Source: a virus. From it: 46,257 bases of DNA. This document shows, one piece after another, positions 1 through 46,257 of this stretch. Below the pieces are notes generated by a model. That model was given only the letters and a program-made list of their open reading frames with translations. It searched no databases and was not told where the DNA came from. The stretch covers positions 1-46,257 of the IMG/VR virus record IMGVR_UViG_3300025010_000098; one strand, 5' to 3'. Each line of letters starts with the position of its first letter. Positions within the stretch are counted from its first letter, which is position 1. The translations under genes were made by a program, and so were the position numbers.

Positions 1-650
1 GCCGCTGTCCCGATCCACTGGCCACTGTACATGCCAATTCCGCTCATTGTCCATGCGTCAGGGTCGGCTATGGTTGGAGTTTGCGACGCTCCAGGGTAAA
101 TCCACGTTCCGACAGAAGCAATCTTTGTGGTCCCGTCTCCCATAGTTTGGTTACCAGGAACAGCGAAGGCCATCACTTGCCCAGCGGTAGGATCAGCCAA
201 TGGCGGGATATGAATCCTGCTCGCGGAAACGTCACCATAAATACCCCATCCAAGATAGTTTGTGCCGTTGTCGGTATCCTCCAGGAAATAGATATACTGC
301 CCACCTGAAGCAGTGCCAGGGGCAGAGAACGAAGACGCGATTACTGGCTTGTTAAAGGTAAAGTCTGTGTCACTCACCGTGAATGCTGGGTCAGTCCCGG
401 CACCAGTATCAAAAGTGTGGGTCTGAGAGCCACCGGCTGCATCGCCCCACGTGATATCGTCATAGGCGGTAAAGTCCACACCGCCTCCCAGGGTTTCGGC
501 AAATGTCTCTAATGCCTGGAGAGCTGCTTTGATGGTTTGGTTGTCAGCAATTGTTGATCCGGTGAACGCCCCGAGGTTTGCAGCCCCTTCCGCCACACCG
601 GAGAGTGTGATCAGGTCATCAACCGCAAGGCTGGCCGCAGTCGGTGCGGC
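1..650. repeat. adhesion-module repeat, copy A (partner 45547-46196)
   Basis: Every base here aligns to the base 45546 further on, with no insertions or deletions. The first 90 bases are nearly identical. Further in, the differences are scattered and look mostly like third-codon-position changes. This is a diverged duplication under protein-level selection, not a terminal redundancy. Confidence 0.85.
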
Positions 651-956
651 AGTGCACCCCTCAGAAGCGCCTGAAGCATCAACACCGAGCGCATAACTGC
701 CAGCGTCACAATTACCACCGTTTGTCGCGAGAGCTGTGGCAGTGCCAGCGTTACCGCCATCTGCGACATACACCCCTGCCCCGATAACGGCCTGGATCTC
801 TGCCGAGGTGTCCACGGTTGGGTCTTGCTCAGTCGCTGCATTCGTTCCGCCTTTGTCAAGGTCTTGATACCCGTTGCTGTCGGCATCGAGTTCAACCGCC
901 AATGCTTGCCAGGGGAGAAATACAAGTGCCGCTGCTATCAATAAAATTTTCTTCAT
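1..956 (-). CDS. secreted tail-fibre/adhesin-like protein, open at left edge
   Basis: The start ATG is at 956, preceded by AAGGAG six bases upstream. The product begins with a Sec signal peptide (MKKILLIAAALVFLPWQALA) and then a low-complexity, Ser/Thr/Gly/Ala-rich region typical of phage fibre or adhesin modules. The frame runs off the left edge after 318 codons, so the C-terminus is missing here. Residues from about 105 onward match the protein at 45309-46257 without any indel. If base 1 is joined to base 46257 the frame continues into that second copy, giving a 634-aa protein with two tandem modules. A role in host attachment is inferred from composition and neighbours; I recognise no enzyme motif. 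Confidence 0.75.
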   Translation of the reverse strand, partial: MKKILLIAAALVFLPWQALAVELDADSNGYQDLDKGGTNAATEQDPTVDTSAEIQAVIGAGVYVADGGNAGTATALATNGGNCDAGSYALGVDASGASEGCTAAPTAASLAVDDLITLSGVAEGAANLGAFTGSTIADNQTIKAALQALETFAETLGGGVDFTAYDDITWGDAAGGSQTHTFDTGAGTDPAFTVSDTDFTFNKPVIASSFSAPGTASGGQYIYFLEDTDNGTNYLGWGIYGDVSASRIHIPPLADPTAGQVMAFAVPGNQTMGDGTTKIASVGTWIYPGASQTPTIADPDAWTMSGIGMYSGQWIGTA

Positions 957-965
957 CTTATCTCC

Positions 966-2645
966 TTACCATGTAACGGCTTCACCGCCGAAAGTTACAG
1001 ATTCACCACCAAAAGTTACCAGCTCAATATGCACCCTACCCCCGCCAAGCGAATAACTATCCGGCGTCCCCAAAAACCACAAGCTCGGCGGCATCGACAC
1101 GCCTTTGCACAGCTCCCACGCGCCTATTGGGTTTCCCTGGCCGCAATAGGTTGTGTCGGTCGCTGCACCTGCATCGTATAGTGATTTTAAGCGGGGGCGG
1201 CCTGTGCTGTCGAGGAGCGGGTCAACGGTTAAATCGTGCGCTCCGGCAGCCTGCTGGAAATAGTCCCCAGACACATTACCATAGGTCAGGTTGTAATCGG
1301 CTGTCTGTGCCGTATTGCCAATGTTATTCATTCCGTACCGGCCAGATCCGATGAGTATATTGTTTTGGAAATTATATAAGGAATCGGTCATCGTTGATGC
1401 GATGTAAACTGCATCGAGATCTGAATTTGGCCCGGTATTATTGTAAATAGAGTTTGTGGTGGTGAGGCCGGCATTCTCACCAAGATAGAAAGCGTATTTG
1501 TTGCCTGGTAAATAATTGTGCCGAACGGTTAATGCCTCGCTGTCCAGGATCATTATCCCATATCCAGAATTTATTTCAGCATTTCCGTTGTTGTCGGTGC
1601 AGGTATTCTTTTCAATGATGATACCATAGTTGCCGTGGTCCATATCGATACCACCGCCATCAATTGTTCCTGGTGTATTGTTGCTGCATGTGTTCAGTGA
1701 TATTGTCCCATTGGTTGAGTAAAATTGCACCATTCCGCCACCGTTCCCGGTGTTGTTCGAGAAATTGTTATGGTGCGTTGTCTGGTTGCTGGCATGCTTC
1801 AGGATCATGCCGCTGTAATTATCTGTTCCCATTGTACGGTTATAAGTGATTACCGGGTCAACCACTGCCGCTCGTCGTGCGCCACCTGATGCCACGGTCT
1901 GCCAGCCAACATCGATGCAGGCAATGCCTTCAGCGCCGTCACAATCATAAAAGTCGTTATGGTCAAGGAGAAGATCAACGATGGTTGTGGTGTCAGGGGC
2001 CGCTGCTCCGATTGTCATCCGGATGCATCCGCGATCCGTGGCATCAGTGACAGTATCGCACGAATCCCAAGTGGTATTGGTGATTGACACCCGGTCCCAA
2101 CTGACACCAGCGGCAGTCGTATCGATCAACGTCAGCCCACCGGCAGCGCAGTTTGAAATAGCGGACTGATCTATGGCCAAATCATCTGCGTCAGCAGTGG
2201 CAGAGAGGTTGACGCAAGCTGCGGCGCATGTGTCTATGTCTGCAAATTCAAATTTTATCCCGTCTGAACCATTGATAAAAACACATGCCCCTGAAGCGGA
2301 TGTCTGCGCAATGTCACGAAATGTCAGCCAGTCAGCCGAAGAACCACACGTCAATGTTCCGGTAAAACTTCCGGCCGGTCCGCCGGGGCATGAGCCGTCA
2401 TAAGTGATTCTGTTGCTGTCGTCAGTCCCGATAGTGTTGATGGTTGTCGCGCCGAAGGCCCCGCACAGGTAAACCGTATCAAGCGGAGACGGCACGCAAT
2501 CTGTGTCAGCTATGCCGTTGCAGCAGTTTGCGAAGCTTGACCCGTCCGCCATCCCTGTTCCAGAGGGGCAGGCATAGAATACCTCCGCCCCCGCCACATT
2601 CGGCAGAAGCAAGCACAGTGATAGCGCGAGGAGTTTCTTTTTCAT
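966..2645 (-). CDS. secreted right-handed beta-helix protein
   Basis: The 559-aa product starts with a clear signal peptide (MKKKLLALSLCLLLPNVAGA). It then shows many short strands rich in Asn, Thr, Gly and Asp with repeated N-x-[IT] ladders (for example near NNTGNGGG and NNTPGTID), as in pectate-lyase-like parallel beta-helices. Several early cysteines (ACPSG, NCCNG) could form disulfides after export. Its ATG overlaps the stop of the upstream gene (ATGA), which suggests translational coupling. Beta-helices of this type are common in phage tailspikes and surface-glycan depolymerases. A leader peptide is unusual for a virion part, so it may instead be a secreted adhesin or enzyme. No catalytic residues can be assigned. 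Confidence 0.7.
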   Translation of the reverse strand: MKKKLLALSLCLLLPNVAGAEVFYACPSGTGMADGSSFANCCNGIADTDCVPSPLDTVYLCGAFGATTINTIGTDDSNRITYDGSCPGGPAGSFTGTLTCGSSADWLTFRDIAQTSASGACVFINGSDGIKFEFADIDTCAAACVNLSATADADDLAIDQSAISNCAAGGLTLIDTTAAGVSWDRVSITNTTWDSCDTVTDATDRGCIRMTIGAAAPDTTTIVDLLLDHNDFYDCDGAEGIACIDVGWQTVASGGARRAAVVDPVITYNRTMGTDNYSGMILKHASNQTTHHNNFSNNTGNGGGMVQFYSTNGTISLNTCSNNTPGTIDGGGIDMDHGNYGIIIEKNTCTDNNGNAEINSGYGIMILDSEALTVRHNYLPGNKYAFYLGENAGLTTTNSIYNNTGPNSDLDAVYIASTMTDSLYNFQNNILIGSGRYGMNNIGNTAQTADYNLTYGNVSGDYFQQAAGAHDLTVDPLLDSTGRPRLKSLYDAGAATDTTYCGQGNPIGAWELCKGVSMPPSLWFLGTPDSYSLGGGRVHIELVTFGGESVTFGGEAVTW

Positions 2646-2959
2646 CCGGAGACCCTCGTCAGCGTGAAATCAAATTTAAATTTACCGCCCTTATAAAGCA
2701 CGCCCTTTGCTGTTCCGTCAAATTGAACTTCAACGATGTCGATGATATCATGGAAGAACTCATGATTTTTTGGGTGATTGTAATCAAGCCGGTATCCAAA
2801 AGGTGCGTGGCTCACATAGAAATACGCTCCCTCAATTCCAACGGCCCGGTTGAATCCCTCACCATCATTGACGACTTTGACATCGCCCAGCTTGTTGAAG
2901 ATTGCCGCCCAGCCGTGACACTCTACCGCCCATTCGCCGTCCATCATATCGTCCACCAT
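2642..2959 (-). CDS. hypothetical protein, 105 aa
   Basis: This acidic 105-aa protein (MVDDMMDGEWAVECHGWAAI at the N-terminus) lies between two secreted-protein genes in the late operon. The ATG directly follows the TAG stop of a 27-codon frame (2960-3043), and its own stop overlaps the next start by four bases, so it is embedded in a tightly coupled string. It has aromatic-rich, alternating beta-like segments and no signal peptide. I do not recognise the family. It could be a chaperone or a small virion protein serving the adjacent beta-helix protein; that is inference from position only. Confidence 0.6.
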   Translation of the reverse strand: MVDDMMDGEWAVECHGWAAIFNKLGDVKVVNDGEGFNRAVGIEGAYFYVSHAPFGYRLDYNHPKNHEFFHDIIDIVEVQFDGTAKGVLYKGGKFKFDFTLTRVSG

Positions 2960-3043
2960 CTAAGCGGCCCGTGCCATGTCGGACCAATAAATTTGTTGTC
3001 TGGGTGTGCGCAGCGTTGCAGCTTGCGCAGGTAATACAGGCAT
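2960..3043 (-). CDS. possible 27-aa leader or small protein
   Basis: A 27-codon frame starts with ATG at 3043 and ends with TAG touching the ATG of the next gene. It fills the 100-bp gap between the genes at 3060 and 2959 exactly. The product begins MPVLPAQAATLRTPRQ and is basic. The ribosome site is weak. The stop-start abutment is the main reason to include it; it may only couple translation of the downstream gene. Confidence 0.4.
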   Translation of the reverse strand: MPVLPAQAATLRTPRQQIYWSDMARAA

Positions 3044-3059
3044 TCTGGCCTGCCACAGG

Positions 3060-3566
3060 TCACGGCTGCAGTGTATCAATCCCGAGGATAAAGGAACTGT
3101 TATTCACTGCATTATTCGTAACCGTTGGTATCCATGCGAGCCCGTTTCCTTTTGGATACCGGTCACTGTTCTGACCATCACCCATGATTTGCGAGGTAAT
3201 TGTGGCGTTATCGATCACATCCAAACCATTACCTGACGCCGAGATAATTATCACCCCCGATGAATCCGCGATTTGCAGATCGCTATTGTCGGTAGGCCCG
3301 GTGGCGCCGGGGATAATGGAAAAATTATACACGATTAGGCCCTGATTGATAATCTCCATAATGGACATTGACCGACCATTCGGCGCTGTTGTTGGAATCG
3401 CTCCAACGGCTGTGCCGGGCGTAGCGTCAAAAGTGCATGTAATATCAAAATGCCATGATCCTGGCAATGACCCCTTGATCCTGGAAGTCTCGACGCAGGT
3501 CATTGCGGCCTGAGCCATTCCGACCATTCCCAGCCACAGGGCAAATAACAACCAAAATTTTTTCAT
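3060..3566 (-). CDS. secreted hypothetical protein, 168 aa
   Basis: The ATG at 3566 has a strong ribosome site (AAAGGAG about seven bases upstream). The N-terminus is a signal peptide (MKKFWLLFALWLGMVGMAQA) followed by a beta-rich mature part with Cys residues at TCVETS and ITCTF that could pair once exported. It resembles an immunoglobulin-like or jelly-roll domain in its hydrophobic alternation, but I do not recognise a family. It lies just downstream of the tailspike gene and upstream of the beta-helix gene, so a role in adhesion or at the host surface is the most economical guess. Confidence 0.65.
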   Translation of the reverse strand: MKKFWLLFALWLGMVGMAQAAMTCVETSRIKGSLPGSWHFDITCTFDATPGTAVGAIPTTAPNGRSMSIMEIINQGLIVYNFSIIPGATGPTDNSDLQIADSSGVIIISASGNGLDVIDNATITSQIMGDGQNSDRYPKGNGLAWIPTVTNNAVNNSSFILGIDTLQP

Positions 3567-3578
3567 GTCAAAACTCCT

Positions 3579-5702
3579 TTACGGTGTAATATCATTCCAA
3601 TATGGAAAGTATTTACCATTTCGCAATTCGAAACCATCACATTCGCCAAGCGGATTTGCCGATCTGGACGAAATGGTTCCATCTGTCCCAGCTCCTGCTG
3701 CGGTCACGTCTACAACAAACGATCGGTGAGACCGTGCCATCTCGATCCAATATCCATCATAATAGAAAAGAAGAAGAATATTGTCTAATTTCCCTTCCCA
3801 GTTTTCGGAAAGCCTCAATCCTTGACCATCAACAAATATTGGATAATCTGTGTTACTTATACCCAAGAGGATCACAAACTGCCCGCCCACAACAGCGGCA
3901 TCTATCTGGGGGTCAGACACCATAGTAACAGCGCCACCAGAAGAGACAACAGGGATAATACCCCCATCCGTCGCAACGTCGATTGAGTCCGCCGCCCCCA
4001 GTGTCTGCGTTCCACCCAACCCCATGCCCAACTGTTCTGGGCGGAACATACCGGTTGTAGAAACAATTCCGAGCCCGGCAGTATTGTTCTGCTGTTGTCT
4101 CCACGCGCCGTTGGCAAGATTTGTTCCATTGCTGGACATGGCGACATTGATAAGAGTGGCAATGCCGTCTACACCAATATTGGTGTTAGTTCCGATTTCA
4201 CCGCCGATAAACAGCGGGGCGGCACCTATCGACTGATTTGTGATGGTCGCACCATTGTGTGCGTTTGTTTCCAAGTTGGCGGCATTGAAAATAATACCCC
4301 CACCACATTCATCCATCACCACGCCATCATACAAATTGACGGCTGATAATTTGTTAAAAACTATCTGATTAACCCGCTTTGTCCCGGCAAGAATACCAAC
4401 CATATTGAGGCCGATACCCTTTTGTACTCCGTCTCGGATCAGCACGTTTTCCAAAAGAGCATGGTAATTCCCGCTTTGACCGGCAACACCTCGAATCTGA
4501 AGACCTATTGTAGCGTTATTGTTCAGGTTGTAAATTGTGGTATTCTTCAATGTCCATCTCCACTGAGACGCAATGTCAATTCCGATTGATCCGGCGGCCA
4601 TATTATCCATATCAACCTGAATACCGTCAATGTCAAAGCCGAAATCCGTTCCGGCTTTATAAGCGAGAATACCGATCGCAACGGCTGCTGTCGGTTTGAA
4701 AACTGTCCGTGCCGTTGCATGCGTTCCGGATGTAAAAGATTTAAATCTTACACCAGGGTCAACTTCTATTGTCACTTCCGGTTCATACGCTCCGGGAAGC
4801 GCCCACACCGTCCCACCACCGACCGCGGCAAAAAAATCAATCGCTGCATTAAAAGCCGCGCCGGTTTCTCCCCACCAGTTTCCGGATACCTCACCCATCC
4901 TACAACTTACCCCGGCAACAACCGTCACATCATCGCCAACCCACTGATGCGCAGGGGCAGCGATAATCCCGCCATTCACGGTCAGCGTTTCAACACCAGT
5001 GCCGTTGACCCGGCCCCCGTTAGTAAACCACAAATCAAGAGTGGTGGGCGTTATAGGGCTTTTACCACCAAGAGAAATGACATATGGTATCATCAGAGTG
5101 GTCGGATTGCTACCAATGGCAGTCACAGCGGCGTCAAGGTCGTCGTTATAATTGCCGATATAGTCTATTTGGGGGACTGTGACGGTCTGGGTGGTAAAAT
5201 TGGCGAGGTTGGTGCCGGCGCTATTCCACCCAATAAGATTGTTGGCAATGGGCGCCGGCACCGTATACGGATTGGTTGAACCGGTTGTAACCGAGACGGA
5301 AAAACTCCGTCTGATCTGTTCCCGCAGTTGTTGCAGGATGCGGGCCTGTTTGTCAAGCTCCGCCTCGAACGTCTCGTAAAGGGTAGCCATCCCTTCGGTA
5401 AAGTCCGATTCCTGGGAAATCGGAACATCAAACACGATAATGATATAATACCCGGCGGCGTATGCCTTTGGGGTCACACCGTCCGTTTCCGTGATTATTA
5501 CCGACCCACCGAACGAGCAGTTGCTATTCGTACAGGATACGTAATAATTGACCCCTTCCACAAGGGTTGTTTCGGTGCCATTCGCATCGGAAAGGATAAC
5601 CGCAATATCCCCACTGTCGGCAATTCCCATGGTGAAAGGAAATGTCGTGAGAATACCGTTGCATGCCTGTTTACTTCGCCCACTATTTTCCGCTACTGTC
5701 AT
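3579..5702 (-). CDS. tailspike / tail fibre with T7-like N-terminal anchor and beta-helix
   Basis: This 707-aa protein has an N-terminal domain (about residues 1-110, including FPFTMGIADSGDIAVIL and GVNYYV) like the virion-anchoring head domain of T7-type fibres and podovirus spikes. A short helical linker follows (residues about 110-135, ELDKQARILQQLREQIRR). The long remainder is Gly/Asn/Thr-rich with beta-helix character, then a C-terminal domain. There is no signal peptide, as expected for a true virion part. Its ATG overlaps the stop of the internal-protein gene. By family it would bind, and perhaps cleave, a surface glycan; no catalytic site can be identified. Confidence 0.8.
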   Translation of the reverse strand: MTVAENSGRSKQACNGILTTFPFTMGIADSGDIAVILSDANGTETTLVEGVNYYVSCTNSNCSFGGSVIITETDGVTPKAYAAGYYIIIVFDVPISQESDFTEGMATLYETFEAELDKQARILQQLREQIRRSFSVSVTTGSTNPYTVPAPIANNLIGWNSAGTNLANFTTQTVTVPQIDYIGNYNDDLDAAVTAIGSNPTTLMIPYVISLGGKSPITPTTLDLWFTNGGRVNGTGVETLTVNGGIIAAPAHQWVGDDVTVVAGVSCRMGEVSGNWWGETGAAFNAAIDFFAAVGGGTVWALPGAYEPEVTIEVDPGVRFKSFTSGTHATARTVFKPTAAVAIGILAYKAGTDFGFDIDGIQVDMDNMAAGSIGIDIASQWRWTLKNTTIYNLNNNATIGLQIRGVAGQSGNYHALLENVLIRDGVQKGIGLNMVGILAGTKRVNQIVFNKLSAVNLYDGVVMDECGGGIIFNAANLETNAHNGATITNQSIGAAPLFIGGEIGTNTNIGVDGIATLINVAMSSNGTNLANGAWRQQQNNTAGLGIVSTTGMFRPEQLGMGLGGTQTLGAADSIDVATDGGIIPVVSSGGAVTMVSDPQIDAAVVGGQFVILLGISNTDYPIFVDGQGLRLSENWEGKLDNILLLFYYDGYWIEMARSHRSFVVDVTAAGAGTDGTISSRSANPLGECDGFELRNGKYFPYWNDITP

Positions 5703-8700
5703 TTTGCCACCTTTGGTCCGGCTTTAATTATTTTTGATTGCTCTTTAAGTGATTCCTCGAAGGTGATTTCTTTGTTTCTCAACCGCCGTGTCACGCCTTC
5801 CATTTTATTATTGAGAAATTCTTGACGAACCTTCATTTTTTGGTACGGGTATTGTAAATCATATTTCTTATCTACTCTACCAATATCGAACGGCAACGCA
5901 TAATTTATTGGGTCACGAACAGATTCCTCGAAATATGGGGTCATCCTGGCGTCAAGATCATCACTGAGAAGTGGAAGATTTGCTTCGATTTTCTCAATAA
6001 ATCCTTTCGGATGCCGATACACCGGGTCAAGAATCGTATTCACGTAACGCACAAATGCCGACGCGGGGATTACCTGCTGGACGGTAAATCCGGTTTGGGA
6101 AGAGAATTTATAATCAATATCCCCGGACAGGGCAGAAAATAAAGACCCGACCGATTGAGTGGACGATTGACTGCCCACAAACTGCCCGATCCCTTCCGAG
6201 ATTGCAAACAGCTTTTCCACCTGGGAATCCGTCATTGACTCGGGCCGTTGCTCGTAATAATGTTTGGCCGCGGCCGGCAATCCAAAAGACATGGCGAACG
6301 GCCCGAGATACCACAAGGGTATCCAATCATCCCCGAACCGGATGGAATATGGTTTGCGTCCGGATGCGTAATACCATGCCTTTTCGTCTTTATTCGACGG
6401 AGGCGTCCAGGTGGTTTCATGACTCGCCGCCATCATCGCACCAATTCCTGTAATGATCGAGCCGCCGAGAATCTTACCCAATACCTCGGTATCAGCCAAA
6501 GTTTTAGGGTCACGGGCCAAACCCAGCGGGCTCCGCTCCATCATCTGAATTGCTTTGTTGATCGGTGTCCGGAGAAACGGGACATACCATTTTGAGATCG
6601 GGCCGAGTATCGGAAGCTTCCTTGATTCCTGCAGCAACACACCGAGAGATGATAACGCCTTGGATGGATACGACAGGCCCGGCCCTTCCGGGTCAAGTTT
6701 GTCACGGTAAAGGTATGACTGAGAAACGGACGCCGCTTGACGATATGCTTCTTCAGGAGATACACCCTGTTTGGTGAGACGGGCTATTTCACCAGCACCG
6801 ATCAAAGCGGCGTTAAATTTGTCACAAGCCTCCATGAATCGGGAAACAACCGTCAATGACTTTGGGATTTGCCGGGTCCGGGCCGCTTCAAATGCGTTTT
6901 TGGCTTCCACCCCGATTTCCGGTTTTTCCATCGTGGAAAAGTTCCCCATCTTCCATGTTTCCCGGAAAGCAACCATGGCGTTTGGGACGGCGTTGACAGT
7001 TGCTTTCAGGTAAACCGGAACGTCAGAGATATAAACCTCCCGCTGCTTTCCGGTGAAAAGTGCCTTGGTATAATCAATTGCCCCCATTGTGGTGATATCG
7101 TATGGGCGGGTGATAAACGTGTTAAAAAGATTCTCAGAAATATTCCTGGCATGAGTGCGTGGGGAGGAGAGCATATTTTGATACCGATAAGCATCAAACA
7201 GCTCTCCCACACCGGGGGGTACCTTTTTTGCAACAACATCAATCATCTGCAGACTAAGATCTGCTTTATCCGGCCCGTCCGGTAACTGATTGGCCCGCCG
7301 GTGGAGATCCATAATCTCTTTCTGCTCATCTCGGGTCAAGGTGAATGATTCGGGTTTACGGCCAGTTATCTGATCAAGGATACCATATCGTTTCCGCACG
7401 GAATCAAGCTGTTTATTTCCCCACTTGATAAACGCCTGCGGGGTGTTTTTACTCCACAAAGAGGCGGCCTGGTTAAACTGCCCGGAGGCCCGCAACTCTA
7501 CGTCATATAACTCGGTCATCTCAACCGCCCGGTCAAAATCTCCCCGACGGTTGAACTCCTTCATCAATTCAACAAAGGCCGCGCCCTTCTCGGCGGACGG
7601 TTTCGCATCGCTTTTGACGAAATCAATCACCGACTGCAGACCATCGGTAGCGATACGATCCTTGACTTTTGCCACCGTCTCAGCATTTGTCTTGATGGTA
7701 TATTTCTGCGGATCAACCGCCGCCACTTTCTCGGCCAGTGACGGCATTTCGTTAAATATCTGTTTTACACCTGGTCCGGCTTTACCTTTCTGTTTTGCCT
7801 TAATTGCCCGCTGTGATATGCGAGGGTCGGCCTCGGCCGCCTCGGGTGACTCTTTAACCGTCTCGATAAATTTGCGCTGCCGGGTGGCCGGAGTATTTAC
7901 CGATGGTGTCCCTTTACCGGGCGGCAGTGTGACGGCACCTTGTTGATTCTGTATGAATACCGGCAGCTGACTGTTGATACCTTCCGCGATCTCATTAAGC
8001 CCCAGCCGGCCACCGGGCGATGTGACCGAATACCCTACACCTTTGAGAAACCCTTTGGCAAATGGTCTGACCTTTTCGCCCTCCGGAGCGTTGGCCGCAT
8101 CCTCGGCGCCAAAAATTGTGCCCATGACCGGCGCCCGAAGGTATTGCTTAAGAGGATTGATCATCTTGAACACACCGTGGAGTGTGCCGGTTTTGGCCGC
8201 GGCAAGCAGCCCCGCAGATATAGGATTTGCTGGATTCTCGCCGGCCGCCGCCATGAAAGGGAAGGTATACCCGCTGGCCACGTCAAGCGCAAAAGTGGTG
8301 ATGCCGGGAATTGCTTCACCGATCGCCTCAGAAATTACCTCGTCAAGAAAGCTGATACCAACTTCATCCACACGGCGTTGCCAATACTCGGCGTTTTGCT
8401 TAAGTTGATTGGCCGCAGTTTCAAAAATACTGGATGACTTACCAACCCCTTGTGCCTCCAGATAATTTGCAATACTGTCCATATGGACAGAAAACGCCGC
8501 TACGCCCCGATTGAGTGCGGCCATGGAATTGTACCCTTGAGCCATGAAAGGTCGCGCAAACTCGCTCAGGGTGTCCGAGAAGTCGTACTTCTTTTGCTGA
8601 ACTTGCTCGACCGCTGTATCCTTCGACCACTCGTTAAAAAACCCGTCCAAATCAAACGGGGGCGGGTCGGTGGGCAGAGCATCAGACACAGGGGGTGGAG

Positions 8701-8788
8701 GGCCGGACGGGTCAGAGCCTAAAGGGCCGGACGGATCGATCCGGATAGTGCCACTTGATTGGCGTGTCCAGGATATATCATTCGGCAT
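5699..8788 (-). CDS. large internal virion (DNA-ejection) protein
   Basis: This 1029-aa protein ends the block of internal core genes. The N-terminus is Pro/Gly/Asp-rich, followed by long alpha-helical stretches. A central signature (RYQNMLSSPRTHARN, around residue 530) recurs in large podovirus internal virion proteins. Small hydrophobic helices (for example ILGGSIITGIGAMMAAS) could insert in a membrane during ejection. Size and position match the T7 gp15/gp16 functional slot, where such proteins leave the capsid to form a trans-envelope channel. I see no lysozyme or transglycosylase catalytic motif, although that domain sits in this protein in some phages. It overlaps the next core gene by 11 bases. 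Confidence 0.7.
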   Translation of the reverse strand: MPNDISWTRQSSGTIRIDPSGPLGSDPSGPPPPVSDALPTDPPPFDLDGFFNEWSKDTAVEQVQQKKYDFSDTLSEFARPFMAQGYNSMAALNRGVAAFSVHMDSIANYLEAQGVGKSSSIFETAANQLKQNAEYWQRRVDEVGISFLDEVISEAIGEAIPGITTFALDVASGYTFPFMAAAGENPANPISAGLLAAAKTGTLHGVFKMINPLKQYLRAPVMGTIFGAEDAANAPEGEKVRPFAKGFLKGVGYSVTSPGGRLGLNEIAEGINSQLPVFIQNQQGAVTLPPGKGTPSVNTPATRQRKFIETVKESPEAAEADPRISQRAIKAKQKGKAGPGVKQIFNEMPSLAEKVAAVDPQKYTIKTNAETVAKVKDRIATDGLQSVIDFVKSDAKPSAEKGAAFVELMKEFNRRGDFDRAVEMTELYDVELRASGQFNQAASLWSKNTPQAFIKWGNKQLDSVRKRYGILDQITGRKPESFTLTRDEQKEIMDLHRRANQLPDGPDKADLSLQMIDVVAKKVPPGVGELFDAYRYQNMLSSPRTHARNISENLFNTFITRPYDITTMGAIDYTKALFTGKQREVYISDVPVYLKATVNAVPNAMVAFRETWKMGNFSTMEKPEIGVEAKNAFEAARTRQIPKSLTVVSRFMEACDKFNAALIGAGEIARLTKQGVSPEEAYRQAASVSQSYLYRDKLDPEGPGLSYPSKALSSLGVLLQESRKLPILGPISKWYVPFLRTPINKAIQMMERSPLGLARDPKTLADTEVLGKILGGSIITGIGAMMAASHETTWTPPSNKDEKAWYYASGRKPYSIRFGDDWIPLWYLGPFAMSFGLPAAAKHYYEQRPESMTDSQVEKLFAISEGIGQFVGSQSSTQSVGSLFSALSGDIDYKFSSQTGFTVQQVIPASAFVRYVNTILDPVYRHPKGFIEKIEANLPLLSDDLDARMTPYFEESVRDPINYALPFDIGRVDKKYDLQYPYQKMKVRQEFLNNKMEGVTRRLRNKEITFEESLKEQSKIIKAGPKVAK

Positions 8789-10232
8789 TTTGTTGCCTCT
8801 GCAGCTCTTCCATTTGTTTGGTGGTAAATTCCTGTTGATACTTATTCATTTCGGCAAAACTGATAGAATATTCCTGACCGATGGCAATGGCTTTCCGCTT
8901 TATATCCTGCCTGGTAAGGGTTTTTTTGGCCGATGTCTGCTCCTTAATCCAATCATCAAGAGCGAGCTGCGCTTCAGCGGTTCGCTGTGTCTGTAAAGGG
9001 GTGTTCTGATATGCTGCGTTAAGTCCGACCTTCGGAAAAATCAGACCGTGAATGATGGTATTGCCGTCGCTGCGTCCTGCTGTTATTTCTGATCCTAATT
9101 TCGTATCCACCTTATTGATATATTGCTCGTAATCTTGAGTGTTAAGGTTTGGATTACCGGCGATATATCCGTAAATTTTCGCCGGGTCTTCATTCGTATC
9201 GATCATATGATTGATTTTTATGATCTCGATAGACCGGGCCGTATCATCGACCTTTTTATCAACTTTGGTCGCCTCTTTTACTTTCGTCGTCCAGGAGGCA
9301 AGTTCATCGCCGGTAAGGTTCTGTGACCGTTTAAGGGCGGGAATAATCGCGCCGTAATCCCCGCTGACAAAAAGCTCGCCTATCGTTCTTTCTTCCTTGT
9401 CATGAGCGACTTTTTTCTCATCCGCAATGCGTTTTTCCTCAGCGGCCGCAATCACCTTTTCCGCATCCTCGTTTTGCTTTTTCCGCAAGATAGCTTTTTC
9501 CGTTTTGGCCTGTCGGATCTTCGGGTCAAGTCCAGCGAAATCACCGGTCTTCAACGCCTCAAGCGCGGTCACGGGGTCGGCCTCAATCATCTGGTCGGCC
9601 CGGACCTGTTCGGATTCATCGATGAATTTCTGAATCTTCTCTTCCCCCTGGGCCTCGGTAAGAAATCTACTGGCGACCAGTGTGGCCACCCCGATCTCAA
9701 CATCCTTGGCGATCATCTGCCGGCGGAGCGGGTCCGGCTCACCAGCATAATTCTGCAATGACTGATTATAGGTCGTCTCGAACCCCCCGAGCGCCCGCTT
9801 GCTCATTACGTCCCGCTTTTTGGCCCGAACTACATTAGAAAAATTAAGTGATTCTTGAGAAAAGCGCCGCTCAAAAGCAACCTGCAAAACCCGATCCCCG
9901 CCAACCTGCGCCATATATTTATTGCGGAGTTCCGTAAGTTGCGCTTCCCGGTCTTTGTCAAAATTTTGATAGTCATCCCGGTCGAGATACGATTCCCCGA
10001 GTGCGTCGAGATCGGATTTTAAACCGTTGTCAATTTCGATTGATTTGAGGGTCCGTTCCGCGGTGGCCTCCTCTTGCTGCTGACGAGATATCGTATCGGC
10101 GGCCTGCAGGCCCATCTGCGCGATTTGTGACCCAGCCTGAGCCTCGGTGCGGCTTACCCTGGAAAACTGCGCCGGATCGATTCCGGGCACCTGTGGCGAC
10201 GCATCTGATGTGAATGTTGGGATCTTAGGCAT
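8778..10232 (-). CDS. internal virion / core protein, coiled-coil rich
   Basis: The 484-aa product is strongly helical, with Ala/Glu/Gln/Lys-rich heptad stretches (for example EDAEKVIAAAEEKRIADEKK) and a Pro-rich N-terminus (MPKIPTFTSDASPQVPG). Such Pro-leading, coiled-coil proteins sit between gp14-like and larger core proteins in podovirus genomes and form part of the internal core ejected with DNA. The gene starts at the base where the upstream gene stops and overlaps the downstream start. The assignment rests on gene order and composition; no enzymatic motif is visible. Confidence 0.65.
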   Translation of the reverse strand: MPKIPTFTSDASPQVPGIDPAQFSRVSRTEAQAGSQIAQMGLQAADTISRQQQEEATAERTLKSIEIDNGLKSDLDALGESYLDRDDYQNFDKDREAQLTELRNKYMAQVGGDRVLQVAFERRFSQESLNFSNVVRAKKRDVMSKRALGGFETTYNQSLQNYAGEPDPLRRQMIAKDVEIGVATLVASRFLTEAQGEEKIQKFIDESEQVRADQMIEADPVTALEALKTGDFAGLDPKIRQAKTEKAILRKKQNEDAEKVIAAAEEKRIADEKKVAHDKEERTIGELFVSGDYGAIIPALKRSQNLTGDELASWTTKVKEATKVDKKVDDTARSIEIIKINHMIDTNEDPAKIYGYIAGNPNLNTQDYEQYINKVDTKLGSEITAGRSDGNTIIHGLIFPKVGLNAAYQNTPLQTQRTAEAQLALDDWIKEQTSAKKTLTRQDIKRKAIAIGQEYSISFAEMNKYQQEFTTKQMEELQRQQNAE

Positions 10233-10720
10233 TATTTTTTAACCGGGGTAGTGGGTTTTGATTTACCAACTTGACCCGATGAATAGGCGGAATAGGCGGA
10301 ACTGGCCGCAGAACCAAGACCGGTCAACAAGGTGGCGCCCGCCGCCCGCCGCCCGGCAGTGGCCGCCTGTTTTCCGTAAAATCTCCGAAACCCTGCTTCC
10401 TCTTTGGCACCGAACCGAATATTAAGCGCCTCCTTTTCCCCCTCAGCAGCAGTGTCTGCCATCACGGTTAAAGGTGAACCTGACGAAATGTCAACCCCGG
10501 CCTTCGCATACATTGCCCGTTGTGAGGCGAGTAACCGTCGTAATCTGCTCCTCGAATTTTCCTCATCCTGGACACCCTTTCGCTCAATGGCCGTAGCTTG
10601 AAGATTATTGCCAGCCTGTTCGTCCGCCCCGGCCTGGGCCTGTGCTTTAGCGGATGCATAGCTACCAGCAGCAGTCAGCGCGGCCAAAGCATAACCAATG
10701 TACGGAATGGCAGCAGCCAT
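10232..10720 (-). CDS. gp14-like internal virion protein
   Basis: This 162-aa protein has an Ala/Gly-rich hydrophobic N-terminus (AIPYIGYALAALTAAGSYAS), a charged helical middle and a segment (YAKAGVDISSGSPLTVMAD) that recurs in phage internal core proteins of the T7 gp14 type. A Gly/Ala/Ser tail follows. In T7 the equivalent inserts into the outer membrane as the first step of DNA ejection. Start and stop abut the neighbouring genes exactly, consistent with coupled translation of the core proteins in fixed ratio. Confidence 0.7.
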   Translation of the reverse strand: MAAAIPYIGYALAALTAAGSYASAKAQAQAGADEQAGNNLQATAIERKGVQDEENSRSRLRRLLASQRAMYAKAGVDISSGSPLTVMADTAAEGEKEALNIRFGAKEEAGFRRFYGKQAATAGRRAAGATLLTGLGSAASSAYSAYSSGQVGKSKPTTPVKK

Positions 10721-11166
10721 CAGAACACCTTTGCGTATAGGTGAAGGGTTTCCCCGTTCGGACCGAATTTTTCCAACCGTCCTTCAAAAACAAAACCAAG
10801 TTTTTTGACCAACCTGAACCCCTTTTCAAACCCTTCCACGATTAAAGCTTGCACCCGGCGAAATTTGTGTCGTTTTATCAAAAAATTTAGTCCGCGCAAA
10901 ATGGCTCGATAAACGATAATACCATGAACCGACCGTGGTATCAACACCCAACATTCTCCAAACGTATCATCAATCATGGCTATTCCGCCACACGCTTCCG
11001 GGATATCCTCGATCATGAGGGTAAATGCCGGCCCCACCGATTCCCATCTCTCTGCCGCCTCTTCCCACCCCTTAACAGACGACAGAAAAAAATCCGCCTC
11101 TCTGACCTGACGATCATAAAGCTGGTATGCGTGATGTGGTTTATACTGGACAGTTTCAATTTTCAT
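10720..11166 (-). CDS. gp13-like protein with GNAT-type fold
   Basis: The 148-aa product resembles the small acetyltransferase-fold proteins of the T7 gp13 group: an N-terminal strand-helix (KIETVQYKPHHAYQLYD), a central strand region (CGGIAMIDDTFGECW), a helix (FLIKRHKFRRVQALIV) and a C-terminal part (RLVKKLGFVFEGRLEKFG) like the usual GNAT ending. I chose the ATG at 11166, inside the end of the nozzle gene, over a TTG 15 bases earlier. T7 gp13 is needed for assembly rather than known acetylation, so enzymatic activity should not be assumed. It lies between the nozzle and core genes as in T7-like maps. Confidence 0.7.
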   Translation of the reverse strand: MKIETVQYKPHHAYQLYDRQVREADFFLSSVKGWEEAAERWESVGPAFTLMIEDIPEACGGIAMIDDTFGECWVLIPRSVHGIIVYRAILRGLNFLIKRHKFRRVQALIVEGFEKGFRLVKKLGFVFEGRLEKFGPNGETLHLYAKVF

Positions 11167-13906
11167 TAACGGTGATCCCAAACGTCAAACCGAGGATGGT
11201 CATCGGTAATGGTTTATCCTGTGTGATCAGCACCGGGGAATCCGTCCCCCATTTGCCATCGAAACTCATCGGTCCTATTTCACCGGTGAAAAGAACCGAT
11301 CCCGTACCCGTTCCGATCTTCATCGATTCGAGATGATCAATATCACGGCCGATTTTTCCGCAAGGCGTTTCAAAAACCGAAACCATTACCTCGTTGATCC
11401 GTTGCTTGTTGCCGCGGGAAACACCTTGCTGTGTGGCGATATACGGTTTCGTTGGTTGAAGGGCATTTTCTACGGGGAGCCCGATGTGAATCTTATTTCC
11501 GTAATGCCCGACCGTAACCGCGCCCCCTACGATAGTTCGTTGTGAATCAGCGGCACCATCGATAACGATGTCCACTGTCTTGCCCTCCAAGTGATCAAGC
11601 CCGGTGGTAAACGCTTTCTGAACCTGGAGAGCCGTACCGCCGCCGGTATACGCGGTCCACCCGGTCGAATCAAACCCGGATAATTCAAACCCGGCCCCGG
11701 TAGGATTAGCTACCGTATAAGCTGTTGTCAATCCTATGTTTACCTCCGTCATCCCCTCGACATCGTATATCCTAACCTTCTCCCCGCCGGAAAAAGTATT
11801 AACCGCACTGACCACTGCTGGATTAGCCTGTGTGATATTGGTGATTGTCAGCGGATCGCCGCCGTCAAAAGACACCCCGGCATGAACGAAAAAGCTATCC
11901 TTGATTTCCCCGTAAAGATCGATAGGCGTGAAATATTCAACATAACGGACGGTTGCCCCTTCAATTTCTCGGCGCACAATCACCCAGATTTGATCCTCTT
12001 CCCCGTCCTCACTGATAACTCCGATGGATTCAAACGCGCCATCAGTAACCACGCGGAACCAGGCGTAAATATTCTCTGCCACTTCATAAGTCATTCCGAG
12101 CAATTCCCCATCGGCCCGGATCGCCCAAACGATTGGGAACGGTGATTGTTGGAAAGCAGCATCGGTAATCCCGGATAGTGCTTTAGTTGCGCCTTTGGCA
12201 ATATGACTGGCAATCCTGGTCATGTTGGTTGGAATATATTTTTCCTGTTCAAGGGTATAATCCAACTTATAAACGTCCAGTCCGGACAAACTCACCCACA
12301 TGAATGAATCACTCACCTGCAAAACTTGCAGATTTTTGACACCAAGGCCGATCTGTTTTCTGACCGAAACATTCGTCTGAGTAAATGGATCGACCGAACT
12401 TGATGCCCCCATCTTCCACACGCCGTTTGTGGTCCCGATAAATAGGTAGTCCCCGCCAGCCACCCACCGGATTGATTCCACCTGGCCGTCCGAAACGACT
12501 GTAAACTGAATGGCGGAATCATCCGCCTCGGCGTTCCTGGCGAAATTATAGTAATCCGCCGAGGTACTTAAGTTGATCATCTGGGGATGGCCGACTGACC
12601 CGGCGCAAACAAAACGTTGTTCAAAAAATCCACCACATGATGGGTACCCGTCCGTTGCGTCCCATATCTCCTCTTCCATGGTCCAAACATTTGTTGCGTC
12701 CGTTGAATTTAACGGGCTCAATATCTCGCCGCGGGCGGAAATAGCAGAATCAATTTTGGTAATCTGGATGCAACCATTATTGATAAAAATATATTTTCCC
12801 AAATCAGCGGTACGAAAAACTCCTACGGACCCGGAGTCAACCCGCTGAACAAAATCAGCGGCATATCCATATGTGGTGTCTTCCGGGTCCTGTCCATAAT
12901 AAAGACGAAGGTAAATGGTATCATAACCAAGACCGTCTACATCCCCCCAGCCCCAGTTATTTAAACTCCCGGCCAACGCGCCGGCCGTACCTTGCACGAT
13001 AACAGCGGAATCAACCAGGATTGAATCCGGTTCGGTTGAATAATAGAACGGCGCCCCAATCGACAAATAATATTCACCGCCGACCGAACTTGCTTTCCAG
13101 TTATCTGCACCAGGATCAATAAGGTTGGTCGTCGCGCCGTTCGGATTAAGAATACAGATTTGACCCTTGCGGGTTCTATCCGGCTGCAGAGTAAAAACCG
13201 GACTGAATAACAATTTCCAATCACCGGAAGGAATTGCGCTGGTATTCGGGAAATCATCAAGAATATCGGCAACCACGATCTTTGCACTGGTATAGGACGT
13301 AATGGACGCCCGAGCGGAACCGTAAGAAATCATTCGGCCCACGTCAGCGGTAAGAAACACATCAACGCTTGCGGTAAATGTCTTACCTGACCCTGTTGTA
13401 GCAGAAGGGGTCAGCGTAGCGGCAAGCACATGGCCTTTCTCTTCGGTAGGTGGTGGGGAAAATTTTGCCTCTGTAAAAGTCCAAACCGTGTGGCTGGTTC
13501 TGGTCAATTTTCTTGTGGAATAATCCGGATGGAAAATAAAAAGGACATCGGCGGATTGCCGAAATTTAAGGTACGGAAGATCTGCTTCCTGATACGGGGT
13601 TACAACTTCAACACCGACTATTTTCGCGCCGTCCTTATAGACCCAGATGTATTCTTCCCCGATCTCAAGCATGTAAGCCTGTGCGGTGGAAAAGGTGAAA
13701 GGGACCATTCTGGATCGTTTGGAAGAGTCATTCGTCTCGTTGACAAAATACGTGCCGGGCATCCTTTGCACACCACCCTCAACCATTGGAATAAACCCTT
13801 TAAGGGTAAGGCAACCCGATTGATATTTATCGAGATCCCCCCGTATATCAAGCTTCGGGGAAATTTCACCACCGTTAAAATTATTTCTGATCGGGGTTTG
13901 TTTCAT
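11156..13906 (-). CDS. tail nozzle-like structural protein (T7 gp12 slot)
   Basis: This 916-aa protein begins with a signature recurrent in podovirus tail proteins: NNFNGGEISPKLDIRGDLDK, then a Cys at GCLTLKGFIP and RMPGTYFV. The body is beta-rich with propeller-like spacing of aromatic residues, and the C-terminus is Gly/Thr-rich. Position after the adaptor (gp11-like) gene and before the gp13/gp14-like genes matches the T7 tail tubular protein B (nozzle). Start and upstream stop overlap as ATGA. It would form the distal tail tube carrying the fibres. The functional name rests on family pattern and gene order. Confidence 0.75.
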   Translation of the reverse strand: MKQTPIRNNFNGGEISPKLDIRGDLDKYQSGCLTLKGFIPMVEGGVQRMPGTYFVNETNDSSKRSRMVPFTFSTAQAYMLEIGEEYIWVYKDGAKIVGVEVVTPYQEADLPYLKFRQSADVLFIFHPDYSTRKLTRTSHTVWTFTEAKFSPPPTEEKGHVLAATLTPSATTGSGKTFTASVDVFLTADVGRMISYGSARASITSYTSAKIVVADILDDFPNTSAIPSGDWKLLFSPVFTLQPDRTRKGQICILNPNGATTNLIDPGADNWKASSVGGEYYLSIGAPFYYSTEPDSILVDSAVIVQGTAGALAGSLNNWGWGDVDGLGYDTIYLRLYYGQDPEDTTYGYAADFVQRVDSGSVGVFRTADLGKYIFINNGCIQITKIDSAISARGEILSPLNSTDATNVWTMEEEIWDATDGYPSCGGFFEQRFVCAGSVGHPQMINLSTSADYYNFARNAEADDSAIQFTVVSDGQVESIRWVAGGDYLFIGTTNGVWKMGASSSVDPFTQTNVSVRKQIGLGVKNLQVLQVSDSFMWVSLSGLDVYKLDYTLEQEKYIPTNMTRIASHIAKGATKALSGITDAAFQQSPFPIVWAIRADGELLGMTYEVAENIYAWFRVVTDGAFESIGVISEDGEEDQIWVIVRREIEGATVRYVEYFTPIDLYGEIKDSFFVHAGVSFDGGDPLTITNITQANPAVVSAVNTFSGGEKVRIYDVEGMTEVNIGLTTAYTVANPTGAGFELSGFDSTGWTAYTGGGTALQVQKAFTTGLDHLEGKTVDIVIDGAADSQRTIVGGAVTVGHYGNKIHIGLPVENALQPTKPYIATQQGVSRGNKQRINEVMVSVFETPCGKIGRDIDHLESMKIGTGTGSVLFTGEIGPMSFDGKWGTDSPVLITQDKPLPMTILGLTFGITVNEN

Positions 13907-14286
13907 GCCTCGTACTCATAGCCAAAGACATCCATTATCGCGTCAGCATCAGCCGTCGCCCCGGTCACTGGAATTATTCCGAACTCGTCCCCGGCGTCGT
14001 AAATCGTAAATTTTGCCGTAGGCGCAGGAATAACCTTGCAATCAGTGCTTGCTGTCAAAGCTGAAAGGTCGGTTGCCGTTACCCATGTATCAGCCCCGGC
14101 GCCATCGCCGATGTCGAAATCAGTCCCATCGGCCAGCGACAAGGTAGGATTCCTGATAACCACATAGAGGGGAACTCCTTTTTTCCCTGGTGGCACGGTA
14201 TATACTATGCTCTTCGGATCTCCGGCCTGGAGATGGACCGTAGCCGAATCGAGAAGGGCGACAGTTTTTTGTTTAGCATCAGCCAT
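13903..14286 (-). CDS. small beta-rich structural protein, 127 aa
   Basis: This 127-aa protein (MADAKQKTVALLDSATVHLQ) has alternating hydrophobic strands and a central VPPGKKGVPLYVVIRN segment that suggests a jelly-roll or decoration-protein fold. It lies between the nozzle gene and another small gene of the tail module and overlaps both neighbours by a few bases. I do not recognise a named family. A virion decoration or tail accessory role is inferred from position. Confidence 0.6.
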   Translation of the reverse strand: MADAKQKTVALLDSATVHLQAGDPKSIVYTVPPGKKGVPLYVVIRNPTLSLADGTDFDIGDGAGADTWVTATDLSALTASTDCKVIPAPTAKFTIYDAGDEFGIIPVTGATADADAIMDVFGYEYEA

Positions 14287-14662
14287 GTGTTAAAACCTCA
14301 CCACTATGAACAAGAACCTCGCCGTCATGGCAAACAATCGATTGCAGGCTAGTGGTTATCAATGCCACAACCTGGGCCTGAGTATAGTATCTTGTGTCCA
14401 TTGCTGAGTCGATAAAATCGATGGCAACACCACCGGAACCATCATCGGTTGACGTTACCCTGCCTGTTGTCCCTTTTACCTTTCCTGATAAATGAGAAAC
14501 GCTGACCACCTTCCGATCAGCGTTAACGGTCAATAATCGACCAAGTATTGCATTAGGAACGAAAACATACCCGTCAGCAGGAATATCGGCAAACTGAAAT
14601 ATCTGCCCGCCGTCAGTCCACCTATTTTCCGTCAGTTGACGTAATTTTCGTAATCGTTTCAT
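14279..14662 (-). CDS. small tail-module protein, 127 aa
   Basis: The ATG at 14662 overlaps the stop of the gp11-like gene (ATGA), which decides the start over an in-frame codon 18 bases upstream. The protein has a basic N-terminus (MKRLRKLRQLTENRW), a beta-rich centre with GYVFVPNAILGRLLTV, and a C-terminal helix around TQAQVVALITTSLQS. It resembles the short interaction domains found in phage fibre or tail-tip accessory proteins, but I cannot name a family. Confidence 0.55.
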   Translation of the reverse strand: MKRLRKLRQLTENRWTDGGQIFQFADIPADGYVFVPNAILGRLLTVNADRKVVSVSHLSGKVKGTTGRVTSTDDGSGGVAIDFIDSAMDTRYYTQAQVVALITTSLQSIVCHDGEVLVHSGEVLTHG

Positions 14663-15270
14663 CGTCCTGCATATACCCAATCCGTACTACCGGTTTCATT
14701 GGTTATCGAACCGCTGGAACGATTCAACGCTTTTGCTTTTCGTAGACGACTATCGTAAAGGGTCTCCATTGCTTCCAGTTTTTTCAATGATTCTGTAAGG
14801 GCCAGCGCAACGGACGCGGCGAGCCGAGCGGAAACCGTCCGTATAAAAGTGGCGGAATATCTTGCCGGGTTTTCTTCCCGACGAACATATTTTATCGAAA
14901 GATTGGATTCCGAATTATCGTAATCACAAAATAAACATTGCGTTCCATCATCCAATGCTTCGATAACATATGGGTATGTATTCGGATAAACCGGCGGATC
15001 GTCCTCTTTATCTTCGCAGACTCTAAGAAAATCCGCCGGCAATGTGTAGGCGTAGTCAAACCCCTGAACCGGTGTCTCGGCATTCGCCACAAGCAACACC
15101 CGCGTCGTGGCAAATGACCAATCATCAGCCTCAAGCACTTCATCCCGCACATACTGCCAATTGTCATTTAATCGATTGGCCGCCGTGGATGATTCGGTGA
15201 GTGAATCAATCTTGCTGACACCAAGCTCTGACAATGCGAGATTGTAAATGCCGATGACTGAGTAGGCCAT
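14659..15270 (-). CDS. tail tubular protein A / adaptor (gp11-like)
   Basis: The 203-aa product fits the gp11 adaptor family of T7-like and related podoviruses. The N-terminal helix pair contains YNLALSELGVSKIDSL, followed by DEVLEADDWSFATTR, the usual W-[SN]-F-A strand and the YTLPADFLRV motif. The family docks twelve subunits under the portal and holds the tail nozzle. The length (about 200 aa) is normal. The gene lies two genes upstream of the nozzle gene, as expected. Confidence 0.85.
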   Translation of the reverse strand: MAYSVIGIYNLALSELGVSKIDSLTESSTAANRLNDNWQYVRDEVLEADDWSFATTRVLLVANAETPVQGFDYAYTLPADFLRVCEDKEDDPPVYPNTYPYVIEALDDGTQCLFCDYDNSESNLSIKYVRREENPARYSATFIRTVSARLAASVALALTESLKKLEAMETLYDSRLRKAKALNRSSGSITNETGSTDWVYAGR

Positions 15271-15273
15271 AGA

Positions 15274-15600
15274 TTACTCCTCAACCGGTTTGGCTTTGCA
15301 GCTCCGTTGGTGTGTCCGAAGAGATGCGTCATTCTTCCCCTCAAACTCTTTACACCACGGGCACAGGTGCGACTCGGGGGCCGGCTCAAACCTGGCAACA
15401 CCAGGGATAATGCGGGTGCCGCCCATAGCCGGGGTAGTTTTGTTACCGCGGACCTTGCAATAAATCTCCGTGCCGGGTGGCCACCCTTCAAAATGAGAGG
15501 CGACCGGGGACATCGGGTCAAGATCATCGGTATCACCGGGATAATAGTGCCGGGACTTTGTTGAATCAACGCACTCATTGATGCATTTTACTACGGGCAT
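15274..15600 (-). CDS. C-terminal zinc-finger-like hypothetical protein, 108 aa
   Basis: The start is set by GGAGGA five bases upstream of ATG 15600; an earlier in-frame ATG overlaps that ribosome site. The C-terminal third holds a C-x2-C...H-x3-C pattern (CPWC, then THQRSC), typical of a small zinc-binding module. The N-terminal part has two further Cys (KCINEC). Short proteins of this kind sit next to capsid genes in several BPP-1-like phages. Zinc binding is inferred from spacing; its job is unknown. Confidence 0.6.
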   Translation of the reverse strand: MPVVKCINECVDSTKSRHYYPGDTDDLDPMSPVASHFEGWPPGTEIYCKVRGNKTTPAMGGTRIIPGVARFEPAPESHLCPWCKEFEGKNDASLRTHQRSCKAKPVEE

Positions 15601-15616
15601 AAAATCCTCCATGAAA

Positions 15617-15644
15617 GGCCGGCCGCGCGATCCAGCGGCCGGCC
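15617..15644 (-). terminator. hairpin between capsid and tail genes (possible attenuator)
   Basis: A perfect 10-bp GC-only inverted repeat (GGCCGGCCGC and its complement, eight-base loop) lies between the cement-protein gene and the next gene. On the minus transcript it is followed by only three U residues. It could partially terminate, or could stop RNA decay and so raise capsid and cement mRNA over downstream tail mRNA. Confidence 0.5.
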
Positions 15645-15656
15645 GGGGGTGGTCGG

Positions 15657-16049
15657 TTATTCAGGGCCGGGGCCGAACCACATATCGGCGGCGCCTGCCG
15701 TTGCTACTTCATTGACGATATCAAAAAGTCCCCTCGCATACTGCAGCAGGGGAATATTACCGCAGGGAACGAAAAAATGCGCCCCCGCGGTAAGACTGGC
15801 CACCGGAATGAACATACCGGTATGTTTGGTGGTGGGCGCCGTGGAAGCGCCGTGGACAGTCCACACATTCGCGCCACTGTCCAGTCCTGTAAAGGTGGTG
15901 GTTACAGCAATGTGCAGACCAAAATTACCGCCCATATTGACCGCCGGCGTGGTGATACCGAAATTTGCTTCATCATCGGTATACTCGTCTGCAGCGTTAC
16001 CAAGTACCTGGGCGGCGCAAAGGGCGAGTTTATAATCAGACATTCCCAT
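15657..16049 (-). CDS. capsid cement/decoration protein (Bbp16-like)
   Basis: This 130-aa protein follows the major capsid gene directly and has the features of the Bbp16-type cement proteins of BPP-1-like phages: an N-terminal helix (SDYKLALCAAQVLGN), a central strand GLHIAVTTTF, and a C-terminal LLQYARGLFDIV segment. AAGGAG lies six bases before the ATG at 16049. Such proteins clamp the three-fold positions of the expanded shell. The name rests on gene order, size and recalled pattern, so moderate certainty. Confidence 0.7.
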   Translation of the reverse strand: MGMSDYKLALCAAQVLGNAADEYTDDEANFGITTPAVNMGGNFGLHIAVTTTFTGLDSGANVWTVHGASTAPTTKHTGMFIPVASLTAGAHFFVPCGNIPLLQYARGLFDIVNEVATAGAADMWFGPGPE

Positions 16050-16059
16050 GATATTCTCC

Positions 16060-17064
16060 TTATGCTACTGCGGTTTCAGTTTCGAGGAGTTTCTCGGCCA
16101 GCATCACCGGGATTCCGCGGAACTTTGTGACGTTCATGCCCCAGACCTCAGAAGCCTCATACCGCACATTGTTCTTGTCCTTGGCCCTGATGTCAAGCTG
16201 ATTCTTGATACCGCGGGAAACAAAGATGGTGGTACTCGGGTCTTGTCCACTGTCCGGCAGATTATTGATGGCGACAATCAACTGATCCTCGTCAAAAATG
16301 TTGGTTGTACCGGACACTTCGATGTTAGCGATACGCTGCACACATCGCTCATCTTCGATGGTCAAACCAAAATTCCACACGAAGTGAGTGCGAAGCACCT
16401 GCATCAAACCGGAGGCCGATTCCTTGGTCACTTCACCAAGATCCTCGATCTGCAGGCCGCCGGGCAGATTTTTCGGATAGGTACCGACAACTTTACCCTC
16501 ACCGAACTGAACAACCATGATGCTGGCGGTATCGCCACCGGAACCGCCGGCACTTACCACATGGTACGGCCAGGTTGAATCACCATTGGGACGACGGGTC
16601 AGCGAATTGAATCGGGTACACATGCCGTTGATGCCGCGGGAGTCGGTGGCAAGATTACCATACCACAGGGCGCTCTCCGCTTTCTGTGTCATCGCTTCTA
16701 CCTTTCGTTGATCCTTCCCCTCACGCCATTTGTTCGGATCGTTCTGAATGGCCCACAACGCTTTATCGACCTCGCTGTAATCCTCAACAATACAGATCGG
16801 GTCAGTGAACGGAATGGTGTGACTGGCGGTCGGTGTTACAGGTTCGTTAAACCGGCGGAAACCGGGGGACGGAAGATAACTGTCACGGCTGCCGATATTG
16901 CTCATGATGTTGTTCGAGGGAATCATGGGCAGAATGGCAACCAACGGACATTTCCGGGAAAGGGTTTTTGCTGCTGCAATATACGATCCCTGACCGTCCA
17001 AGGAGGTATACTGGTTAACAACATCCATCAGGGTGTTGTATCCTACAAGTGCATTTGTGGTCAT
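16060..17064 (-). CDS. major capsid protein (HK97 fold, Bbp17-like)
   Basis: The 334-aa product has the pattern of BPP-1-type major capsid proteins: an N-terminal helix region, the segment DSYLPSPGFRRFNEPV, an E-loop/spine-helix region around ALWAIQNDPNKWREGKDQ, LWYGN followed by GINGMCTRFNSL, and a C-terminal EVWGMNVTKFRGIPVM strand common in HK97-fold A-domains. A good ribosome site (GGAGAAAAC before ATG) suits a highly expressed gene. It lies between scaffold and cement protein as expected. No protease is apparent in the window, so scaffold removal may not need cleavage. Confidence 0.9.
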   Translation of the reverse strand: MTTNALVGYNTLMDVVNQYTSLDGQGSYIAAAKTLSRKCPLVAILPMIPSNNIMSNIGSRDSYLPSPGFRRFNEPVTPTASHTIPFTDPICIVEDYSEVDKALWAIQNDPNKWREGKDQRKVEAMTQKAESALWYGNLATDSRGINGMCTRFNSLTRRPNGDSTWPYHVVSAGGSGGDTASIMVVQFGEGKVVGTYPKNLPGGLQIEDLGEVTKESASGLMQVLRTHFVWNFGLTIEDERCVQRIANIEVSGTTNIFDEDQLIVAINNLPDSGQDPSTTIFVSRGIKNQLDIRAKDKNNVRYEASEVWGMNVTKFRGIPVMLAEKLLETETAVA

Positions 17065-17073
17065 GTTTTCTCC

Positions 17074-17850
17074 TTAACCACGCTTCGGATTCGGCACTTT
17101 ATAAATCGACTGAAAACTAGGAACAACCGGCTGCGGTTCACTTTTCGGCATACCGGGGATACTCAGGTCATCACCAATGGCATTGCCGATCAGGTGAAAG
17201 ACTTTAAGCATCCTGGCGTCATTGCCGATTTTACCGGCGGCGGTTTCCAATTCCAAGACCTCTTTGAAGCCCGGAACAGCCTTTTCAAAAGCGTCATAAC
17301 CTCGGCGCGTCAATTCAATGTTCTTATCGTAATCAGCTTTCCACTCCGCTTTGAGGGCGGTATCAGCCGCCGTAACAGCGGCAATCGTTGCCTCTTTATC
17401 GGCCTTGGCCATTTCAGACATGAAAGAGTCCCAACTTTGAGAGATGACACCGGCCTGATCCTTGTTCAATTGGGCCTTATGAAATACTCCCCTGGCCCAA
17501 TCGGTCATTTTCTGGTCGTGTTCAACTCCGTCGGTCTTTGGAAACTCATACTCGTCCGGTTTTTCGGGCACACCGAGTGCTTTGCGAAAAGCTACAATAT
17601 CCTCAGGTTTTGCATCGTCCCCCGGTTTGAAAATCGCCTTTTCCAGTTTTGACGTAAGCCCATCACGTTCCGCCTTGATCTCCAGAGCCGATTTAACAAA
17701 ATCACCCGGTTTCTGGAAAGTCTTGACATATTCGTGGGACTTGTACTCATCCGGTAAAGCCGCTCGCCATCCCAAGTTATTGGCATCTTGATCCCCACCC
17801 GCCGGGGGTGGATCATCCGGCGAAAAGGTCACTCGATTAAAAAATTTCAT
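17074..17850 (-). CDS. capsid scaffolding protein
   Basis: This acidic, mostly helical 258-aa protein lies directly upstream of the capsid gene. Its start region is Pro/Asp-rich. Helical segments with Lys/Glu alternation follow (SALEIKAERDGLTSKLEKA), with DYDKNIELTRRGYDAF near residue 190, a segment common to phage scaffolds. The C-terminus is basic (YKVPNPKRG), as needed to contact the capsid protein. AAGGAG precedes the ATG at 17850. The role is to template procapsid assembly and then exit. Confidence 0.8.
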   Translation of the reverse strand: MKFFNRVTFSPDDPPPAGGDQDANNLGWRAALPDEYKSHEYVKTFQKPGDFVKSALEIKAERDGLTSKLEKAIFKPGDDAKPEDIVAFRKALGVPEKPDEYEFPKTDGVEHDQKMTDWARGVFHKAQLNKDQAGVISQSWDSFMSEMAKADKEATIAAVTAADTALKAEWKADYDKNIELTRRGYDAFEKAVPGFKEVLELETAAGKIGNDARMLKVFHLIGNAIGDDLSIPGMPKSEPQPVVPSFQSIYKVPNPKRG

Positions 17851-17869
17851 AAAAACTCCTTGTTAAGTG

Positions 17870-19864
17870 TTAATTGACTGATCTACCCATTTCCCAACAG
17901 TTGGTACCGTCACACATCAGGGTAATTACATCATCGGCCGAAGACACCAGATTTCCGGCGAGTTTCAGGTTATTTCCATCCGTAAAAGTTAAAATGCCCT
18001 CGAAGCGCAAGACCAACATGCGACCGTCTGTGGCGTCGGCCGCTGCGATACTGGTGATATTGTTGGTTCCGGTAATGTCAAAATAGGTACCGTCCCCGAG
18101 ATCGAGTTCACCACCGGCCGGAGATGCAACATCCGATCCGTGTTTCAAATTGGTGGTACCCGCCAGAGTGACCGCTTTCCCAGCGGCCGGGGTCGCCGTA
18201 ATGCCGCCGGCGGTCGCCGTCAATGCAATGGCTGCCGCATCGGTTCCCTGGGTATTCGTCACCACGATTGTTTCAGAAGTACCTACGTTTGTGGTCAGGG
18301 CAATGGCAGATGCGGCATCATCTTTCGAGCCGATCAGTACTTGCCCGCCGTCAATGGCCACATTCTTCGCGGCCGCCGCATCGATATTCACACCGCCGGC
18401 CGTGCTAATGGCACTGATGGCCGATTCGTCGGTGCCCTGGGTATTAGTCACTACAATGGTTTCCGTCGCTCCGGTATTCGCGGTCAGGGCAATCGCGTTT
18501 GCGGCGTTGTCCTTCGAGGAAATCAGAACCTGCCCGCCGGCCAGATCAATATTCTTCCCAGCCGCTGCATCTGCATCGATGCCGCCGGCCGTCGATGTCA
18601 GAGTAATCGCACCTTCCGCCGTACCCTGGGTATTTGTTACCACGATGGTTTCCGATGTGCCGATATTGGTTGTAATGCTGACCGCTGACGCCGCGTCGTC
18701 TTTACTCACCAGGGCCACCTGGCCACCGGCGATATTGGTATCCTGTGCGGCGGCGGCATCGATATCAACCCCGCCGGCCGATGCCTGCAGGCTGATTGCA
18801 TCGGTCCCGGTCCCGGCGGATGACAAAATCACGCTGGAGTCGTTTGCTCCGGTGACAGAAAGAGTCAGGTCGTCAGCCGCCCCGTCTGATGCGATGGTAA
18901 CGTTCATGGCCGCTCCGGCCGTGCCGGTGATATCCGCAACACCGGTAAAAGCTCCAAGGGTCGAGACATCCCATGTGGTTGAATCAACGGCCACGGTTTC
19001 ATTACCGGTACCGATGGCCGCCGCGATTGTGTCACCATTGGTCAGTGATATCGTACTGCGGTAGGTGGTATTGTCAACATCATAGCCCTGCATCAGTACG
19101 GTCTGCGCCGTGGTGGTGCTGGACTTAACACCTTTTGCCGTTGCAAAGGTGATATCTCCGGTCATCCCAATGGACGGGATACCCGTAAAGGCGCCGGCGG
19201 ATGAAATATCCCACGAAGAGGTGGCGATTTCCACCGTACTTGTTCCATCCCCAAGGGTTACAACCCCGTCGGCAGACAGCGCCCCGGAAAGATCTGCGGA
19301 TGTTCCGATAATCGCCCCAGTCTTCGATACCTTGAATGCGCCGTTGCCGGCCTGGATGTCGTCGCCGGTGCCGGAATTGACGATGTTTACCGAATCTTGC
19401 GTAGCGTTCGCGCCGCTGGTGATCTGGAGTCCACCGGTGGCCGCCGAACTTCCGGGCGTCGGGGTGACGGCCAGCAGATAGGCCGCATCCGCATCGGTAT
19501 TGGTGATTGTCACCGCCCCCGTGTCCGCGGTAATGGTCCGGCCAGCCCCCGCCCCGCCCTGATCATAAGCGTTATCGAGGGTGTTATCACCGGCTCCGGT
19601 CGTCAACTGTGTAGCCGCCCCGGCATCGTCTTCCACAAACACGCCGGCGGAAGTGGCATAGATCGCCCAATGACCGGTGGGCGGCGTATCCATTGAACTG
19701 ACCTCGGACAACTCCAACCCTTGAGAAATCATATTACGCCACGCCTGGAACGCTCTACCCCCGATAACTCCTTTTCCATCAGCTTGCGGCGGTAAGAACT
19801 CTTCCGCAGAAACAGCGGTAACGCTCATGAAGAGCGCCGCGCCGATCAACAAAATCTTTTTCAT
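17870..19864 (-). CDS. secreted repeat protein, fibre-like
   Basis: This 664-aa protein has a signal peptide (MKKILLIGAALFMSVTAVSA) like those of the fibre genes at the window ends, and a very good ribosome site (GGAGGA). The mature part is almost devoid of charged residues and rich in Gly, Ala, Thr, Ser and Asp. Residues 380-568 are three tandem 63-aa repeats, each beginning GGQV and holding SETIVVTNTQGT. The C-terminal domain (LDLGDGTYFDITGT, then CDGTNCWEMG) resembles caps seen on phage fibre-like proteins. It sits inside the head module between the portal-side genes and scaffold, an odd place for a fibre. Surface display or a loose head fibre are possible roles. Confidence 0.7.
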   Translation of the reverse strand: MKKILLIGAALFMSVTAVSAEEFLPPQADGKGVIGGRAFQAWRNMISQGLELSEVSSMDTPPTGHWAIYATSAGVFVEDDAGAATQLTTGAGDNTLDNAYDQGGAGAGRTITADTGAVTITNTDADAAYLLAVTPTPGSSAATGGLQITSGANATQDSVNIVNSGTGDDIQAGNGAFKVSKTGAIIGTSADLSGALSADGVVTLGDGTSTVEIATSSWDISSAGAFTGIPSIGMTGDITFATAKGVKSSTTTAQTVLMQGYDVDNTTYRSTISLTNGDTIAAAIGTGNETVAVDSTTWDVSTLGAFTGVADITGTAGAAMNVTIASDGAADDLTLSVTGANDSSVILSSAGTGTDAISLQASAGGVDIDAAAAQDTNIAGGQVALVSKDDAASAVSITTNIGTSETIVVTNTQGTAEGAITLTSTAGGIDADAAAGKNIDLAGGQVLISSKDNAANAIALTANTGATETIVVTNTQGTDESAISAISTAGGVNIDAAAAKNVAIDGGQVLIGSKDDAASAIALTTNVGTSETIVVTNTQGTDAAAIALTATAGGITATPAAGKAVTLAGTTNLKHGSDVASPAGGELDLGDGTYFDITGTNNITSIAAADATDGRMLVLRFEGILTFTDGNNLKLAGNLVSSADDVITLMCDGTNCWEMGRSVN
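18161..18727 (-). repeat. three tandem 189-bp (63-aa) coding repeats
   Basis: Three in-frame copies encode residues 380-442, 443-505 and 506-568 of the secreted repeat protein. Each starts GGQV and contains SETIVVTNTQGT followed by AGGI or AGGV. Copies are similar but not identical and are a likely site for repeat-number change by recombination. Confidence 0.8.
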
Positions 19865-20094
19865 CGTTTTTCCTCCTGCGGCGTTATCGCCGTAAATGCG
19901 TTAAGTACCTGCGGGAGCGTTCCTTGATGGAATACGCCACACCTGTTCAAAATCGTCACGCCTACATTGTACTCTGCGACGTTGGCCGGGTTATCCGGGT
20001 CAAGAGTACACCCGAAATGACACGTGGTCAAGATATCTCCAAGAACCTCAAGCCCCAACGGGCTCATAAACACGGCACGGTATTTGTCTATCAC
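19861..20094 (-). CDS. small conserved head-module protein, 77 aa
   Basis: The gene starts with GTG overlapping the portal stop (GTGA) and its stop overlaps the next start. The product contains MSPLGLEVLGDILTTCHFG and an NVGVTILNRCGVF segment. Similar short proteins occur just after the portal gene in BPP-1-like phages. The function is not known. The consistent position suggests a portal- or packaging-associated accessory. Confidence 0.65.
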   Translation of the reverse strand: MIDKYRAVFMSPLGLEVLGDILTTCHFGCTLDPDNPANVAEYNVGVTILNRCGVFHQGTLPQVLNAFTAITPQEEKR

Positions 20095-21770
20095 TCGGCA
20101 CCCATCAGCATGCCGGCCGCGCTATTGGAGTCGATACCCTTGCCGGCGGCCGGCATGGCCTTAGCCGTAGCGATTGCTTGCTCAAGAGCCGCCTGTTGCT
20201 CTCTGGCCTGTTGCCTGATCTGGCGTATCTGTTTGACCTTGTCCGGGTCGTTAAGATCCTTTTGCGGGAAACCGCGGGCTGTCAGGCCGTCCCGAATTGT
20301 GTTATCAAAATTCACATGGTCAATGGCATCCGGGGCCACAGCCATTACCTGACCGATAAAAGCAAGGCCCTGATCAATACCCTGGCTGATAAACATTTTA
20401 CGCTGTGCCTGGGAGAGCGGTCCCATATACTGAATATTGATTTCCCCTCCGCCGTAATCTTCCAAAATCGGAGGGGGCGCCGGGATGCGGCCAGCTCGCT
20501 GCTCGTTCATGAACACGGCGTCATGGATCGGGCTCATTGCCTCGGTTTCCAACCGGCCGACCCTGGGTCCAAGGACCGCCGCCTTCTCGCCGCCCATCTC
20601 GATCACCTGTGTGGCGGTTATCTCGACCTTCTGCAGGGCGGCCTGGGTAAGCATGAGAAAAAAGTCAATCTGAAAATGGTCCTTGATTTTCTCAGCAAGC
20701 CGGTCCTGCATCTCAAGTCCGAAAGGGAGTTGCAGCCCTTCCATGAGTGGACGCGGCAACCGGTCGGCTGACATATTGTCCACCCATGTCCAACCACCGG
20801 GGCCGCTCCGGATGGACCCGCGCAAATCACTCGGGCCAACCATTGGGGGCTCAACCATTTTGTGGGCCGCCACAAGATTGGTTTTAGCGGCCTGATTGCA
20901 GGTCATAGCATCCACAAAAGCGTCCCACGCCGGGCTCCGGCCGTACCATTCGTCCGAGTTTTTACGCCACCGCCATGTGACAAACTGCTGATGGGATGTC
21001 CCGGACTCAAGAAGAAGTTTCTTGCCGCTGGTCAGCACCCACACAGAAGCAAACGGCTTATTGCGGCCATTCATCTTGCCGGGGTCATAGTCCTTGCGGG
21101 GGAATCGGGCATGGATAACCTCCCTCTCTTTATGCCGGTTGGTTCGGTAATCCTTCTCAAATTTCGGATCATTCTTGACCATTTGGTCATAACCGAACTT
21201 CTCAACCAATTGCTTGAGGGTCAAATTATACTTGCGGTAATTGGTATCGACCACCCCGAAATAATTCTCAGCGCAATAGCATTCCCGAAAATGAGGGACG
21301 GTAAAAACATTCCGGCCGCCGGCGATGTCCTCGTCAATGTTGATCGTGACCGTTCCGACTGTTACCGCATCACGAACAAACTCCGGGGCCTGCTCGTAAA
21401 GGTTGCTGGCAAGAAAAGCGGCGTACATGCACTCTTCGCAATCTTCCAACCATCTTTTTACCTCGGGGATGGAGTCAAGGCGTTGTCCGTATCGTGTTTT
21501 CTGGGGGAGCGCGTAGGAAAACCACTTGAAAGATTTGCTGATGGTGTAACCGGTAAGGCCGTCGGTAAGGAGATTTACCGCCCCGATGGCGGTTCCGTCA
21601 TAAACCTGAATACCTGTTTTTTGGCCCTTCAGGGTCTTGTCGTTGATTTTTCTCCGACCGTGGTAAATATACGTGAGAATATCGTCAATCATCGACTCAT
21701 AGGGCCGCCTGATCTCAGCAAGGGCCTCCTGAGTGCTCATGACCTCTTTGACGATATCTGAATCAACCAA
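20091..21770 (-). CDS. portal (head-tail connector) protein
   Basis: The protein has the features of the podovirus head-tail connector family: an N-terminal helix with EIRRPYESMIDDILTYI, the segment NLLTDGLTGYTIS, YAAFLASNLYEQAPEFVRDA with a following strand, and HARFPRKDY in the clip/wing region. The C-terminus is Gln/Ala-rich and helical, as in portal barrels. Start choice is uncertain. I use TTG at 21770, preceded by GAGGA at good spacing; ATG 21740 and GTG 21806 are alternatives. It overlaps the small upstream gene slightly. Twelve copies would form the DNA channel at one vertex. Confidence 0.85.
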   Translation of the reverse strand: MVDSDIVKEVMSTQEALAEIRRPYESMIDDILTYIYHGRRKINDKTLKGQKTGIQVYDGTAIGAVNLLTDGLTGYTISKSFKWFSYALPQKTRYGQRLDSIPEVKRWLEDCEECMYAAFLASNLYEQAPEFVRDAVTVGTVTINIDEDIAGGRNVFTVPHFRECYCAENYFGVVDTNYRKYNLTLKQLVEKFGYDQMVKNDPKFEKDYRTNRHKEREVIHARFPRKDYDPGKMNGRNKPFASVWVLTSGKKLLLESGTSHQQFVTWRWRKNSDEWYGRSPAWDAFVDAMTCNQAAKTNLVAAHKMVEPPMVGPSDLRGSIRSGPGGWTWVDNMSADRLPRPLMEGLQLPFGLEMQDRLAEKIKDHFQIDFFLMLTQAALQKVEITATQVIEMGGEKAAVLGPRVGRLETEAMSPIHDAVFMNEQRAGRIPAPPPILEDYGGGEINIQYMGPLSQAQRKMFISQGIDQGLAFIGQVMAVAPDAIDHVNFDNTIRDGLTARGFPQKDLNDPDKVKQIRQIRQQAREQQAALEQAIATAKAMPAAGKGIDSNSAAGMLMGAE

Positions 21771-21969
21771 GGGTGTTCCTCGTTCCAGGGGCGTTGCCGG
21801 CGACACCGGTCGGTCCGGTCACAATGGTCGAGGCAAATCCTTTCCTTTTCCGCAACCGTTCGGATTCCCTCAACGCCGCTTCCTTCACTGCCTCGGTATC
21901 ATCCGTAACCGGTGGGGCAACAAAGGCTGGCGCCTTGGCTTTTTTTACGCTGCTAAAGAGCCCGCTCAT
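21763..21969 (-). CDS. small conserved protein between terminase and portal, 68 aa
   Basis: This short protein (MSGLFSSVKKAKAPAFVAPP, then a Glu/Arg-rich helix ESERLRKRKGFASTIVTG) matches a small type often found between terminase and portal genes in related podoviruses. It starts two bases after the terminase stop and overlaps the portal start. There is no clear ribosome site, so it is probably coupled to terminase translation. It may be a minor head or packaging component. Confidence 0.65.
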   Translation of the reverse strand: MSGLFSSVKKAKAPAFVAPPVTDDTEAVKEAALRESERLRKRKGFASTIVTGPTGVAGNAPGTRNTLG

Positions 21970-21971
21970 AG

Positions 21972-23444
21972 TTATAACCCGTGCCGCAACGGGTCGTATG
22001 TTTCAACGGCCCCCATTGCGGCAATAATTTGCTGGATCGGCATCACCTTGGCTATTTTCTGCCCGGTCCGGATAAAATACCTTGTGCAATCCATGAGGTG
22101 ATCGTTCACTTTGACAATCTGCCCTTTCTGATCCCGCTGGTAAAGTCGAAACTCTTCAAACCAGGGGGCCATCGACCGAAAAATTTTTATCTTCCCAGTG
22201 GATAACCCGATCCATACGTCAAAAACTCCGACTTCAATGGAATTATCCGCAGTTACCAGATTTAAACCTAAAGCACGATACTCGTCAAGTAATTTTTCAC
22301 CGTCCCGTTGATTCCCGATCCGAGTGGCCGGGTCCGCCGCCCCCGGTATCCAAGCCCCCCTGGCCCTGATCCCCGCCGTGTGGACAATCGGTTTATTCTC
22401 CCCCTGTTTATAACACGAGTAGAGATAAAGTGTTTTGCTCTCCGGGTCCAAGGCCCCCCATACCGCGGCCGTAAACCGCCACCCCACATCAAAACCATAA
22501 GCCCTTGGCCAGTACGGCGGTATTTCAAAATCATCCACCGTGATCTCCGATTCCAGGATCGGCCACACGGCGCCGGAGCCTAGAGACGGGATACCCTTGG
22601 ACCGGGCCTCCCGCAAATGCGGCTCAAGGCCGGCCCATAATTTGCGCTTCTGCTCCGTATCAAGATGCGGCGCGTCGTCCCAGGTGGCGCAAATAAGACA
22701 CCGGATAGGAGCTCCGCCGTCCGCCGCCGGTACCGGTCCCTCCAGGGGGATACCGCCCGGCATAAATTTCATGACCACCTTGCTGATACCTTGCAACGGC
22801 GTAAAAGTAAGCATGATGATTCCATTGGTGGTCATGGTCCTCATCAGGCATTCCTCGTATACATCCTCCGGGGGTTCCTCGTCCAACAGGATTATATCCT
22901 GCTCGGTACCCTCAAACGCTGTCCGACCCTGTTCGTAGCTCTTAAACACCAGGATCGAAGTATCGCCGCTGACATGCTTGATATAAACCGTCTCGATGAC
23001 ATCAGGCACAGAAGAGGCTTTTTTCTTGTAGTCTGCCAGGTCGTCGCCGGGAATGAGTCCGGTTCCGATATCCGTCATCGGCCCACACAATTTATCCTGC
23101 AGGATCTCCTTTGTTTTCTGATTCGTGGTCCCCGCCGCCCAGCACTTTACCGCCCGGTCAAAACGTTTTCCTTCCCACCACTCCGGGTATTTGCCCGTCA
23201 TGTGCCACACAAGTTCGTAGCCGCTCATCCCTTCGGTTTTTCCCACACGGTTTGCGGCGATAGCAGCGCGTTCCGAAAAAATAGCCCCCATCCGAAAAAA
23301 TTTCATGTGCTTTGGATAATTGTGGCGGGAAAGCTTCCCCTCTTCGGGGTACATGCCGTAAATTTTACGGGTCTTTATTCGTCGGAACTTTTCTTCAAGC
23401 AGCTTGTGATACTCTTCAAGCTCTGCACGGGTCATTTTAGTCAT
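21972..23444 (-). CDS. terL: terminase large subunit
   Basis: The 490-aa protein carries the packaging-motor ATPase and nuclease. Walker A is AANRVGKT (residues about 63-70), Walker B is IILLDEE (184-190), and a coupling-type segment MLTFTPLQGISK follows near 211-222. The RNase-H-like nuclease domain starts at GFDVGW (317-322), where the Asp is a candidate metal ligand. The ATG overlaps the end of a doubtful upstream frame and has no clear ribosome site. The gene sits directly downstream of an unusual A-tract repeat array. It would translocate DNA into the procapsid with the TerS encoded at 23817-24308. Confidence 0.93.
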   Translation of the reverse strand: MTKMTRAELEEYHKLLEEKFRRIKTRKIYGMYPEEGKLSRHNYPKHMKFFRMGAIFSERAAIAANRVGKTEGMSGYELVWHMTGKYPEWWEGKRFDRAVKCWAAGTTNQKTKEILQDKLCGPMTDIGTGLIPGDDLADYKKKASSVPDVIETVYIKHVSGDTSILVFKSYEQGRTAFEGTEQDIILLDEEPPEDVYEECLMRTMTTNGIIMLTFTPLQGISKVVMKFMPGGIPLEGPVPAADGGAPIRCLICATWDDAPHLDTEQKRKLWAGLEPHLREARSKGIPSLGSGAVWPILESEITVDDFEIPPYWPRAYGFDVGWRFTAAVWGALDPESKTLYLYSCYKQGENKPIVHTAGIRARGAWIPGAADPATRIGNQRDGEKLLDEYRALGLNLVTADNSIEVGVFDVWIGLSTGKIKIFRSMAPWFEEFRLYQRDQKGQIVKVNDHLMDCTRYFIRTGQKIAKVMPIQQIIAAMGAVETYDPLRHGL

Positions 23445-23458
23445 TCTGGTAGCCTGAT

Positions 23459-23552
23459 TTCAAGATTTGGGGGGCGGCCGGAAAATTTTTGGGCAGGAAA
23501 GGAAAATTTTGGACGGAAAGGAAAATTTTGGAAGGGGGCCGGAAAATTTTGG
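23459..23552. repeat. helically phased A-tract repeats between terS and terL
   Basis: Four copies of GGAAAATTTT(T)GG begin at 23480, 23501, 23520 and 23541, spaced 21, 19 and 21 bp. A degenerate fifth copy begins at 23459, another 21 bp away. Two helical turns per step puts every AAAATTTT on the same DNA face, predicting strong intrinsic curvature. A packaging or terminase-binding site is a reasonable guess from location. The remaining gap, 23553-23816, shows no convincing gene. Confidence 0.75.
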
Positions 23553-23816
23553 ACGGAACGTGCGGGTTGCTTGCCAGCTTGGTGATCTGGCGGCCGGCTA
23601 TTGTCCCCCTCCCCCATTGATTTTAGGGTCCCATAATCGGTTAGAACGAAACAACTATTGGATTTTACTACGTTTTCCACCATTTTGTAATCCGATCCTA
23701 TCCTAACCAGCAAATAGCACCACTTTTGCCCGTTGTTAGGCAAGTGGTAATCCGTGCCGCGTCCTGCAACAATGTCGCATAAGAACCATTATGATTAGTT
23801 TTCCCGTCATTCTTAA

Positions 23817-24308
23817 TCATTCCGGTAACATACACCCTGTTTTACCATCAATCAATGGAGCGGAATTGAGACCATTCATGCCTAACATTTTCCGCTCCAA
23901 CAGGGCGATCCGCTGTTGCAGCTCAGTGTCGCTGTACTGGCTGGTGATATTGATATCGATAGTGGACGTGTCTTTGTATCCGGAATTGTTCTTTAAATCG
24001 AATTGTGCCATTCGGCCCTCTTGTTCTCCAAGAAGTGTTTTTCTGATCCGCTGGCCTTCGATCCGAGCGAGAGATCGCGCGACTACAAAATTGTAGGCTG
24101 ATTGCTTGCACAAATCGTCCAGATCTTCCCGCTTCGTCAACCCGCACCATAACGCCAGATCCACCTTAGTGTATGGAATCGCCCTCTTTACCGTCACAGG
24201 GCCTTTTTTACGGGCAACCTGAATCAATTCTCCCACATCGCAGAGCGCAAAATATGCCTCTGCAAGCTGTTCGTACTCGTCTGGGCTGTTAAATAGCGTG
24301 CTTTCCAT
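23817..24308 (-). CDS. terS: terminase small subunit
   Basis: This 163-aa protein has the typical TerS layout: FNSPDEYEQLAEAYFALCD at the N-terminus, a helix-turn-helix part (YTKVDLALWCGLTKREDLDD) and the C-terminal FDLKNNSGYKD segment characteristic of phage DNA-packaging small subunits. It recognises the packaging start site and delivers DNA to TerL. The ATG at 24308 has no ribosome site and lies only six bases downstream of a good -10 box, suggesting a leaderless mRNA. It is the first gene of the late leftward operon. Confidence 0.85.
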   Translation of the reverse strand: MESTLFNSPDEYEQLAEAYFALCDVGELIQVARKKGPVTVKRAIPYTKVDLALWCGLTKREDLDDLCKQSAYNFVVARSLARIEGQRIRKTLLGEQEGRMAQFDLKNNSGYKDTSTIDINITSQYSDTELQQRIALLERKMLGMNGLNSAPLIDGKTGCMLPE

Positions 24309-24314
24309 GCCGAC

Positions 24315-24343
24315 AGTATAGCCACAGGTGCAATATAACTCAA
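24315..24343 (-). promoter_or_regulatory. leftward late promoter for terS (leaderless)
   Basis: On the minus strand, TTGAGT (24343-24338) and TATACT (24320-24315) are separated by 17 bp. The expected start point falls on, or next to, the A of the terS ATG at 24308. The match to sigma70 consensus is 4/6 and 5/6. Confidence 0.5.
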
Positions 24344-24757
24344 CAATTTTTTCGTATACCCGCGACTACCCATGATATCGGGGTATAAAACATCTAACAA
24401 TATCAACCACTTATCCTATGGTGTCCCATGAGGGTATTACTACCTAGAGTGGTATGTTAACCCATTGATTTATTTACCTATATACTACTACTACCCTTTA
24501 CTTATATATATATATTGGGAATATAAAAAGGCTAGTAGTACGGGGGAGCTAGTAGTACGGGAGTACGGGAAAAGAGCCGGGGAATGCAAAAAGTACAGGG
24601 TATCGGGGTATTTTCGGTATTTTGCAATGATTACAGGTATTTAGAGTACCCCGTTATCATGGGTAAATACAGGGTAAATACAGGGTATTTTGGGTAATTG
24701 TAGCACGCTACTGCGCATAAGTAACACGATACGGCCCGCTACTAGCAATAATTGCCC

Positions 24758-24815
24758 GCTACTAGACATTTGAGCTACTAGCCCCCGTGACTGCTACTAG
24801 ACATTTGAGCTACTA
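24758..24815. repeat. two 23-bp direct repeats (iteron-like)
   Basis: Two identical 23-bp words lie at 24758-24780 and 24793-24815, 35 bp start to start. Each is GCTACTAG, ACATTTGAG, then CTACTA, so each contains two CTACTA half-sites. They match the complement of the CTAGTAG words at 24532 and 24549. Binding sites for an initiator or repressor are likely. Confidence 0.6.
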
Positions 24816-24853
24816 TCATCATTAATATGGATCTACCAGCAATTATTTTTTAT

Positions 24854-24882
24854 TTGACATTGGTAATCCGATGGATTATGTT
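24854..24882 (+). promoter_or_regulatory. rightward early promoter
   Basis: A perfect -35 TTGACA (24854-24859), 17-bp spacer and -10 TATGTT (24877-24882) face the early gene cluster. The expected start is near 24889. The CTACTAG repeats end only about 40 bp upstream and could regulate it. Confidence 0.75.
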
Positions 24883-24923
24883 ATCTCTAAAGGGCAAGGT
24901 ATTCAGCCAAAAACAGAGAGGAG

Positions 24924-24953
24924 ATGATCATGAAAATTACAGGGCCGCAATGA
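24924..24953 (+). CDS. possible 7-9 aa leader peptide
   Basis: A strong AGAGAGGAG site is followed by ATG ATC ATG and a frame ending at TGA 24951-24953 (product MIMKITGPQ). The second ATG has the better spacing. The stop overlaps the conserved ATGAGCGGTTAAACTG motif, so ribosomes would terminate inside that element. This suggests attenuation or coupling rather than a functional peptide. Confidence 0.35.
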   Translation: MIMKITGPQ

Positions 24954-24969
24954 GCGGTTAAACTGGCCC
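24942..24969 (+). promoter_or_regulatory. early leader motif, copy 1
   Basis: The 16-base word ATGAGCGGTTAAACTG (24950-24965) occurs here and at 25705 and 26664, each time about 40 bases before an early gene. Here it is enclosed by GGGCC/GGCCC and followed by a CCCGG/CCGGG hairpin. Within it AUG AGC GGU UAA reads as a three-codon mini-frame. Confidence 0.6.
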
Positions 24970-25004
24970 GGCAGACCGGGACATTTTGAGAGGAGGTACA
25001 TACT

Positions 25005-25283
25005 ATGAGTCAATATAAGGTCTATAGGTTTCCGAGCGGTGATGATATAAAAATAATTAGCGCAGATAGCCGCCGCGAGGCGGGTGAAAAATACACTGGG
25101 TGCCCGATTTTTTTATCTTCCTGCGTAGGCAGGCATCTTGATAAGGGCTGGGACTGCCTGACATTCTCGACATATGGCCAGAAAACGCTTTACGAAATAA
25201 AAGTAGAACCTATCCACCCCCCAGAAGACCTGGCAATTAGCGGTAATAATCACAGTGGTTTACACAATGGCCGGAATAGTTGA
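25005..25283 (+). CDS. early hypothetical protein, 92 aa
   Basis: This is the first full-size early gene behind the rightward promoter, with GAGAGGAGG before the ATG. The protein (MSQYKVYRFPSGDDIKIISA) has an N-terminal beta-alpha segment and then two Cys residues (CPIFLSSC) and DKGWDCLTF. It has no recognised domain. Position suggests a host-takeover or regulatory role, as for other small first-expressed phage proteins. Confidence 0.65.
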   Translation: MSQYKVYRFPSGDDIKIISADSRREAGEKYTGCPIFLSSCVGRHLDKGWDCLTFSTYGQKTLYEIKVEPIHPPEDLAISGNNHSGLHNGRNS

Positions 25284-25308
25284 ATTTTACCTTTAGGAGG
25301 GCATGACC

Positions 25309-25668
25309 ATGAAATTAATAAACGGTAATCATAAAGAATATCACGTTGACCCACCACTCATTGTCATCCAGTCAAATAATATAAATGAAGTGGCCCTTGA
25401 CCATGTGTTTAAAAATACCGGACTCAAATTTGTTAAGACCGGCTGGGGATATGAAGCGCAACCGCATAATTTTGAACAAATTGCGGCGCTTTTCCTTACC
25501 TACAATTTTAAAACAAGATATTTTAACAATGCTGACCAAAAAAATACCCTGATGCTTAAATTTGATCATCATACCGGCTTTGATGTTGATCATATCTGTT
25601 ACGAATGCGTTGCGGCTAACCACATAAACACGTTCGGCCTGGCGCCGGGTGATAGACTGGCATGTTAA
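25309..25668 (+). CDS. early hypothetical protein, 119 aa
   Basis: Two ATG codons occur (25303, 25309). The second has the proper distance from AGGAGG, so I use it. The product (MKLINGNHKEYHVDPPLIVI) has mixed alpha/beta character, a basic aromatic middle (KFVKTGWGYEAQPHNFEQI) and a His/Cys-containing end (FDHHTGFDVDHICYEC) that could bind a metal. I do not recognise the family. It lies between copies 1 and 2 of the leader motif. Confidence 0.6.
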   Translation: MKLINGNHKEYHVDPPLIVIQSNNINEVALDHVFKNTGLKFVKTGWGYEAQPHNFEQIAALFLTYNFKTRYFNNADQKNTLMLKFDHHTGFDVDHICYECVAANHINTFGLAPGDRLAC

Positions 25669-25679
25669 CCCTTCCCCCG

Positions 25680-25720
25680 GCTCTGGACGCGCGCCAGGGC
25701 CGCGATGAGCGGTTAAACTG
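25680..25720 (+). promoter_or_regulatory. early leader motif, copy 2, with hairpin
   Basis: A 7-bp hairpin (GCTCTGG 25680-25686 with CCAGGGC 25694-25700, one G-U pair) is followed directly by CGCG and ATGAGCGGTTAAACTG (25705-25720). The next gene starts at 25748 behind GGGAGGG. The hairpin sequence differs from copy 3 while its place is the same, which supports RNA structure. Confidence 0.6.
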
Positions 25721-25747
25721 ACAACACATATCAGGGAGGGCATGAAC

Positions 25748-25969
25748 ATGGAAGACACAATTTACAAAGAGTGCATAAAAAGGGGAATACCGGTGAATAA
25801 TCACGAGAGCGATCTTTATATACCGGTCACTGCGGAAACTGCGGCACTTGTTAAATTTTTTGACAAAAGGCCGGTTTCTACATTTGTCAACCAAGTGGAA
25901 GGCGGATTATGGTATGATATCGCCTTTGCTTTCGAGCCTTGGTGGATCAAACGGACAGGGAGGGCATGA
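25748..25969 (+). CDS. early hypothetical protein, 73 aa
   Basis: The start is the second ATG of GGGAGGGCATGAACATG, the better spaced one. The protein (MEDTIYKECIKRGIPVNNHE) is short and mixed alpha/beta, with a Trp-rich C-terminus (LWYDIAFAFEPWWIKRT). Its TGA stop lies two bases before the ATG of the next gene, an arrangement repeated through this cluster. The function is unknown. Confidence 0.6.
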   Translation: MEDTIYKECIKRGIPVNNHESDLYIPVTAETAALVKFFDKRPVSTFVNQVEGGLWYDIAFAFEPWWIKRTGRA

Positions 25970-25971
25970 CC

Positions 25972-26283
25972 ATGGCGAAACAATTGAAAGTATCAAGAGA
26001 CGGTGAATGGACAGTATTGCACATTGAGGGCGATCCAAAAAATCCAGAGGCGGCACATGCCGCAAAGATTAATTTTCCCGGCGGTAACGTAAATGTTACT
26101 CGGACTAGTGACGGTAAATACTGGGTGCACATTTGTGTCAATCGACCGGGAACAGGTTTTTTTATTCCGGGTGAAACTATCCCCGGAAAATTTGTTGGCG
26201 GCAGAATGGACGTGGTAGGTGGCGGTGTGGTCGATGTTCACCCGGATGCCGATCATGTGGCCTTTTTAGTCGAGGCCCGATAA
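25972..26283 (+). CDS. early hypothetical protein, 103 aa
   Basis: The ATG at 25972 follows GGGAGGG and the TGA of the previous gene (TGACCATG). The product (MAKQLKVSRDGEWTVLHIEG) is beta-rich with regular strand-turn spacing (GKYWVHICVNRPGTGFFIPG) and a GGVVDVHPDADHVAFL C-terminus. This looks like a small beta-barrel. I cannot name a family. The TAA stop overlaps the ATG of a 37-codon frame. Confidence 0.6.
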   Translation: MAKQLKVSRDGEWTVLHIEGDPKNPEAAHAAKINFPGGNVNVTRTSDGKYWVHICVNRPGTGFFIPGETIPGKFVGGRMDVVGGGVVDVHPDADHVAFLVEAR

Positions 26284-26396
26284 TGCCACACGATGACCAA
26301 ACCAAGCGCCTCATCAGGCGCATAACTGACTGGCTTTATAAATCCGCCACACCCGCGCAGGTTGTCAAAGTGTGGCAATTCATCAGGAGTATATGA
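26283..26396 (+). CDS. small basic protein, 37 aa
   Basis: This 37-codon frame fills the gap between two early genes exactly. Its ATG overlaps the previous TAA (TAATG) and its TGA is two bases before the next ATG. The product (MPHDDQTKRLIRRITDWLYK, ending VWQFIRSI) is predicted as two amphipathic basic helices rich in Arg, Trp and Ile. The tight packing supports a real coupled gene. Confidence 0.55.
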   Translation: MPHDDQTKRLIRRITDWLYKSATPAQVVKVWQFIRSI

Positions 26397-26398
26397 CT

Positions 26399-26632
26399 AT
26401 GGCCATAATAATAAAGAAAAGTATTATATCGGATAACGGCGTCGATTTTATCCGGTATTTGCCCGTTTTAATCGACGCCGGCGAATGCTGTTTTACCGGT
26501 CGCGTAACATTTGCATTTTTTGATTGTTCTTTATACGCCGGTGAAAAAACACATGTGGAAACAAAGGAAAAGGCATTGGCAAATGCCAAGCAGGTTCTTT
26601 TGTTATTGGCAAACGGCGACGAACCAGCATAA
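26399..26632 (+). CDS. early hypothetical protein, 77 aa
   Basis: I take the second ATG of ATGACTATG (26399), well spaced from CAGGAG. The product (MAIIIKKSIISDNGVDFIRY) begins with a beta strand, has an Asp/Gly/Cys turn (DAGECCFTGRVTFAFFDC) and ends with a long helix (KEKALANAKQVLLLLA). Function unknown. It is followed by the third leader motif. Confidence 0.6.
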   Translation: MAIIIKKSIISDNGVDFIRYLPVLIDAGECCFTGRVTFAFFDCSLYAGEKTHVETKEKALANAKQVLLLLANGDEPA

Positions 26633-26641
26633 CCATTGACC

Positions 26642-26679
26642 GGGCGCATTACGGTGCGTCCTGATGAGCGGTTAAACTG
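26642..26679 (+). promoter_or_regulatory. early leader motif, copy 3, with UACG-loop hairpin
   Basis: GGGCGCAT (26642-26649) and GTGCGTCC (26654-26661) form an 8-bp hairpin with two G-U pairs closed by a TACG tetraloop. The ATGAGCGGTTAAACTG motif (26664-26679) follows two bases later. The next gene starts at 26703 behind GGGAGG. Confidence 0.65.
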
Positions 26680-26702
26680 ACAATAATTTAAGGGAGGTGA
26701 CT

Positions 26703-26921
26703 ATGATTAAATGCTCTGGAGTCGTGCCGCTTTCAACCGGCGGGCACGCCACAATTATCATTTTTGACAACGGCCGCCCATGCCGGCGGGTATTCACCGG
26801 GCCGGACTCATTGCGCCAGGCCACGGGTAATCTCGCTCAGGTCATGGCGGTGCTGAACGAAACATTGCCGCGGATCAGGGCGGCAGCAAGGGATATGACC
26901 ATTTACATACGGAAGGATTGA
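26703..26921 (+). CDS. early hypothetical protein, 72 aa
   Basis: GGGAGG precedes ATG 26703 with five-base spacing. The protein (MIKCSGVVPLSTGGHATIII) starts with a beta hairpin, contains FDNGRPCRRVFTG and ends with a helical Arg/Leu-rich part (NETLPRIRAAARDMTIYI). No family is recognised. A strong terminator lies 48 bases downstream, closing the first early operon. Confidence 0.6.
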   Translation: MIKCSGVVPLSTGGHATIIIFDNGRPCRRVFTGPDSLRQATGNLAQVMAVLNETLPRIRAAARDMTIYIRKD

Positions 26922-26969
26922 CCGTAAAAATAGCCAACCGCGCCCGGCAACATGCCGGATACGCACCAG

Positions 26970-27006
26970 GCCCGCGTCTCTCAATGAGAGATAGCGGGCT
27001 TTTTTA
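26970..27006 (+). terminator. Rho-independent terminator
   Basis: GCCCGC (26970-26975) pairs with GCGGGC (26994-26999). An inner TCTCTC/GAGAGA stem with an AAT loop extends it, and T residues follow from 27000. A smaller CCGGC/GCCGG hairpin (26944-26958) precedes it. This is the clearest intrinsic terminator in the window. Confidence 0.88.
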
Positions 27007-27023
27007 TTGGGGGAGGATTGACC

Positions 27024-27311
27024 ATGTTGACAGATAATTTGAGTATGCCCACGGGGGACATCCGTGACATTATTCGGGAGGCATTTAAAGCGGGATTCCG
27101 GGCCGGCGATGCTTCCCGCGATGGTGCAATGGGAAGCGCAATGCGCGACCTTGAAAAAGCAGTGCGCGCCGATAAAATAGGGTCTATTGCGGTTACAGGA
27201 AAACGTGATCATAACGGAAAATGGCTTCACGGGTCTTATCTAACCGTCGAATCCGCGCTTGAAAAAATCGATAAATTGCGGGACGCCGCAAATAAACCGC
27301 AAGGGTGCTGA
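27024..27311 (+). CDS. early hypothetical protein, 95 aa
   Basis: ATG 27024 follows GGGGGAGGATTGACC just after the terminator stem, so expression needs readthrough or a local promoter. The protein is largely helical (DIRDIIREAFKAGFRAGDAS), with a basic centre (VTGKRDHNGKWLHGS) and a C-terminal helix (SALEKIDKLRDAANK). The repeated G-x2-A-G/A pattern suggests helix packing. The function is unknown. The TGA stop is followed by CC and the next ATG. Confidence 0.6.
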   Translation: MLTDNLSMPTGDIRDIIREAFKAGFRAGDASRDGAMGSAMRDLEKAVRADKIGSIAVTGKRDHNGKWLHGSYLTVESALEKIDKLRDAANKPQGC

Positions 27312-27313
27312 CC

Positions 27314-27502
27314 ATGAAAGAAACCATCGATACCATCCGACAAACCGCAACGCTTCTCGGATACCATCAGGCCGTAACCGATGAGCTGGAATTTCTTAAC
27401 CGCCTCATTGACCTTGTGCAAGATCCTGCGGCAATTGACGCAATCCGCGACCGCTGCAGGGTGATTGAAACGGCGGCCGTCAAGGGCGCGTTCTGGGATT
27501 AA
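27314..27502 (+). CDS. small helical protein, paralogue of 27541 product
   Basis: The 62-aa product (MKETIDTIRQTATLLGYHQA) aligns over its length with the N-terminal 60 residues of the next gene: T-I/L-D-x-[IV]-R-[QK]-T-A-x4-GY-[HN]-QA, then a helix with [FI]L-[NK]-[RK]-[LI] and ending RxRVI or RIRQI. It is a two- or three-helix protein with no catalytic signature. Tandem paralogues of this sort often arise in phage early regions. The start follows TGACC after the preceding stop. Confidence 0.6.
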   Translation: MKETIDTIRQTATLLGYHQAVTDELEFLNRLIDLVQDPAAIDAIRDRCRVIETAAVKGAFWD

Positions 27503-27540
27503 ATACCCGGTGGAACAAACCAACTAGCGACGGAATTACC

Positions 27541-27795
27541 ATGAAAAAAGATGACATGGATTTAATGCTGGACGCTGTACGAAAAACCGCCCAGCAAAAA
27601 GGGTATAACCAGGCGAGACGAGAAGAAAGGATCTTTCTGAAGAAAATCCGCACAATGATTCATACCAACCAGGATGAGGAAATTGTACTGGAACTTACCG
27701 CCCGGATACGACAGATCAAAGACGAGCAGCCGAAGGGGTTAACCATAAAACAACTTCGGGAGATGGGCAGAGGGCGTAGGAGTGACAACCGATGA
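27541..27795 (+). CDS. small helical protein, paralogue of 27314 product
   Basis: This 84-aa basic protein (MKKDDMDLMLDAVRKTAQQK) shares the helical core of the preceding gene and adds a basic tail (GLTIKQLREMGRGRRSDNR) that could contact nucleic acid. Its stop overlaps the start of the HTH gene (ATGA), so the two are probably co-translated. The function is not recognised. Confidence 0.6.
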   Translation: MKKDDMDLMLDAVRKTAQQKGYNQARREERIFLKKIRTMIHTNQDEEIVLELTARIRQIKDEQPKGLTIKQLREMGRGRRSDNR

Positions 27796-28034
27796 CCAAG
27801 GAGCAAATTGTGAAATCATTCAGAGAAAAATATGGAATATCAGCCCGGCGACTTATGGAGTTGATGGGAATCACAACCATCAGCAATTATAATCGGCTCG
27901 AATCGGGCCGGCGGCCGCTCACCCTGCAGCATAAAGCGACATTACGATTACTGCAGGGTGAGCTGGAATTTTTGACCGAGATGGCAGATAATGAGAAATG
28001 TCGAGCACGAATCAATGAGATAATTAAATCTTAG
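27792..28034 (+). CDS. XRE/Cro-type HTH regulator
   Basis: The 80-aa protein fits a single-domain Cro/C1-type DNA-binding protein. The HTH lies at about residues 13-40 (YGISARRLMELMGITTISNY), with NRLESGRRPLT as the recognition-loop end typical of XRE proteins, followed by helices. It overlaps by 11 bases the end of the convergent minus-strand gene. As the last gene of the early operon it may repress the early promoter. The CTAGTAG/CTACTAG sites are a candidate operator, though nothing here proves that link. Confidence 0.8.
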   Translation: MTKEQIVKSFREKYGISARRLMELMGITTISNYNRLESGRRPLTLQHKATLRLLQGELEFLTEMADNEKCRARINEIIKS

Positions 28035-28494
28035 TGTCCATCTCATTTACTGGACCTGTTCCATAAGCCAAATCGTATGCCGTGGGATCGAATCGTGACA
28101 AATCCCCCAATTTGACCCGCGGTCCGGCGTCCCGTTCCAATTCACTCCAGTCCGGTGGGTTGCTGGGGTCTACCAAGTGCTGATAGATATTCGGACCGAT
28201 CTCACCATACATGATCCCTTTGGCTATCCGGTCGGCCTTATACCCACGGGCGAGCCACCGGCTGACCAATGATTGAGACACCCCGAGCAATTTTGCAAAC
28301 CCCGTGATTGAATAATGTTTTCCCCGCAGGATCAGATCATTTCTTTTCCTGGTACGATTCTTCAACCAATGGCCCGAGTCACAGGCTAAATCGATATTGA
28401 AGTTACATTTTTTAAGGCGCTGTCGCATGGTTGCCTCGGTCACACCGGGGCACCGGGACAATGCTTCTTTGGTAAGGTCTTTTAATTTACTCAT
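28024..28494 (-). CDS. HTH-containing DNA-binding protein, 156 aa
   Basis: The 156-aa basic protein has a helix-turn-helix in its middle (SITGFAKLLGVSQSLVSRWL, then ARG). An N-terminal KEALSRCPGVTEATMRQRL segment could be a second winged-helix-like unit. It is the last gene of the minus-strand replication operon and overlaps the end of the XRE gene tail to tail. Function could be replication control, origin binding or late-gene regulation. Confidence 0.65.
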   Translation of the reverse strand: MSKLKDLTKEALSRCPGVTEATMRQRLKKCNFNIDLACDSGHWLKNRTRKRNDLILRGKHYSITGFAKLLGVSQSLVSRWLARGYKADRIAKGIMYGEIGPNIYQHLVDPSNPPDWSELERDAGPRVKLGDLSRFDPTAYDLAYGTGPVNEMDTKI

Positions 28495-28500
28495 CTCGCT

Positions 28501-30816
28501 TCATCCCTCCTGCGCGGTCATGTATGCTTTGGTAATTGCGGCCACTCCGATAATACCGATGTCCTTGTGGTCGCGCTTGATGTAAAGTTTCGGTTTTCCC
28601 CCATCCCTCGCAATGGTATTATTTGTCCGGCCGTCCTTCAACCCCGGATGCTGGATATACCCCATATTCTCCAGTATGGTCTTGCGCTTATTGTGCGGGA
28701 TTCTTTTTTCGTCCCGGCGCTCCTTGAGCAAGTTTGAAAAAGCGTAAGAGCTGATCCAACCGTTTGCAAAACCGTAGCGATTCTCTTCCACGGCGTCAAG
28801 AATCTCTTGCTCCAGGCCCCCGAGCGACATCAGCAATGCCTCCTTGGTACTGGTGGTGTCCGGCGCTCTATGGCAAATACCGGCCGGGTTAAACTCGTCG
28901 GGTATTTGGTAGGTTTGCAGGAAATTGGTCACGATGGCATAGCCTTCGGCCCGGAGCCAATCGTAAAGCGATGGGAAATAATTGCCCGTCATATTATCCC
29001 GCCGTAAATCCTCGGCGCTCTGTTGGGCGGTATAAAACACGCAATAACGACGATCATTCTTGGTTTTACGGATTCCGTCTTTGTAATTACTGTAAAGGGC
29101 AAAATTTGCCCGGTTGTCTATAACCTGCTGGTCCTGGCCCTTTGCCTGGATTTCAATTTTAAGGTTGGTAATCAACGGTTTCAAAACTTCGATCATATCC
29201 TGCTTATCGTTGACACAAATTTCTTCGATGCAGATAAATCGTTTGCCGGCGATCCAAGCGTTGAACTTGTTGGTGAGGTCATGGGCGTTGGGAAAGTGGG
29301 AGTGTTTCCACCCAATAGCGTGGGCGATACAGGTGGCAATGAGGGTTTTCCCGTTACCTTCCGTCCCTTGTACCAACGTGGCCCATTGGAATTTTACCCC
29401 CGGATATTGGACACAGGCGGCCATGTATGCCAACAGTATCTGCTGATCCCTGGTATCCGGCAGTAATTTTTTGACATGATTGAGAAACCGGCTTGCATCG
29501 CCGGGACGACTTATAACTTGTGCGGGAACGTAGGTATTGACCATTGTATCTCCCTCTTCATTAATAATCGCACCGGGGGTGCACTCCGGTCTGAAACACG
29601 TTTGATTGACTTTTGGAAAAATAATAGCCTGCGACTGCGTGAAAACTTTCCAGGCGTCCGGTGTTGACTTGCTGTTCGTGTCGTCCAGGGCGTAAATATA
29701 CCCCCCGTATTGGACTTTGAACTGTTCCGGACCGATCAGGCCCCCATCCGGCACGAATATCCTGTGCATGTTCCGGACGTAAACGCACCCGGCAAAATGT
29801 TCTTTCTGTTGAGACGGGGAGAGATATTGAAACCCGGTCTTATCAACCATCGGATCGCCCCCTGCCGGCGCGGTCTGTGTGGCCGGCCTATCCTCTCGGG
29901 CGCCCAATACGTTCCGGCAACCGGCAACCGCTTTCAGTATTGTCGGCCGGCGGTATCCCTCCCGTTCTGTCCACTTATCCCGGACCAGCCCGGACATGCG
30001 GAAAAGTCGGTCCATCCGCTCGCAATCCTTACCGGTCCAGAAGGCCAGATGAGCACATAGGGCCGCGTCTGCTGATGAATGGTCGTATGGGTTGGTGCTG
30101 GACAACGGCGGATAGGTGGCGGCCAGGGCGGTTTCATCGGCGGTCCACAGGGCCAGGATCGACGCCCGGTTGCCGAAGATAGCCCCGGAGCTTTTGGATT
30201 TGAGCATGCGGTCAATGAGCTGCAGGTCATCCGCCGGACCGCCGTATCCCTCACATGGCCCGTCCGTCCATTCTGCTGACTCTGCCGGGGCGTTTGGGGT
30301 AAACCAGGTATCAACCAACCATTTGACCGTCTCGGGCGGCGGGACGCATGCAGCGTCGCCGGTGAGGCCGGTCCCGGTGAGAGCGGCAAACCGGCCGGAC
30401 GTGTAGAGTTCAAGGCCGGCCTGGCCATTTTTGCACCCGTGGGCGGGCACCGGGCCGGACCCGAACACATGGAGCCCGGTGCCTGAGATGGATATCTCAA
30501 CCGCACAGCCGGCAAATGCTTGACAGAGCTGCCGGGCCAACGGCGACCAGTCCGGGCCGCAATGGTCGATATCCAGGAACCAAAACGGATCGCTGTCGGT
30601 GAAGACAAACCCGATACCGTAGCCCGGCCCGAGCAAATCGGCCATTGTGGCGGCTTCCTGATAACTGAGCCAGGCGGCTGGGTTGTGCGGATCTGCCGCG
30701 TAGAGTGTTTGGGGATTGATGGGCACCTTTTTGGGTGGGTCCGGGGCAGGTTGAGGCACCGATGCCCACACGATAAATTGACGATATGATTTAAACGCTT
30801 CGGGGGCGGGGATCAT
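28501..30816 (-). CDS. primase-polymerase / SF3 helicase fusion
   Basis: The 771-aa protein joins two activities. Residues ~1-190 look like an archaeo-eukaryotic primase (PrimPol) domain: FLDIDHC (80-86) supplies the metal-binding Asp pair and SGTGLHVFG (111-119) the conserved S-G-x-H motif. Residues ~440-620 form an SF3/D5-like helicase: Walker A GTEGNGKT (484-491), Walker B FICIEEI (527-533) and sensor Asn in LYSNYKD (574-580). A winged-helix-like C-terminus follows. The layout resembles NrS-1-type phage primase-helicases. It would prime and unwind at the fork for the Pol B. ATG 30816 lies just after the upstream stop; a GTG 12 bases earlier is less likely. Confidence 0.88.
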   Translation of the reverse strand: MIPAPEAFKSYRQFIVWASVPQPAPDPPKKVPINPQTLYAADPHNPAAWLSYQEAATMADLLGPGYGIGFVFTDSDPFWFLDIDHCGPDWSPLARQLCQAFAGCAVEISISGTGLHVFGSGPVPAHGCKNGQAGLELYTSGRFAALTGTGLTGDAACVPPPETVKWLVDTWFTPNAPAESAEWTDGPCEGYGGPADDLQLIDRMLKSKSSGAIFGNRASILALWTADETALAATYPPLSSTNPYDHSSADAALCAHLAFWTGKDCERMDRLFRMSGLVRDKWTEREGYRRPTILKAVAGCRNVLGAREDRPATQTAPAGGDPMVDKTGFQYLSPSQQKEHFAGCVYVRNMHRIFVPDGGLIGPEQFKVQYGGYIYALDDTNSKSTPDAWKVFTQSQAIIFPKVNQTCFRPECTPGAIINEEGDTMVNTYVPAQVISRPGDASRFLNHVKKLLPDTRDQQILLAYMAACVQYPGVKFQWATLVQGTEGNGKTLIATCIAHAIGWKHSHFPNAHDLTNKFNAWIAGKRFICIEEICVNDKQDMIEVLKPLITNLKIEIQAKGQDQQVIDNRANFALYSNYKDGIRKTKNDRRYCVFYTAQQSAEDLRRDNMTGNYFPSLYDWLRAEGYAIVTNFLQTYQIPDEFNPAGICHRAPDTTSTKEALLMSLGGLEQEILDAVEENRYGFANGWISSYAFSNLLKERRDEKRIPHNKRKTILENMGYIQHPGLKDGRTNNTIARDGGKPKLYIKRDHKDIGIIGVAAITKAYMTAQEG

Positions 30817-30817
30817 A

Positions 30818-31129
30818 TCACACCCCACCAGTCAGCCACCTGGCTGCCGCCTCTTTTAATTCATCCGGTGCTTCCATGGCGATCTCATCTCGGACGGACA
30901 GGCCCTGCGCCACCACATCCACACGGCAGAGACGGACGGCATATCGCATCGTTTCGTCCCGCAGGTTGTCCATGGTGGTGAAATAATGGCTGATCAGGCC
31001 CGGCGCCACCCCGGCCACCCCGGCAATCTCATCACGGGTCCAGGTCCGGTAATTATAGCCGGGATGGACGGACATAATAATGGCGGCGGCTAGGATCAAT
31101 TCTTTGCGGTCATCCGGTTTAAGTCTCAT
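30818..31129 (-). CDS. TetR-like HTH protein, short
   Basis: The 103-aa protein matches the N-terminal DNA-binding half of TetR-family regulators: RKELILAAAIIMSVHPGYNY, then the HTH TRDEIAGVAGVAPGLISHYF and a following helix. The usual ligand-binding half is missing, leaving only about 50 residues after the HTH. AAGGAG precedes ATG 31129, and the start overlaps the methyltransferase stop. Phages carry such proteins both as regulators and as initiator-like DNA binders beside primase genes. Confidence 0.75.
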   Translation of the reverse strand: MRLKPDDRKELILAAAIIMSVHPGYNYRTWTRDEIAGVAGVAPGLISHYFTTMDNLRDETMRYAVRLCRVDVVAQGLSVRDEIAMEAPDELKEAAARWLTGGV

Positions 31130-32009
31130 ACATTACACTCCTTATAAATTCAGCAGCTACTTGCGGGACGACGGCATTGCCGTAACCGCGCAAACGTCCC
31201 ACTCTTGCGGGTACCCCATGAGCCAACGGCTGTGTGCCGGGTTCAACTGGCCGCCATTTTCCATCTCTGCAGAAGAGCCAGTCAGGATTTGACCAGTGGA
31301 GGTTAAACGGATCTGGCCGGTTAATTTCACCTGACCGTCCAATCCCTCCCCCTGCACACGGTCCCGATGCTGAGTGTTTTTGTGGTCCCTGGCCTGGGGA
31401 GTTATCCAACCTGTCAGTTGCGCAGTTGTCTGCAAGCTCATCCCCCCGCTGTCCGATCTGTTCTCTATCGCAAAGTCCGGTCCCGCTTCTGCCGAACGTG
31501 GAGTCGGCCAACCGTTCCGCAACAAACCATCCTCTTGATCTGATGTGCGACGCGCCAACGCTCGCAGCAGGCAGAACCGCTGCCCCGAAGGCGTAGCCAC
31601 ATGCTTCCAGGTCATCTTGAACAAGATCGAGCCATCCGTGTTTAATCGCCGCTTCAACCTGTTCTCCAAAGACGATTGCAGGTTGGCACTGGCTGATGAG
31701 ATGGAACCAGGTCGGCCATAGATGCCGCTCGTCAGCAAACCCAGTTCCTTTGCCTGCCGCGCTGAAAGGTTGGCAGGGACAAGATCCCGTCCAAACTGAT
31801 CGGCTGTTAGGCCATCCGGCCAATTTGAGCGCGAGGGACCACCCGCCGATACCCGCGAAGAAATGACATTGGGTATATCCGGCGAGGTCTGCCGGTTTGA
31901 TATCTTCGATTGATCTTTCATCTACTACCCCCATCGGTATGTGACCGCAGACGATTAATTCCCGTAACCACGCCGCTGATTTTGGGTCATTCTCGTTATA
32001 ATAATTCAT
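31119..32009 (-). CDS. DNA cytosine-C5 methyltransferase
   Basis: This 296-aa protein carries the C5-MTase motifs in order: I, HFFAGIGG (49-56); IV, PCQPFS (78-83) with catalytic Cys 79; VI, a variant GEQV (115-118) for the usual ENV; VIII, RSRGWF (157-162). A variable recognition region follows, and motif X is GYGNAVVPQVAAEFI near the C-terminus. The SAM-dependent reaction yields 5-methylcytosine and would protect phage DNA from restriction. The ATG at 32009 lies inside the end of the upstream gene and is preferred to an N-terminal extension of 42 residues. Most of the gene is also open in another frame (31157-31921). Confidence 0.9.
   Translation of the reverse strand: MNYYNENDPKSAAWLRELIVCGHIPMGVVDERSIEDIKPADLAGYTQCHFFAGIGGWSLALKLAGWPNSRSVWTGSCPCQPFSAAGKGTGFADERHLWPTWFHLISQCQPAIVFGEQVEAAIKHGWLDLVQDDLEACGYAFGAAVLPAASVGASHIRSRGWFVAERLADSTFGRSGTGLCDREQIGQRGDELADNCATDRLDNSPGQGPQKHSASGPCAGGGIGRSGEINRPDPFNLHWSNPDWLFCRDGKWRPVEPGTQPLAHGVPARVGRLRGYGNAVVPQVAAEFIRSVMYET
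31157..31921 (-). CDS. overlapping-frame protein inside the methyltransferase gene
   Basis: A 254-codon frame, ATG to TAG, lies wholly inside the methyltransferase gene on the same strand. Its product is not random-looking. It has LSARQAKELGLLTSGIYGRP, TPSGQRFCLLRALARRTSD, WPTP and ARDH words and ends HSRWLMGYPQEWDVCAVTAM. I recall very similar proteins annotated in other phages beside or within Dcm genes. The same bases that encode the catalytic PCQPFSAAGKG in one frame encode LSARQAK here. The product could be a specificity or accessory factor. Alternatively it is a conserved by-product of constraint on the methyltransferase frame. I see no good ribosome site that decides. Confidence 0.5.
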   Translation of the reverse strand: MKDQSKISNRQTSPDIPNVISSRVSAGGPSRSNWPDGLTADQFGRDLVPANLSARQAKELGLLTSGIYGRPGSISSASANLQSSLENRLKRRLNTDGSILFKMTWKHVATPSGQRFCLLRALARRTSDQEDGLLRNGWPTPRSAEAGPDFAIENRSDSGGMSLQTTAQLTGWITPQARDHKNTQHRDRVQGEGLDGQVKLTGQIRLTSTGQILTGSSAEMENGGQLNPAHSRWLMGYPQEWDVCAVTAMPSSRK

Positions 32010-32184
32010 GACCACCCGTGATAATAGTTTGCAATTCCCGCTCATATTCACGGTATTTTTCACAAGCCGCCCGTGCTCTCGGGTCGGCCTGCTTGGTCCG
32101 TAGTGCCGCCCGGATAATTGCCTGACCGAGTTCATGCTTTTTGGTGGTCAAGTCGTTTATCTCATCTACGATATCTTCTCTCAT
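31996..32184 (-). CDS. small coiled-coil protein, 62 aa
   Basis: The 62-aa product (MREDIVDEINDLTTKKHELG, ending ELQTIITGGHELL) is a probable two-helix coiled coil, rich in Glu, Arg and Lys with heptad Leu/Ile. Its start overlaps the stop of the zinc-ribbon gene by four bases, and its end overlaps the methyltransferase start by 14 bases. The function is unknown. Tight coupling suggests it works with the DNA-modification or replication genes around it. Confidence 0.6.
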   Translation of the reverse strand: MREDIVDEINDLTTKKHELGQAIIRAALRTKQADPRARAACEKYREYERELQTIITGGHELL

Positions 32185-32432
32185 CTCAACCCCTCCGGCA
32201 CTGGTTTTTTATGCCAACCACGAACTATCCGTTCTATATCGCGAGTGTTGTTATCTCCCATTTCTGTACTTTTACATTCATTACAAAGAACAGATAAGTC
32301 GCATCCCACCGTGTTTTTATCGTGTGCTGCGTATTTAACATCATCACTGCCACACTCCGGGCAGCATCTTTTCCACCTCTGAAGTTTCGCGTACTCTAAC
32401 CAATCGAATATATCCCAATCTGCACATATCAT
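32181..32432 (-). CDS. zinc-ribbon protein, 83 aa
   Basis: This 83-aa protein has two Cys pairs, CPEC near residue 24 and CNEC near residue 50, the spacing of a zinc ribbon, after an aromatic N-terminus (DWDIFDWLEYAKLQRWK). Such proteins bind DNA, RNA polymerase or other replication factors. Start and stop overlap the neighbours (ATGA). The ribbon is clear; the partner is not. Confidence 0.65.
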   Translation of the reverse strand: MICADWDIFDWLEYAKLQRWKRCCPECGSDDVKYAAHDKNTVGCDLSVLCNECKSTEMGDNNTRDIERIVRGWHKKPVPEGLR

Positions 32433-32833
32433 CTCAACCCCTCCGGTCCCGTTATAAACCCAGCGATACCGCCGAGCGATATCACCAGTTCATTGAATGC
32501 CCGTTGCGCCTCTTCACGCGGTGTGCCGGTATAGCGCCAGCCGGGCCGCTTCACTTCCAGGTTGGCAAATATCCCGATAACCTGGCCCACATCCTCCGGC
32601 ATGATAACCCGCCGGACAATACCGACCAAATCTCCGGATTTGACTGACGCGTTCATTGCCGCAGACTCGTTGGCCAGGCCATATCGGACGAATCGCCCGC
32701 GTTCATCGTAAAACCCACCGCAGTTATTGCGCCATAACCGATCACCGCGAGCGGTTGCTGCTGCTTGTATCGGTTTGTAGAGGTCTGATTCTATCATATC
32801 AAATATCCGATCTATATTTTTTAAACCACTCAT
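32429..32833 (-). CDS. VRR-NUC domain nuclease
   Basis: The 134-aa protein has the phage VRR-NUC layout (PD-(D/E)xK superfamily): RGDRLWRNNCGGFYDERGRF near the start, SGDLVGI holding the first acidic ligand, LEVKRPG with the Glu-x-Lys pair, then EEAQRAFNELVISLGGIAGF. Stand-alone phage copies are thought to cut branched DNA or flaps during replication and recombination. It overlaps the pentapeptide gene by 35 bases upstream. Confidence 0.85.
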   Translation of the reverse strand: MSGLKNIDRIFDMIESDLYKPIQAAATARGDRLWRNNCGGFYDERGRFVRYGLANESAAMNASVKSGDLVGIVRRVIMPEDVGQVIGIFANLEVKRPGWRYTGTPREEAQRAFNELVISLGGIAGFITGPEGLR

Positions 32834-33431
32834 GTGCTCCGGTGGCGATAATTGCCTTTACTACCGGTTTACACTCATCGGGCCACTCCTGGTTGATTAA
32901 ATGATACACCATTTGCGAAAATAACCGATGATCGCCTTTTATTTTCGTACCACCGCAATGGAACGGTATACCTGATGAAAGATCGAGATCGGCCCACCGG
33001 AGATTGGCCTCCCGGAGATTGGCCTCCCGGAGATTGGCCCCCCGGAGATTGGCCCCCCGGAGATCGGCCCCCCGGAGATTGGCCCTCTGGAGATCGGCCC
33101 CCTGGAGATTGGCCCACTGGAGATTGGCCCACTGGAGATTGGCCCTCTGGAGATCGGTCCACCGGAGATTGGCCCACTGGAGATTGGCCCTCTGGAGATC
33201 GGCCCACTGGAGATTGGCCCTCTGGAGATCGGCCCCCCGGAGATTGGCCCACCGGAGATTGGCCCCCCGGAGATCGGCCCACCGGAGATCGGCCCCCTGG
33301 AGATCGGCCCACCGGAGATCGGCCCACCGGAGATCGGCCCCCTGGAGATCGGCCCCCTGGAGATCGGCCCGTTTGCCAAAACTACCATCCGTCTCGATCC
33401 ACAATAAATGCGCTGCTAATACGTCATACAT
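32799..33431 (-). CDS. pentapeptide-repeat protein
   Basis: The 210-aa protein has a short N-terminus (MYDVLAAHLLWIETDGSFGK), then 26 consecutive pentapeptide repeats of the form A-[D/N]-L-[Q/R]-x, and a C-terminal ~60-aa globular part (IPFHCGGTKIKGDHRLFSQM onward). Such repeats fold as a right-handed quadrilateral beta-helix; some (Qnr, MfpA) mimic DNA and bind gyrase. The variable fifth position is mainly W, G, R or E. The C-terminal part recurs in phage pentapeptide proteins. Binding to gyrase or another DNA enzyme is only an analogy. The gene lies amid replication genes. Confidence 0.85.
   Translation of the reverse strand: MYDVLAAHLLWIETDGSFGKRADLQGADLQGADLRWADLRWADLQGADLRWADLRGANLRWANLRGADLQRANLQWADLQRANLQWANLRWTDLQRANLQWANLQWANLQGADLQRANLRGADLRGANLRGANLREANLREANLRWADLDLSSGIPFHCGGTKIKGDHRLFSQMVYHLINQEWPDECKPVVKAIIATGAHEWFKKYRSDI
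32990..33370. repeat. tandem 15-bp repeat array encoding pentapeptides
   Basis: About 25 copies of a 15-bp unit (GGAGATCGGCCCACC-like) occur with no indel. The period and lack of stops leave long frames open on both strands, which I treat as artefacts. The low divergence suggests recent expansion or homogenisation. Confidence 0.88.
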
Positions 33432-33449
33432 ATTCTATACCCCCAATTA

Positions 33450-33695
33450 TTAACGAGAAATAGGTTTCCAGTTTTTATTCTTTCTTGACAGTGCCTGGTT
33501 GTATTTATCACACCATGCATAACAATGATCTTTTGCCTCTTCATACGAACCGTAGTCAGACATAGACATGGTGGAACCAAACATACATGTGTATGTACCG
33601 TTGCCATCTGTAATAATGGTAATCTTATTCTCATCGACAGAAGAACATCCAAATAACAAATAAATCAATACGGCAAGGGTAATAGTTATTTTCAT
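33450..33695 (-). CDS. small lipoprotein
   Basis: The 81-aa product begins with a lipoprotein signal peptide (MKITITLAVLIYLLFGCSS) with lipobox L-F-G-C, followed by Ser-Val-Asp. The mature ~65 residues include Cys at TYTCMFG and the pair CYAWC, suited to disulfides in the periplasm. GGAGGAG precedes the ATG. Phage-encoded lipoproteins are known in other systems to block receptors or DNA entry of competing phages. That role here is inference from type and from expression with the replication genes rather than the virion genes. Confidence 0.75.
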   Translation of the reverse strand: MKITITLAVLIYLLFGCSSVDENKITIITDGNGTYTCMFGSTMSMSDYGSYEEAKDHCYAWCDKYNQALSRKNKNWKPISR

Positions 33696-33713
33696 AATAA
33701 TCTCCTCCGGGAT

Positions 33714-35363
33714 TTACACCCCCATGTCCTTTTTAAGTCGGGCCGTCAGCGATTCCGCGTCCGGTCGGCCCAGTTTTTGAGCGGATTTGACATCTATACC
33801 ATACCGCCAATAAAATCGTTTGTAACTCTCCGCATCCGGCCGGCTGAGATACCGCTGCCAGCCGGCCCATAGCGCAATGACCTCCCGGAGTTCTATTTGA
33901 GCCTCATACCGTAACCGGTGATTTTTGGCGGCACTGTTGGCAACCATCGGCCCGGCCCCGGCCATCCGATTTCGGATCAAGTCAGCAGGTTCATCAATTT
34001 TTGCGATCTCACTGTTGATCCGAGCTATCCAATCCGGATCAATTATGGTCAAATCACCGTCCACAAACTCCGGGGAGGACCGTACCGCCGGAATGGCCAC
34101 ATACCCGCAGTGCGGGCAACGTGGGTAATATGCTTCGTAGACGGCGGTGCAGGCCGGGCACGCTTTATAAGGTGTCAAGTCCGGGTCACGCTCTTGTGTC
34201 CGTTTACACCGCGCATCCAGGGTCCAATTATTCCGACTGTCGGGTGTACCGCTCCGCATTGAATGACGGAGAAAATTTCCGACATGATCGATAATAATCG
34301 CTTTGCCTTTTCCCGGCAGTACCCGTAGCGCCCGGCCGAATTGTTGGGAAAATACCGGATAACTCTCCGTGGCCCTAGCAAAGCTGACAACCTCTATGGC
34401 AGGGCAGTCGTACCCTTCTCCGAAAATGTCCACATTGACCAGTTGTTTCAAATCACCGTTGGCCAATCGTCGATTTGCTTCAAAACGAATCGCGTCGGGT
34501 GTCTTTGCGCTGATCACCTCTGCCGGTACCCCGGCCGCCCGGTATGCTGCGGCAATGTCGGCGGCAATGTCCACGCTTGGGACGAAGGTAAGGCCGAGCT
34601 TACCGGGCGCCAGCTTCAAATAATTTTCAACCACGCCGCCGACTATTTTGGACTCGCGGGTTTTTTTGATCAATTTTGACTGAACGTAATCCCCGGACGC
34701 CCCGATATCCGCCGTGGTGAGATGTAAGTCAATCGTTGGGGCGTATACCTCATAATCGGACAGGAACCCGTCATTCATGAGTTGCCGGCCGGTGGGGCCG
34801 ATGATCAATTTATCCACTATCCCGTCAGCATGCCGCCCGAGCCCCCGGCCGTCTGATCTTTCCGGCGTGGCGGTGGGTAACAGCCCGAGGGCGGTAGGGG
34901 GAAATAATTCAACGGCTTTGCCCCATTTGTTGTCTCGTAGGACATGGTGTCCTTCATCGATGACCCAAAATCCTACCCGCTGACACCAGGCGGCCACACT
35001 GTGTTTGCGGGCGAGGAGGGTATCAACACCGGCAACGGCGCAGCGGGAATTTGGGGCGTAGTGACTTTTACCGTGCTCTCGGATGTGCAGAGATATGAGT
35101 TTTTGAACCATATTTTTCGGCACAAACGCAAAATGTTGGACGCCGCGCTTGTTCAGTGCTAGACTGATCTGGCTCACCAATTCTTGTCGATGCGCCATTG
35201 CACAGGAGTAACCACCCCACTTTGATATCCTACCAGTAAAAATCCGTGTTTTACCACCACCAGTCGGAACCGCGGGCATGACATTTTTTGCCCCGGCTTC
35301 GTAAGCCTCATCAATTTCTTGATCAATTTTTATTTGGTACCACCGATCTTTTTCTGTTGACAT
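33714..35363 (-). CDS. SF2 (DEAD/DEAH-type) helicase with zinc finger
   Basis: The 549-aa protein shows SF2 motifs: I, PTGGGKT (33-39); II, DEGH (136-139); III, TATPER (164-169); and VI, QQFGRALR. A four-Cys zinc finger (CPAC then CPHC, about residues 410-430) follows the second RecA domain, and a helical C-terminus includes two PDAES words. ATG 35363 fits the family start (an earlier start adds 13 residues). TTGACA lies 30 bases upstream, so the message may have almost no leader. Phage helicases of this type remodel forks or assist recombination. It heads the minus-strand replication operon. Confidence 0.88.
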   Translation of the reverse strand: MSTEKDRWYQIKIDQEIDEAYEAGAKNVMPAVPTGGGKTRIFTGRISKWGGYSCAMAHRQELVSQISLALNKRGVQHFAFVPKNMVQKLISLHIREHGKSHYAPNSRCAVAGVDTLLARKHSVAAWCQRVGFWVIDEGHHVLRDNKWGKAVELFPPTALGLLPTATPERSDGRGLGRHADGIVDKLIIGPTGRQLMNDGFLSDYEVYAPTIDLHLTTADIGASGDYVQSKLIKKTRESKIVGGVVENYLKLAPGKLGLTFVPSVDIAADIAAAYRAAGVPAEVISAKTPDAIRFEANRRLANGDLKQLVNVDIFGEGYDCPAIEVVSFARATESYPVFSQQFGRALRVLPGKGKAIIIDHVGNFLRHSMRSGTPDSRNNWTLDARCKRTQERDPDLTPYKACPACTAVYEAYYPRCPHCGYVAIPAVRSSPEFVDGDLTIIDPDWIARINSEIAKIDEPADLIRNRMAGAGPMVANSAAKNHRLRYEAQIELREVIALWAGWQRYLSRPDAESYKRFYWRYGIDVKSAQKLGRPDAESLTARLKKDMGV

Positions 35364-35398
35364 GATGGTCAATAACATGATAAGGAGAGTCATGTCAA
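35357..35398. promoter_or_regulatory. possible divergent promoter region
   Basis: Perfect TTGACA hexamers occur on both strands, at 35357-35362 (plus) and 35398-35393 (minus), facing past each other between the helicase gene and the rightward cluster. Neither has a strong -10 at 17 bp (TTATTG for the leftward one). The position fits divergent transcription, but the sequence support is weak. Confidence 0.3.
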
Positions 35399-35484
35399 GC
35401 AAATTTTTTGCTGCTCACTTAACAAGCGGAGGTATCGACCATAACAAGCCGGGTGAAAGACCCGGCACCCTATTAACCCATTAA
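35392..35484 (+). CDS. possible 30-aa leader peptide or small protein
   Basis: A good ribosome site (AAGGAG, four bases) precedes ATG 35392 and a 30-codon frame (MSSKFFAAHLTSGGIDHNKP). The frame spans a 7-bp perfect hairpin (GCCGGGT at 35448-35454 with ACCCGGC at 35460-35466). The hairpin has no U tract, so a terminator is doubtful. Leader-peptide control of the operon would fit. The frame may also be a real small protein. Confidence 0.4.
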   Translation: MSSKFFAAHLTSGGIDHNKPGERPGTLLTH

Positions 35485-35502
35485 ACAAGGAGAATAAGAC
35501 CG

Positions 35503-35655
35503 ATGGCCCTTAAAATTTTCGATTCGATTTTTATTTACAATATGCTGAAACATTTTGACCATAAAGCAGGACAACCCTGGCCAAAACGCATCACTGGTAA
35601 AAGGGCGTGGAAGCTCCGGGGTAAGCGACCGCGAGGCAAAGGCGGCAAGTCATGA
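35503..35655 (+). CDS. small basic protein, 50 aa
   Basis: AAGGAG lies ten bases before ATG 35503. The product begins MALKIFDSIFIYNMLKHFDH and has a very basic C-terminal half (KRAWKLRGKRPRGKGGKS) likely to bind nucleic acid. Its stop overlaps the next ATG (ATGA). I do not recognise a family. The overlap and ribosome site support a real gene. Confidence 0.55.
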   Translation: MALKIFDSIFIYNMLKHFDHKAGQPWPKRITGKRAWKLRGKRPRGKGGKS

Positions 35656-35849
35656 CCTTAAATGAGGCATTGGCCCGCCGGAAAGAGTTGAACGGTCGCG
35701 TCCGGCAACTGCAATGTGCCCAGCGGCCGGATGAATATGCGCACTATAGCGCAAGACTGCGTGTTTTGAATCTTATCATTGACGCAGCGAACCAAACCAC
35801 CCAGGTCGATGTACCTGGATCAGTAATGGAGGATTACCAAAATGATTGA
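35652..35849 (+). CDS. small helical protein, 65 aa
   Basis: The 65-aa product (MTLNEALARRKELNGRVRQL) is a probable helical hairpin. A Tyr/His-containing turn (RPDEYAHYSARL) separates its two basic helices. It overlaps both neighbours by a few bases, so it is translated within the replication cluster. The function is unknown. Confidence 0.6.
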   Translation: MTLNEALARRKELNGRVRQLQCAQRPDEYAHYSARLRVLNLIIDAANQTTQVDVPGSVMEDYQND

Positions 35850-36540
35850 AGAACAGTTGGACAGGATTATCGAGTTACTGGAAATTTTAACAGGATCACC
35901 CGCTATCGATACGGAAGGGCCGGAAATATTTCCGACATGTCTTGATAGCGGTGGTTTAACACCACCTATCCAAAACCCCGCCCCGCCCCCGGTCGCTCAG
36001 ATAGTGCCCGCCCCTGGTCAACCGCAACATCATACCGGAACCTATATTGCCCCGCCCCCGGCTGCTGATATAGCACCTCCGGCTGCTCAGTCATTGCCCG
36101 CCGGTCCGCCTCCGGAGTTGGATAGCACCGGGTACCCGTGGGACGCCCGTATCCATGCCGGCACAAAGACAAAAGTGCTCAAGACCAATGAATGGAAACT
36201 CGCCCGCGGCGTAGATAAGGATCTTGTCGCCCAGGTCCGGGCGGAATGGGACAATGTTACTAAAGGGGTCGCCACACCACCCACCGCACCGCCCCCGGCC
36301 GCTCAGGCATTGCCCGCTGGTCCGCCTACGAACGATGAGATATTGCCCGCCGGTCCGCCCTACCAACCCCCCATCGGTAATCCTCTGGCCAAGTTCGTCA
36401 TTGCCCTTGGTGCCGCCGGATATGACGCCGCCAGTGTTGCGCCGTTCCTGGCCGCCCACGGTGTGCTAGCCCTGCCCCAGCTTGCAAAACAGCCGGAGTT
36501 GATCCCGGTAATTGCGGCGGAAATGGGGATTATGCTGTGA
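35842..36540 (+). CDS. Pro/Ala-rich linker protein with conserved phage domain
   Basis: This 232-aa protein has three parts. An N-terminal helix (IEEQLDRIIELLEILTG) could form a coiled coil. A long Pro/Ala-rich linker contains repeated PAGPP words. In the middle is a compact domain, GYPWDARIHAGTKTKVLKTN followed by EWKLARGVDKDLVAQV, a W-D-x-R-I-H/W-K-x-x-R-G pattern I recall from phage replication clusters. The C-terminal ~50 residues are hydrophobic and helical. A scaffold or loader role next to nuclease and SSB is plausible. No enzyme motif is visible. Confidence 0.6.
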   Translation: MIEEQLDRIIELLEILTGSPAIDTEGPEIFPTCLDSGGLTPPIQNPAPPPVAQIVPAPGQPQHHTGTYIAPPPAADIAPPAAQSLPAGPPPELDSTGYPWDARIHAGTKTKVLKTNEWKLARGVDKDLVAQVRAEWDNVTKGVATPPTAPPPAAQALPAGPPTNDEILPAGPPYQPPIGNPLAKFVIALGAAGYDAASVAPFLAAHGVLALPQLAKQPELIPVIAAEMGIML

Positions 36541-37592
36541 AACCGTCACATGCCCCCCAGTGGGTATATTGTTCGGGATCGGTGGGTCTGCAGAAAAAAT
36601 ACCCGGATAATCGAGACAATACCGGGCGGCTTGACGGTCTGTCGGCGCATCGTTTGGCCGAACAGATATTGAACGGCGCGCCACTGACCCCCCACAACCT
36701 GCCGGACGAATATGTCCAGGCGGTTTGGGTCTATGTGGATCATGTCCGCAGTATCGTCGGCGAGCGACACCTGTATGTGGAATACCCGCTGACGGTCGAT
36801 CTTGTGCACCATCAGTGCCGCGCCCGGTTGGACGCCGCTTGGTATGATAGTGCGGCCAACCATCTGCACATATGGGACGCCAAATTCGGTTACGGAATCG
36901 TTGAACCTTTTGAGAATTGGCAATTGATTCTTGATGCCATCGGATTATCCTCACAAATTCGATACGGGATGGTGTCCTTGCACATTGCCCAGCCATTGGC
37001 TTTTCATCCAGGTGGACCGATCCGGACATGGACCACAACCGAGGAACGTATCAAATCCTATGTTCCTATGTTGCGGAAGGCGGCTCTTGCGACACTTGAG
37101 GATAACCCGCCGACATTGACCGGCAGCCATTGCAAAAATTGTTCGGCGCTGGCCTATTGCCCGTCTGCCACCCTGGCGGTAGGGTTTGCTGTAGATGTCG
37201 CCGGAGAATCAACACCGATAACCCAAACTCCGGAGATGATTGGTCACAGGTTGGCCATTCTTAGCCGGGCAGAGGAGATGATCAGCCATGCCAGGAAGGC
37301 CATGGAATCGACCGCCCTCAGTCTATTTAAAAACGGCATGGTGGTTCCGGGCTGGCAGGTTGGGTCAACCCCCGGCCGGCTCAATTGGTTGCCGGGCAAA
37401 GAGGCCGAGATAAAAACCATGGCCGCTCTGATGGGAGTGATGGTCACGAAGGGGGAAATGATTACCCCCACACAGACCATTAACGCCGGGGTGCCGGCGG
37501 AGGTTGTGGAAATGTACGCCAAACGGTCCGCTGGAGCGTTAAAGCTGGAGCGGCTCAATATCAATCAATTTAAGGAGATTTTTCAAAAATGA
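36537..37592 (+). CDS. Cas4-like PD-(D/E)xK nuclease (DUF2800 type)
   Basis: The 351-aa protein matches phage DUF2800-type nucleases. It has an N-terminal Cys 12 (VYCSGS), a catalytic core with D99 in RARLDAAWYD and D114/K116 in HIWDAKFGYG, then ENWQLILDAI, and a C-terminal Cys triad CKNCSALAYC (199, 202, 208). One Cys before and three after the core is the Fe-S cluster pattern of Cas4/AddB nucleases. The start is GTG overlapping the previous TGA. It probably acts as an exonuclease with the adjacent SSB in recombination or replication. Confidence 0.88.
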   Translation: MKPSHAPQWVYCSGSVGLQKKYPDNRDNTGRLDGLSAHRLAEQILNGAPLTPHNLPDEYVQAVWVYVDHVRSIVGERHLYVEYPLTVDLVHHQCRARLDAAWYDSAANHLHIWDAKFGYGIVEPFENWQLILDAIGLSSQIRYGMVSLHIAQPLAFHPGGPIRTWTTTEERIKSYVPMLRKAALATLEDNPPTLTGSHCKNCSALAYCPSATLAVGFAVDVAGESTPITQTPEMIGHRLAILSRAEEMISHARKAMESTALSLFKNGMVVPGWQVGSTPGRLNWLPGKEAEIKTMAALMGVMVTKGEMITPTQTINAGVPAEVVEMYAKRSAGALKLERLNINQFKEIFQK

Positions 37593-37798
37593 TTAAAATC
37601 GAGAAAGGTATTATCAAACCGGAGTCTACCACCAAACGGGAACAAAAATACCCGTGGGATCAGATGGAAGTGGGAGATTCGTTCCTTGTGACCGGAGTGA
37701 AACTCACCTCTACAAAAGCCATGTGCTATAAGCACGCCCCGAAAAAATTTAGCGCCCGACTCGTCAAAGACGGTGTCCGGGTATGGAGGGATGCATAA
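37589..37798 (+). CDS. hypothetical protein between nuclease and SSB, 69 aa
   Basis: This basic 69-aa protein (MIKIEKGIIKPESTTKREQK) contains YPWDQMEVGDSFLV, a beta-hairpin segment seen in small phage proteins of this neighbourhood, and a C-terminal KDGVRVWRDA typical of a short DNA-binding or OB-associated module. The start overlaps the nuclease stop and its stop overlaps the SSB start (TAATG). The function is unknown. Confidence 0.6.
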   Translation: MIKIEKGIIKPESTTKREQKYPWDQMEVGDSFLVTGVKLTSTKAMCYKHAPKKFSARLVKDGVRVWRDA

Positions 37799-38748
37799 TG
37801 AATATCTTATTCCCCGTAGGTCGCATGATCGGCGGATCGCTTGCAAAAACTTTTCAGGCGACGGATAACAAAGGCAACCCCAAAATGAACGCGGCCGGCG
37901 AGCCGCAGATGCGTTGCAATTTTGGTGTGGCCATTCCCAAAGGCCCGGAAAAAGGCTGGTGGGAAACATCGTGGGGTCAGGACATCTACAAGGCCGGTGT
38001 CGAAGGATTCCCAAAGGGTGAGTATAACAACCGCGCCTTTGCTTGGAAGGTAACGGATGGTGATTCACAGGAACCCAATAAGAAAGGCAAGCGCCCCTGT
38101 GACCAAACCGGCTATCCGGGTAACTGGGTGATCTGGTTTTCACAGTCATGGCTTCCGAAGAAGGTCAACAACAACGCCACTCAGGAATTAACCGACCCCG
38201 AGGCAATTGTTCCCGGTTATTTCATCCAGGTATATGGTGATGTGGTTGGCAACGGCTCTTATGAATCACCCGGTGTTTATCTCAATCCGGTGGCGGTCGC
38301 TCTAGTCGGTTATGGTGAGCGAATCGCAAGCGATGTGGACGTAACAGCGGTCGGATTCGGCAAGGCCCCTCTGCCCGCCGGTGCATCAGCCACACCAATC
38401 GGCATGACCACACCTGGCCCCGGCATGGGTGGGCCCGGCCCCGGCATGACCACACCTGGCCCCGGCATGGGCGGTCCCGGCCCCGGCATGACCACACCCG
38501 GCCCCGGCATGGGCGGTCCCGGCCCCGGCATGACCACACCCGGCCCCGGCATGGGCGGTCCCGGCCTGCCGGCCGGAGTTGTTCCGAATCCTGGTTTCCT
38601 GAACGGTCCACCGGCATTTAACGCTCTGCCAACGTATCAGATGACGGCAAAGGCCCAGGGTACCCGTGAGCAGTATATTGCGGCCGGATGGACGGACGCT
38701 TTACTGATTCAGCACGGATTGATGATTGAGGAAAAAACCAGGTTTTAA
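37798..38748 (+). CDS. ssDNA-binding protein (DUF2815 type)
   Basis: Residues ~1-190 resemble phage DUF2815/gp2.5-like single-strand DNA-binding proteins: RMIGGSLAKTFQATDNKGNP, NFGVAIPKGPEKGWWE, VIWFSQSW and GYFIQVYGDVVGNGSYESPG. A long Gly/Pro/Met tail follows (residues about 200-260), with four 14-aa repeats GMTTPGPGMGGPGP. A short end ends in EEKTRF, in place of the usual acidic tip. ATG 37798 is chosen since it overlaps the previous stop. It would coat ssDNA during Pol B and PrimPol synthesis. Confidence 0.85.
   Translation: MNILFPVGRMIGGSLAKTFQATDNKGNPKMNAAGEPQMRCNFGVAIPKGPEKGWWETSWGQDIYKAGVEGFPKGEYNNRAFAWKVTDGDSQEPNKKGKRPCDQTGYPGNWVIWFSQSWLPKKVNNNATQELTDPEAIVPGYFIQVYGDVVGNGSYESPGVYLNPVAVALVGYGERIASDVDVTAVGFGKAPLPAGASATPIGMTTPGPGMGGPGPGMTTPGPGMGGPGPGMTTPGPGMGGPGPGMTTPGPGMGGPGLPAGVVPNPGFLNGPPAFNALPTYQMTAKAQGTREQYIAAGWTDALLIQHGLMIEEKTRF
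38401..38568 (+). repeat. four tandem 42-bp repeats in SSB tail
   Basis: Four copies of a 42-bp unit (start points 38401, 38443, 38485, 38527) encode GMTTPGPGMGGPGP. Copies differ by a few third-position changes. The repeat gives a flexible, uncharged collagen-like linker. Confidence 0.88.
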
Positions 38749-38784
38749 TCATGTCGGTGTAGATGTCTTAATGACGGAACCGAA

Positions 38785-38841
38785 GGGACGGACGGGGAGC
38801 TGTTGTAGCAGGTGGTGTTGATCTGTGCCGTCCCATTTTTT
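38785..38841 (+). terminator. terminator-like hairpin before polymerase operon
   Basis: GGGACGG (38785-38791) and CCGTCCC (38828-38834) can form a 7-bp stem over a 36-base partly structured loop, followed by A and six T residues (38836-38841). It lies between the SSB gene and a Cys-rich gene preceding Pol B. It could terminate the SSB message or act as an attenuator. Confidence 0.55.
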
Positions 38842-38855
38842 AAGAGGTGAGAGAT

Positions 38856-39071
38856 ATGAAACAATTTTCGGTTGTAATAGAAACAGAAGATAACACCAGT
38901 GAGTGCGGTAAAAATTGTGTTTTTCTCGATGAAAGTCGGTGTTTATTATTTAATACACATCTCAATAAAACACCCGATCCTCTATCATGGCCCGATCCTC
39001 TATCATGGTTAGAGAATGGCGAATATACGAAACAACGTTGTAATAAATGCTTATCTATGGCGCCAGCATGA
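38856..39071 (+). CDS. Cys-rich small protein, 71 aa
   Basis: The 71-aa product (MKQFSVVIETEDNTSECGKN) has Cys at ECGKNC, SRC and RCNKC, which suggests a small zinc-binding or Fe-S knuckle. A short direct repeat lies in the middle (DPLSW twice). AAGAGGTGAGAG precedes ATG 38856, and its TGA overlaps the Pol B ATG, so it is probably co-translated with the polymerase. The role is unknown. Confidence 0.6.
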   Translation: MKQFSVVIETEDNTSECGKNCVFLDESRCLLFNTHLNKTPDPLSWPDPLSWLENGEYTKQRCNKCLSMAPA

Positions 39072-40918
39072 CCAGCAATATCATTTACGACATAGAAAGC
39101 TATCCGAACGTTTTTTGCATGGTAGCAAAAGACCATGAGTCCGGGCAGTTCTTCTATTTCGAGATAAGCGATCAACGCAATGATATTGCTGGTCTAGCCG
39201 CCTACATTACCCATTTACAAAAGACCGGGGCTCGTATGATCGGTTTCAATAACGTTTCTTACGATTACCCGGTCCTCCATTTCATTCTGCAGCAATACCA
39301 TGTGACCGCTACCGACATTTACCAAAAATCCATAAGCATCATCGAGGCACCACAGGATCGTCGGTTTGACCAAATCATATGGGACAATGACCGGTTTGTT
39401 CCGCAGATTGATTTGCTCAAGATCCATCATTTCGACAATATTGCCAAATTCACCAGTTTAAAAGTCCTGGAATTTAACATGCAAACTGATAATGTCCAGG
39501 ATTTACCGTTTCCGCCCGGTACTTATCTTTCACCGGATGATATTAAAATTCTGGCTTGGTATAACAAACACGACGTTGAAGAGACGGAAAACTTTTTTGT
39601 CAAATCGACCGATCAAATCAAATTCCGGGAATACCTGACCGAAAAGTACGACCGGAATTTCATGAACCATAATGATACGAAGATTGGCAAAGATTTTTTC
39701 ATTATGGAGCTGGAAAAAGCTATCCCCGGCGTCTGTTATGAAAAAATAATGGGTCGTCGGCAACCGCGGCAGACTCGCCGGCAAACCATCGCTTTTCGAG
39801 ATGTCATTTTTCCCTATGTGCAGTTTGAACAACCGGAATTTAACCGGGTGCTCGAATGGTTCAATTCGAAGGTCATTGCCGGTACCGACACAAAAGGTGT
39901 CATTGATGGGCTATCCTGCGAGATAAATGGTTTCTGCTTCAATTTTGGAACCGGGGGTATCCATGGGTCGGTTGAGTCCCAGATCGTTTATGCAACGCCC
40001 GCTGAGTGCATCCTTGACCTGGATGTGACGAGTTATTACCCGTCCCTTGCGATTGCCAATCGGCTTTACCCGGAACACCTGACTGATAAATTTTGCGAGA
40101 TTTACGCCAGGATTAAAGAGCAACGAATCGGATATGCTAAAGGAACACCGGAAAATGCCATGCTTAAACTGGCTCTCAACGGCACTTTTGGCGACACCAA
40201 CAATGTTTACAGTCCGTTTTACGACCCTCAATATACCATGGCTATCACGATCAACGGACAATTGCTCCTGTGCATGTTGGCGGAAATGTTGATCAAGGCG
40301 CCCGGCCTGCGGTTGATCCAAATCAATACTGATGGCCTTACTGTAAAATGCGACCGGCGATATTTGCCGTGGATCGACCAGATTAAAAAGTACTGGTCGA
40401 TGTTGACCGGTCTGGAACTTGAGGAAAAATTTTACAGTCGCTTTTTTGTCCGTGATGTCAACAACTATATTGCGGAATGCGAGGACGGTAAGATCAAACG
40501 CAAAGGGGCATATGAGCACAAATTAGGGTGGCATCAAAACCATTCGGCCCTGATCATACCGAAGGCCGTTGAAGCGGTTTTATTGACCGGGGCGAATTTG
40601 GACGATTTTATCCGGAACCACCCGGACGATAAAGACTTTATGCTGCGAACAAAGGTGCCGAGGAATGCTCGGTTGGTGCTTAGTGAGCAGCCCATGCAAA
40701 ACGTCACCCGGTACTATATCGCCCGAGAAGGGGGACCATTGATCAAAATTATGAAACCGCTTACAGGGAAGACAATTGACCGGCGGATCGGTATTAATGT
40801 TGGCTGGAAGGCAAGAGAGTGCAACGATCTGAGACGATTTGATAGGTCGTTGGTTGACTATAATTTTTACATCAAAGAAGCACGGAAACTAATTGAACCG
40901 TTGAGGGGGATGGAATGA
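39068..40918 (+). CDS. family B DNA polymerase
   Basis: This compact 616-aa polymerase has proofreading motifs Exo I (YDIESYP, 7-13), Exo II (GFNNVSYDYP, 59-68) and Exo III (YNKHD, 165-169). Polymerase motifs are A DLDVTSYYPS (317-326), B KLALNGTFG (367-375) and C INTDG (419-423). Motif C has N-T-D in place of the usual D-T-D. The end is a short thumb. It is shorter than RB69-type enzymes and closer in size to phi29-type ones, but no terminal protein gene is seen and PrimPol is present, so RNA/DNA-primed synthesis is more likely. ATG 39068 overlaps the preceding stop. Confidence 0.92.
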   Translation: MTSNIIYDIESYPNVFCMVAKDHESGQFFYFEISDQRNDIAGLAAYITHLQKTGARMIGFNNVSYDYPVLHFILQQYHVTATDIYQKSISIIEAPQDRRFDQIIWDNDRFVPQIDLLKIHHFDNIAKFTSLKVLEFNMQTDNVQDLPFPPGTYLSPDDIKILAWYNKHDVEETENFFVKSTDQIKFREYLTEKYDRNFMNHNDTKIGKDFFIMELEKAIPGVCYEKIMGRRQPRQTRRQTIAFRDVIFPYVQFEQPEFNRVLEWFNSKVIAGTDTKGVIDGLSCEINGFCFNFGTGGIHGSVESQIVYATPAECILDLDVTSYYPSLAIANRLYPEHLTDKFCEIYARIKEQRIGYAKGTPENAMLKLALNGTFGDTNNVYSPFYDPQYTMAITINGQLLLCMLAEMLIKAPGLRLIQINTDGLTVKCDRRYLPWIDQIKKYWSMLTGLELEEKFYSRFFVRDVNNYIAECEDGKIKRKGAYEHKLGWHQNHSALIIPKAVEAVLLTGANLDDFIRNHPDDKDFMLRTKVPRNARLVLSEQPMQNVTRYYIAREGGPLIKIMKPLTGKTIDRRIGINVGWKARECNDLRRFDRSLVDYNFYIKEARKLIEPLRGME

Positions 40919-41337
40919 ACCACCCCTGCCCACACGCCCACATAGACCAGGACGGCGACACGGTATGCGGCATAGTGCCGATACCGTGCATCACTTATGA
41001 CTGTGAGCGGTGGGCTTATAAAAAGGAGAATGATATGGAAAAAATTGACAGGAAATTTCACTTTGTGGCTACTAACCCATGCAAGGGTGATGTTTATACA
41101 GAAGAAAATGCGATAATCTTCTGCGCCAAAGATGCGGCATTAGTGCCGACACTGGAGACTTATTATCACGAATGCAAGGCGCTCGGGTGCCGAAAAGAAC
41201 ACCTCGAAAGCATTGATTTGCTGATTGAGAGGGTTCGGAGATTTCAGGCTATCGGCAAGGATAAAAAGCACTTCCATGTCCCGGACACGGACACAGATTG
41301 TGAAATCGACCGTTGCATAGGTGGGAAAGGTTTATAA
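40915..41337 (+). CDS. Cys-rich protein with two possible starts, 140 aa
   Basis: The long form starts at ATG 40915 overlapping the Pol B stop (ATGA). It has a Cys-rich N-terminus (MNHPCPHAHIDQDGDTVCGI, then PCITYDC). A second in-frame ATG at 41035 is preceded by AAAAAGGAGAATGAT, the strongest ribosome site nearby, and would give a 100-aa protein (MEKIDRKFHFVATNPCKGDV). Both forms may be made. The shorter domain has further Cys and a helical region (ESIDLLIERVRRFQ). No family is recognised. Element copy 1 of the structured repeat starts at its stop codon. Confidence 0.6.
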   Translation: MNHPCPHAHIDQDGDTVCGIVPIPCITYDCERWAYKKENDMEKIDRKFHFVATNPCKGDVYTEENAIIFCAKDAALVPTLETYYHECKALGCRKEHLESIDLLIERVRRFQAIGKDKKHFHVPDTDTDCEIDRCIGGKGL

Positions 41338-41434
41338 CAAGTTGTGGACCATGCCTCGTAGGCGGCGGGAAGAACCTATTGCAAAGGTGCCTTAAAATAT
41401 TTCCTGGCCCACATTTTACCAAAAGGAGAATGAT
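41335..41434 (+). ncRNA. repeated structured RNA element, copy 1
   Basis: This ~95-base non-coding segment recurs at 42171-42265. The outer stem pairs TGTGGACC (41343-41350) with GGCCCACA (41406-41413), with one mismatch. Inner hairpins are GCC-TCGTA-GGC and ACCT-ATTGCAA-AGGT. A ribosome site and the gene at 41435 follow directly. It could be a 5'-UTR regulator or a processed small RNA. Confidence 0.6.
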
Positions 41435-41653
41435 ATGCCTACACCAGAACAGTTGGTTAACCGCTGGCAGGGCCAGATCGGTTTTAACCTTAATAAGTTT
41501 TTTGAAAAGTCTGACGAATTAAGTCTGGCGCATGAGGTGGCACAACTTCGCAAAGAAATTGCAACTCTACGGGCCGAACTGGCTCCCGTGCCATCGCTGA
41601 TCGTGACCGGCCGGCAGGCGCTCGGTGAATTTAAGAGACTGATGAAAGGATAA
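41435..41653 (+). CDS. small coiled-coil protein, 72 aa
   Basis: AAAAGGAGAATGAT precedes ATG 41435. The product (MPTPEQLVNRWQGQIGFNLN) has a helical second half with heptads (LAHEVAQLRKEIATLRAEL) and a C-terminal RQALGEFKRLMKG. It probably forms a coiled-coil dimer. The structured element directly upstream may control its translation. No named function. Confidence 0.6.
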   Translation: MPTPEQLVNRWQGQIGFNLNKFFEKSDELSLAHEVAQLRKEIATLRAELAPVPSLIVTGRQALGEFKRLMKG

Positions 41654-41657
41654 CGGT

Positions 41658-41966
41658 ATGAGCATACAAAAAATATCTGGCCTTATATGTGGAAAGTGCG
41701 GAGCTACAAAGGTAAGAATTTACCGTGATTATGGCATGTTTAGACGGCCTGAAAGAGATCGGTGTAACCAGTGCATTGACCCGGATCATCGTGGCTGGAT
41801 GGTTCCATGCATACTCAGCAAAGACGGTGACGCCTGGGGATATAGTTCTGTTCCGCTTGATGCTCTTGAGGAATTTTCCGCATTACCGGAACAGGACTCT
41901 TCGTTGCCTTATTGGGATAAGAGGCAAAGTTGTTGGTCAGACAGTTTTTTCCACCAGAAAGGATAA
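41658..41966 (+). CDS. zinc-ribbon phage protein, 102 aa
   Basis: The 102-aa protein has a four-Cys zinc ribbon (CGKC near residue 11 and CNQC near 36) with YRDYGMFRRPERDR between. A conserved-looking tail follows: WMVPCILSKDGDAWGYSSVP, DALEEFSALPE. I recall this tail in other phage proteins of unknown role. It starts four bases after the previous stop. Confidence 0.65.
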   Translation: MSIQKISGLICGKCGATKVRIYRDYGMFRRPERDRCNQCIDPDHRGWMVPCILSKDGDAWGYSSVPLDALEEFSALPEQDSSLPYWDKRQSCWSDSFFHQKG

Positions 41967-41970
41967 GAGT

Positions 41971-42165
41971 ATGGCAAGAGCACGATTACATATCATTTGT
42001 GGGAATTGTGGGTGCAATGACGAGTGGAAATTGATTCTTTCTCGTGACGGGGACGATATCACCAAAGATGAGCCAGAGTTCGAGGATGCAGCACGACTGC
42101 TGTGTCGTAATTGCTCAACATTGCACAATCTTAAAGATTCGGCAAAAACTGTAGATATTATATAG
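41971..42165 (+). CDS. zinc-ribbon protein, 64 aa
   Basis: AAAGGATAAGAGT precedes ATG 41971. The 64-aa product (MARARLHIICGNCGCNDEWK) has Cys pairs CGNC and CRNC bracketing an acidic segment (SRDGDDITKDEPEFEDAARL), typical of a small zinc ribbon. It continues the run of zinc-binding small proteins downstream of Pol B. A longer frame reading through from 41725 overlaps the previous gene and lacks a ribosome site, so I do not use it. Confidence 0.65.
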   Translation: MARARLHIICGNCGCNDEWKLILSRDGDDITKDEPEFEDAARLLCRNCSTLHNLKDSAKTVDII

Positions 42166-42170
42166 GAGCA

Positions 42171-42265
42171 TAACAAGTTGTGGGCCATGCTCCATAGGTG
42201 GAGGGAAGAACCTATTGCAAAGGTGCCCTAAAATATTTCCGGCCCGCATCACATAAAGGAGAATA
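42171..42265 (+). ncRNA. repeated structured RNA element, copy 2
   Basis: The outer stem is perfect here: TGTGGGCC (42179-42186) with GGCCCGCA (42241-42248), including a U-G where copy 1 has U-A. The hairpin ACCT-ATTGCAA-AGGT is identical in both copies. GGAGAATA and the gene at 42266 follow at once. The paired positions change in ways that keep pairing. Confidence 0.6.
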
Positions 42266-42568
42266 ATGAAAATACAAATAGCAACAACGATACTCGCTTT
42301 GCTTATTCCCATACTTGCTATGGGGGTGTATGAAAATAGAGGAGATAAGGACGAGATTACCGCTAATCTTTTGCTGTTCTGGTCATTCTTAGCATTTATT
42401 ACCGTGAGATGTGTGGGGTGGTATGGTTATAAATCACACCACCCCACACATCTCACGGTAATGGTCACACTCGCGCCGGTTCGTAAACGGGCACGGCTCT
42501 TTCCGGAATCATTTTGCCCGTGGGCACCAGTATTTGCCGGCGAGTGCGGCGTTGCATCTTGTCGGTAA
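42266..42568 (+). CDS. small membrane protein, C-terminus uncertain
   Basis: AAAGGAG precedes ATG 42266. The first ~50 residues hold two hydrophobic segments (TTILALLIPILAMGVY and LLLFWSFLAFITVRCVG) separated by a charged turn, suggesting a two-pass inner-membrane protein. From about residue 45 the frame runs through the 25-bp palindrome and then over a possible minus-strand gene. The C-terminal half may therefore be fortuitous, or the original gene may have been cut by the inverted duplication. A role in membrane takeover or exclusion is possible but unproven. Confidence 0.5.
   Translation: MKIQIATTILALLIPILAMGVYENRGDKDEITANLLLFWSFLAFITVRCVGWYGYKSHHPTHLTVMVTLAPVRKRARLFPESFCPWAPVFAGECGVASCR
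42398..42462. terminator. perfect 25-bp palindrome between convergent operons
   Basis: Arms 42398-42422 and 42438-42462 are exact inverse complements (25 bp, 15-base loop), the arm starting ATTACCGTGAGATG. It lies where the rightward cluster meets the end of the leftward late operon, two bases after the stop of a 30-codon minus frame. No U tract follows on either strand. A bidirectional or RNA-stabilising 3' hairpin is likely. Confidence 0.65.
42465..42557 (-). CDS. possible 30-aa basic protein, last of late operon
   Basis: This 30-codon minus-strand frame (MQRRTRRQILVPTGKMIPER) starts with ATG 42557, 21 bases after the stop of the preceding late gene, and ends two bases before the palindrome. 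It is basic and Pro-containing. The ribosome site is weak. It conflicts with the C-terminal half of the plus-strand frame at 42266-42568. Confidence 0.35.
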   Translation of the reverse strand: MQRRTRRQILVPTGKMIPERAVPVYEPARV

Positions 42569-42578
42569 TTTCACTATT

Positions 42579-42896
42579 TTAGTCAACTTCATTTTCCTTG
42601 TTGACGATGCCTTGCGCAACAAGACGGCCATTCATCTGCCAAACCAGCTTGTTTAAGGTGTCAATCTTGGCTGTCAAATTGTTTATTTCCGCAAGCTTAA
42701 CCTGCGCATTGGTGGCCCGCTCCAGCGCAGTGTAGGCGATGCTCCCTATCACCAATATCGATGCAAAAATCCCAGCCATGGCCAACATCATGAGGCCGGT
42801 ACGGGTGAAAAGCTTCGCCACCGGCACACATGAATCTTCGCCGCACTGCCTTCTATTGTCGTCTGCCGGGTACGTGCCTTCATGGGCTACCATCAT
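42579..42896 (-). CDS. membrane-anchored coiled-coil protein, 105 aa
   Basis: The start (TAATG overlap at 42896) gives a 105-aa protein. It has a short N-terminal part with two Cys (RRQCGEDSCVPVAKLF), one transmembrane segment (LMMLAMAGIFASILVIGSIA) and a C-terminal heptad region (QVKLAEINNLTAKIDTLNKL). The layout is that of a single-pass protein with a coiled coil on one face, as in spanin-like or holin-accessory proteins, though no family is recognised. Its place after the holin-like and Cys-rich genes suggests a lysis or envelope role. Confidence 0.6.
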   Translation of the reverse strand: MMVAHEGTYPADDNRRQCGEDSCVPVAKLFTRTGLMMLAMAGIFASILVIGSIAYTALERATNAQVKLAEINNLTAKIDTLNKLVWQMNGRLVAQGIVNKENEVD

Positions 42897-43132
42897 TAAT
42901 CTCCAATGCTCAGTGCGTGATGTGGGCACTCTCGCACCGCACGGGTTACAAAAGTTTTGCGGCTGTCCCGGTCATCAAACCGCCGCGTAAAGTCTGAATC
43001 CTCAGGAATAACCAGAGATCCGCAGCCGTCCAGCATGATATCCAGCTCGACCCCAATGCTACCTATGCAGGACCGGCAGGCCCATTTGTCGGATGCGGCA
43101 GGACATCTGTCCTTGTCAATGTTCAACTGCAT
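42896..43132 (-). CDS. ferredoxin-like Cys-rich protein, 78 aa
   Basis: The product (MQLNIDKDRCPAASDKWACR) holds Cys at RCPAASDKWACRSC, one at DGCGSLVI, and a C-terminal AVRECPHHALSIGD. The C-P-x2-A-[LI] ending after an acidic centre is typical of small single-cluster [4Fe-4S] or [3Fe-4S] ferredoxins, although the first Cys spacing is unusual. ATG 43132 overlaps the upstream stop; a GTG at 43141 is possible. If it binds a cluster, it could carry electrons or sense redox at lysis. Zinc binding is the alternative. Confidence 0.55.
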   Translation of the reverse strand: MQLNIDKDRCPAASDKWACRSCIGSIGVELDIMLDGCGSLVIPEDSDFTRRFDDRDSRKTFVTRAVRECPHHALSIGD

Positions 43133-43320
43133 TCTTTGCACCGGTCGAGAGCCTTGCCGATCCTGGCCAGCTCGTTGTTAAGTTTTCTGATTGTGTCCGC
43201 CTGCCCAGGTGTGGCGCTGCTTTTCATGCTGATCAGCAGCCCCTTTGCCGCCAGCAAGCCGTTTATCATGTCGTGCATCATTGGGTTGCAGCATGGCGTC
43301 TTGCAACCGATGCAGTTCAT
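43123..43320 (-). CDS. Cys-rich helical protein, 65 aa
   Basis: The 65-aa product begins MNCIGCKTPCCNPMMHDMIN and ends CKECS, with a helical centre (LNNELARIGKALDRC). Five Cys crowd the first 11 residues and two the end, so the termini could form one metal site. Start and stop overlap both neighbours (ATGA upstream). No family is recognised. It is the middle of three overlapping Cys-rich genes. Confidence 0.55.
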   Translation of the reverse strand: MNCIGCKTPCCNPMMHDMINGLLAAKGLLISMKSSATPGQADTIRKLNNELARIGKALDRCKECS

Positions 43321-43427
43321 TCAAACACCATGATTGCCCCGACAGGACATTGCGCGGCTATGGCCAAAAGATCATCCTCGCTCATATCACAGTGCTGGCA
43401 GGCTGCGGCTTCAATTTTTATGGTCAT
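43317..43427 (-). CDS. mini-ferredoxin-like peptide, 36 aa
   Basis: A 36-codon gene lies inside the overlap between the holin-like gene end and the next Cys-rich gene. The product contains C-x2-C (ACQHCD), an acidic helix and AAQCPVGAIMV, the hallmark C-P-x-G-A-I ending of bacterial ferredoxins. It has three Cys and is far below the usual ~55 residues, so it would be a half-ferredoxin, perhaps completed by dimerisation or by its neighbours. ATG 43427 has an A-rich leader. Confidence 0.5.
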   Translation of the reverse strand: MTIKIEAAACQHCDMSEDDLLAIAAQCPVGAIMVFE

Positions 43428-43650
43428 TGGTCTTTTTCTTTGTTCGTTTGATTGACCGAAACTTGCTCCGGACAACCGGCACCATGGCACCGACAGAGAC
43501 AAGCGCAGCCATGATCAGTTCAGTTCCAAGTTGCTTGTGCTCTTCGGTAAGCTCAATCCCACGACTTGCGAGGTAGGCAGCCACTACGGCCATGATTGCC
43601 ACGGCCAGGACACGACCCCTGCTTGCCGATTTTGCTATTGAGTCTGTCAT
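43411..43650 (-). CDS. holin-like two-span membrane protein
   Basis: The 79-aa product has two hydrophobic spans (VLAVAIMAVVAAYLAS and LGTELIMAALVSVGAMVPVV) joined by a short charged loop. The C-terminus is strongly basic (RSKFRSIKRTKKKTNDHKN). This size and layout fit class II holins, which open the inner membrane at lysis time. AAAGGTG precedes ATG 43650. A 119-bp gap upstream (43651-43769) is AT-rich and may hold a promoter, but I see no clear one. Confidence 0.65.
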   Translation of the reverse strand: MTDSIAKSASRGRVLAVAIMAVVAAYLASRGIELTEEHKQLGTELIMAALVSVGAMVPVVRSKFRSIKRTKKKTNDHKN

Positions 43651-43769
43651 TTATTTCACCTTTGGAATGTAATAAAAATAAGGTATACCCACACTATAAA
43701 TTAACCACACTTAGAATCCTGTATAGCCATATTAAGAATGGTCCGCTTTTATCGTTGACTTTGATATTT

Positions 43770-44561
43770 TCATCTGTGATTACCCATTCCTGAGAATGAT
43801 CCACCGCCGTGGTTGGTTGGGGTATCCCCCGGAAGTCCGTCCCAAATCTCAATATCATCAAACTGTCTGGTGAAATCTCCCTGTTCCTCAGCATCTATCA
43901 TGCCAATCGTAATATAATACAAATCCCATGGCGTCGTCCATGTTCCAGGTCCCCAGTTTTGGTCCCACACAACACTACCGTCGTAGGTAAAACTACTGAT
44001 ACCTTGCTCAATGTCAAGATAAAATTCGTAATGATGCCAGTTTCCATCCGTCTGATTGGGGACAGTTAACCAATTGCTAATGCTTACATATTCACCATTT
44101 GATTTTTCTGAATGATACATGATGTCTTCGCTTGAGAGATCATAAGCAACATAACTGTCTACGCCGTCCCAATGTGGATAAAATAGTTTAATGTTTTCAT
44201 GTGCATCAGTACTGGTAAAATGTGGATATCGCACCCAAAATGACACATACATTTGATTAGTTGGCCATTGCGCCCCGTAGTCCCACCACATCCAAGCCGC
44301 AGCACTGAGGTTGTCAACTAGTTGTAATGATAAAAAGCTTCCATTTGATTCATTTCTGCCCGGCTCATTCACGACATAATCTACACCCTCTGTGCAATTT
44401 ATCAACGGCCCAATCGAACGCACAACAGAAATACTTCCAACAGATGGTTGATCTATATCTTGGTCCTCAAAATCCTCTGAATAAATTAAAGATGCTGCGC
44501 TTGTCAAACCTGGATTGCATATCAGTACTAAAATAAATATGTATACTCTTATTATTGCCAT
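43770..44561 (-). CDS. secreted concanavalin-like beta-sandwich protein
   Basis: The 263-aa protein has a signal peptide (MAIIRVYIFILVLICNPGLT, then SAAS) and a lectin/lyase-like jelly-roll body: IYSEDFEDQDIDQPSVG at the start, QMYVSFWVRYPHF in the middle, NWHHYEFYLDIEQG and QFDDIEIWDGLP at the end. This order is common to ConA-like lectins and some polysaccharide lyases. No catalytic set can be fixed. The C-terminus is Gly/Ser-rich. It probably binds or trims a surface glycan outside the inner membrane, with the LamG-like protein encoded just upstream. Confidence 0.65.
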   Translation of the reverse strand: MAIIRVYIFILVLICNPGLTSAASLIYSEDFEDQDIDQPSVGSISVVRSIGPLINCTEGVDYVVNEPGRNESNGSFLSLQLVDNLSAAAWMWWDYGAQWPTNQMYVSFWVRYPHFTSTDAHENIKLFYPHWDGVDSYVAYDLSSEDIMYHSEKSNGEYVSISNWLTVPNQTDGNWHHYEFYLDIEQGISSFTYDGSVVWDQNWGPGTWTTPWDLYYITIGMIDAEEQGDFTRQFDDIEIWDGLPGDTPTNHGGGSFSGMGNHR

Positions 44562-45307
44562 GTTGAATACATCCTTATGTTTTTGATGTAGAGAGCTGGG
44601 GTGAGACCGCTTCCGAACGTTCCAAAGTTTGCAGTACTAGCGGCCACTGTCCAATCAGTAAGATCCACGTCAGAAGTCGCCGTATTGCTGTTTGCCGTAA
44701 TGCTCAAGTTCGGGTTTGTAGCCCCCAGCCTCCACTTGACTATGACGGTATATTTTGTGTCAACGGCTAAGTCCGCTGCCGCAGTAGTAACAGAAACAGC
44801 ACCGGCATTATTCCCCTCGTAGGTTAATCGCAATTCCCCACTTGTTTGCAGCGTGATATACAACCCGTCTGTGTTTACCTGCCCCTCCACCCCGAGTATG
44901 CGTGCCGTATCTACCCATGTAGACACATAGATATCAAACGATATTGTCCCCTCGGCTGGGTTAAAGATATCGTTTAAGGTAATCGCGAAAGTAGCAGTAT
45001 CGTATGAGCCGGGGATATATAAAGCATATCCTGTGTCAAATGGACTCGCCTCCCCACTCGCGGCACTCCCAAGCGTAACCGTTGAGTCCCCGACAGAACA
45101 ACCGCCGGAAAGGGAGATATCATCTCCATTAACAAAATCAGCAGTCATGGGCCAATCGAACGTGACTGATCCGGTACATACAGAGCCTGAACCAGAGCTT
45201 TTACGTAGCGAAATTACATCCCGTTGCACATCTTGCAATGTGCCAGCAAATGCACTCTGGTAAAGCAATATGGAGAGAATCAGTAAAATTAATGATAACT
45301 TTTTCAT
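44552..45307 (-). CDS. secreted LamG-like protein
   Basis: ATG 45307 is chosen because a good signal peptide follows (MKKLSLILLILSILLYQSAF); the longer frame adds 33 residues without leader character. The 251-aa protein has the laminin-G/ConA jelly-roll pattern: GYALYIPGSYDTATF, EGTISFDIYVSTWVD, DTKYTVIVKWRLG, and a C-terminal LYIKNIRMYSTWQ strand. Phages use such domains in fibres to hold glycans. It starts one base after the stop of the fibre gene at 45309 and overlaps the next gene by ten bases. Confidence 0.7.
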   Translation of the reverse strand: MKKLSLILLILSILLYQSAFAGTLQDVQRDVISLRKSSGSGSVCTGSVTFDWPMTADFVNGDDISLSGGCSVGDSTVTLGSAASGEASPFDTGYALYIPGSYDTATFAITLNDIFNPAEGTISFDIYVSTWVDTARILGVEGQVNTDGLYITLQTSGELRLTYEGNNAGAVSVTTAAADLAVDTKYTVIVKWRLGATNPNLSITANSNTATSDVDLTDWTVAASTANFGTFGSGLTPALYIKNIRMYSTWQ

Positions 45308-45308
45308 A

Positions 45309-46257
45309 TTACGACCCACACGCAAAAAGATATGCGTCACAGTCCCACTCGCCTGCTGCACTGTATGAGCAAACAGCAGTGGCACCTGTTGTGCCATCAC
45401 TGACAATATTCACCCCGGCACCGCAAGATGTACCATTGAGCCAAATAAGTTCTGTACCGTTCGGCTCAAGTGTCACAGCATATGCGCCTCTGGCTTTTGC
45501 TGTAAAATTCATCCCAGCGGCAATCGCCGGTAAAACACCTGTTCCTGCCGCTGTCCCGATCCACTGGCCACTGTACATGCCAATTCCGCTCATTGTCCAT
45601 GCGTCAGGGTCGGCTATGGTTGGGGTTTGCGACGCTCCAGGGTAAATCCACGTTCCGACAGAAACACTCTTAATTGTCCCATCCCCCATGGTTTGGTTGC
45701 CAGGAACAGCGAAGGCCATCACTTGCCCAGCGGCAGGATCGGCCAAAGGTGGGATGTGAATCCTGCTCGCAGAAACGTCACCATAAATACCCCATCCAAG
45801 ATAGTTTGTGCCGTTGTCGGTATCCTCCAGGAAATAGATATATTGACCACCTGATGCAGTACCAGGGGCAGAGAATGAAGAAGCAACCAACGGCTTGTTA
45901 AAGGTGAAATCAGTATCACTGACCGTGAATGCCGGGTCTGTCCCGGCGCCGGTATCAAATGTGTGGACCTGTGAACCTCCAGCGGCAGCGCCCCAAGTGA
46001 TGTCATCATAGGCAGTAAAATCCACGCCCCCGCCCAGAGTCTCTACAAACGTCTCCAATGCCTGGAGAGCCGCTTTGACGGTTTGGTTATCCGCAATCGT
46101 GGACCCAGTGAACGCCCCGAGGTTTGCAGCACCTTCTGCTACGCCGGAAAGAGTTATCAGATCATCAACCGCAAGACTGGCCGCAGTTGGTATAGCAACC
46201 CATGACCTGACCCCGGCATCTGTTGAGCTAAGGACAAATCCAGTTGTGGCGGGATTA
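45309..46257 (-). CDS. tail-fibre/adhesin C-terminal part, open at right edge
   Basis: The frame enters at the right edge and ends with TAA at 45309. It starts with NPATTGFVLSSTDAGVRSW, then repeats the module found at 1-650 (VDDLITLSGVAEGAANLGAF onward). It ends in a distinct ~75-aa C-terminal domain (FTAKARGAYAVTLEP, NGTSCGAG, DCDAYLFACGS) with four Cys. Joined to the left edge it completes a 634-aa signal-peptide protein. The C-terminal domain resembles caps of phage fibre-like proteins. Host binding is inferred. Confidence 0.75.
   Translation of the reverse strand, partial: NPATTGFVLSSTDAGVRSWVAIPTAASLAVDDLITLSGVAEGAANLGAFTGSTIADNQTVKAALQALETFVETLGGGVDFTAYDDITWGAAAGGSQVHTFDTGAGTDPAFTVSDTDFTFNKPLVASSFSAPGTASGGQYIYFLEDTDNGTNYLGWGIYGDVSASRIHIPPLADPAAGQVMAFAVPGNQTMGDGTIKSVSVGTWIYPGASQTPTIADPDAWTMSGIGMYSGQWIGTAAGTGVLPAIAAGMNFTAKARGAYAVTLEPNGTELIWLNGTSCGAGVNIVSDGTTGATAVCSYSAAGEWDCDAYLFACGS
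45547..46196. repeat. adhesion-module repeat, copy B (partner 1-650)
   Basis: The segment matches bases 1-650 at constant offset. Differences cluster at third codon positions apart from a few amino-acid changes near 45660-45680 and 45880-45900. Beyond 46196 the two copies differ completely. Confidence 0.85.

Follow-up and report, generated by a model that had tools for sequence, protein, structure and literature searches.

A duplicated intergenic element before two small genes downstream of Pol B in a podovirus-like phage: a possible 5′-leader control element

Introduction

Repeated sequences at the translation starts of small phage genes have been described in the Cluster K mycobacteriophages, where SAS, a genome-group-specific repeat with the 13-bp asymmetric sequence GGGATAGGAGCCC, occurs 11–19 times per genome at the starts of some small non-structural genes (PMC3203893). 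About half of the SAS sites carry a further upstream element, ESAS, consisting of a pair of 17-bp imperfect inverted repeats around a short spacer; the SAS-associated genes belong to different families, and the describing paper left the mechanism of SAS and ESAS open (PMC3203893). Candidate cis-regulatory RNA motifs such as manA and wcaG were found in phages by covariation across many sequences (PMC2864571), and conserved boundary sequences have been discussed at the junctions of mosaic phage genomes (PMC3029335, PMC4351075).

Here, we analyse an element that occurs twice among small genes in a single virus record of 46,257 bases (the window). The locus resembles SAS/ESAS in that several small genes have a start motif and some of these also have a longer element upstream. 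However, the start motif is a different one of 14–17 nt, found in three places and sharing no sequence with SAS, whereas the upstream element is asymmetric, 80 nt long and present in two places, and lacks the 17-bp inverted repeats of ESAS. Since neither sequence nor shape matches, the element is not a member of SAS/ESAS. The likeness to manA/wcaG-type motifs is that some of these occur in phages and several in the 5′ leaders of genes, but they are known from many covarying sequences, whereas the present element is known from two sequences and matches no Rfam family. As direct repeats at gene boundaries around a small cassette, the copies also recall the mosaic-junction sequences, although those described are mostly shorter and were recognised by comparing genomes with and without the cassette, whereas a single genome is considered here.

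Results

Gene neighbourhood

The window belongs to a podovirus-like phage whose terminase shows 52% likeness to that of EBPR podovirus 1 and is 100% identical to that of another virus record, IMGVR_UViG_3300001242_000101. The phage also encodes a head–tail adaptor, a long tail protein and a primase/helicase in which NrS-1-like and VapE-like domains were recognised. Small rightward genes come after the Pol B gene (39047–40918, + strand). The name Pol B is that of an earlier, sequence-only reading, and no Pfam family matched the protein, which has 204 relatives in candidate stretches of IMG/VR. Neither Pfam nor PHROG families were found among the small genes near the copies, and a search for relatives of the neighbouring proteins of 102, 140 and 63 aa found none.

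Two of the rightward ORFs have features of their own. Inside the 140-aa ORF (40915–41337), an ATG at 41035 is preceded both by the shared start motif and by a strong ribosome site, so that the ORF may yield a 100-aa form or two in-frame products. In the last rightward ORF, at a point where genes converge, positions 42398–42462 form a near-perfect inverted repeat of 31 bp around a 3-nt loop, with a T run on neither side. It may be a terminator of the non-intrinsic type or an artefact of assembly, and the end of the ORF is doubtful because of it.

Extent and placement of the element

Positions 41334–41434 and 42170–42265 of the window are 85% identical over ~100 nt (E 7.9e-27, and E 2.4e-24 in a second comparison), confirming the claim of the sequence-only reading that two intergenic segments share most positions. 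Over 79 aligned positions the copies differ by eight substitutions and one inserted T. A third copy was not found anywhere in the 46-kb record, even by an unfiltered covariance search, whose third match (40383, 13 bits) lies within polB and was rejected as a partial chance match. Copy 1 overlaps the TAA stop at 41335–41337 and extends to the ribosome site of the 72-aa gene; copy 2 begins 4 nt past a TAG whose last base is 42165, and its far end lies at the ribosome site of the ORF that starts at 42266. Both copies have the same orientation, and each fills a gap between a stop codon and a ribosome site, in agreement with the earlier statement that each ends in the ribosome site of a different small gene. 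The genes flanking the two copies show no likeness to each other by eye, so the duplicated unit is the element itself and not a gene. Coordinates of the features are collected in Table 1.

Table 1. Positions in the window of the two copies, their parts (the outer stem as proposed), the start motifs and the downstream genes
Feature	Position	Strand	Remark
Element copy 1, conserved part, 80 nt	41334–41413	+	85% identical to copy 2
Element copy 2, conserved part, 79 nt	42170–42248	+	85% identical to copy 1
Outer-stem 5′ arm, copy 1, TGTGGACC	41343–41350	+	7/8 pairs with 41406–41413; A·C mismatch
Outer-stem 3′ arm, copy 1, GGCCCACA	41406–41413	+	adjoins extra T at 41405
Outer-stem 5′ arm, copy 2, TGTGGGCC	42179–42186	+	8/8 pairs with 42241–42248, one G–U
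Outer-stem 3′ arm, copy 2, GGCCCGCA	42241–42248	+	pairs with 42179–42186
Variable arm, copy 1, CCTCGTAGGCGGCG	41354–41367	+	holds 5/8 substitutions
Variable arm, copy 2, CTCCA-TAGG-TGGAG hairpin	42190–42203	+	pairing probability 0.68–0.99
Invariant 25-nt core, copy 1	41367–41391	+	ACCT-ATTGCAA-AGGT stretch at 41374–41388
Invariant 25-nt core, copy 2	42203–42227	+	ACCT-ATTGCAA-AGGT stretch at 42210–42224
Third start motif, AAAAGGAGAATGATATG	41021–41037	+	upstream element absent
Start motif, AAAAGGAGAATGATATG	41421–41437	+	before 72-aa gene; exact copy at 41021–41037; shuffles expect 0.15 matches
Start motif variant, AAAGGAGAATAATG	42255–42268	+	before last gene
72-aa gene	41435–41653	+	downstream of copy 1; no known family
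100-aa ORF	42266–42568	+	downstream of copy 2; hydrophobic start; no known family

Conserved and variable parts

The start motif (A)AAAGGAGAAT(G/A)AT is common to three consecutive genes and occurs nowhere else in the 46 kb; the upstream element precedes two of the three. Conservation within the element is uneven. Its first 14 nt are unchanged between the copies, as is a 25-nt core, GGGAAGAACCTATTGCAAAGGTGCC, and the invariant block ends in the AT-rich TAAAATATTT. Substitutions are clustered, with six of the eight falling within 19 nt at positions 15–33 (scan P 0.033); the length of the longest unchanged run is not in itself unusual (P 0.35).

Proposed RNA structure

The sequence-only reading had proposed an 8-bp outer stem, maintained through a U–A to U–G change, around an identical ACCU-AUUGCAA-AGGU hairpin. 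The U–A to U–G change is present (pair 12–77), but the stem is not intact in both copies, the sixth of its eight pairs being an A·C mismatch in copy 1, where the extra T beside the stem also lacks a partner in copy 2. Pair probabilities in the outer stem are ~0.98–1.0 in both copies, except for the outermost pair (~0.6) and the two pairs inside the mismatch of copy 1 (~0.61). The hairpin is likewise identical in sequence, but as a structure its pairing probability is 0.24–0.34, and because it is invariant between the copies it is uninformative on structure. As drawn, the variable-arm stem has probability 0 in copy 1, and among its pairs one is changed on both sides, one is still paired via G–U and one is broken. 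The two sequences together provide five variable pairs, comprising one double change (A–U to G–C), two consistent single changes and two broken pairs, and this degree of covariation was equalled by 248 of 500 shuffles.

Folding stability did not exceed that of controls, either for single copies compared with shuffled sequences (z +0.45 and –0.78) or for the consensus fold of the aligned pair, which was no better than shuffles (z ~ –0.6 in the sense orientation versus ~ –0.8 antisense). Two weak points favour a structure: seven of the eight substitutions fall within the proposed stems (P 0.043, for stems partly chosen from the same data), and 4.5% of column shuffles gave a long-range helix with five or more pairs in one copy and eight or more in the other. 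The element is asymmetric; distant parts of it are complementary in a single place, over 8 nt separated by 54 nt. Two other pairing schemes were rejected: the fold preferred by RNAalifold, in which the loop UAGG pairs with the core CCUA, costs copy 2 ~10 kcal/mol relative to its best fold, and sequestration of the ribosome site is predicted in copy 1, through a local hairpin outside the conserved part, and not in copy 2. With a broken outer pair in copy 1, an invariant hairpin and a shared fold no better than that of shuffled alignments, the claim that the element is a structured RNA whose outer stem and hairpin are conserved is weak, and on such thin evidence we regard it as not supported.

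Searches for known classes and relatives

None of the 4227 Rfam families reached its gathering score in the window and none matched over the copies at E<10, the best match near the region being a chance one (E 6.4) on the other strand outside the copies; the earlier view that the element fits no known riboswitch or ribozyme class was thus borne out. ARAGORN found 0 tRNA or tRNA-like genes in the window, and a tRNA-like reading of the 7-nt AUUGCAA loop was rejected on this result and on the absence, by eye, of a T arm. Neither copy contains an intrinsic terminator (a GC-rich hairpin followed by a T run). No relatives of the element were found by blastn in INPHARED and PLSDB, by IMG/VR scans with four DNA patterns (the matches being short coding or partial chance ones), by a one-pattern scan of GTDB genomes, the pattern for which recovers both copies in their own record, or by blastn/nhmmer in 80 loci of PolB relatives. 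The covariance-model search for homologues, covering 48 related virus records and the pattern matches, returned only chance or coding matches. The pattern scans require near-exact cores, so a diverged family could escape them, and records very near the window were possibly excluded. As far as these searches reach, the best reading is that the element is private to this genome.

Repeats after polB in relatives and elsewhere in the record

Self-comparison of the PolB relatives revealed, in several of them, dispersed repeats of 38–85 nt that end near the ribosome site; one copy immediately follows polB, and further copies precede small genes. Repeated control units after polB also occur, then, elsewhere in the group. 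In four of the relatives' loci (L074, L077, L078 and L081) the repeats look like sigma-70 promoters with leaders, of the TTGACA-N18-AATAAG type, and match 8–10 of 12 positions in a comparison with the consensus hexamers. The promoter repeats after polB in these four loci carry a conserved leader, GAGACACACCAACCGGAGACAAG, before the ATG. The present element occupies the same place but is unrelated in sequence and lacks such hexamers, with no TTGACA/TATAAT pair in register on the + strand of either copy, which leaves a promoter of another kind or a leader element.

Other repeats were observed in the record. A second intergenic family, ATGAGCGGTTAAACTG, has three members on the + strand (24950–24965, 25705–25720 and 26664–26679), all of them in gaps that precede small rightward genes. 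Two of the three have 21 nt in common, and hairpins of unrelated sequence lie ahead of these two. This family had no match in Rfam or INPHARED, and only chance coding matches in IMG/VR. Two 28-nt repeats, TG[CA]C[CT]GCTACTAGACATTTGAGCTACTA, lie 35 nt apart at 24753–24815, within an AT-rich gap, and precede a sigma-70-like promoter, TTGACA..TATGTT, at 24854; their region is possibly an operator or origin region. A 300-nt direct repeat, 94% identical, is found near the record ends (1–300 and 45547–45846) in tail-like genes on the minus strand, and represents a gene duplication or a terminal feature.

Discussion

The reading that we favour, tentatively and with somewhat less than even confidence, is a phage-specific 5′-leader regulatory element in two copies, most likely acting on the translation or mRNA of two small genes; in decreasing order of probability, it is preferred to a promoter or operator, a boundary spacer, a structured RNA and a leader peptide. 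It is suggested by the exact fit of both copies, in the same orientation, to gaps between genes, by a start motif common to three consecutive genes of which two have the element, by the clustering of substitutions in one arm beside an unchanged beginning and core, and by the lack of a + strand sigma-70 promoter in either copy. SAS/ESAS provides a precedent for repeats tied to translation starts within one phage group (PMC3203893). Against this reading, there are two copies only, possibly from a recent duplication, and their conservation may therefore reflect a short history; folding stability is not above that of shuffled sequences, and the ribosome site is not occluded in a conserved manner. 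Moreover, the repeats at the same place in PolB relatives look like promoters, a DNA function.

This last point bears on the nearest alternative, control at the DNA level, in which a promoter or operator is repeated before each block of small genes and served by a phage activator or by a sigma factor to which the promoter scan does not extend. The relatives' sigma-70 promoters with leaders after polB favour it, as does the AT-rich TAAAATATTT at the end of the invariant block, which could melt. However, the sigma-70 hexamers are not in register in either copy, a sigma-54 site (GG-N10-GC) was rejected because the spacing is 11, one base off by eye, and a single-subunit RNA polymerase was not noticed by eye among the ORFs; on balance we consider DNA-level control rather unlikely. 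Slightly less probable is a duplicated spacer without a regulatory role, a recombination boundary at which cassettes of small genes are exchanged by homologous recombination. The copies do bracket 41435–42165, comprising three small genes of no known family, and short boundary repeats around gained or lost genes have been described in phages (PMC3029335, PMC4351075), but such a boundary leaves unexplained both the unchanged core beside a variable arm and the link to the shared start motif, and a one-copy relative without the cassette was not found.

Readings that depend on RNA structure or on coding fare worse. A new class of phage 5′-leader RNA that co-regulates unrelated small genes and is built around a three-way junction, with one arm variable and the core invariant, is very unlikely, and a new class of structured cis-regulatory RNA, riboswitch-like or protein-binding, comprising outer stem, variable arm and core hairpin, is less likely still. 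The placement of substitutions in the proposed stems, the compensatory pair with its two consistent changes, and the rarity of so long a helix among column shuffles are consistent with the latter. They are offset by the breakage of two of the five variable pairs, the arm that does not form as drawn in copy 1, a consensus energy no better than that of shuffles or the antisense strand, the different fold preferred by RNAalifold, and the failure to find homologues or an Rfam match. The least probable reading is a leader peptide (TTG/ATG ... REEPIAKVP-stop) in each copy, whose translation would control the next gene. An open frame does run through both copies to the same TAA (41393–41395 and 42229–42231) with ..REEPIAKVP conserved, but the changes are spread evenly over codon positions (2, 2 and 3) and conservation is equal past the stop, making coding unlikely; four or more of the changes alter the peptide, and a good ribosome site at a set distance is not seen by eye in both copies.

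If the two copies are 5′-leader control elements, a mechanism may be outlined from their position in the final part of the rightward replication operon. Lying inside a rightward gene run, they would be transcribed from the upstream operon and would exert their effect at the mRNA level. The invariant ATAACAAGTTGTGG and GGGAAGAACCTATTGCAAAGGTGCC may be recognised by a protein (or RNA) of phage or host origin; the stretch between them would be a tolerant arm, and the outer stem may present the core. Recognition would then set the translation or stability of both downstream small genes together.

As two near-identical leaders before different genes in one operon, the copies would provide a clean pair for testing. 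Should the element prove to be a duplicated spacer, it would show how easily two related copies suggest RNA structure. If instead both genes do share a leader, the case would join SAS/ESAS as one in which a phage ties together small genes of unrelated kinds by means of a control sequence private to the genome.
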